Shown piece after piece: positions 1-30,969 of a DNA stretch of 30,969 nt. Made by a program: the position numbers and the translations under genes. The notes under the pieces are model-generated. The model was not told the origin of the DNA and ran no database searches. It worked only from the letters and a program-made list of their open reading frames with translations. Source of the DNA: a virus; IMG/VR virus record IMGVR_UViG_3300043786_000784, positions 1-30,969 of that record; one strand, 5' to 3'. How positions within the stretch are numbered: position 1 is the stretch's first letter; each line of letters begins with the position of its first letter.

Positions 1-2601
1 GCGGCGCTCATCACCACGCTGGTCACGTCGCTCAAGACGGCTGGCGTCTGGTCCAAGCTGACATACTTCGTTGTCCCGCGTGCTCATGCGAGCCAGCCGG
101 GGCGCATCGACTGGCGCGACCCGTCCCGCGTGGGCGTCATCAACGGCACGGTGACATTCGAGATTGATCGCGGCTTCACCGGCTCGGGCGCATCGGGCTC
201 CTACATCGCCACGGGCTATTCGGGCGGCACGGCTGAGGCGCAAAACGACTATTGCCTCTTCGCCTGGGTCGAGACCGACGCGCAATCCGATGCGGCGGAG
301 TTCGGCAACCGGCGCAATCGCATTCAGTCGCGCACGACGAGCAACATCTTTGCCACGCGCAACCAGAACGGCGGGTCGGACACCAACGCCAACACGACCG
401 GCTCGGGCCTGTTCATCAGCAACCGCACGGGCGCATCTGCAACGGAACTGGTGCGCAACAAGGTGCTACTCAAGACCGGAGCGCGCGCGTCTGCTGCGCC
501 AGTGACCGAAGAATACTGGCTTTGCGGGTCGAACGACACGGTTGAAACACCGACCTACAGCACCAAGCGGGTGTCATTCGCTGGCGTGTCGCGCACGCTG
601 ACGATCGCCGAACGAGAGGCGCTGTTCGACGCGCTCGATGCCTATGTGACCGCCACGCAGGCGGCGACGCCAGACAACGCCATATCGCAGACGCTCGCGG
701 CGCTCATCCAGTCCGCAACGGGGACCGTGCGCGTTGTCGGCCTTTCGGCTGCGCTGCTGGCATCCGTCTCGCAGACGGCAACGGCTGTCGCAGGCTCGGG
801 CGGACAGGTGCTCACGCGGCCCTATGGGCTGGGCTTCACGCCCTCCTATGTGCCGAACTACAGCGGGATTATCGGGGCAGCCGATGGCGTCCCGGCGAAC
901 GCCGTTGACTTCCACACTGGCAACAATGGCGGGGCATTCGCCTCCATCGGCGCTTGGTTGCAGCACTGCTTCGACAACGACCGACCGGCGCGCATTCGGG
1001 CTGGGACCTACAGCGTCGATGCGAAGGCGGCTCAATACTACCTGCGGCGCGGGCTCTACGGCTATGACCCGGCAGGGCAGGGCGCTCGCGCGGTCTTCGT
1101 CAACACGAACACCGACTTTGCCGGGCAAAGCAGCGGGACGCCCGCCTGGCTCTATCTGTTCGATACGGACGTGGTGCTGCGTGGCGTCGAGTTCCGCAAC
1201 TTCTTCACGGTCCTTGCCGGTGCAGTTGAAAGCGTCATTCGAGATGGTGCGGCTGTTGGCGTGGGCGGGGCCTTCTATGACCTGCTGACAACCGACACAT
1301 ACGGGTTTCGGCGCATCATGCCGGTCGGGGCCTCACGCGGAAACATCAGCGGGACGGGCAAGCCGCTCTCGACCAGCTATCCGCGCACGCTGGGGACCGT
1401 GGGGCCTGCGGTCTCCATCGCCTATTGCGTGTTCTGGAACTGCGAAAACGCATTCATGTTCGGGTCGGACAGCATCGCCATGGGGCGGTTCGACCTGCAC
1501 GAATGCGACTTTAACGGCACATGGGGCGGCTACGACCTCAATTGCATGGCGTATACGGCAATCTATGCCGCCAAGAACCGCCATCGCAATTGCGTGCAGA
1601 GCGGGCCGGATGGACGGGATCGGCGGCAGGCGTCCGTCTACTCGAACTCGGTGCAGACGTTCCACCGCTACGGCGCAGAGCAAGGCTGGCGGGACATCAA
1701 CCTGTTCCGGCACCACATCTATATCGAGAACAACCAAGGCATTGACGTTCTGAGCGTGCAGTTCCTGCGCGGCAAGAACGTCAACGCTGCCGTGTTCCAC
1801 GATGGCCGAAACCAGCACCCGGCGATTGCCGAAGTGGCCACGCCGGGCGGGTCGCCAACGGTTCGTTCGTCCGTGCAAGTCTCGTTTAACGAGGTCATTC
1901 GCTACAAGGGCCTGCGCGGGCAAGAGGACTGCAACGCCTTTTACGCGAAGCCGCGCGGGATGGTGTTCGAGCGCAACTACATCGAGGATTGCGGCTCGGC
2001 AGACTACAGCGTGGAGGCGGGCGGCGACCTGTTCTGGGATGGCTGCGAAACGTCAGGCATTCTCGTTAAGGAACCGGCCAACACATTCAGCGGCGACCCG
2101 CCGCTTGTGCTGCGTGGCAATATCTTCAGGCTCATGCCGCCGAACATTCCGGTTGTAAAAACAGACAATCACAAAGAACGGCTGAAGATCAGTTACAACG
2201 ATTTCGGCCCGTGGACCTCGAACAAGGCGCTCGATAGCCACGGCATGTTGCGTATGCTCGGCACCAACGTGGATGGCGTCGAGTTCATCGGGAACGTGTT
2301 CGATAACTGCTATGTGCAGTCCGTCGCGTTCCTCATCAACTTCCATTCGTTCGGCTTCAGCGCACCGGCGAACCAGAACGAGATCAGCAACAATCGGGCG
2401 ACCGGCACCTATGGCGCAGACCAGCAGTTGATCCGGCTGACCGGTCTCGGAAGCCCCGCCACGACCTACACGGCGAACATGGTGACGGGCCGCAACGTGC
2501 TGGTGGGGCCGGGCGGAACCTACCGAATGAAGATGTCGAGCGACCCGCCGCTCGCCAACGATGACGCTCCGTTGCGCGTCTACACCCCGCCGCAAGCCTG
2601 A
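1..2601 (+). CDS. Tail fibre/tailspike-like protein, 5' partial
   Basis: The reading frame is open from base 1, so the gene begins before the window; at least 866 residues are visible. The in-frame GTG at 130 is not a convincing start because coding-quality sequence continues upstream of it. Residues up to about 220 resemble the jelly-roll (LamG/pentraxin-like) domain common in phage tail proteins, ending in the typical 'LTIAEREALFDALDAYV' helix. The remainder, rich in Asn, Gly and Asp with short alternating hydrophobic segments such as 'RGNIFRLMPP' and 'GVEFIGNVFDNC', looks like a right-handed parallel beta-helix. Such proteins bind or degrade surface polysaccharide; I cannot point to catalytic residues. 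It is followed after 11 bp by the small genes that lead to the adaptor and hub. Inference: receptor-binding tailspike or appendage. A head-attached fibre is possible. Confidence 0.75.
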   Translation, partial: AALITTLVTSLKTAGVWSKLTYFVVPRAHASQPGRIDWRDPSRVGVINGTVTFEIDRGFTGSGASGSYIATGYSGGTAEAQNDYCLFAWVETDAQSDAAEFGNRRNRIQSRTTSNIFATRNQNGGSDTNANTTGSGLFISNRTGASATELVRNKVLLKTGARASAAPVTEEYWLCGSNDTVETPTYSTKRVSFAGVSRTLTIAEREALFDALDAYVTATQAATPDNAISQTLAALIQSATGTVRVVGLSAALLASVSQTATAVAGSGGQVLTRPYGLGFTPSYVPNYSGIIGAADGVPANAVDFHTGNNGGAFASIGAWLQHCFDNDRPARIRAGTYSVDAKAAQYYLRRGLYGYDPAGQGARAVFVNTNTDFAGQSSGTPAWLYLFDTDVVLRGVEFRNFFTVLAGAVESVIRDGAAVGVGGAFYDLLTTDTYGFRRIMPVGASRGNISGTGKPLSTSYPRTLGTVGPAVSIAYCVFWNCENAFMFGSDSIAMGRFDLHECDFNGTWGGYDLNCMAYTAIYAAKNRHRNCVQSGPDGRDRRQASVYSNSVQTFHRYGAEQGWRDINLFRHHIYIENNQGIDVLSVQFLRGKNVNAAVFHDGRNQHPAIAEVATPGGSPTVRSSVQVSFNEVIRYKGLRGQEDCNAFYAKPRGMVFERNYIEDCGSADYSVEAGGDLFWDGCETSGILVKEPANTFSGDPPLVLRGNIFRLMPPNIPVVKTDNHKERLKISYNDFGPWTSNKALDSHGMLRMLGTNVDGVEFIGNVFDNCYVQSVAFLINFHSFGFSAPANQNEISNNRATGTYGADQQLIRLTGLGSPATTYTANMVTGRNVLVGPGGTYRMKMSSDPPLANDDAPLRVYTPPQA

Positions 2602-2612
2602 AAGGCTGCTTC

Positions 2613-2825
2613 ATGACCGACGAACCGAAACGGCTCGGGCGCCCGCCCAAGCCGAAGCTGCTGCGCGTCCGTATCCTGCGCGGCTACTGGCCTGCCGATG
2701 GTGGCGTGCCACTCGCAGCCGGCGAATATGCGGAACTGCCCATCGATGAGGCCAAGGGCCTCTTGCGCGCCGCCCCGCCCATTGCGGAGCGTGCCGACCC
2801 GCTGCCTGGGGGCGACGATGAGTGA
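2613..2825 (+). CDS. Small conserved phage protein
   Basis: This encodes 70 residues. The N-terminus is basic and Pro-rich ('KRLGRPPKPKLLRVRIL'), resembling an AT-hook-like patch but without the canonical RGRP core. A compact body around 'RGYWPADGG' follows, then an acidic C-terminus. Small proteins of this shape with a YWPADGG-like motif are, from memory, frequent next to coat and adaptor genes in tailed phages; no function is assigned. The gene starts 11 bp after the tail gene and overlaps the next gene by 8 bp, so it belongs to the late operon. Function unknown. Confidence 0.65.
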   Translation: MTDEPKRLGRPPKPKLLRVRILRGYWPADGGVPLAAGEYAELPIDEAKGLLRAAPPIAERADPLPGGDDE

Positions 2826-3144
2826 TGTCTATGACGGCGAATGGCGCCTCATGGATGACGACCCGGAGATGGGCGTGCGACGCTGGTGGCTGGATCTCGG
2901 AACGCATTACGTCATGCGCACCGAGTATTACGAAACCGACCGGATGCTCGAATTCAACGCGGCGCTCAGGTCCGAGACAGCCGGGCAGCGGTTCGGGGAG
3001 ATGCGCTGCGTCGCCTCGATGCCGATGAATGTCTGGCAAAAGACGCTCGCGCCCGCGATCCAGCAGCAAGACAGCGAATATGTGCGAAAAATCCTGAACG
3101 ACAGCGATTTTTCGAAGTTTCGCACGTTTGAGGGGCGGGTCTGA
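2818..3144 (+). CDS. Conserved phage protein before the adaptor gene
   Basis: This encodes 108 residues from the ATG at 2818. The frame is open further upstream, but that part would overlap the preceding gene completely, and a G-rich ribosome-binding stretch lies just before 2818. The protein is acidic and aromatic at the N-terminus ('WRLMDDDPEMGVRRWWLD'), with a C-terminal segment 'ILNDSDFSKFRTFEGRV'. From memory, this ending recurs in podovirus proteins encoded between coat and adaptor. Its stop codon overlaps the adaptor start (TGATG), implying translational coupling. A virion role is inferred only from position. Confidence 0.65.
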   Translation: MSDVYDGEWRLMDDDPEMGVRRWWLDLGTHYVMRTEYYETDRMLEFNAALRSETAGQRFGEMRCVASMPMNVWQKTLAPAIQQQDSEYVRKILNDSDFSKFRTFEGRV

Positions 3145-3755
3145 TGGCGCTTGGCACGTTTCCCGACCTCAAGGCCGCGATTGCCGACCAACTGGCGCGC
3201 ACCGACCTATCCGACAACATTGACGACTTCATTCGGCTGTTCGAGGCAAAGGCAAACAAGATCCTGCGCGTTCGCCAGATGGAGACCATCGCGACGCTGA
3301 CGCCAGACGGAAACGGTATTTGCACTTTGCCAGCCGACTATCAGGCATGGCGGCGCGTGACCGTGCTCGGCTCTCCTCGCAGCGTGCTGGAATGGCTCGG
3401 GCCTGATTATGCCGACTACGCCTATCCGCACGGCAATGGCGGCTCTCCTGTGGGCTTCGTCATCATCGGATCGACGCTGAAGCCGTTGCCGGTGACCGCC
3501 AGCAACGTGGAGCTTGTCTATTACCAGACCATCCCGGCGCTTTCGCTCGCCAACCCGACGAACTGGCTCCTGACCTCAAGCCCCGACCTCTACTATTACG
3601 GCGCAATGGTGGAAGCCTGCCATTTCCTTCAGGACGATGGCCGGCTCGTGGTGTTCGGGGAGCTTTACCGCAACGCGCTCGAAACCTTGCGGGACGCAGA
3701 TCGCGGTGCTCGATGGGGCAGGGCTGGCGCCCGGCTCATGCAGGCCACGCCATGA
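3144..3755 (+). CDS. Head-tail adaptor protein (SU10/P22 gp4 type)
   Basis: This encodes 203 residues. The N-terminal pattern 'FPDLKAAIADQLARTDLSDNIDDFIRLFEAKANKIL' (a helix with regular acidic and hydrophobic positions) followed by 'LPADYQAWRRV' matches the adaptor family of SU10-like podoviruses. Those adaptors form a ring under the portal and connect it to the tail hub. The length fits that family. The start is fixed by a 1-base overlap with the preceding stop (TGATG at 3142-3146). The next gene overlaps by 4 bases and looks like the hub, which is the expected partner. The family assignment is by pattern recognition. Confidence 0.7.
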   Translation: MALGTFPDLKAAIADQLARTDLSDNIDDFIRLFEAKANKILRVRQMETIATLTPDGNGICTLPADYQAWRRVTVLGSPRSVLEWLGPDYADYAYPHGNGGSPVGFVIIGSTLKPLPVTASNVELVYYQTIPALSLANPTNWLLTSSPDLYYYGAMVEACHFLQDDGRLVVFGELYRNALETLRDADRGARWGRAGARLMQATP

Positions 3756-5212
3756 AGCAGCAGGTCGCTTTCGGAGAATGGGCGCCGGACGCATCGACGC
3801 TTGATAGCGACGTGCTGACCATCGCGCGCAACGTGCTGCCGGCTGTAACCAGCTACCAGCCGTTCCCGCGCCTGGCGGATTACTCTACGGGCGTTCTCAT
3901 CGGATCGCGCGGCCTGACCATGGCGCGGCTGTCGGATGGCACGTTCGGAGCCTTCGCCGGCAACCCCACCAAACTCTACAAGTTCAACCCCGCCACGCTG
4001 GCATGGACGGACGTTTCGCGCGTGGCGGGCGGAAATTACGCGCTGTCGAACGAGGAGCGCTGGGATTTCGCGCAATTTGGAACGCAACTCATCGCGGTGC
4101 ACATTGCGGACGATCCGCAGGCGATCAACGTGGATACCGGCACCAACTTTGCCGCGCTTGGCGGGTCGCCTCCCAAGGCGCGATATGTGACGGTTATCGG
4201 TGATTTCGTGGTGCTGGGCGCGCTCACAGGCGACGAAACAACCGTCCGTTGGTCCGGCATCAACGACGCAACGTCGTGGACAGTCGGAACGAACCTTGCG
4301 GACTTCCAGACCTTCCCGGACGGAGGGCGTATTACCGGCGTCGTCGGGGGCGAGGTCGGGTATGTGCTTCAGGAAGGCGCAATCCGCCGCATGAGGTTCA
4401 TTCCCGGCTCGGATTACGTGTTCTCGTTCGAGGCGGTTGAGAAGCGCAAGGGCTGCGTCTCGCCCTATGGCTGGGCGAACGTGGCCGGGACCGTGTTCTA
4501 TGTCGCGGAGGATGGCTTCTACAGCATCGGCCCGGCTGGAATGCAGCCTATCGGGGCGCAGCGCGTCAATACGTGGTTCCGCACCAACACCGACCAAGCC
4601 CGCGTGGCGCTCATCCGTGCCGTTGCCGATCCGGTCGCCCCTCGCATTTACTGGTGGTGCTACTCGAACGGCAATGCGAACGCCTATGACCTTGCGGTGA
4701 TCTATGACTGGTCGCTGAACAAATGGACATATGCGACGGTCGAGGTTCAGGACGTGGCCGCGCTCGGCACGGCTCCGACCACGCTTGATGCGCTGGACGG
4801 GTGGGCCAATCTCGACGCGCTACCGTTCTCTCTCGATAGTCGCGTCTGGGAAGGCGGGCGGCCTGTTCTCGCCGCAATAAAGCCGAATGGCCGCGTGGCG
4901 TTCTTCTCCGGGCCAAATGCACCAGCCTTGATGCGCACCGGAGAGCGGCACTTCGCGGCGGGTGGGCGGGCCTATGTGCGCGGCATCACGCCCATGATTG
5001 ATACGGCTGATGTGACAATCTCCATGCGCGTGCGCGAGCGGCTCCAGGATGCGCCGCGCAATGTCGGACCCGCCAGCATCGGTGAAACCGGCATGGCGAG
5101 CATCCGCGCGTCCGGGCGGACCCATCAGGTCGATGTTGCCGTGGGCGAGGGCGCAGTCTGGTCGCATACGCAGGGTTACGAGGTCGATTTCGAAACGCAG
5201 GGGGCACGCTGA
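3752..5212 (+). CDS. Tail hub / packaged-DNA stabilisation protein (P22 gp10-like)
   Basis: This encodes 486 residues from the ATG at 3752, which overlaps the adaptor stop (ATGA). An upstream in-frame start at 3713 is unlikely because it lies inside the adaptor gene. The N-terminus 'FGEWAPDASTLDSDVLTIARNVLP' and the repeated short blades ('GTFGAFAGNPTKLYKF', 'GTVFYVAEDGFYSI', 'YWWCYSNGN') fit the beta-propeller-like P22 gp10 / nozzle family. That family plugs the portal-adaptor channel after packaging and carries tail appendages. Its place directly after the adaptor supports this. The exact family member is uncertain, because several podoviral nozzle families look alike. Confidence 0.65.
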   Translation: MKQQVAFGEWAPDASTLDSDVLTIARNVLPAVTSYQPFPRLADYSTGVLIGSRGLTMARLSDGTFGAFAGNPTKLYKFNPATLAWTDVSRVAGGNYALSNEERWDFAQFGTQLIAVHIADDPQAINVDTGTNFAALGGSPPKARYVTVIGDFVVLGALTGDETTVRWSGINDATSWTVGTNLADFQTFPDGGRITGVVGGEVGYVLQEGAIRRMRFIPGSDYVFSFEAVEKRKGCVSPYGWANVAGTVFYVAEDGFYSIGPAGMQPIGAQRVNTWFRTNTDQARVALIRAVADPVAPRIYWWCYSNGNANAYDLAVIYDWSLNKWTYATVEVQDVAALGTAPTTLDALDGWANLDALPFSLDSRVWEGGRPVLAAIKPNGRVAFFSGPNAPALMRTGERHFAAGGRAYVRGITPMIDTADVTISMRVRERLQDAPRNVGPASIGETGMASIRASGRTHQVDVAVGEGAVWSHTQGYEVDFETQGAR

Positions 5213-5562
5213 TGCGCCGTCCTGATGGGCAATACGACGACCTCGGCGTGTCCTATGGGCGGGCGCTCAAGGACATCGATGACCGCATCATCGACATGGA
5301 AGGCGGGCGGCTGTCGAACGCGGGCGAGGTGACGCTTGCGGCAAATGCCGCCAGCACCATCGTAGAGCGTTACGGCGTCTCGTCGTCTGATGTGCTGATC
5401 TTCGATCCGCTTACGTCGAATGCAGCGGCGGAACTGGCGGCGGGAACGATGTTTGTCGCGCAAGCCAACCGCGCGAAGGGCTCGTTCACGATCACCCATG
5501 CGAACAATGCGCAGACAGACCGGCGCTTTCGCTTTCTCTTCTTCGCAGGACCACGGACATGA
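5212..5562 (+). CDS. Small virion appendage/decoration-like protein
   Basis: This encodes 116 residues and begins at a TGATG overlap with the hub gene. The C-terminal half has the pattern 'GTMFVAQANRAKGSFTITHANN' followed by 'DRRFRFLFF'. I recognise this ending from small phage structural proteins encoded after hub or tail genes; it probably forms a beta-rich trimerisation or tip domain. The N-terminal part is helical. No enzymatic motif is seen. A minor tail or capsid appendage is inferred from family memory and position only. Confidence 0.6.
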   Translation: MRRPDGQYDDLGVSYGRALKDIDDRIIDMEGGRLSNAGEVTLAANAASTIVERYGVSSSDVLIFDPLTSNAAAELAAGTMFVAQANRAKGSFTITHANNAQTDRRFRFLFFAGPRT

Positions 5563-6080
5563 TGCAGCCTCGCGACGCTTCCGGCCTTCTCGAAAGGCTC
5601 AACGCCTATATGCCTGACGTGGGCTCGCAGGGGCTGCTCGGCATGATGGCGCGCGGCTATTACCTGAACACGCCGATGCGCAAGGTAGCCGCCGACAGCG
5701 GCGCTAACCCGAACCTGACGCCCGCGCATCTCAAGACGCCGGGTAACCCGACGCCCCAGCCCGTGCCAGATCCGGTCTGGATGCAGCAGGGCGCGGGAAC
5801 AGGTCAAACGCCCGTGGTGACCGACAACACGCAGACGCCGGCACCCACGACGCCGACCACGCCTCCCGCTGGTCAGGTTCAGCTTCGCGCTGGCCCGTTC
5901 GATGCGCAATTCAGGGAAAATCCGGGCTTTCTGGATCCGAACAACCCGTTCACCAAGGACTACCAGGCGCGGCAACGCGAGGCGATGGATGCCTTGCTTG
6001 CGGGCAAGACGATCTCGTGGGGCGAAGCGCCCGCCGATTTCCAGTCCTATTTCCAGCAGAACAAGCTTCACACGCTCTGA
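5559..6080 (+). CDS. Hypothetical virion protein with Pro/Thr linker
   Basis: This encodes 173 residues and starts at an ATGA overlap with the previous gene. It has a helical N-terminus ('LLERLNAYMPDVGSQGLLGM') and a low-complexity Pro/Thr/Gln linker at about residues 60-105. A C-terminal helical part follows ('FTKDYQARQREAMDALLAGK') and the protein ends in 'FQSYFQQNKL'. Two folded ends joined by a flexible linker are common in minor virion and scaffold-like proteins, but I do not recognise the family. It lies at the start of the probable ejection-protein cluster. Confidence 0.55.
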   Translation: MMQPRDASGLLERLNAYMPDVGSQGLLGMMARGYYLNTPMRKVAADSGANPNLTPAHLKTPGNPTPQPVPDPVWMQQGAGTGQTPVVTDNTQTPAPTTPTTPPAGQVQLRAGPFDAQFRENPGFLDPNNPFTKDYQARQREAMDALLAGKTISWGEAPADFQSYFQQNKLHTL

Positions 6081-6095
6081 ACGAAAGGTCTGCCC

Positions 6096-7025
6096 ATGTC
6101 TTGGTTCAGTGGCAGTTCAAACAAGCCCGTGGTGACCAGCAGCACATCCGCGCCGTGGGCGCCCGCGCAGCCGTTCCTTCAGGACGCGATGACGGAGGCG
6201 AAGAACCTCTATCAGAACGACATCGGGTATCGCCCGTGGACCGGCCCCACGCTTACGCCATTGTCTGCCCAGTCGCAGCAGGCGCTCAACATGACAGAGC
6301 AGATCGCCGGGCAAGGTAACCCGCTTGCCGGACAGGCTTCCGGCTTTGCGGGCGGTCTTCTCGGGAATATGGGGCTCACGGCAGACCAGCGCGCGAATGC
6401 CGGGCGGCTTAACCCGATTGCCGATGGCACGGACATGCAGCGCACGAACCCATATCTCCTGGCGGCGCTTGATGCGGACAGCGCGCGGATTTCGGATCGC
6501 GTTAATTCGAGCATGTCGGGAGCGGGGCGTTACGGTTCGGGCTCGCATACAGGCACGCTTACGCGCGAACTGGCGAACAGCCGCTTGCCCGTTCTGGCAC
6601 AGGATTACGAGAACGCCCGGCAACGCCAGATGCAAGCCATCGGCGCGCTCGATAGCACCTATGGGCGCGGGGCGGCACAGGGCATGCAGGCGGCATCCAT
6701 GGTGCCGGGGCTCTATGACGCGCAATTGCAGCCGGCACGCACGCTCGCAGGCGTTGGCGATCTCTATACCCAGCGCGCGCAAACGCAGCTTGACGACACC
6801 GTTGCGGCTTGGAACGCGGCTGAGGCGCGACCGTGGGAGAGCCTCGGGCGCTACACGGCAGCGGTGCAGGGCGTGGGCGGCATGGGCGGAACGCAAATCG
6901 GCACGCAGCCGCGCGCGCAAGGCCCATCGACTGTCCAGAAGGCGCTCGGCGGCGCGGCGGCTGGCGGCTCGCTATTCGGCCCGATTGGCGCCATCGGCGG
7001 CGGCCTTCTCGGGCTCCTGGGGTAA
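6096..7025 (+). CDS. Putative DNA-ejection / internal virion protein
   Basis: This encodes 309 residues with an AAAGG ribosome-binding site about 9 bases before the ATG. It begins with a short polar segment ('MSWFSGSSNK') and continues with long Ala/Gln-rich helices ('DSARISDRVNSSMSG', 'YENARQRQMQAIGALDSTYG'). It ends in a Gly/Ala/Leu-rich hydrophobic tail ('IGAIGGGLLGLLG'). Such a tail is typical of phage ejection or tail-associated proteins that may enter the host envelope. It is encoded just before two further helical virion proteins, matching the order of the three P22 ejection proteins (gp7, gp20, gp16). The assignment is by composition and context. Confidence 0.6.
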   Translation: MSWFSGSSNKPVVTSSTSAPWAPAQPFLQDAMTEAKNLYQNDIGYRPWTGPTLTPLSAQSQQALNMTEQIAGQGNPLAGQASGFAGGLLGNMGLTADQRANAGRLNPIADGTDMQRTNPYLLAALDADSARISDRVNSSMSGAGRYGSGSHTGTLTRELANSRLPVLAQDYENARQRQMQAIGALDSTYGRGAAQGMQAASMVPGLYDAQLQPARTLAGVGDLYTQRAQTQLDDTVAAWNAAEARPWESLGRYTAAVQGVGGMGGTQIGTQPRAQGPSTVQKALGGAAAGGSLFGPIGAIGGGLLGLLG

Positions 7026-7031
7026 TCTGAC

Positions 7032-8153
7032 ATGACGCGCGGCATCCTCGACCTACTCCCCGGCACCGAATGGCAAACGCAGGGCGACGGCATCCTTGCG
7101 CGCCTTGGTCGCCAGTTCACCGACAACCCTCAAGCGATGATCGGGCTTGGCCTTGGCCTGATGTCCGGGAACAACCCGCAAGACGCATGGGGCAATGCGC
7201 TCGCCGGGATGCAGCGCGGCACGCTTGTTGACAGCCAGTCGGCCAAGCAAAAGCGCGAGATGGAGCGCAGCAAGGCGCTGTCCGAAGCCGGCGCAAGGCT
7301 GTTCCCGCAATATGCCGACGTTATCAAGGCAAACCCGGAACTGGCCAGCAGCCTGATTGAGAAGAAGGCAGCGCGTGATTTGACGCCCGATAACGGCCAG
7401 ATCATCGGCACAGGTGATGCGGGTTATTACCGCGTATTCCGCGATGGCCGGAAAGAGCAGCTTATCCCGCCCACGGGCGGCGCGACGCAGCAATATGACC
7501 AGCTTGTGGACACGCGGAAGCGGCAGGCGCAGGAACTCGGTTTGAAGCCGGGTGACATGGCCTATCAATCGTTTGTGCTCACCGGCAAGATGCCGCGCGA
7601 AGATGCGCAGCCGCTTTCAGCGACCGACCGCAAAGCAATTCTTGAGGCTGACGAGGGCGTTCTTGCCGCTGAAACAGCCATCAAGGCGCTTGAGGAAGCC
7701 AAGAAACTTTCACCCAAAGCGTATCAGGGCGCTGGTGCAGGTGCGCGGGCTTGGGCTGGCAATTCGCTGCCGGACTGGGCGGTGCCGGACATGGTGGCGG
7801 ACCCGGAAGGGGCAAAGAACAGCGCGAACCTTGAGAACCTCGTCACGGGTAATGCGCTGTCCCAGCTTAAAGCCATCTTCGGCGGTGCGCCGACGGAAGG
7901 CGAGCGCAAGATCCTGCTCGACCTGCAAGGCTCGCTTTCGCAGCCCGATGCTGTTCGGCAGGAAATCTACAATCGCGCAGCGGCCATGGCGCAGAAGCGG
8001 CTTGAGTTCAACCGCCAGCGCGCCGCCGAAATGCGCGGCGGAAGCTATTACAAGCCGGGCGGCGGGTCTCAACAGCCGCCAAAGCAAGGCGTTGCGCCTG
8101 CCGATAACAGGCCGCGCAAGCGCTACAACCCGGCAACCGGAGAATTCGAATGA
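7032..8153 (+). CDS. Putative DNA-ejection / internal virion protein
   Basis: This encodes 373 residues. There is a Gly-rich hydrophobic stretch near residues 35-50 ('AMIGLGLGLMSG'), then 'DAWGNALAGMQRG', long Lys/Glu-rich helices, and the terminal motif 'RKRYNPATGEFE'. A YNPATG-like C-terminus recurs, from memory, in internal virion proteins of podoviruses. No enzymatic motif is visible. It lies in the middle of the ejection-protein cluster, 6 bp after the preceding gene and overlapping the next by ATGA. P22 gp20-like function is inferred. Confidence 0.6.
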   Translation: MTRGILDLLPGTEWQTQGDGILARLGRQFTDNPQAMIGLGLGLMSGNNPQDAWGNALAGMQRGTLVDSQSAKQKREMERSKALSEAGARLFPQYADVIKANPELASSLIEKKAARDLTPDNGQIIGTGDAGYYRVFRDGRKEQLIPPTGGATQQYDQLVDTRKRQAQELGLKPGDMAYQSFVLTGKMPREDAQPLSATDRKAILEADEGVLAAETAIKALEEAKKLSPKAYQGAGAGARAWAGNSLPDWAVPDMVADPEGAKNSANLENLVTGNALSQLKAIFGGAPTEGERKILLDLQGSLSQPDAVRQEIYNRAAAMAQKRLEFNRQRAAEMRGGSYYKPGGGSQQPPKQGVAPADNRPRKRYNPATGEFE

Positions 8154-10183
8154 TTGAGGTCGAAGGCCCGGACGGCACCGTTTACGAGTTCCCGCCGAAC
8201 ACCCCGCCCGCCAAGATCAAGGAGGCCATGGCCAAGGCCTATGGCGCTCCGAAGGAGCCCGCGAAGCCCAAGGGCGATGCGAACCGCTGGACAGCCGGGC
8301 AATCGGCCATTCAGGGTGCGACCTTCGGCCTTGCTGACGAGATCGTTGATCCGCTCGTTGCTGGCGTTGGCTATATCGGCAAGAACCTGTTTGGCGACGG
8401 CACGACCTATGCCGACGAATTTCGCCGCGTCCGCGAGCAGGGGCGCGCCGATATGGAAGCCTATGAAAGCCAAAACCCCGGCAAGGCTACCGCTGCCAAG
8501 ATCGCAGGCGGCGTTGCGCTGGGCGGTGCTCTTGGCAAGGGCAGCAACGCAGCGGCGACGACTGTCGCAGGCGGCGGCGCGGCTCCGACCGGCGGCTTGA
8601 CCATGGCCGGGCGCATCGGCACCAGCCTGCCGGCGCGCGTGGCTGAAAGCGCAATCGAGGCGGGTGCCTATGGTGGATTGCAAGCCTTTGGCGAAGCCAG
8701 CGGCACCCCGAATGAACGGCTTGACGAGGCACTGACGGGCGCCGCAGCCGGTGCCGTCACGGGCGGCGCTCTGACGGGTGGCCTTGCCGCGCTCAAGGGC
8801 GCAACGTCGGGCATCACGTCAGCCATTCGAGGCAGGACCGACCCGCAGGGCTATGCCGCGCGCAAGGTGGCGCAGTCAATCGAGCGAACCGGCACGCCGC
8901 TGCGCTCCGTCTATGACCGGCTTGACGACCTTGGCGACGATGCGCGCATTGCCGACTTGGGCGAGAACACGCGCGACCTGTTGCGGGTGTCGAACAACCA
9001 GGCGGGCGCTGGTCGCGAGGCAATCGAGCAATTCGCGTCCGACCGCGTGGGCGACAGCCGGTCGCGTATTTCGGATGGGCTTCGCTCTGCGACCGGCAAG
9101 AACCCGTCTGACTTTTACGCCACGCTGGACGCGCTTGAGGCGTCCTATCGCGCGAAGGCTGCGCCTGCCTATAAGGCAGCATACAGCCAGCCTATAGACT
9201 ACAGCGACTTTGCGCTCGATGACCTTGCCAAGCGCATTCCGGCGCGCGCATGGGCGAAGGCCAACGCGCTCATGCAGGCAGAAGGCTATACGCCTCGGCA
9301 GTTGCTGGCCAAGGTTGCCGACGACGGCAGCGTGACATTCAACCGCGTGCCGGATGTGAAGCAGTGGGACTATGTGCAGCGGGGCCTGCGCGAAATTGCC
9401 GAAGGCACGGACGGCGCGGGCGCGTTCGGAAAGCAAACCGACTATGGCCGCGCTATCCTGAATTTGCGCAAGGAACTGCTCAAAACGCTTGATGCGAAGG
9501 TTCCGGCCTTCGGAACCGCGCGCAAGATCGCTGGCGACGCAATCAGTATGCGGCAGGCGATGGACACGGGCCGGGATCTTGTCGGCGTAGGTGGCGAGGA
9601 AGCGCGACGCGCCGTGGCGAAACTCAAGGGGCCTGACGCCGAAGCCGCGCGCATGGGCTACCTGAAAGCCTTGCAAGACCAGTTCTTGAAGGGGCGCGAC
9701 GGCAGCGACCGGGTGGCCGCAGTCTGGACACCACGACAGCGCGAAGTGTTCGGGGTGCTGTTTCCGGGGCAGAAGTTTGACGACTTCGCCAAAGCGATGG
9801 CTGATGAGGCCAAAAAGCTCAAGACGGCGCGCGCCGTAACCGGCAACAGCACGACCACACGTCAGCTTGCGCAGGCTGACGAAGGCGGCATTGATGTGGA
9901 CTTCGCCGCAAGTGCCGCAACGAGCGGCCTGACGAGTGCGGCCATTCAGGCCATGGCACGCTATGCGCGAAAGCTCGGCGGCCTCACTGAGCGGTCATCA
10001 AGCGAGATGGGGCGGCTTCTCCTGGCACGCAAGCAAGACCTACCGAGCGTGCTGAAGGAAATTGAAGCCGCGCAACGCAAGATCGCGAGCAGTCAGTTCC
10101 GCGACGGCTTGCTCCCGTTGCTGGGCGGTCGCGTCGGGCAACTGACAGGCGGTGCGGTTACTGCGAACCAGCAGCAACCATAG
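8150..10183 (+). CDS. Large internal virion / DNA-ejection protein
   Basis: This encodes 677 residues and starts at an ATGA overlap. The N-terminus 'EVEGPDGTVYEFPPNTPPAK' followed by 'IKEAMAKAYG' is a small domain I recognise at the front of many phage internal proteins. Next come Gly/Ala-rich, potentially membrane-active segments (about residues 115-230: 'IAGGVALGGALG', 'GAAAGAVTGGALTGGLAAL'). Long coiled, charged helices fill the rest. The hydrophobic-then-helical layout is like P22 gp16 and other proteins that enter the envelope with the DNA. I see no lytic transglycosylase motif. The stop is at 10181-10183, and an 80-bp gap follows that is unusual in this packed operon. Confidence 0.65.
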   Translation: MIEVEGPDGTVYEFPPNTPPAKIKEAMAKAYGAPKEPAKPKGDANRWTAGQSAIQGATFGLADEIVDPLVAGVGYIGKNLFGDGTTYADEFRRVREQGRADMEAYESQNPGKATAAKIAGGVALGGALGKGSNAAATTVAGGGAAPTGGLTMAGRIGTSLPARVAESAIEAGAYGGLQAFGEASGTPNERLDEALTGAAAGAVTGGALTGGLAALKGATSGITSAIRGRTDPQGYAARKVAQSIERTGTPLRSVYDRLDDLGDDARIADLGENTRDLLRVSNNQAGAGREAIEQFASDRVGDSRSRISDGLRSATGKNPSDFYATLDALEASYRAKAAPAYKAAYSQPIDYSDFALDDLAKRIPARAWAKANALMQAEGYTPRQLLAKVADDGSVTFNRVPDVKQWDYVQRGLREIAEGTDGAGAFGKQTDYGRAILNLRKELLKTLDAKVPAFGTARKIAGDAISMRQAMDTGRDLVGVGGEEARRAVAKLKGPDAEAARMGYLKALQDQFLKGRDGSDRVAAVWTPRQREVFGVLFPGQKFDDFAKAMADEAKKLKTARAVTGNSTTTRQLAQADEGGIDVDFAASAATSGLTSAAIQAMARYARKLGGLTERSSSEMGRLLLARKQDLPSVLKEIEAAQRKIASSQFRDGLLPLLGGRVGQLTGGAVTANQQQP

Positions 10184-10277
10184 CCGCAACCGTCTTTGCG
10201 ATTGCGACAATCAGGATAAAGAGCACAATCTTCGCGCCACCCGGCCCGAAGAAAGGTTCTCTCGTGCGCTCGTTCAT
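10158..10277 (-). CDS. Possible antisense single-pass membrane microprotein
   Basis: This reading frame lies opposite the only sizeable gap among the virion genes (10184-10263). It encodes 39 residues: a polar, basic start, then a strongly hydrophobic helix 'AKIVLFILIVAIAKTVAAMV' and a short polar end. An AAGGA sequence about 8 bases before the ATG is a credible ribosome-binding site. Against it: the length is small, it is antisense to the flanking genes, and no promoter was identified. A chance ORF is quite possible. Confidence 0.25.
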   Translation of the reverse strand: MNERTREPFFGPGGAKIVLFILIVAIAKTVAAMVAAGSQ

Positions 10278-10584
10278 CTTCGCATTCCTTTTGGGACTTT
10301 CCACGATGGCAGCAGCAAAAGAAGCTGGCAAGGCACCCGCGCGGGTTTCCCCGCCCATGGTAAAGCCTGACACGCCATGGAAGGATACGCCATTCGGGCA
10401 AGAAGCGTTCGAGCTCAAGCGCCGGCTTGACGCTGAGGAAATCACGTTCACCGAGTTCGTGGACATGAGCGCCGCGCTCGCGCGCAAATACGGTCATGAG
10501 CCGTTCAAACGCCTCGACCCGCAACAGAATGCAGACCCGACCGCACCGGTTCGGGGCCTCATTGACCGATTGGAGCGCCGCTGA
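10264..10584 (+). CDS. Small exported protein, Sec signal peptide
   Basis: This encodes 106 residues from a GTG at 10264, chosen because GAAAGG lies about 7 bases upstream. No ATG or GTG upstream in the frame has a comparable site. The N-terminus 'RSFIFAFLLGLSTMAAAKEA' is a typical Sec signal peptide with an Ala-x-Ala cleavage site near residue 18. The mature part is Pro-rich, then helical ('FELKRRLDAEEITFTEFVDM'), with no Cys lipobox. A periplasmic product encoded beside the wall hydrolase could help DNA entry or lysis, but this is inference. It overlaps the next start (TGATG). Confidence 0.6.
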   Translation: MRSFIFAFLLGLSTMAAAKEAGKAPARVSPPMVKPDTPWKDTPFGQEAFELKRRLDAEEITFTEFVDMSAALARKYGHEPFKRLDPQQNADPTAPVRGLIDRLERR

Positions 10585-12560
10585 TGACTTCCAGCCTGTC
10601 GTCCTATTCGGATCGAGATCGCGCCATCGGCATCGGCACCATCATGGGCGAAGCCTTGCGCGAAGGCCCGGACGGCATGGCAGCGATTGCCGACGTGATC
10701 GCCAACCGGATGGAGGACCCATCCTTTGCGCGCTACGGGCAGACCATCGAGGGGCAAGCGTATCGCGCGCGCGAGTTCTCGACGTGGAGCAAGGCTGAAG
10801 AGCGCGCCTACGACATCGCCTATCGCTCTGCATTCGCGCCTGACACCCTCACGCAGCGCGAGAAAGACTTCTATTCGCAGGCGGTCGAAGCCTTCGACAG
10901 CGTATTCACGAACGGCACGCGGCGAGGCATCGCGCAAGGCGCGACCTTCTACCACAACCCGACTGTCACGGCGAAACTCGGCACGGACAGTTTTCACAAG
11001 GGTCTCGAAAAGACCTATGGCGGCGTGACCATCGGGAACCATCGCTTCACGGGGCCGAATATCGGGCGCCCGGAAGCCTACACGGTCGGCTTTACCGGCA
11101 TCCCCGATGTGGTGCGTGGTCCCGACCTCCCGGCCCCTGTCAATGTCACGACAGCCATTGAAAACCGCAACATGCCGTTGTCGGTGTCTCCCATGGGGCC
11201 GCTCGGGATGGGGCCTGAAGGCTTCCAACCGACTGCAGCCGGATTTGCCTCCGGCATCGACTTCAGCGGCTATATGCCTAGCAGCGCGCCGAGCATGACG
11301 ATGGCTGCGCCCTCGACGGACTACAGCATCGGCCCCGTTGGCGCTCTTGGCATGGCTCCTGCCGGCTTCCAGCCCAGCGCGGCGGGCTTTGCCTCGGGCG
11401 TCGACTTCGGCGGCTATGACTACGGAGCGCCAACGCCTGCCGCACGCTCTGCGCCCTCCATGACGCAGCAGCAGACCGCGCCGATGTCGGTGGGGCAGGT
11501 GGGTGCACTCGGGATGGGTCCTGAAGGCTTCCAAGCGAGCAGCCCATCGCCTGACGTGGCGGCGAACCTCGATAGCTACATGCCGAATGCAGCGCCCAGC
11601 ATGACGATGGCATCGCCTGAAATGGGCATGTCGATTGCCCCGGCTGGTGCGCTCGGCATGGCGCCTGCCGGCTTTTCGCTCGACCCCACGCGCACGCCGT
11701 CATCTGCACCCGACTTCACCTCGGCCATCAACCAGTATGGCACGTCGATGGACGAGACTGACCGCGCGCGGCGCTCCGTCGAGGCGCAGGACATGCGCCT
11801 GGGGCTTCAGCGCGAGGCGCAGCGTCTCGGTGCACCCACCAAGGACCAGGCGCGCGTGCCGCAAGCCCAGCCGCGCTCTGTTGTCGCTGGCACGCCAGAA
11901 CAGGCGCTCCAACCCGAAGAGGTTCCGGCACCGGTGCCAACGCTGCCGCCTGTGCAGCCGGTGGCGCTCACGCCTGCGCTAAGGCCCGCCATTCGCCCGC
12001 CTGCGCCCGTCATGCCGCAACAGCAGGCGCAGCAGCAAGGCCCGCGCGGCCCGTCCTCCTTCGGCTCGCTAGGCGATTACATGGGCGCAGTGTCAACCGG
12101 GCGCGCATCTGCGCCGGCTGGGCTCGAGGGCATGGTCGGCCTGCTCGGCACCGACAACTACGCCATGATGGCGTATGACCAGATCCAGAAGGCCGCCGCC
12201 CTCGAAATGGGCCTGCCTTCGCCCTTTAAAAGCTCGTTCGATTTCGGTTTCAGCCCGGTCGCCAATCCGTTCTCGGGCTTGCTCGACAGCTTCAAATCCG
12301 TGTTCGGCATCACGCCCGCGCCCTCGCTCACGCCTGCCGCACAATCTGGCGAGACGCTCGGCTGGGGCAATTACGATCTGGGGTTCGAGAAGTCGGTTCT
12401 CGACAGCTTCAACCGCAACATGGGCGATTACGTGGACTTCGGCGGCTCGCAAAGCGACGGTTGGGGTGGCTACGGCATCGGCTCCTACAACAACATGTCG
12501 AACGCTGGCGGCGGCGGTCTGACCGGCGATGGCTGGGGCAACGACCCGGCGCGCGGCTAA
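10584..12560 (+). CDS. Virion-region protein with SleB-type cell-wall hydrolase domain
   Basis: This encodes 658 residues. Residues ~10-155 match the SleB / cell-wall hydrolase family (Hydrolase_2): 'IGTIMGEALREGPDGMAAIA' carries the expected catalytic Glu (E23) in the MGEA motif. It continues with 'DVIANRM' and 'ATFYHNPTV' and ends near 'NHRFTGP'. Residues ~197-369 hold four imperfect repeats. After them come a Pro/Gln-rich linker (about 415-495) and a Gly/Asn-rich C-terminus. The enzyme probably opens peptidoglycan locally during DNA entry, since a separate endolysin is encoded downstream. It could also act in lysis. An intrinsic terminator follows immediately. Confidence 0.7.
   Translation: MTSSLSSYSDRDRAIGIGTIMGEALREGPDGMAAIADVIANRMEDPSFARYGQTIEGQAYRAREFSTWSKAEERAYDIAYRSAFAPDTLTQREKDFYSQAVEAFDSVFTNGTRRGIAQGATFYHNPTVTAKLGTDSFHKGLEKTYGGVTIGNHRFTGPNIGRPEAYTVGFTGIPDVVRGPDLPAPVNVTTAIENRNMPLSVSPMGPLGMGPEGFQPTAAGFASGIDFSGYMPSSAPSMTMAAPSTDYSIGPVGALGMAPAGFQPSAAGFASGVDFGGYDYGAPTPAARSAPSMTQQQTAPMSVGQVGALGMGPEGFQASSPSPDVAANLDSYMPNAAPSMTMASPEMGMSIAPAGALGMAPAGFSLDPTRTPSSAPDFTSAINQYGTSMDETDRARRSVEAQDMRLGLQREAQRLGAPTKDQARVPQAQPRSVVAGTPEQALQPEEVPAPVPTLPPVQPVALTPALRPAIRPPAPVMPQQQAQQQGPRGPSSFGSLGDYMGAVSTGRASAPAGLEGMVGLLGTDNYAMMAYDQIQKAAALEMGLPSPFKSSFDFGFSPVANPFSGLLDSFKSVFGITPAPSLTPAAQSGETLGWGNYDLGFEKSVLDSFNRNMGDYVDFGGSQSDGWGGYGIGSYNNMSNAGGGGLTGDGWGNDPARG
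11172..11690 (+). repeat. Four imperfect coding repeats in the SleB-like protein
   Basis: About 43-53 codons per unit. Each unit starts with a variant of 'SVxPxGxLGMxPxGFQP' and the first three continue through a variable part to 'SAPSMT'. The cores read 'GPLGMGPEGFQP', 'GALGMAPAGFQP', 'GALGMGPEGFQA' and 'GALGMAPAGFSL'. Similar stretches such as GGCATGGCTCCTGCCGG recur in the DNA. The units look like a surface-exposed or flexible spacer that has expanded by duplication. Confidence 0.8.
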
Positions 12561-12583
12561 TCATCACGCATTCTGACGGCTCC

Positions 12584-12607
12584 GGGGTGGCGAAAGCCGC
12601 CCTTTTT
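12584..12607 (+). terminator. Rho-independent terminator
   Basis: GGGTGGC (12585-12591) pairs with GCCGCCC (12596-12602) around a GAAA tetraloop, with one G-T pair, and is followed by TTTTT (12603-12607). It separates the long virion operon from the tail fibre and lysis genes. Confidence 0.85.
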
Positions 12608-12624
12608 GCATTGGAGAACACCAT

Positions 12625-13806
12625 ATGCCGGGCAATCCGTGGGTCTGGTCCAAGACCGCATCCGACAATGACGACGCGGACGGGACCATTAACTGGACCG
12701 AGGGTCAAAACCCTTCGACGGTCAACAACAGCGCCCGCGCGATGATGGCCGCTATTGCCAACTTCCGCGACGACCAGGGCGGGGCGCTGAGCACCACGGG
12801 CGTGGGCAACGTCTATGTGGCGACCACGAATGCGGGTCTGACGGCGCTTGCTGATGGCATCATGCTATCCGTCAAGATCAACATCGCGAACACGAGCGCG
12901 GCCACGCTGAACGTGGATGCGACCGGCGCGAAGGCGTTGCGCAAGTTCACGCAGAACACCGAAACAGCGCTCGTGCAGGGCGACCTGATCGCAGGCGCGC
13001 ATTACATCCTGCAATACAACAGCGGCGCGAATGGCGGCTCTGGCGCGTGGATCGTGCTCAACCCGTCTTATTCGCCCGTGCCGGCCTCGTCGGTTGACAA
13101 CCAGATTGCCATCTTCGACGGCACGAGCGGACAGCTTGCTGGGGCTGGCGCGTTCATCGATGACACCGGGCGGCTGCTCACGGATGACGGGACGCAGGCT
13201 CTCCCCGGCCATAGCTTCATCACAGACAGCGACACGGGCGCGTTTAACCCGGCTGTAGGTGTTTACGCGATCACGACGGATGGCATCGAGCGGCTGCGGA
13301 TCGCGAGCGGGAACATGCTCGTCGGCACCACGACCGCCGTGTTTGGCAGCGGGCGGGTGCAGTCGCAGGACACAACAGCGCCGTTCAACGCCTCGTGCAC
13401 GAACGCGTCTAACCTCGGTGCCGGCATCTACATCGACCGCACCGCCTCGGACGGCTTTATGGCCGTATTCTACCGCAATGGCGTGACGGCTGGCAGCATC
13501 TCCCAGTCTGGCTCGTCGGTCACCTACAACACCACGTCGGACGCTCGGCTGAAAACCAACGTGCTGCCGATGGCGGGCTACGGCCTTTCGGTTGTCCGCA
13601 GGCTCAAGCCGTGCTCGTTCGACTGGACCACCAGCCGGATGCGTGACTACGGCCTGATTGCGCAGGAGGTGCACGACGTTGCGCCGAATGCCGTCACGCC
13701 GGGCGATGTGTGGCAACTCGATCAATCCAAGCTGGTGGCCTTCCTCATCGACGCCGTGCAGGTGCTCGACAAGCGGTTGCAGGCTCTCGAGAGCGACGGG
13801 GCGTGA
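12625..13806 (+). CDS. Tail fibre protein with C-terminal S74 intramolecular chaperone
   Basis: This encodes 393 residues with a GGAG ribosome-binding site 9 bases before the ATG. The N-terminal ~150 residues ('WSKTASDNDDADGTINWTEG', then 'PSTVNNSARAMMAAIANFRDD') match the attachment region of many phage tail fibres. A beta-rich shaft follows. Residues ~300-393 form a peptidase S74 / intramolecular chaperone domain: 'TTSDARLKTN' provides the Ser305-Lys310 dyad, and 'YGLIAQEVHDVAPNAV' is the conserved helix. This domain trimerises, assists folding and then cleaves itself off. A receptor-binding role is inferred. The gene lies between a terminator and the lysis cassette. Confidence 0.85.
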   Translation: MPGNPWVWSKTASDNDDADGTINWTEGQNPSTVNNSARAMMAAIANFRDDQGGALSTTGVGNVYVATTNAGLTALADGIMLSVKINIANTSAATLNVDATGAKALRKFTQNTETALVQGDLIAGAHYILQYNSGANGGSGAWIVLNPSYSPVPASSVDNQIAIFDGTSGQLAGAGAFIDDTGRLLTDDGTQALPGHSFITDSDTGAFNPAVGVYAITTDGIERLRIASGNMLVGTTTAVFGSGRVQSQDTTAPFNASCTNASNLGAGIYIDRTASDGFMAVFYRNGVTAGSISQSGSSVTYNTTSDARLKTNVLPMAGYGLSVVRRLKPCSFDWTTSRMRDYGLIAQEVHDVAPNAVTPGDVWQLDQSKLVAFLIDAVQVLDKRLQALESDGA

Positions 13807-13808
13807 CC

Positions 13809-13946
13809 ATGCGCGACGATGCCGGCATGTCGGCGCTGCTCGTCCTGTGCGTGCTGCTGATGATCCTGGCGCTTCCGGCCTGCGCCAAGCGCGATCCGTG
13901 GGCTGACTACGCGCGCGGCGTGCTTATCCTTGAAGGTGACAAATGA
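13809..13946 (+). CDS. Small membrane/lipoprotein leading the lysis cassette
   Basis: This is a 45-residue gene, 2 bp after the tail fibre stop and overlapping the endolysin start by ATGA. GGGGCG lies about 5 bases before the ATG. It is a short polar start followed by 'SALLVLCVLLMILALPACAK', a hydrophobic segment ending in Leu-Pro-Ala-Cys. This is a plausible but non-ideal lipobox because of the Pro at -2. The remaining ~20 residues are charged. It could be a tiny lipoprotein or a single-pass membrane peptide. A part in lysis is inferred from position. Confidence 0.6.
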   Translation: MRDDAGMSALLVLCVLLMILALPACAKRDPWADYARGVLILEGDK

Positions 13947-14617
13947 CGGGTATCGATACCGCCAGCGAACGCCGGCTTGAAGGCGTTCACCCCGACCTTG
14001 TGCGCGTTGTCCGTCGCGCGGCTGCCGATGGTGCGCCGTCCTTCCGCGTGATTGAAGGCGTCCGCAGTCTGACAAGGCAGCGTGATCTTGTCGCCCGTGG
14101 CGCCTCAAAGACGATGAACAGTCGGCACCTGACGGGGCACGCTGTCGATATCGTGCCGCTGGACCAGTATGGCGGCGTGTCGTGGGACTGGCCGCTTTAT
14201 CGCCCGCTTGCCAAGGCCATCAAGGCGGCAGCGAAGGCCGAAGGCGTGCCTGTTGAATGGGGCGGGGACTGGACGCGCTTTGCCGATGGTCCGCACTGGC
14301 AACTGCCGTGGAAGGCATATCCCGCCACGCCCCCGCGCGAAGCCGCCAGCGCCGAACCCATCACCGAACGCAACCGCACGAACCTTGCCGCGTCGCGGAC
14401 TGCGCAGGGTGCCGTTGCCGCATCCGCAGGCGGCGCCGTGGGCCTTCTGGAAAGCGGGCGCCAGATCACGACCGAACTTCAGCAGGCGGATGGCCACATA
14501 TCGTCGGGTTCCATCCTTGGACTGGCCATCGGCGCAATCATCGTCACGGGCGCGCTGTATGCGCTTTATGCCCGATGGGACGACGCCGGGCGTCCGCTGC
14601 CATGGGGGCGGGAATGA
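13943..14617 (+). CDS. Endolysin: M15-type D,L-peptidase with C-terminal membrane anchor
   Basis: This encodes 224 residues. The N-terminal ~125 residues match peptidase M15 (VanY / L-alanyl-D-glutamate peptidase) endolysins. 'SRHLTGHAVDIVP' supplies zinc ligands H62 and D69, and 'EWGGDWTRFADGPHWQL' supplies the third ligand H118 and the probable catalytic acid D115. It should cut peptide stems of peptidoglycan. Residues ~188-210 ('SILGLAIGAIIVTGALYALY') form one clear transmembrane helix near the C-terminus, preceded by a Gly/Ala-rich linker. There is no N-terminal signal. It overlaps the genes on both sides by 4 bases, as the first enzyme of the lysis cassette. Confidence 0.85.
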   Translation: MTGIDTASERRLEGVHPDLVRVVRRAAADGAPSFRVIEGVRSLTRQRDLVARGASKTMNSRHLTGHAVDIVPLDQYGGVSWDWPLYRPLAKAIKAAAKAEGVPVEWGGDWTRFADGPHWQLPWKAYPATPPREAASAEPITERNRTNLAASRTAQGAVAASAGGAVGLLESGRQITTELQQADGHISSGSILGLAIGAIIVTGALYALYARWDDAGRPLPWGRE

Positions 14618-14892
14618 TGCCGTGGTGGTTGGGTTCATTCTGGCGTGTCTTGCCCGTCGTGGCGGCTGCCTTTGTCGCGCTTTGGCTTGGCTATCAGGCC
14701 GGCGCTCACTTCGGAGAAAGGCGGGGCCATGCTGCCGGATATGCCAAGGCGATTGCAGACATTGACGAAGCGAACCGACAGGCCCGCCGCAAGGCTGAAG
14801 CCGGCGAAGATGCTGTTGTGCGCTGCTATCGCAGTGGCGGTCAGTGGGTGCGCCAGCGTGGCGCCTGTGAACAGCCCGTGCGGGGTGATTGA
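14614..14892 (+). CDS. Rz: Inner-membrane spanin (Rz-like)
   Basis: This encodes 92 residues. The start is taken at the ATGA overlap with the endolysin stop; ATGs at 14602 and 14617 are in the same frame. There is one N-terminal transmembrane helix (about residues 6-28, 'LGSFWRVLPVVAAAFVALWL') followed by a charged helical periplasmic part ('AIADIDEANRQARRKAEAGE'). This is the topology of i-spanins, which bridge to an outer-membrane lipoprotein and fuse the membranes at lysis. The matching o-spanin overlaps its 3' end in another frame, which is strong support. The C-terminal Cys pair (C71, C84) could form disulfides. Confidence 0.8.
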   Translation: MMPWWLGSFWRVLPVVAAAFVALWLGYQAGAHFGERRGHAAGYAKAIADIDEANRQARRKAEAGEDAVVRCYRSGGQWVRQRGACEQPVRGD

Positions 14893-14995
14893 AGATAGCC
14901 TTATCGACGTGACAGGTAAGACGCGCGCCGATGATGAACGCATCAGCCGGCACTTTGAACGCGGGGTTGCGGCTGAATGCTGGGGGCGCTCGTGA
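14810..14995 (+). CDS. Rz1: Outer-membrane spanin lipoprotein (Rz1-like)
   Basis: This encodes 61 residues from the ATG at 14810, overlapping the Rz-like gene by 83 bp in a different frame, as in classical overlapping Rz/Rz1 pairs. The N-terminus 'MLLCAAIAVAVSGCAS' is a lipoprotein signal with lipobox VSGC, giving a lipidated Cys14. The mature part is short and helical. A longer reading frame exists upstream but would destroy the signal peptide position, so the internal start is chosen. A GGCGAAG stretch precedes it. The stop overlaps the next gene's GTG. Confidence 0.8.
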   Translation: MLLCAAIAVAVSGCASVAPVNSPCGVIEDSLIDVTGKTRADDERISRHFERGVAAECWGRS

Positions 14996-15216
14996 ACGAT
15001 ATGGAAATGCGCGAACGCCTCGTGCGTCTTGAAGCCGACTTCGAAAACGCCGTGAAGCGCTTGGACGAAATCAACGTCAAGGTGAGCCAGATGCATGAAA
15101 TGATGCTGAAGGCCAAGGGCGCGCAATGGGCATTAGTCGGGCTTGCGGGCTTGGCGGGCTTTGCCGCGTCCAAGTTCCAGACGGTCATTCACTGGATCGG
15201 GGCAGCGCCCCGGTAA
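14992..15216 (+). CDS. Holin-like protein (XhlA type)
   Basis: This encodes 74 residues from a GTG at 14992 that overlaps the Rz1 stop (GTGA) and has GGGGG upstream. An ATG at 14977 in frame is possible but lies inside Rz1. Residues ~5-45 form a coiled coil ('MRERLVRLEADFENAVKRLD'), and a single C-terminal transmembrane helix follows ('ALVGLAGLAGFAASKFQTVI'). Amphipathic coil plus C-terminal membrane helix is the layout of the XhlA haemolysin/holin family. It is the last gene of the lysis cassette and two terminators follow. The holin role is inferred. Confidence 0.65.
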   Translation: MNDMEMRERLVRLEADFENAVKRLDEINVKVSQMHEMMLKAKGAQWALVGLAGLAGFAASKFQTVIHWIGAAPR

Positions 15217-15221
15217 CCCGC

Positions 15222-15244
15222 GCCGGGCGGCTTCCCGGCTTTTT
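15222..15244 (+). terminator. Rho-independent terminator after lysis genes
   Basis: GCCGGG (15222-15227) pairs with CCCGGC (15234-15239) around a six-base loop, and TTTTT follows at 15240-15244. It lies 5 bp after the holin stop. Confidence 0.8.
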
Positions 15245-15294
15245 GCCAAGGTCGGTTCCCAACTCGGCTTTGTGTGTTTCTCCTCGGACCACTT

Positions 15295-15325
15295 GCCCCG
15301 CTGGCTTCGGCTGGCGGGGCTTTTT
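15295..15325 (+). terminator. Second rho-independent terminator
   Basis: GCCCCGCTGGC (15295-15305) pairs with GCTGGCGGGGC (15310-15320) around a TTCG tetraloop, with two G-T pairs, then TTTTT (15321-15325). As a second terminator in tandem, it insulates the attP/integrase region from late rightward transcription. Confidence 0.85.
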
Positions 15326-15336
15326 CGTGCGCCCGG

Positions 15337-15381
15337 ATGTCTACAGATATGCGCCGATTTTTCCGGCATGACTGTAGACAT
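15337..15381. repeat. 10-bp perfect inverted repeat, 25-bp spacer
   Basis: ATGTCTACAG (15337-15346) is the exact reverse complement of CTGTAGACAT (15372-15381). No T-run follows it on either strand, so it is more likely a protein-binding site (integrase or excisionase) than a terminator. Confidence 0.7.
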
Positions 15382-15447
15382 GGGTTTTCAGCGTTCCCCG
15401 CTGTTTCGCTTGCGTTCGCGCCTGTTCCGGGGTGGCCTGAAAACCGA

Positions 15448-15485
15448 TATGGTTAACCCGTAATGACTTAGCGGGATTAACCATA
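15448..15485 (-). repeat. Inverted repeat: leftward terminator or integrase core site
   Basis: TATGGTTAACCCG (15448-15460) pairs with CGGGATTAACCATA (15472-15485) with one bulged A and an 11-base centre. Read leftward, GGTTTTC follows a few bases later, so the hairpin could end the integrase operon. The same symmetry, two ~13-base arms around a short centre, also resembles a tyrosine-recombinase core. The sequence alone cannot decide. Confidence 0.5.
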
Positions 15486-15529
15486 GCATCCCGTTAACGC
15501 GCGCGATCCGAATTCGCTTTCCGCGTCAA

Positions 15530-16612
15530 TCACTTCGGCTTCCGGGTTTTCAGATTGTTAGCGCGGGTTTTCAGTTCCCGTTCTGTTTTCGTGCTGGATT
15601 CGGCCATCAAGCGTTGGTCGATGTGGTGGCTGTAGTGCATCACCATGTTCATCGACATGCCAACGCGGGCCGCTATTTGCTGGTGCGTGTGCCCGACCAT
15701 CCGGTCATCACAAACCTTGGTGGCGCGCAAGTCATGGGGCGTGAAGCCCACCAGCGCGGCGCCTGCCTTTGTCGCCTGATAGGTGCGCCATAGCCCCCGG
15801 ATCACGTCATCAGTGGGGGCCTTGCCGTCCATCATCAGGTAGGGGCTTGCTGGGAACTGCCGCCAACCGTCGATGACCCTAATCACGACGGGCGCCAACG
15901 GGCACCAGTGCGGCTTGCCGCGTAGCTTCGTGATGGCCACCTCTATGCCGTCGCCGTCGCGATCCATCGGTCGCATCCGCACCAGATCGCTAATCCGCTG
16001 CCCCGTGGCGCGGCCTAGCACGGCAAATCGGCGCAAGGCTTCCGGCGCTTCCGGGGCCATCAGCGCAGCCCATGCCGCGTTGGTCAGCGGTTTGGCGCTG
16101 TCGCCAACTTCGGGCAGCTTGTCGATTTCGCGCGCCGGGTTGTCCTGTCGCAGCCCGTGCTGAACCGCCATCTTCATCACGGCCTTGATCTGCACGAGCA
16201 CTTGGTTGCCCATCGCCGGCCTGTCGGCATAGCGGGCCATCATCGCTTGGATGTGCTTCGTTTCCAGCTTGGCAGCCGGAAGGTGCCCCCAGGCGGCTTG
16301 GATGACGGCTAGCGCGGCTTCATACAGCGACAGGCTATTCGGCTTCAGTTGCCGCCATCGCGCCGTGGCCTTGATCGCGTCAATCATGCTGTCAATGGAA
16401 CCGGACGGCGCCGGCGCTTCGGCAGTCAGCCGGGCGATTTCCACGTTCCATTCGGGCGTGCCGGGATCAGGCAGGCGCGTCAATGGCCCGCGTGTCGGCT
16501 TCCCACGGTCGCGCTGGTGATACCAGTAGACCGTGCCGGATGGCTTGACGACGCGGAAAACGTCTTTAGGCACCGGCACGACGGCGGCGCGTCTTTTGCG
16601 GCGCTTCGGCAT
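15530..16612 (-). CDS. int: Tyrosine-family integrase
   Basis: This encodes 360 residues from the ATG at 16612, chosen over a longer frame (to 16774) because GGAGGG sits about 10 bases upstream and the product starts 'MPKRRKRRAAVV'. It has an N-terminal arm-binding region, a core-binding helical domain (about 72-165, 'LKPNSLSLYEAALAVIQAAW'), and a catalytic domain with R206 ('ATGQRISDL'), a Lys near 229-233, H293 and R296 ('TPHDLRAT') and nucleophile Y327 ('MNMVMHYSHH'). The usual second His/Trp position, eight residues before Tyr, is Met319. It integrates the phage at attP, which is likely just downstream. It is the last gene of the leftward operon. Its C-terminus repeats 'LKTR'. Confidence 0.9.
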   Translation of the reverse strand: MPKRRKRRAAVVPVPKDVFRVVKPSGTVYWYHQRDRGKPTRGPLTRLPDPGTPEWNVEIARLTAEAPAPSGSIDSMIDAIKATARWRQLKPNSLSLYEAALAVIQAAWGHLPAAKLETKHIQAMMARYADRPAMGNQVLVQIKAVMKMAVQHGLRQDNPAREIDKLPEVGDSAKPLTNAAWAALMAPEAPEALRRFAVLGRATGQRISDLVRMRPMDRDGDGIEVAITKLRGKPHWCPLAPVVIRVIDGWRQFPASPYLMMDGKAPTDDVIRGLWRTYQATKAGAALVGFTPHDLRATKVCDDRMVGHTHQQIAARVGMSMNMVMHYSHHIDQRLMAESSTKTERELKTRANNLKTRKPK

Positions 16613-16793
16613 AACGCAGGCCCTCCAAGAACGGGTCATCGTGGCGCGGCTGTTCTGTCTGGGCAAGCGCAGGCACGATGCGAATTGTGCCGTCCCGCGT
16701 GATTTCCACGGCGCGCGGAATGGCGCTCTTGTCAGCCGCTCGAATGGCGCGGGCCAGATCGCCTTGGCGAACAATTGCGGGTGGCGTGGTCAT
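16566..16793 (-). CDS. Small protein overlapping integrase start
   Basis: This encodes 75 residues. The N-terminal 'PAIVRQGDLARAIRAADK' looks like a short helix-turn-helix-like segment, then a small beta part ('AVEITRDGTIRIVPAL') and a basic tail. From memory, similar small proteins often precede integrases in rhizobial prophages. An excisionase/recombination-directionality role is possible but not shown. It overlaps the integrase gene by 47 bp and the preceding gene by 4 (ATGA), so the three are co-translated. Confidence 0.65.
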   Translation of the reverse strand: MTTPPAIVRQGDLARAIRAADKSAIPRAVEITRDGTIRIVPALAQTEQPRHDDPFLEGLRYAEAPQKTRRRRAGA

Positions 16794-17158
16794 CGCCAGC
16801 CTTCCACCCGCCAGATGCGCGCCAGCTTGCCTTCGGTAAACCGGGCGCAGTATTCGACAAACAGGCCGTCATGACGTGTGCACATGTAAAGGTCACCGTG
16901 GAACGGAATGACTTCATCGCCAATCGGGACGCGGCGTTCGGCGCCGTAAAGCGCGGCCAAGCCTTCGCCATCCGGGAACGGGCGTTCGTCGCGCGGGACG
17001 GTTTCAAGCCGCGTCTTGTGGTGGATTAGCAGCCCATCAGCGGTAATCGTGTAATCGCCTAAATGCTGTTCTTCCGTGTCCTTGGTCTGGAAAACCGCGT
17101 CTTGTGGCCCGTTGTCAGGCAACGGCGCCTTGCATCGGATGTGGTCATACAGTCCCAT
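16790..17158 (-). CDS. Conserved phage protein ('MGLYDHIRCKAPLPD' family)
   Basis: This encodes 122 residues from the ATG at 17158, with AGGAG 6 bases upstream; the longer frame would lie inside the neighbouring gene. The pattern 'MGLYDHIRCKAPLPD', then 'FQTKDTEEQHLGDYTITADG', is a widespread small phage family with no known function. Such proteins look like small beta-rich domains. It overlaps the upstream gene by 14 bp. Function unknown. Confidence 0.7.
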   Translation of the reverse strand: MGLYDHIRCKAPLPDNGPQDAVFQTKDTEEQHLGDYTITADGLLIHHKTRLETVPRDERPFPDGEGLAALYGAERRVPIGDEVIPFHGDLYMCTRHDGLFVEYCARFTEGKLARIWRVEGWR

Positions 17159-17615
17159 TGGGCGCTCCTGTAGGCTCGTCGTCCATGTGGTCCCTGATGT
17201 TCGGATGGTCCGCAAACCGGCGCCGCGCCTCCTCCAAAGCAAGCCCGAACCGCCATTGCACCCACGCATCATGCGCTTGCCTTGCCAGTCCGTAATTGCC
17301 GCGCAGATAGGCCAGTTGCCCATCGGCTCGATACAGTGCCTTGACGGCGCGTGGTGTATGCGTCGGCAAAAGCAACAGGTTCGGGTGGTCCTCGCGACGC
17401 CACAAAAAGCAGCGCATCATGCCGTCAAACGGGTTGCGTGCTTCATAAGACGCCACGATAAGGCGCCCGTCCGGCATCTTTGCAATCGGCGGGTATTGTT
17501 CTTCCTGCGACTGCACGCGCCCGCCGCGCAACGCCAGCAACTCGTCGGCGGGCATCTCGATTTCATCCAATGATGGAGAAAACGGCGGGAGAGGGAGCCG
17601 GTTAGAACTGCTCAT
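17145..17615 (-). CDS. Hypothetical early protein
   Basis: This encodes 156 residues and starts at an ATGA overlap with the gene before it. The N-terminus is Ser/Pro-rich. The middle is beta-rich ('YPPIAKMPDGRLIVASYEAR'), and the C-terminal half is helical with many Arg ('AWVQWRFGLALEEARRRFAD'). No known motif is visible. Its place in the tightly coupled leftward operon suggests early expression during infection. Function unknown. Confidence 0.6.
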   Translation of the reverse strand: MSSSNRLPLPPFSPSLDEIEMPADELLALRGGRVQSQEEQYPPIAKMPDGRLIVASYEARNPFDGMMRCFLWRREDHPNLLLLPTHTPRAVKALYRADGQLAYLRGNYGLARQAHDAWVQWRFGLALEEARRRFADHPNIRDHMDDEPTGAPNGTV

Positions 17616-17929
17616 GGCTCGTCCTTCGGCGGCTCGGGGAGGGGCATCCAGTGTAGGGGGTTTGCAGCAATCTCAAACTCAGAGCCAGCAACAAACCACC
17701 AATCGGGCAACCGTCCCCCACCATCCTCGTAGCTATCAGACCAACCGCCGCCCCATTGAATCAACTGATAGCCTGTTTCTGCGTGGCTCAGACCTTCAGC
17801 ATGAGCTGCATAAAGCGTAAGCCGCCCTGTCTCTTTGCATTCAACATAAGGATCGGCTTCATGGTTGCACCATGCAAGAATAACTGTCCCGTCCTTCGGC
17901 GCTGTCTCAATCGGTTGCCAGTTGCTCAT
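17612..17929 (-). CDS. DUF551-like small phage protein
   Basis: This encodes 105 residues from the ATG at 17929 (AGGAG seven bases upstream, and ATGA overlap with the previous stop). 'MSNWQPIETAPKDGTVILAW' at the start and 'WMPLPEPPKDEP' at the end are the signature of the DUF551 family, found in many phages and prophages. The family is thought to be a small Trp-rich domain; its function is unknown. Confidence 0.8.
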   Translation of the reverse strand: MSNWQPIETAPKDGTVILAWCNHEADPYVECKETGRLTLYAAHAEGLSHAETGYQLIQWGGGWSDSYEDGGGRLPDWWFVAGSEFEIAANPLHWMPLPEPPKDEP

Positions 17930-18303
17930 TTCGCGCTCCTGTAGGGGCTGGCGGCTAGGGCGGCGCGATGGGCTTCCCGGCCAGCATCGGCGTCGGTCGC
18001 GCCAAATTCGGCCCAAACGTCATAGGCCGTTTCCCAGATGCCTTCGGCGTCGTCCTTGCTGATTTCCACCGGCACCACCACGGCCTTGCCGTCGAGCACG
18101 TCGGCGATGTCTGGGCGGGCGGTGCGAAGAGCGTCGAGGGCGTTGCGGGCGCGGTTCATGGCCGTCGCGTAGCGGGCCGCATCCTGCTTCACCCAGGATC
18201 CCGGCCCCGAGACCAGCTTGCCGCTTTGCCTCGCGCTGTGGCGAAGCACGGCATTCGGATCAATCCACCGCACCATCGCCTCGATCAGAACGTCACGGCT
18301 CAT
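17926..18303 (-). CDS. Hypothetical early protein
   Basis: This encodes 125 residues, with overlaps on both sides. It is mainly helical: 'DVLIEAMVRWIDPNAVLRHS', a central segment 'ARYATAMNRARNALDALRTA', and an acidic-to-Ala-rich end ('DAEGIWETAYDVWAEFGATD'). Its N-terminus has the feel of the small helical proteins in phage early operons. No function can be assigned. Confidence 0.6.
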   Translation of the reverse strand: MSRDVLIEAMVRWIDPNAVLRHSARQSGKLVSGPGSWVKQDAARYATAMNRARNALDALRTARPDIADVLDGKAVVVPVEISKDDAEGIWETAYDVWAEFGATDADAGREAHRAALAASPYRSAK

Positions 18304-18662
18304 GGCTTGGGCTCCTCCGCGTAAAAGTCAGCCGGGGCAATGCGCGTGATGGAGATCCCGCCAAGCAGCGCATCTCGATACATGGCCTCCGTCGCCAGCC
18401 CGATCCTCGCCAGCCTCACGAGCTCGCGGACTGTTGCGGGGTCCATGCGGGCGATGTGACGGTAAGTCCTGTCCCCCTCCTCGGTTGCACTGGCCCAAAT
18501 GCAATCGAGAACCTTGTCGCCATCTTCGTTGACCATCAAAGCATCGCAGCCCGGCCCCTGCCATGATGCCGCTTCGTGAGACTCAAAGTGCCATGCCCCC
18601 TCCGTCACGCCCTCCAGCCCGCGCTCTATTTCGTCCAGCTTGGCGATGGTGATGTCAGGCAT
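18300..18662 (-). CDS. Ead/Ea22-like small phage protein
   Basis: This encodes 120 residues from the ATG at 18662, which has AAGGAGG 6 bases upstream. The pattern is 'KLDEIERGLEGVTEGAWHFE', then a short strand, then 'YRHIARMDPATVRELVRLAR'. This is typical of Ead/Ea22-like proteins: a 'time of sampling'-like N-terminus and the HIA-x-DP-x-x-V helix near the C-terminus. Their function is unknown. It overlaps the upstream gene by 8 bp. Confidence 0.7.
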   Translation of the reverse strand: MPDITIAKLDEIERGLEGVTEGAWHFESHEAASWQGPGCDALMVNEDGDKVLDCIWASATEEGDRTYRHIARMDPATVRELVRLARIGLATEAMYRDALLGGISITRIAPADFYAEEPKP

Positions 18663-19062
18663 TGCGAGCCTCCTTCGCGGCCATCGCGCGGCAGAAGGCG
18701 GCGCAGAGGGCGAGAGTGATCGTTGCCCCACCCCCGCCAATTGAGGAGCTAGGAACCGGACGTAGTAGGAACGAGCATGTCACAGGCTTTTCGGCCCACG
18801 CGTCAATACGCAGCCACTCAACGTCTAGGTGCAGCCTGATCCGCGTCGAGATGACGTCGAATTCCTCTGTCACGGACGGAAGAAGTGAGCCGTAATGATT
18901 GGGGAAAGCATTGCAATCCCAATCAAGGATCATTTCGTTGCCGTCAATGAAGTCCTCGCGCCAGCCGGTCGCAAAGCCAATCTCGAAATCCAACTCCCGA
19001 TCCGGCCCGGTCGCCTTCTCGCACCGCTCGGCAAGCTCAATCCATTTGGCTGCGTCGGTCAT
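18655..19062 (-). CDS. Conserved phage early protein
   Basis: This encodes 135 residues from the ATG at 19062, with AAGGAGG 7 bases upstream. The start 'WIELAERCEKATGPDRELDF' is a pattern I have seen in rhizobial prophage proteins. The rest mixes Trp-rich strands with a hydrophobic helix near the end ('GGGGATITLALCAAFCRAMA'). That may be a buried helix rather than a membrane segment. The role is unknown. Overlaps of 4 and 8 bp link it to its neighbours. Confidence 0.65.
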   Translation of the reverse strand: MTDAAKWIELAERCEKATGPDRELDFEIGFATGWREDFIDGNEMILDWDCNAFPNHYGSLLPSVTEEFDVISTRIRLHLDVEWLRIDAWAEKPVTCSFLLRPVPSSSIGGGGATITLALCAAFCRAMAAKEARNA

Positions 19063-19334
19063 GACTGCGCCTCCTTCAGCTTGCGGATGGCGGCGATGAT
19101 CAGCGTTGCTTGGTGTTCGGCTGACAGTTTGGCGGGATACTCCAGCATAGAAAAACCCTGTCCTCCGATCTTCTCCGCCACCTTCGCCGCTTCCTCCAGC
19201 GCCTCGGCCCGTGCGCTCGCCAGCGCCTCCCGCAGCCGCTCGATTTCGTCGGCAGCTTCGCCCGCCAGATAAGGGCTCCCATCCGGGCACAAAAGCGCAT
19301 GTTCGCGCCGCAGCCGTTCAACGATGTCGGTCAC
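19059..19334 (-). CDS. Small coiled-coil phage protein
   Basis: This encodes 91 residues. The start is a GTG at 19334 forming a GTGA overlap with the upstream stop; no ATG fits. 'MTDIVERLRREHALL' and 'AADEIERLREALASARAEAL' form a typical N-terminal module plus coiled coil seen in many small phage proteins. The C-terminal third is another helix. Function unknown. Confidence 0.65.
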   Translation of the reverse strand: MTDIVERLRREHALLCPDGSPYLAGEAADEIERLREALASARAEALEEAAKVAEKIGGQGFSMLEYPAKLSAEHQATLIIAAIRKLKEAQS

Positions 19335-19492
19335 TTCACATCCCCATCAATTTGGTCGCCCGTGAAGGCGCGTTCGTTGTCCGATATGCGGACGATGGCC
19401 CAGACGACGAAGCCGCTAACCATCAGCAGCGGGAACGTCACCAGCAGCCACGCAGCCACCAGAAGCCAGTATTCGTTCAGCCAGTCGCACAT
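19331..19492 (-). CDS. Small single-pass membrane protein
   Basis: This encodes 53 residues. It fills the gap between two neighbours and ends in a GTGA overlap with the next start. A Trp-rich N-terminus ('CDWLNEYWLLVAAW') runs into a strongly hydrophobic segment 'LLVTFPLLMVSGFVVWAIV', and the tail is charged. One or two membrane passes are possible. GGGGG lies 6 bases before the ATG at 19492. An in-frame ATG at 19504, overlapping the upstream stop (TGATG), would add four residues. A superinfection-exclusion or envelope role is speculation. Confidence 0.6.
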   Translation of the reverse strand: MCDWLNEYWLLVAAWLLVTFPLLMVSGFVVWAIVRISDNERAFTGDQIDGDVK

Positions 19493-19503
19493 GGTCGCCC
19501 CCA

Positions 19504-19725
19504 TCAGGAGTTGATCGCATCCAGCCTGCGCAGGACGGCGCGGGCGGCGTCGCCCAGCTTGTCGGCATCACCGGCAAGCATCCGGTCGGTTAGCGACAGA
19601 AGGTCGGTGCAAGCGGCCATGAACCGCCAAGCGTCGTGGCCCGCGTAATCGCCATCGGTCGCGGCGATTTCTTGGCGCAGCTTGTCATGCGTGACGAAGG
19701 CGCGGCGTGCGGCTGGCTGGCTCAT
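19504..19725 (-). CDS. Small helical phage protein
   Basis: This encodes 73 residues with GGGAGG 7 bases before the ATG at 19725. It is entirely helical, with Asp- and Ala-rich segments ('HDKLRQEIAATDGDYAGHDA', 'LTDRMLAGDADKLGDAARAV'). No motif is recognised. It overlaps the upstream gene by 4 bp. Confidence 0.6.
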   Translation of the reverse strand: MSQPAARRAFVTHDKLRQEIAATDGDYAGHDAWRFMAACTDLLSLTDRMLAGDADKLGDAARAVLRRLDAINS

Positions 19726-20006
19726 TGCGCAGCCTCCCGCTTCATGGCCTGCATCTGCCGGTCAATGGCGAACAGCGCGTCATCTAGGGCATGCAGCAGC
19801 CTGTTGACGCTATCGGACACTTCGAACGACCCGTTCATGTATCCTTCGACGTATTCGGCCTTGCGCATAATCAAGCCGGGGTATTCGTCGAAAACCTTCG
19901 TGGGGTCGCCTTCGACGAATTCGGCGTGCACGCGGTCGATGTCATCGACCAGCAGGCGGATGGCGCGTTTCGCGCGATAGGCGCGGGAAAGCGGGCTGTC
20001 GGTCAT
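19722..20006 (-). CDS. Small helical phage protein
   Basis: This encodes 94 residues from the ATG at 20006, preferred because GGAGGG lies 7 bases upstream; a GTG at 20009 would add one residue. It is a helical, acidic protein with 'AIRLLVDDIDRVHAEFVEGD' and 'SVNRLLHALDDALFAIDRQM'. No known motif is seen. Its stop overlaps the next gene by ATGA. Function unknown. Confidence 0.6.
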   Translation of the reverse strand: MTDSPLSRAYRAKRAIRLLVDDIDRVHAEFVEGDPTKVFDEYPGLIMRKAEYVEGYMNGSFEVSDSVNRLLHALDDALFAIDRQMQAMKREAAQ

Positions 20007-20191
20007 CACGCTGCCCTCCGCATCTGTGCTGCGATACCGGCGACTTCGGCGCGGGCATCGCGTGCCAGCCGGTCGAACACGTTCGCCAGATTGTGGTTGC
20101 CATCGCGACGGGCGCGGGCCGCGTCGATTTCAAAGCGCGTGGCCTGCATGTGCAGGGTTTGCGCGGTGTCGGTGGGTGTGGCGTGGGTCAT
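20006..20191 (-). CDS. Small helical phage protein
   Basis: This encodes 61 residues. It is Ala/Arg-rich and helical throughout ('TRFEIDAARARRDGNHNLAN', 'DRLARDARAEVAGIAAQMRR'). GGAAAGAG precedes the ATG. It overlaps both neighbours. The helix 'RRDGNHNLANVFDRLARDA' resembles small phage proteins that often sit in early operons. No function is known. Confidence 0.55.
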   Translation of the reverse strand: MTHATPTDTAQTLHMQATRFEIDAARARRDGNHNLANVFDRLARDARAEVAGIAAQMRRAA

Positions 20192-20460
20192 TGCTCTTTC
20201 CCCCGCCCCGAGCCGTTACGATGGCCGGACCCATTCGCAGAGCCCAGGCCAACGCCCCTGAGAAAGTGCGCCCCCGACCCGCAGCCCTTGCCGTTGCCGG
20301 GCGGGTCAATGCTCTCACCCTCGCCGCCCCCTTGCCCCTTGCCTGACCAATCGCAGTCGCCAGAAGTGACGCCCCGGCCAACCCCAATCGCCCAATCGCC
20401 GGCCAGCAGATCTCCGGCCATCCATTCCTTAAGGCGCCGCGGCTCGTTGAAATATCTCAC
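20188..20460 (-). CDS. Small protein with Gly-rich tail
   Basis: This encodes 90 residues from GTG 20460, which forms a GTGA overlap with the upstream stop and follows AGGAGGG. GTG 20463 is an alternative. The N-terminal third is ordinary ('FNEPRRLKEWMAGDLLAGDW'). From about residue 37 the protein is a low-complexity Gly/Ser/Asn tail ('GKGQGGGEGE', 'NGSGHRNGSGRGKEQ'), unlike its neighbours. The tail is probably disordered. A frame error cannot be excluded, but the overlap architecture supports the frame. Confidence 0.5.
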   Translation of the reverse strand: MRYFNEPRRLKEWMAGDLLAGDWAIGVGRGVTSGDCDWSGKGQGGGEGESIDPPGNGKGCGSGAHFLRGVGLGSANGSGHRNGSGRGKEQ

Positions 20461-20777
20461 CACTTGACCCTCCTGAACGTAGCAAGGGCCTTCGGGGTGA
20501 TATCGATCACGGCACACACGCCAAAAATGATGACGGTCGCGGGACCCTGCGAAAACTTGCACTTCTTCGGATCAACGCCGAAAGTCGCGCAATCGAGCAG
20601 CGTGCCGCCGCGTGCGGCCATCCATTCCCACATCTGACGCGCTTCGGTCAGATAGGCTGTATCGCCGTCCATATGATCGAGCCGACCATACTGAACCCCG
20701 GCAGCCTGCGACCGGACGATGACCCAGCGGCCATCCTCCCATGTCGGTAAGGGCGCATTCTCTGATGTTGAGCTCAT
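20457..20777 (-). CDS. DUF6948-like early protein, first gene of the leftward operon
   Basis: This encodes 106 residues. The second of two in-frame ATGs (20777) is chosen because GGAG lies 6 bases before it; the first (20783) directly abuts the GGAG. 'GRWVIVRSQAAGVQYGRLDH', then 'YLTEARQMWEWMAARGGTLL', then a Val/Ile-rich C-terminal strand ('ATVIIFGVCAVIDITPKALA') match a small-domain family (DUF6948-like) common in phage early regions. Function unknown. It is the first gene after the leftward promoter at 20800-20833. Confidence 0.65.
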   Translation of the reverse strand: MSSTSENAPLPTWEDGRWVIVRSQAAGVQYGRLDHMDGDTAYLTEARQMWEWMAARGGTLLDCATFGVDPKKCKFSQGPATVIIFGVCAVIDITPKALATFRRVKW

Positions 20778-20799
20778 AGCCATCTCCGGTGTGGATGGC

Positions 20800-20833
20800 T
20801 TGATGGTTGCGCAACTCGAAACTTATGTCAACA
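20800..20833 (-). promoter_or_regulatory. Leftward early promoter/operator (pL-oL-like)
   Basis: Read leftward, TTGACA (20831-20826) is followed by 17 bases and AACCAT (20808-20803), a weak -10. The GTTGCGCAAC palindrome (20806-20815) overlaps the -10 end. The 34-base element differs from the rightward element at 21571-21604 at only four positions of the 32 compared. The predicted start of transcription is about 20796, giving a leader of about 19 bases with the GGAG site. Confidence 0.7.
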
Positions 20834-20840
20834 AAAATAA

Positions 20841-20857
20841 GTTGCCAAAAACGCAAC
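20841..20857. promoter_or_regulatory. Repressor operator, GTTGC-N7-GCAAC
   Basis: A 17-bp inverted repeat lies just upstream of the leftward -35 box: GTTGC (20841-20845), seven bases, GCAAC (20853-20857). The identical architecture occurs at 21582-21598 in the rightward promoter, so both are likely bound by the same repressor (the product of 21175-21531) or by the Cro-like protein. Confidence 0.65.
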
Positions 20858-20870
20858 GCGCTAGGCGGTC

Positions 20871-21170
20871 TCAATAGCAGTTTGTATTGACGAACACGCC
20901 TTGCCGCACGCTGGTGCAGTTGATTTGGCGAGGCTGATAGACCGGCGCAGGCTGGTTGAGCAGCACCGACGCCGCCGCCCACCTTTGGCGCTGCGCCTCG
21001 TCAGCCTTCCGGCGCTGGTCCTGGACGGCCATGCGGCAAGCCAGATAGTCCTGCGTGCCGCGCTTGAAGCCGTAGCTCGAGCAGGTCTGGTTGTCTTGGG
21101 CGTCCAGTTCTGCCGTGCTGACACATCCGCCTAGCGCGATGGCGACGGCCCCAGCTAGAAAAATCCGCAT
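20871..21170 (-). CDS. Small lipoprotein beside the repressor, possible lysogenic-conversion gene
   Basis: This encodes 99 residues from the ATG at 21170, four bases after the repressor stop; AGGTGAGG, overlapping that stop, serves as ribosome-binding site. The N-terminus 'MRIFLAGAVAIALGGCVS' is a strong lipoprotein signal with lipobox LGGC (lipidated Cys16). The mature part is Gln/Arg-rich with five Cys (including the lipidated one) and 'SSYGFKRGTQDYLACRMAVQ', a small envelope-protein pattern seen in proteobacterial lipoproteins. It is co-transcribed with the repressor, so it should be made in lysogens. That is where lambda carries rexAB. An exclusion or envelope-changing role is inferred. 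Confidence 0.7.
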   Translation of the reverse strand: MRIFLAGAVAIALGGCVSTAELDAQDNQTCSSYGFKRGTQDYLACRMAVQDQRRKADEAQRQRWAAASVLLNQPAPVYQPRQINCTSVRQGVFVNTNCY

Positions 21171-21174
21171 AGCC

Positions 21175-21531
21175 TCACCTGTCATTCGCTCTTTTTGGCG
21201 GGAACATAACCTCAAGGACCTGTTTTATCCGCGCTCGTTCTTCTGCGTTGCGCTGCTTCAGGAAGCGCCCGATCCAATCGTCATCCGGGTCGCGGAATAG
21301 GCTTTCCGGCTCGCATTCAAATAGCGCCGCCAGCTTCTTTTGCCACACCAAGCCGGGCGTTGAGCCGCTGAACCACTTGGAAACAGTGCCTTTGTCCACA
21401 CCGATCTGTTCCACGATGTCGGCCTGCCGCAACCCGCGCTTCTCAGCCCACTGGGGGATGAAGTGCGGGCGGCGAGGCTGCTTGCCTTGGTGGATCTGAG
21501 TTACATCGGACATAGCGCCATGAAACAACAT
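21175..21531 (-). CDS. Phage repressor (CI-like HTH protein)
   Basis: This encodes 118 residues from the ATG at 21531, which has GGAGG 7 bases upstream; the frame runs on to 21597 but that would cover the operator. The helix-turn-helix 'LRQADIVEQIGVDKGTVSKW' is clear (XRE/HTH_3 type), followed by 'LAALFECEPESLFRDP' as usual for this family. There is no C-terminal S24/LexA-type peptidase domain, so it cannot self-cleave like lambda CI. It is transcribed leftward, away from the Cro-like gene across a shared operator, and is flanked by two near-identical early promoters. It should maintain lysogeny. Confidence 0.8.
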   Translation of the reverse strand: MLFHGAMSDVTQIHQGKQPRRPHFIPQWAEKRGLRQADIVEQIGVDKGTVSKWFSGSTPGLVWQKKLAALFECEPESLFRDPDDDWIGRFLKQRNAEERARIKQVLEVMFPPKRANDR

Positions 21532-21570
21532 GTTACGGCCTCCGTCGTTAGCGGCCAGCGCAACCAATGG

Positions 21571-21604
21571 TGTTGACATTAGTTGCGAGTTGGGCAACTA
21601 TCAA
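21571..21604 (+). promoter_or_regulatory. Rightward early promoter/operator (pR-oR-like)
   Basis: TTGACA (21573-21578), 17 bases, then AACTAT (21596-21601). Between and over the -10 lies AGTTGC-N7-GCAACT (operator 21582-21598). AGTTG-GG-CAACT (21589-21600) is a second symmetric reading of the same bases. The ATG of the Cro-like gene is 7 bases after the -10, so the transcript is probably leaderless. Confidence 0.7.
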
Positions 21605-21607
21605 TTC

Positions 21608-21856
21608 ATGTCAACGCACCTCAAAAATCTGCTTCGGGCTCGTGGCCTTCGCTTGGTGACAGTTGCGCGCATGATGCGCGTTAACAAGGCAACTGTCTCA
21701 AGATGGTTAAGTGATGCCGGTCGCGTGCCTGCCGAGCGCGTGTTGTCGTTTGAGTTGATGACCGGGGTCCCGCGCCACGATCTGCGCCCCGATCTGTATC
21801 CAGCGCCCGGACGCAAGAAGCGCATCCCGGCTCCTTCTGCCTTTCCTCCCGCCTGA
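21608..21856 (+). CDS. Cro/YdaS-like DNA-binding protein
   Basis: This encodes 82 residues from the ATG at 21608; upstream in-frame codons lie in the operator. 'RGLRLVTVARMMRVNKATVS' with 'RWL' is an HTH, followed by 'ERVLSFELMTGVPRHDLRPDLYP', the typical YdaS/Cro-like ending. No Shine-Dalgarno sequence precedes the ATG, in line with a leaderless message. It is the first rightward gene and should be the lytic-side regulator competing with the repressor for GTTGC operators. The last ~20 residues are basic and Pro-rich. Confidence 0.8.
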   Translation: MSTHLKNLLRARGLRLVTVARMMRVNKATVSRWLSDAGRVPAERVLSFELMTGVPRHDLRPDLYPAPGRKKRIPAPSAFPPA

Positions 21857-21860
21857 CTTC

Positions 21861-21892
21861 CCCCGACGCCTAACCGCGTCGGGGCTTTCTTT
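21861..21892 (+). terminator. Rho-independent terminator after the Cro-like gene
   Basis: CCCCGACGC (21861-21869) pairs perfectly with GCGTCGGGG (21876-21884), followed by CTTTCTTT. It lies between the Cro-like gene and the replication genes, the position of lambda tR1, and may restrict early rightward transcription. Confidence 0.8.
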
Positions 21893-21907
21893 CCGCACGA
21901 GGGGAAC

Positions 21908-22447
21908 ATGCGAAAAGTTACGAAATGGACTGCCGAGATGGACGCGGAATTGCGTCGCATGATGGCGGATGGCCGCTCATCGAGCGTGATTGCGCGTTGC
22001 CTCGGCATCGGAAAAAAGGCGGTCAAGAACCGCTACAGGCTCCTTGGCATCGCCAACAAGCTAAGCGGGCGGATATGGGCACAGCACGAGGTCGAGACCG
22101 CCGCAAGGATGCACAGCGAGGGTGCTTCGTTTGGCAGGATCGCCCGCGCGATCGGCAAAACGAAGGCTTCCGTCAAGACCAAGATCACCCGCCGGATTGC
22201 GCAGCCTGTTGGCGCGCTGGCAAAAGCCGCTCGCCCGCATTTCGTGCCTGCTGGGCCGAATGATGACGAAGCCCGGCGTATGGCCGCGAGCTTGCTGCAC
22301 CTGATCGACCTCAAGCGCGCCGGTCACAGCCCCGCACGCACAGAGCTTCGGGTTCCTCGCGACTATGGCAGCGCGCGCGTCATGCGCCCCGCCTTGGGCT
22401 TCAGCGTCACGGGCTCGTCGGCTGCCGATTGCGCGGTGCTGTCATGA
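21908..22447 (+). CDS. Two-repeat Myb/GcrA-like DNA-binding protein
   Basis: This encodes 179 residues with GAGGGG before the ATG. Residues ~5-47 ('WTAEMDAELRRMMADGRSSS', 'IARCLGIGKKAVKNRYRLLGI') and ~56-97 ('QHEVETAARMHSEGASFGRI', 'ARAIGKTKASVKTKITRRI') are two related Myb/SANT-GcrA-type trihelical units. The C-terminal half is less structured. GcrA is an alphaproteobacterial cell-cycle regulator, and such proteins are often carried by alphaproteobacterial phages. It follows the terminator, in the position of lambda cII. It may regulate the early operon or bind the origin. Its last codons overlap the resolvase start (ATGA). Confidence 0.7.
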   Translation: MRKVTKWTAEMDAELRRMMADGRSSSVIARCLGIGKKAVKNRYRLLGIANKLSGRIWAQHEVETAARMHSEGASFGRIARAIGKTKASVKTKITRRIAQPVGALAKAARPHFVPAGPNDDEARRMAASLLHLIDLKRAGHSPARTELRVPRDYGSARVMRPALGFSVTGSSAADCAVLS

Positions 22448-22962
22448 ACAGTGCCATTCCCGTGAAGTATGTGGACGAAACACGCTGCTATGTCGGGATC
22501 GACCCCGGCCACTCGTCTGGCGCGCTTGCCTTCTACTTTCCTGCATCGCCCGAGCGGATCACGGCTGAGGATGTGCCGTTCGCTGGCGGCAATATCGACA
22601 TCGCAGGCTTTGCCGACCGCATCCGTCAGATGAAGCCCGATGCCGCCATCATCGAGGCGGTCAACGCCATGCCGGGGCAGGGCGTGTCCAGCACGTTCAA
22701 GTTCGGCAAGGGCTACGGCATTGCGCTCGGCATTCTCGGCGCGCTGCATGTGCCGGTCTACCCGGTCACGCCGGGTCGCTGGAAAAAGCATTTCGGGCTG
22801 TCGTCCGACAAGGATTTGTCGCGCGAAGCCGCGTTGCGGCTGTGGCCTGCCCATGCCGGCACCTTCGCACGCAAGAAGGACGCAGGCCGGGCCGAGGCCG
22901 CCTTGATCGCGCGCTATGGCGCCGAACGCTTCTTCTATCATGGAGGCGGCGATGTTGGTTGA
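22444..22962 (+). CDS. RuvC-like Holliday-junction resolvase
   Basis: This encodes 172 residues from the ATG at 22444, overlapping the previous stop. The RNase H-fold motifs of RuvC are visible: D20 in 'YVGIDPGHSSGALAF', E71 in 'AAIIEAVNAMPGQGVSSTFK' and a C-terminal acidic pair around D146 and E151 ('KKDAGRAEAALIARYG'). It probably resolves recombination or replication branches before packaging. It is encoded next to an exonuclease and upstream of the primase-helicase, a normal phage recombination set. Confidence 0.8.
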   Translation: MNSAIPVKYVDETRCYVGIDPGHSSGALAFYFPASPERITAEDVPFAGGNIDIAGFADRIRQMKPDAAIIEAVNAMPGQGVSSTFKFGKGYGIALGILGALHVPVYPVTPGRWKKHFGLSSDKDLSREAALRLWPAHAGTFARKKDAGRAEAALIARYGAERFFYHGGGDVG

Positions 22963-23677
22963 CCGCCACTCCCCATCAAGCCTGAACCTCTTTGCGGCGT
23001 GCCCGTCAATGTTCGTGCTTGAGCGCATCCTGAAGCGCCGCCAGCCGGTCGGGGCTGCCGCCCATCGAGGAACGGCTGTCGAGGCTGGTGTCGCCGCAGG
23101 GCTTGCCGATGCGGCGCTGCCCATCGCTGATTGCGTGCGCATTGCCGAGGAAAAGTTCCGGGCGCTGATGGCGCTCTGCGCCGACCCGCGCCGCGAAAAG
23201 GTCGAAAGCGGCATCGGCGCCATGGTCGAACGGGCGCTCGTGGAACTGCGCCCCTATGGCCCGCCTTCCTCGGCGCAAGGCTTCATCGAATGGACGCCCG
23301 AGGGGCTGAAACACCCCATTGTCGGCTATTACGATTTCGCCTGGGACAACCACGGCATCGTCGTTGATCTCAAGACGACAGAGAAGCTGCCGAGCGCCGT
23401 CAAGCCCGGCCACGCGCGGCAGGTGGCGCTCTACACGGGCGGCAATCTCGAAGGGCGCCTCGCCTATATCACGCCCGCAAAGTCAGCCGTCTACCGGCTT
23501 GAGGACGTGCAGGCCCATCGCGATGCGCTGCACCGCATGGCGCTGGCGTGCGAGCGCTTCCTGTCGCTGTCCGACGATCCGCAATTCTTCGTCGGGATCA
23601 CCTGCCCCGATCTCGACGCCTTCTATTTCGCCCCGCCCGAGGCCCGACAGGCCGCTTGGGAAGTCTGGGGCGTCTGA
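22952..23677 (+). CDS. PD-(D/E)XK exonuclease (RecB/Cas4-like fold)
   Basis: This encodes 241 residues from the ATG at 22952, chosen over an in-frame ATG at 22940 because GGAGG lies 5 bases before it. Motifs of the PDDEXK_1 family are seen: 'SPSSLNLFAACPSMFVLERI' at the N-terminus, 'HRGTAVEAG' (H38, E44), D128 in 'VGYYDFAW', 'GIVVDLKTTE' with D139 and K141, and the helix 'ARQVALYTGG' with Q157. It probably resects DNA ends for phage recombination. It overlaps the resolvase gene by 11 bp. Confidence 0.8.
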   Translation: MLVDRHSPSSLNLFAACPSMFVLERILKRRQPVGAAAHRGTAVEAGVAAGLADAALPIADCVRIAEEKFRALMALCADPRREKVESGIGAMVERALVELRPYGPPSSAQGFIEWTPEGLKHPIVGYYDFAWDNHGIVVDLKTTEKLPSAVKPGHARQVALYTGGNLEGRLAYITPAKSAVYRLEDVQAHRDALHRMALACERFLSLSDDPQFFVGITCPDLDAFYFAPPEARQAAWEVWGV

Positions 23678-23736
23678 GCTTCGCCCATTCGGGCAAGAGC
23701 GAGCGGCGGGCTAGATCGCCGCATGGAGTAAATGCA

Positions 23737-24387
23737 ATGGGTCTTGGTCTTTCCTATTCCGATGCCGGCGAAATCAAGCCGTATGTGAAGTATGACGCGC
23801 GGGCCGGTCGGCTCTTTCGCATGGATCGCGTCGCCAACGGCGATGGCACCTATTCGAGCGATCCGGTTGACATCACCAACGCCGCCCAGTTCGTGGCCGA
23901 TCTCGGCGCGATCCGCGTCGGCTGGATCGCGTTCACGCAGCAGGGTCCGCAAAAGCGCCTCGTGACGCTCGGAACCGGTCCCGTGCCGGAACGCCCCGGC
24001 GATCTCGGCTCGGACGGCAAGCCGATTTTCAAGCAAGGGTTCGAGCTTGATATCGTGCTCGGCAAGGCGGCGGGCGGCGGACCCGCGCGCGTCTTTGGCC
24101 ATACCGCACGCTGCGTGGTCGAAGCCATCGACGCGCTGCACGATGCCTATATGGCGGCACCGGAAGCCAAGAGCGGGCAATTGCCGGTTGTGCGCATCGC
24201 CAACACCGTCGCGGTGAAGTCGGGGCAGTCCACGAACTACAAGCCCGTGTTCGAGATCTCCGGCTGGGTGGCGCGCCCGGCTGGGCTCGATGCGGCACCC
24301 CGCACCAATGCGCCCGCGACCGGCTCGACGCATGTCGCGCCGCCGGCGCCCGCGCCTGTCGCTGTCAGTGCCGACGATTTCGGCTGA
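23737..24387 (+). CDS. Conserved recombination/replication-region protein, possible SSB-like
   Basis: This encodes 216 residues from the ATG at 23737 with GGAG 8 bases upstream; the frame is open further upstream but overlaps the exonuclease. Beta-rich N-terminal part: 'YSDAGEIKPYVKYDARAGRL', 'RVGWIAFTQQGPQKRLVTLG'. The C-terminal ~30 residues are a Pro/Ala linker ending in the acidic 'VSADDFG'. Small beta-rich domain plus flexible acidic tip resembles single-stranded DNA-binding proteins, and the place between exonuclease and primase fits. I do not recognise the exact family, so this is inference. Confidence 0.55.
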   Translation: MGLGLSYSDAGEIKPYVKYDARAGRLFRMDRVANGDGTYSSDPVDITNAAQFVADLGAIRVGWIAFTQQGPQKRLVTLGTGPVPERPGDLGSDGKPIFKQGFELDIVLGKAAGGGPARVFGHTARCVVEAIDALHDAYMAAPEAKSGQLPVVRIANTVAVKSGQSTNYKPVFEISGWVARPAGLDAAPRTNAPATGSTHVAPPAPAPVAVSADDFG

Positions 24388-24403
24388 GCCGACGCCATGA
24401 ATT

Positions 24404-24425
24404 GCCGGGGCGTTTGCGCCCCGGC
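24404..24425 (+). other. Strong hairpin before the primase gene
   Basis: GCCGGGGCG (24404-24412) pairs perfectly with CGCCCCGGC (24417-24425) around TTTG. No T-run follows, so it may be a processing, pausing or mRNA-stability element rather than a terminator. Confidence 0.5.
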
Positions 24426-24448
24426 TTCCGCGCGTGAGGGGACCAGAG

Positions 24449-26641
24449 ATGGGCGCGTTCGACATGGCGGAGCAACCGCAACCAAACGTCACGGCCATGC
24501 GTCAGCACGTCGAGCACCTCTTCGGCGGGTGGCTCGATGGCTATCACGACGGGCTGATTGAGCTTGCATGGACCGAAACCACGCCCGACGCGGCGGGGCG
24601 GTATCGGCTTAAACACGCGCGCCTGTTCGGCACCGACCAGATTGACGAACTGATTGAAGAAGCCGCCAGGCTCAACAGGGTTCCCTACTGCAACACATAT
24701 TTAGGCGCAGCTCTGCGCCATCCGAACACGGCACCTTTCGGCAGGACGAATGACGGAGAGGCATGGGCCTTGACCGCCGTCTATGTCGATCTCGACACCG
24801 CCGATGCGGTGCAGGCGGCACGCGATAAATACAAGCTCGCCAAGCCGACGATGATCGTTGTCACGGGCCGCGCGCCTCATACACGCGCGCAATTGTGGTG
24901 GCGCCTCGAAAGCCCCTTGGACGACCCCGCCACGTGGCCTGAGCTTCTGTCTGCGATGGCAGACAACATGGACGGCGACACGACCGTTACCAACCCGTCG
25001 CGCGTCATGCGCCTTGCCGGCTCGATTGCATGGCCCGTCAAGGCAGGTCGGCAGGCCGAAGTCACGGAGATCGTGCCGCTTCGCGAGCCCGGTCTCGCGC
25101 TCTACGCGCCTGAATACATTCAGGCGGCGCTTTGCCCCGCTGGCTTGCGCAGCCGCCCCGTGCCGGGCGTCAGCACGAGCGGTATCGAGCGCAAGGCCAA
25201 CAGCCTGGGCTTGCCGGGTCGCGTTCAGGACGGACGCGAACGCTATATGCGCGATGTCGCACTTGCCGTCATGGGCGAGTATATCGGCACCAATGGATGC
25301 GTGCCGACGCCTCAAGAGCTTTTCGAACTGGCATGGCCGCAATACGAGCGGAACACCGATTTCAGCCGCCCCGGACGCGGCCCCGAAGAATTCGCGGAAA
25401 AGTGCCGCTATGCGGTGCAGCGTTTTGAGCGCGGCGAAATCAGGGGCATGCGCACGCTGGACGAAGCTGTCGCCACCTACCAGAAGAAGGTAGAGGCGCG
25501 GGCACGCGCAACCACGCCCGCACAGATCTTCAACGCCGATACGCGACAGCGCCAGCCGGAAGCGCACACCGAAACGGACGAGCCGGTTGCGCTGTCCGAC
25601 CTCAAGGGTGAACCCAAGCCCCGCGAATGGTTCGTAGAGGAATGGGTGCCTGCAGGTTCCGTGACCGCGCTCTATGGCGATGGCGGCACCGGCAAGACAT
25701 TGCTTGCGCAGCAATTGCTCGTGGCAGCCGATATCGGCGGCAAGTGGTGCGGTATCGACGTGCCGCAAACAAACGCCCTCGGCGTGTTCTGCGAAGACGA
25801 CCACGACGAATTGCACAGGCGGCACAACGCTATCTGTGCGTCCATGGGGCTGGGTATCGGCGCTGCCTTCAACGGCTCCCGGATATGGCCGCGCGTCGGT
25901 CACGAGAACCTGCTCGTGACCTTCGACAAGAACAACCTCCCGGCCCTGTCACCTTTCTTCGCCCGCATCATGGACCAGGTGATGGCGCACCGGGTCGGGT
26001 TTCTCGTGCTCGATACCGCAGCCGACCTGTTCGGCGGCAACGAGATCATCCGTGCGCAGGTCAACCACTTCATCAAGAGCGTCTGCGGTGGCTTCATCCG
26101 GGCTGCCAAGGATAAGGGCTGGATATTGACCGTGCTGCTTCTTGCGCATCCCTCACAGAGCGGTCGCAACAGCGGTTCGGGCGAAAGCGGTTCGACCGCG
26201 TGGAACAACGCCGTTCGCTCACGGCTCTATCTCACCCGCGATGAACAGGGCGGCGGCAATGACCGCATCCTGACACGCATGAAGTCCAACTATGCCGCCG
26301 CTGGTCAGGACCAGTGCATCAATCTCGAATGGCGTGAAGGGGCTCTCGTGCCCCGCCGGGGTCAAGGTCAAGGGTTCGAATGGCCAGAGCGCGACACATG
26401 CGAGGCCGTCCTCCAGTCGATTGAAGAGGCATGGGCTTCGGGCCGGCCATGGTCGAACGCAGTGCAGACGCGAAGCGAGGGCCGATATGCCCCGCGCCAC
26501 ATGCAGCAGCGCCACGGGATCGCACCGGCACTTGCCGAGCACATGATCGAACAGTGGCTGATGAACGGCATCCTGACGGTCGAAATGAGGGGCAGCCACA
26601 GCAAGATCAAAGGGCTCAAGGTGACCGGTTCCATCGCCTGA
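24449..26641 (+). CDS. Fused DNA primase-helicase
   Basis: This encodes 730 residues from the ATG at 24449, with GAGGGG 7 bases upstream. Residues ~30-215 resemble the RepB-like archaeo-eukaryotic primase fold: 'LTAVYVDLDTADAV' (metal-binding D114, D116), 'QLWWRLESPLDD' and 'NPSRVMRLAGSIAWP'. Residues ~385-650 are a RepA/AAA_25-type RecA-fold ATPase: Walker A 'GDGGTGKT' (410-417), 'VFCEDDHDELHRRH', Walker B 'GFLVLDTAADLF' with D522, and 'GSGESGSTAWNNAVRSRLYL', a typical RepA segment. It should unwind and prime phage DNA. The iteron array directly downstream suggests that this protein acts at that site. Confidence 0.85.
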   Translation: MGAFDMAEQPQPNVTAMRQHVEHLFGGWLDGYHDGLIELAWTETTPDAAGRYRLKHARLFGTDQIDELIEEAARLNRVPYCNTYLGAALRHPNTAPFGRTNDGEAWALTAVYVDLDTADAVQAARDKYKLAKPTMIVVTGRAPHTRAQLWWRLESPLDDPATWPELLSAMADNMDGDTTVTNPSRVMRLAGSIAWPVKAGRQAEVTEIVPLREPGLALYAPEYIQAALCPAGLRSRPVPGVSTSGIERKANSLGLPGRVQDGRERYMRDVALAVMGEYIGTNGCVPTPQELFELAWPQYERNTDFSRPGRGPEEFAEKCRYAVQRFERGEIRGMRTLDEAVATYQKKVEARARATTPAQIFNADTRQRQPEAHTETDEPVALSDLKGEPKPREWFVEEWVPAGSVTALYGDGGTGKTLLAQQLLVAADIGGKWCGIDVPQTNALGVFCEDDHDELHRRHNAICASMGLGIGAAFNGSRIWPRVGHENLLVTFDKNNLPALSPFFARIMDQVMAHRVGFLVLDTAADLFGGNEIIRAQVNHFIKSVCGGFIRAAKDKGWILTVLLLAHPSQSGRNSGSGESGSTAWNNAVRSRLYLTRDEQGGGNDRILTRMKSNYAAAGQDQCINLEWREGALVPRRGQGQGFEWPERDTCEAVLQSIEEAWASGRPWSNAVQTRSEGRYAPRHMQQRHGIAPALAEHMIEQWLMNGILTVEMRGSHSKIKGLKVTGSIA

Positions 26642-26647
26642 AACGGG

Positions 26648-26801
26648 TGCGGAAGTCGTGCGGAAGTCAAAGCCGATTTGCGGAAGTAGGGGTTCTAAGT
26701 CATTGAAATCATTGAGCGGGGGTCTTGTGCGGAAGTCTTGCGGAAGTGCGGAAGTAGGGGTTCTAAGTCATTGAAATCATTGAGTGCGGAAGTGCGGAAG
26801 T
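26648..26801. repeat. Iteron-like array, candidate replication origin
   Basis: Eight exact copies of TGCGGAAGT start at 26648, 26659, 26679, 26728, 26739, 26747, 26785 and 26793, some overlapping by one base. They form modules of 3, 3 and 2. The first two modules each end in an identical 29-base tail containing TCATTGA twice, so 26679-26716 and 26747-26784 are identical 38-bp direct repeats. The tail is noticeably AT-richer than its surroundings, like a DNA-unwinding element. The array is the longest non-coding stretch near the primase-helicase gene. Confidence 0.75.
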
Positions 26802-26806
26802 TAACC

Positions 26807-26844
26807 CTCCCCCTAAAGGGGGAGAGCGTCCCCGCCCAAGCGGG
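26807..26844. other. Two tandem hairpins beside the iterons
   Basis: CTCCCCC (26807-26813) pairs with GGGGGAG (26818-26824) around TAAA. CCCGC (26831-26835) pairs with GCGGG (26840-26844) around CCAA. They lie between the iterons and the next start codon. They could be primase-initiation structures, as in RSF1010-type origins, or mRNA leader elements. No T-run follows either. Confidence 0.55.
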
Positions 26845-26866
26845 ACACTCTCGGAAAGGACACCAG

Positions 26867-27478
26867 ATGGGCAAGGCATTGACGCATGACAGGCTGGCGG
26901 ATGGCGGCACGACGCCAAGCCGCAAATGGGCTGCGACCCATGGCGGATGGATCGCAGGACGCGCCGCCATCGATGCCGCCGATGCCATGGCGGCAGAGAT
27001 GGAACGGCGCTGGGGGGTGGGGCGACTTCGCCTACTGGTGGCGACAGACCTTCGCGAGAAGTTCGACAGGCAACGCTACCTGTTCAACCAAGCTGTCTGG
27101 CATGGCGGCGAAGTCGAAGACGTGCGCCGCGAAAGCCAGCGCATGGTGAATGCCTGGGCCGCTCTCGACAAGGCGGCACGCGGCACGGGAGCCGTGCCCA
27201 TGGCGCCCGAGATGATGGAGGTCGGACTGTCGGACGGGCGCGTTTGCGCCATCGTCCCGGATGCTGCATCCGCGCATCTCGTGATGGCCGAAGATCGATC
27301 GATGGTGGTCTACACGCTTGAAGAGATCGCCCGGCTCATCGATGCCTTCCCGCTGGTCTCCAAGGCCAAGGACGTGTCCCCCGGCGCGACCGTGGTGGCA
27401 GCACGCCAGACCATCGACGACCCGCTCGCAGCCATCGACGACACGGCGGTGGCGCTCGACGACCCGTTGCCGTTCTGA
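26867..27478 (+). CDS. Conserved protein with SSB-like C-terminal tip
   Basis: This encodes 203 residues from the ATG at 26867 with AAAGGA just upstream; the frame is open through the iteron array but that part is repeat DNA. Residues ~20-110 are helical ('WIAGRAAIDAADAMAAEMER', 'LREKFDRQRYLFNQAVWHGG'). A small beta region follows ('VCAIVPDAASAHLVM', 'MVVYTLEEIARLIDAFPL'). The C-terminus is a linker ending 'VALDDPLPF', close to the DDDIPF tip by which SSB recruits partners. No OB fold is evident. Role unknown; a replication accessory is inferred. Confidence 0.6.
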   Translation: MGKALTHDRLADGGTTPSRKWAATHGGWIAGRAAIDAADAMAAEMERRWGVGRLRLLVATDLREKFDRQRYLFNQAVWHGGEVEDVRRESQRMVNAWAALDKAARGTGAVPMAPEMMEVGLSDGRVCAIVPDAASAHLVMAEDRSMVVYTLEEIARLIDAFPLVSKAKDVSPGATVVAARQTIDDPLAAIDDTAVALDDPLPF

Positions 27479-27491
27479 GGGGGGGGCACGC

Positions 27492-28004
27492 ATGACCAAG
27501 GGCCGCAAGCGCATGAACCGCGAACGCTACCCATCGGGCCGGGTGCGCGAAGAACCCGCAACGCTGGTGGCCGAAGTCGCCAAGCTGCGGCACGTCGTGT
27601 CGCGCCATCTGCGTGAACCGGCGCTGGCCACGCAGACGGGCGAACTGTGGCTGCGGCGGGACATCAGCGACCACGCCTTCGAAGCGTTCAAGGCGTTCTA
27701 TGGCGACCGCCGCTCATGGGAAGCCGTCAAGGCGCCTGTGCGGTCATCGCCCGCAGCGCAGGACCTGAACCGGGTGCGGGGCGAAACGCCGGACAGCCCA
27801 GCAGCGATACGTGCCGCCGAACGCTACGCCCAAGCGGTGCACATCCTGCGGCATGAAGGCCCGCTGGTGGAAGCCGTGACACGTCGGGTGATCGAAGATC
27901 GGGACGCGATAGGCGGCGAACCGATGCTTGTGCACTACCGGCGCGGGCTTGATGCGCTGGCGGTGTTTTATGGGTTTTCTGCAAAGAGGAGAATAGGAAA
28001 ATGA
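27492..28004 (+). CDS. Hypothetical phage protein
   Basis: This encodes 170 residues from the ATG at 27492, preceded by a run of G. The N-terminus is basic, then helical ('LVAEVAKLRHVVSRHLREPA'). The C-terminal half has 'AIRAAERYAQAVHILRHEGP' and 'VHYRRGLDALAVFYGFSAKR'. This is a small all-helical family recalled from alphaproteobacterial phages; no function is known. It overlaps the AT-rich gene that follows by ATGA. Confidence 0.65.
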   Translation: MTKGRKRMNRERYPSGRVREEPATLVAEVAKLRHVVSRHLREPALATQTGELWLRRDISDHAFEAFKAFYGDRRSWEAVKAPVRSSPAAQDLNRVRGETPDSPAAIRAAERYAQAVHILRHEGPLVEAVTRRVIEDRDAIGGEPMLVHYRRGLDALAVFYGFSAKRRIGK

Positions 28005-28204
28005 GTGACGGCTCCGCATTTCATTATCAGCCTATGCAAAAGAATGAAAACGAACATGAAAAATTGACTATACATTCAGCTCTCGAAGAGGGGTATTTTG
28101 TTACCGGCAGGCCGCACGTGGACCTTGTCACAAGCGTCCTGTTCGCAGGAAGTCTTGAGGACTGCTTGAACTTTATTCGCTGGCATATCAAGTCCAAGCA
28201 ATGA
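28001..28204 (+). CDS. AT-rich small gene, probable recent acquisition
   Basis: This encodes 67 residues with AGAGGAG about 11 bases before the ATG. The first ~80 bases are strikingly AT-rich and use codons such as AAA, ATA and GAA, unlike neighbouring genes. The protein starts polar ('FHYQPMQKNENEHEKLTIHS') and ends 'LEDCLNFIRWHIKSKQ'. No motif is recognised. Small genes of foreign composition inserted in phage operons are typical of morons. The ATGA overlap at both ends suggests that it is expressed with its neighbours. Confidence 0.6.
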   Translation: MSDGSAFHYQPMQKNENEHEKLTIHSALEEGYFVTGRPHVDLVTSVLFAGSLEDCLNFIRWHIKSKQ

Positions 28205-28371
28205 CCCGCACCGGCCTGTTTCGCTATGTCACGTGGGAGCGGCTGGACGCATACCTTGCGCGCGGGTGGCTACCGGTCGCAGACCTCGGACCACGCCACG
28301 GGCAATGGGCGGTGCTGTGCTGGCACTGCGATTGTGGGGCTGTATCCACAGGATGCGCGCACGGGTCTTGA
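28201..28371 (+). CDS. Small conserved phage protein with Cys/His cluster
   Basis: This encodes 56 residues, starting at an ATGA overlap. 'VTWERLDAYLARGWLPVADL' and 'GQWAVLCWHCDCGAV' follow a pattern seen in small phage proteins ('...LDAYLALGW...HGQWAVLCW...'). The C-x-x-C-x-C cluster with nearby His could bind zinc, but this is inference. It ends the rightward early operon; a promoter and terminator follow. Confidence 0.6.
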   Translation: MTRTGLFRYVTWERLDAYLARGWLPVADLGPRHGQWAVLCWHCDCGAVSTGCAHGS

Positions 28372-28396
28372 CGCGGACGCGCGCTGACTGCATAAA
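28368..28396 (+). promoter_or_regulatory. Candidate promoter
   Basis: TTGACG (28368-28373), 17 bases, then CATAAA (28391-28396). The match is reasonable. It faces the terminator at 28429-28464, so its transcript may be a short RNA of about 60 bases, or may read through into the terminase genes. Confidence 0.45.
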
Positions 28397-28428
28397 TGGA
28401 CTGTCCCGTATACCGGATTGTGAGTTAA

Positions 28429-28464
28429 GCCGCTGATCTCCTGGGATTGGAGACGGCGGCTTTT
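28429..28464 (+). terminator. Rho-independent terminator before the terminase genes
   Basis: GCCGCTGATCTCC (28429-28441) pairs with GGAGACGGCGGC (28449-28460) with one bulge and one mismatch, followed by TTTT. It separates early from packaging genes. The remaining bases up to 28584 hold CTTGTC (28483-28488) and GACAAG (28507-28512), an inverted repeat, and no gene. Confidence 0.7.
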
Positions 28465-28584
28465 CCCGTTTTTGCGCCCTTGCTTGTCGAAAAGGCTCAC
28501 GGGCTAGACAAGATCGCGGATCTCGCGGGCGCTTTCTTCGCGACGTTTTTCATCTGACTGCAACACCCCGAAAGGGACTGCAAA

Positions 28585-28839
28585 ATGGCCACCGCCAAAC
28601 GCGGTCGGACAGCGGGCTTCCGCATGTCTGACGAGCATCGAACTAAAATCGCGAACTCGCAAATCCTCAACGTCTTAATCGAGCACGCCGAAGGGCGCCG
28701 CGATATGACGGCATCGCAAGTGACCGCAGGCATTGCGCTTTTGCGAAAAGTGCTGCCGGACCTCGCGACCGTCACGCATGAAGGCAGCGACGACAAGCCC
28801 ATGAAGCTGGTGTTGGCTTGGCAACCGAGCGCGTCGTAA
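28585..28839 (+). CDS. Putative small terminase subunit
   Basis: This encodes 84 residues with AAGGGA before the ATG. A basic N-terminus ('ATAKRGRTAGFRMSDEHRTK') leads into 'IANSQILNVLIEHAEGRRDM' and 'ASQVTAGIALLRKVLPDLAT', a compact helical core. I recognise this core from small proteins encoded just before the large terminase in GC-rich podoviruses. It is shorter than typical small terminases and lacks a clear separate HTH, so the assignment rests mainly on context. It overlaps the large subunit by 22 bp. Confidence 0.6.
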   Translation: MATAKRGRTAGFRMSDEHRTKIANSQILNVLIEHAEGRRDMTASQVTAGIALLRKVLPDLATVTHEGSDDKPMKLVLAWQPSAS

Positions 28840-30098
28840 TTCCCTACGCCCCGCGCAAAAGGTTCCTGCCGTATCACGAGCGGTCGCAGCGCTGGGCGAA
28901 GATCGTCGCTCATCGTCGTTTTGGGAAAACGGTCGGGTGCATCAACGACCTGATCAAGCGCGCGACCGAGAACGGGCGAGAACATCCAGCGCCGCGTTAC
29001 GCCTATGTCGCCCCGACCTACGGGCAGGCCAAGGACGTGGCGTGGGCCTACCTGAAGCACTACACGGCACCGCTGCCGGGCGTTGAGGCGCGCGAAGTCG
29101 ATTTGCAGGTGACGCTGCCAGGTGGGCAGACCATCCGGCTCTACGGCGCCGACAATTACGACCGGCTGCGCGGCCTGTATCTCGACGGCGTGGTGATTGA
29201 CGAGCCGGCGCAGATCGATCCGCGTGCATGGCCCGAGGTCATCCGCCCCACGCTGTCGGACTATCGCGGCTGGGCCACGTTCATCGGCACGCCGATGGGG
29301 CGAAACTGGTTCTACCAGATCGGCAGGCTTGAGGACGGCACGCCGGACCCCGAATGGCTGCATGTCGTCCTGAAGGCCAGCGAAACGGGCATCTTGCCCG
29401 ATGACGAACTCGAAGCCGCCCGGCGCGCTCTGACGCCCGAGCAATATGCGCAGGAATACGAGTGCTCGTTCGAGGCCGCTGTCATCGGGGCCTATTACGG
29501 GCGCTTGATGGCCGATGCGGACAGGGAAGGGCGCTTGTGTGGCGTGCCGTATGACCCCGCCGCGCGCGTTTGGACCGCATGGGATTTGGGCATCGATGAC
29601 GCAACTGCGATCTGGTTTGCGCAGATCGTCGGACGCGAGGTGCACGTCATCGACTATTACGAGGGCACGGGCGTGGACCTTGCGCATTATGCGCGCGAGG
29701 TGCTGAGCCGCCCCTACGTCTATGGCGGGCACATCCTGCCGCACGACGCCAAGGCTCGGGAACTGGGCACGGGCAAGAGCCGCGTTGAGGTTCTTCAAGG
29801 GCTCGGCATCGAAACGACGCTCGCGCCAGATCATCGTGTGGACGACGGCATCAATGCCGTTCGCATGATGCTGCCTCGCGCGTGGTTCGACGCCACGAAA
29901 TGCCGACGCGGCATCGATGCGCTGAAGCTCTACCGCGCCGAATACAACGACAAGTTGCAGACGCTGAGGCCGAAGCCCGTTCACGACTGGGCATCGCACC
30001 CCGCTGACGCATTCCGCTACCTCGCCATGACGTTCGACCAGGTGTCGAGCGCGGGCGGCAAGGCATGGCGCAAGCCATCCCATAGCTGGATAGCCTGA
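28818..30098 (+). CDS. terL: Large terminase subunit (DNA-packaging ATPase/nuclease)
   Basis: This encodes 426 residues from a TTG at 28818, inside the small-terminase gene; no ATG or GTG fits. The ATPase domain has an Arg-rich Walker A 'AHRRFGKT' (31-38), Walker B 'VVIDE' (125-129) and a coupling motif 'FIGTPMGRNWFY' (155-166). The C-terminal RNase H-type nuclease shows D256 ('WDLGIDDATA'), D310 ('LPHDAKAREL') and D397 ('SHPADAFRYL'). It cuts and translocates DNA into the procapsid through the portal, which is encoded next with a TGATG overlap. Confidence 0.92.
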   Translation: MATERVVIPYAPRKRFLPYHERSQRWAKIVAHRRFGKTVGCINDLIKRATENGREHPAPRYAYVAPTYGQAKDVAWAYLKHYTAPLPGVEAREVDLQVTLPGGQTIRLYGADNYDRLRGLYLDGVVIDEPAQIDPRAWPEVIRPTLSDYRGWATFIGTPMGRNWFYQIGRLEDGTPDPEWLHVVLKASETGILPDDELEAARRALTPEQYAQEYECSFEAAVIGAYYGRLMADADREGRLCGVPYDPAARVWTAWDLGIDDATAIWFAQIVGREVHVIDYYEGTGVDLAHYAREVLSRPYVYGGHILPHDAKARELGTGKSRVEVLQGLGIETTLAPDHRVDDGINAVRMMLPRAWFDATKCRRGIDALKLYRAEYNDKLQTLRPKPVHDWASHPADAFRYLAMTFDQVSSAGGKAWRKPSHSWIA

Positions 30099-30969
30099 TG
30101 GCCGAAAAACTCACGGTCGATGATCTCGCCGCGCTTTGCGATGCCGAGATTGCCGACGCCCTTGACCATGACGCTACGGCTGCGTCCGAGGATCGCGAAC
30201 GCGCGATTGAGTATTTCCTGGGCGAAGTCCCTGACGTGGGCGTGCAGCCGGGCCGCTCGTCTGTCACGAGCCACGACGTTGCCGACACCATCGGCTGGAT
30301 CTTGCCGGGCCTCATGCGAGTGTTCACCGGCACCGACAAGGTTGTGACCTACCAGCCATCGAAGCCCGGTGACGAAGGCGGCGCATCGCAGGCAACCGAA
30401 TACGTCAACTTCGTTTTCATGAACGAGTGCGACGGCTATCAGGTGCTTTGGGATGCGTTTCAGGACGCGCTGCTCGTCCGCAACGGCATCCTCAAGGTGT
30501 GGTGGGACGATACGCCCATCTACAGCGAAGAACGCTTCTCGGGCCTGTCTGACGACGAACTGACGTTGCTCGCGAGCGACGATAGCGTGGAGATCGTTGA
30601 GCACGAGGCTGCCGAAGTGCCGGGGCTGTCGATGCAGCCGGGTATGCCGCCCATGGTGCTGCATTCCGGTCGCATTCGTCGTGTCGAGCAGCCGGGTCGC
30701 CTGTGCTGTGGTGCGGTGCCGCGCGAGGAATTCCTGATCAGCCGCCGCGCTCGCTCGATGGCCGATGCCGATTTCGTCGCGCATCGCCGTATGGTGGCGC
30801 GGGCTGACCTCATCGCGGCTGGCTATGACCGCGAAACGGTCTTGTCGCTGCCGACCTATGCCGAAAGCGCGTTCTCGTCCGAAAGCCTCGCTCGTGACGA
30901 AGAGCGCATGGCGTCTGCCGTGTGGTCGTCGCAAGACCCGATGCGGCAGGAAGTCGAGATTTATGAGGC
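30098..30969 (+). CDS. Portal protein (P22-like), 3' partial
   Basis: The frame runs to the window end without a stop; 290 residues are visible. It starts at ATG 30098, overlapping the large terminase stop by one base. 'RERAIEYFLGEVPDVG', 'SSVTSHDVADTIGWILPGLM' with 'RVFTGTDKVV', 'ATEYVNFVFMNECDGYQVLW' and 'DALLVRNGILKVWWDD' are conserved landmarks of P22-like podoviral portals. The dodecameric portal is the packaging channel and binds the adaptor encoded at 3144-3755. P22-like portals are about 600-750 residues, so roughly half is missing. Confidence 0.88.
   Translation, partial: MAEKLTVDDLAALCDAEIADALDHDATAASEDRERAIEYFLGEVPDVGVQPGRSSVTSHDVADTIGWILPGLMRVFTGTDKVVTYQPSKPGDEGGASQATEYVNFVFMNECDGYQVLWDAFQDALLVRNGILKVWWDDTPIYSEERFSGLSDDELTLLASDDSVEIVEHEAAEVPGLSMQPGMPPMVLHSGRIRRVEQPGRLCCGAVPREEFLISRRARSMADADFVAHRRMVARADLIAAGYDRETVLSLPTYAESAFSSESLARDEERMASAVWSSQDPMRQEVEIYE

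Follow-up and report, generated by a model that had tools for sequence, protein, structure and literature searches.

The alpha protein of P4 acts as one polypeptide, whose winged helix binds the repeats of the origin before the protein unwinds and primes (summarised in PMC4234260), and the C-terminal domains of SaPI Rep and SCCmec Cch2 bind short iterons that lie just downstream of their own genes (PMC7581432). In RSF1010, the stem-loops ssiA and ssiB are used by RepB' for priming (PMC4234260). For the PrimQH family of PrimPol-PV1, a combination of an AEP primase, a RepA or other RecA-type helicase, and a C-terminal winged helix that maybe recognises origins has been described (Kazlauskas 2018; PMC5862659), and the word "iteron" is absent from that paper, which names no origin.

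We analysed a viral DNA of 30,969 nucleotides (the window), in which the gene of a primase-helicase is directly followed by an iteron array. Like P4 alpha, the encoded protein combines primase, helicase, and C-terminal winged helix in a single polypeptide, the winged helix being seen in a model of pLDDT 95. The helicase of P4 alpha belongs to SF3, whereas that of the window is RecA-like and of the RSF1010-RepA type, with the candidate origin directly after the gene. The primases differ as well, as P4 has a TOPRIM bacterial-type primase (PMC4234260), and the window an AEP primase that is replaced by a DnaG type in some relatives. With SaPI Rep and Cch2, the window and its relatives share the placement of a putative iteron origin immediately behind the helicase gene, but those systems have a DUF927 or D5/Primase_Cterm helicase and a separate or different primase, whereas the window helicase is RepA/AAA_25. 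The well-studied single-polypeptide initiators cited here, P4 alpha and SaPI Rep, thus belong to other helicase classes. RSF1010 (IncQ) has a RepA-type helicase, a primase, iterons, and stem-loops placed as in the window, but it uses three proteins, with RepC on the iterons, whereas the functions appear to be fused in one protein in the window; furthermore, its iterons measure about 20 bp, and the window units 9 bp, some overlapping by one base. The likeness to PrimQH, which concerns the AEP primase, the RecA/RepA helicase, and the C-terminal winged helix, is one of architecture, not phylogeny. In pRN1 ORF904, an AEP primase, a helicase, and a C-terminal winged helix are also combined, with the origin downstream of the gene, but its helicase is SF3 and its origin consists of a single large stem-loop instead of iterons. 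The proposed module is like P4 alpha and SaPI Rep in the way it works, is set apart from both by the class of its helicase, and is comparable to an RSF1010 whose three functions have been fused. The sequence-only reading of this DNA had suspected an unusual initiation system, which is overstated, since single-polypeptide initiators with the origin beside the gene are known and the architecture was predicted in 2018. While the architecture alone was thus predicted earlier, we found neither the origin nor its pairing with the tail in the literature searched, and a plain-text literature search for the 9-mer listed matches that looked like primers.

Anatomy of the array and the upstream gene

All elements that had been described from the letters alone were recovered on recounting, namely eight exact 9-mers within 154 bp, their 3+3+2 modules, two 38-bp direct repeats with a 68-bp period that carry TCATTGA twice, and two hairpins behind the array (Table 1). 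The exact matches to TGCGGAAGT, all on the + strand, begin at 26648, 26659, 26679, 26728, 26739, 26747, 26785, and 26793, and one base is shared by the two copies of each of the pairs 26739/26747 and 26785/26793. No further copy is found in the rest of the window; 0.22 copies are expected by chance, and 100 shuffles gave at most 3. The identical 38-bp repeats occupy 26679-26716 and 26747-26784. A 225-bp gap between the stop of the primase-helicase gene and the next ATG contains the entire array, which starts 7 bp past that stop, and the two hairpins have three bases in common.

Table 1. Features of the candidate origin region and its flanking genes (window coordinates)
Feature	Position	Strand	Basis
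Primase-helicase-initiator gene (initiator role proposed), 735 aa: AEP primase, RSF1010-RepA-like helicase, C-terminal winged helix	24434..26641	+	Pfam, profiles, model
C-terminal winged helix, proposed iteron-binding (origin-recognition) domain	26372..26638	+	AlphaFold, structural matches, tracks array in relatives
Iteron array, 8 x TGCGGAAGT, clusters 3+3+2	26648..26801	+	Exact count, shuffles
AT-richer element 1, CTAAGTCATTGAAATCATTGAG	26695..26716	+	Motif recurrence in relatives
AT-richer element 2, same sequence as element 1	26763..26784	+	Motif recurrence in relatives
Hairpin 1, CTCCCCC-TAAA-GGGGGAG, without T-run	26807..26824	none	Sequence; hairpins in relatives
Hairpin 2, arms GAGAG..GTCCC / GGGAC..CTCTC, without T-run	26822..26852	none	Sequence; hairpins in relatives
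ORF2, conserved partner gene, probable SSB analogue, tip LDDPLPF	26867..27478	+	Identity, tail pattern, SSB replacement

The upstream protein had been read as a fusion of a RepB-like primase and a RepA-like helicase. The helicase assignment was borne out: a profile of the relatives matches the RSF1010 RepA structure 1g8y over its full length (E=2.6e-31), residues 384-575 match AAA_25 (PF13481, E=2.8e-25), which together with AAA_22 is all that Pfam detects in the protein, and the full-length model, although of modest confidence (pLDDT 72), has 1nlf as its best structural match (E=8.8e-12). For the primase, the AEP fold held up, as residues 103-210 match the PrimPol AEP 6zp9 (E=1.2e-5), and relatives clearly match Prim-Pol (PF09250). 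The RepB_primase family itself is matched in one relative (L083), below the cut-off (E=0.0028).

Recurrence of the array in relatives

The sequence-only reading had proposed an iteron origin beside a fused primase-helicase and a search of related phages for the same pairing, and this idea is now supported, since the same array adjoins primase-helicase homologues in many phages. When IMG/VR was scanned for clustered TGCGGAAGT, the array was found behind helicase homologues with identities down to 22-27%, and dozens of viral contigs and alphaproteobacterial prophages have the array with an RSF1010-RepA-type helicase upstream. Our contig counts cover the matches listed and are not exhaustive. Among these matches, the tail domain of the primase-helicase is encoded in 52 of the 78 viral contigs with at least three TGCGGAAGT per 400 bp (43/61 and 9/17), in 2 of 65 with a mere pair, and in none of the 117 contigs with the reversed motif that served as control. 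Tail gene and array are on the same strand and mostly -57 to +80 bp apart, with distances of 428-1166 bp in some marine groups. In six of the remaining clusters, the ORF2 family is present and the domain is missing, in several cases visibly because the contig edge falls at the array, and others are coding repeats or contig-end tandem repeats. Triples of TGCGGAAGT in genomes are accompanied by the tail domain in 6 of 119 cases; the six loci are all alphaproteobacterial by record title, and the other triples are mostly unrelated, as TGCGGAAGT also occurs in coding repeats, an appearance noted in at least some of those non-domain triples that were read. Pairs of TGCGGAAGT were rejected as evidence: they are no commoner than the control motif explains, and therefore only clusters of at least three together with the protein are informative.

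A blind test, in which the tail domain alone was the query against about 1,480 genomes and the DNA motif was ignored, gave 11 host loci that were new relative to the motif search. An array lies just downstream in 11/11, and each of these arrays exceeds all 300 dinucleotide shuffles. The units are GCGGAAGT, GCGGAGGT, GCGGAGAA, GCGGAGAC, GCGGAGC, ACGGAAGT, and once GCACAGCA; most are of a GCGGARRN type. Further iterons are GCGGAGAT in the Rhizobium phage RHph_N65, GCGGAAGT in EBPR siphovirus 5, and TGCGGAAG in the Caenibius plasmid p1, which carries the entire module, with a homologue over 98% of the protein, the array, and ORF2. The region downstream of the Wolbachia WO RepA, inspected by eye, showed no clear array of this kind.

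The surroundings of the iterons recur as well. Of 58 distinct relatives, 34 have an AT-richer TAAGTCATTGAAATCATTGA element no more than 300 bp from the helicase stop, compared with 0.8 in shuffles; in 23 it occurs two or more times, and in 24 it is absent. A similar element is present at candidate origins with quite different iterons (L408:4193-4275, L411:3712-3800), and its presence despite differing iterons points to a reader other than the variable tail, or to an unwinding element. Behind the array, most relatives also have hairpins (z<-1 in 79% of 57 loci, median -2.16), and by their place, comparable to that of ssiA and ssiB, they may represent an ssi-like priming signal.

We consider it extremely improbable that the array serves packaging, partition, or recombination, or that it is a chance or coding repeat. 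It is true that tandem TGCGGAAGT is found in coding hexapeptide-like repeats (L052, L104), that contig-end tandem repeats exist (L013, L016), and that pairs do not exceed what a control motif can explain. However, over very divergent phages the array keeps a fixed position after the helicase-initiator gene, AT element and hairpins are conserved, and the iteron changes together with the C-terminus of the protein. A role as transcriptional operator, at which a repressor, possibly the primase-helicase, ORF2, or a GcrA-like protein, would control ORF2 and later genes, is somewhat less improbable but still quite unlikely. Iteron-binding initiators often autoregulate, and ORF2 does follow the array in the window and in many relatives, but in RHph_N65 two convergent genes face the array with their 3' ends, so that a promoter-operator role is excluded there, and the distances from the helicase stop in the marine groups also disagree with an operator. 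Furthermore, ORF2 is kept where the iterons change, and the array tracks the helicase-fused domain, not a free repressor.

Cumulative GC skew had been suggested as a means to read the replication start. Its minimum in the window is at 26326, 322 bp off the array, which is weak support for an origin, since the window, an entire IMG/VR record that lacks end repeats, is linear and probably incomplete, and since skew is biased by gene orientation. The minimum of the detrended cumulative skew in Caenibius p1 lies 839 bp from the array, and the skew minimum of RHph_N65 lies about 10 kb from its array. Skew thus agrees with the array position in two of three genomes, and we rejected it as proof of an origin because RHph_N65 disagrees.

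Two further types of repeats were noted in these searches. An AT-rich viral contig has seven TGCGGAAGT on both strands beside a 586-aa ORF (L018:10353-10721), in which no winged-helix domain was found. Two contigs from one metagenome end in pure 8-bp tandem GCGGAAGT runs (L013:8459-8547, L016:7902-7982), possibly assembly breaks in longer arrays.

The C-terminal tail as candidate initiator

The last ~90 residues of the protein, with the tail domain of about 75 residues, are predicted with high confidence to fold as a winged helix. The AlphaFold model of the domain (pLDDT 95) has helices at 7-22, 40-48, and 52-64 and strands at 68-72 and 80-84, and its top structural matches are winged-helix proteins, several of them DNA-bound, for example 6lui (Z 8.8, rmsd 2.6, 71 aligned). 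The C-terminus of archaeal MCM (Z 7.5) and the N-terminal domain of DnaD (Z 7.0) are further neighbours, although a Z under 8 may, by the comparison tool's own caveat, just reflect a common arrangement. The domain has no Pfam family, its profile has no significant match among PDB sequences, and Foldseek with the C-terminal model gave no match at E below 0.001.

C-terminus and iteron do not only occur together; they are also exchanged together. In L009, the primase (52% identity) and ORF2 are kept, the C-terminus differs, and the repeats are GGGACAAA, with no TGCGGAAGT in the gap. An Azospirillum locus and the Rhizobium phage RHph_Y3_1 each have a RepA-type helicase with another C-terminus and other repeats, ACGGACA in the former and CGTTCCCA in the latter, and both have kept the AT element. 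Conversely, a DnaG-type CHC2/TOPRIM primase replaces the AEP primase in L025, and C-terminus and TGCGGAAGT are unchanged. These swaps indicate that the iteron sequence follows the C-terminus, and neither the primase nor ORF2. Within the domain family, winged-helix identity and iteron identity were not significantly correlated (Mantel r=0.13, p=0.19, n=15), so the coupling holds between families only and we claim no recognition code. As the tail is the part of the protein that tracks the iterons across relatives, the primase-helicase most likely carries, in its own tail, the initiator that had been missing from the sequence-only reading, and this co-exchange makes iteron binding by the tail the most likely reading. 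The CGTTCCCA array behind the RepA-type helicase of RHph_Y3_1 (L411:3662-3860) can be listed as a further candidate tail/iteron pair. A single other locus, L403 (downstream of 1722), is the sole domain relative with a non-GCGGA iteron, GCACAGCA, and its wing is altered too, with RKHPAG in place of SKxKG.

Two other proteins had been named as possible initiators, and neither resembles RepC in Pfam or PHROGs. The Myb/GcrA-like protein (21908-22447) was rejected, since no homologue is encoded in the fetched array loci, whose flanks span a few to about 10 kb. ORF2 was rejected as well, since it persists, with about 55% identity in L009, where the iterons have changed, and since it looks like an SSB analogue. 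Its identity is 46-57% in closer and about 30-45% in more distant relatives, and an acidic -PF tail pattern of the DDIPF type is found in 26 of 38 distinct homologues, in 25 of them at the very end. Such an acidic -PF tip is typical of SSB proteins. In L064 and L105, which have no ORF2, a canonical SSB (PF00436, E about 1e-36) is encoded downstream of the array (L064:1027-1500 and L105:2009-2497). Tip and replacement together suggest that the ORF2 family is more likely an SSB analogue than an initiator, and it may constitute an undescribed family of such analogues.

It is also conceivable, but unlikely, that the gap is an origin at which a host factor, ORF2, or an unlinked phage protein binds the iterons, and that the tail serves protein contacts or binds the AT element. 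The weak quantitative co-variation within the domain family would fit this, as would the presence of the DnaD N-terminal domain, a winged helix involved in replication initiation, among the structural neighbours of the tail, and the separate RepC that RSF1010 has for its iterons (PMC4234260). However, three exchanges of the C-terminus are accompanied by changed iterons while the AT element, ORF2, or both stay, and no other gene is common to all array loci, with ORF2 not near the array in 35 of the 82 that have the tail domain. We consider it quite probable that the gap at 26642-26866 is the replication origin of the phage and that the protein encoded upstream is its own initiator, acting through its winged-helix tail on TGCGGAAGT.

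Proposed mechanism and its implications

In the mechanism that we propose, the C-terminal winged helix of the primase-helicase would bind the TGCGGAAGT iterons and thereby bring helicase subunits together at the array. Opening would take place at the AT-richer TAAGTCATTGAAATCATTGA elements that lie between these clusters of iterons, and a RepA-type hexamer would be loaded there, presumably without a separate loader. The AEP domain of the same protein would then prime, and the two hairpins may be the sites for this, as ssiA/ssiB are in RSF1010, while ORF2 as SSB analogue would coat the single strands and the host polymerase would extend. More tentatively, and with somewhat more doubt than conviction, we suggest a general form of this: a RecA-fold replicative helicase of the RSF1010-RepA type whose own tail would load it on an iteron origin in double-stranded DNA, with no separate initiator or loader, in which tail and array form an exchangeable specificity cassette and the AT element, independent of the iterons, is read by a common factor.

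If the tail loads the helicase, the latter would be RecA-type and self-loading, in contrast to RSF1010 RepA, which needs RepC. That winged-helix tails recognise origins in PrimPol-RepA fusions, as predicted in 2018, becomes directly testable, with the natural swaps as controls, and a sequence-level rule becomes available for locating origins in alphaproteobacterial and environmental phages, a large group that is mostly unannotated and includes named isolates such as RHph_N65. The cassette of tail and iterons could also determine the compatibility between co-resident phages and plasmids. Caenibius p1 is a ready test object for the proposed origin. This replicon (NZ_CP081845.1, from Caenibius sp. 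WL; our locus L407), deposited as a plasmid, is a 38-kb circle and phage-like, with terminase, capsid, and integrase. Outside the replication module, the window ORFs 10584-12560 and 13943-14617 each match endolysin families (PHROGs).
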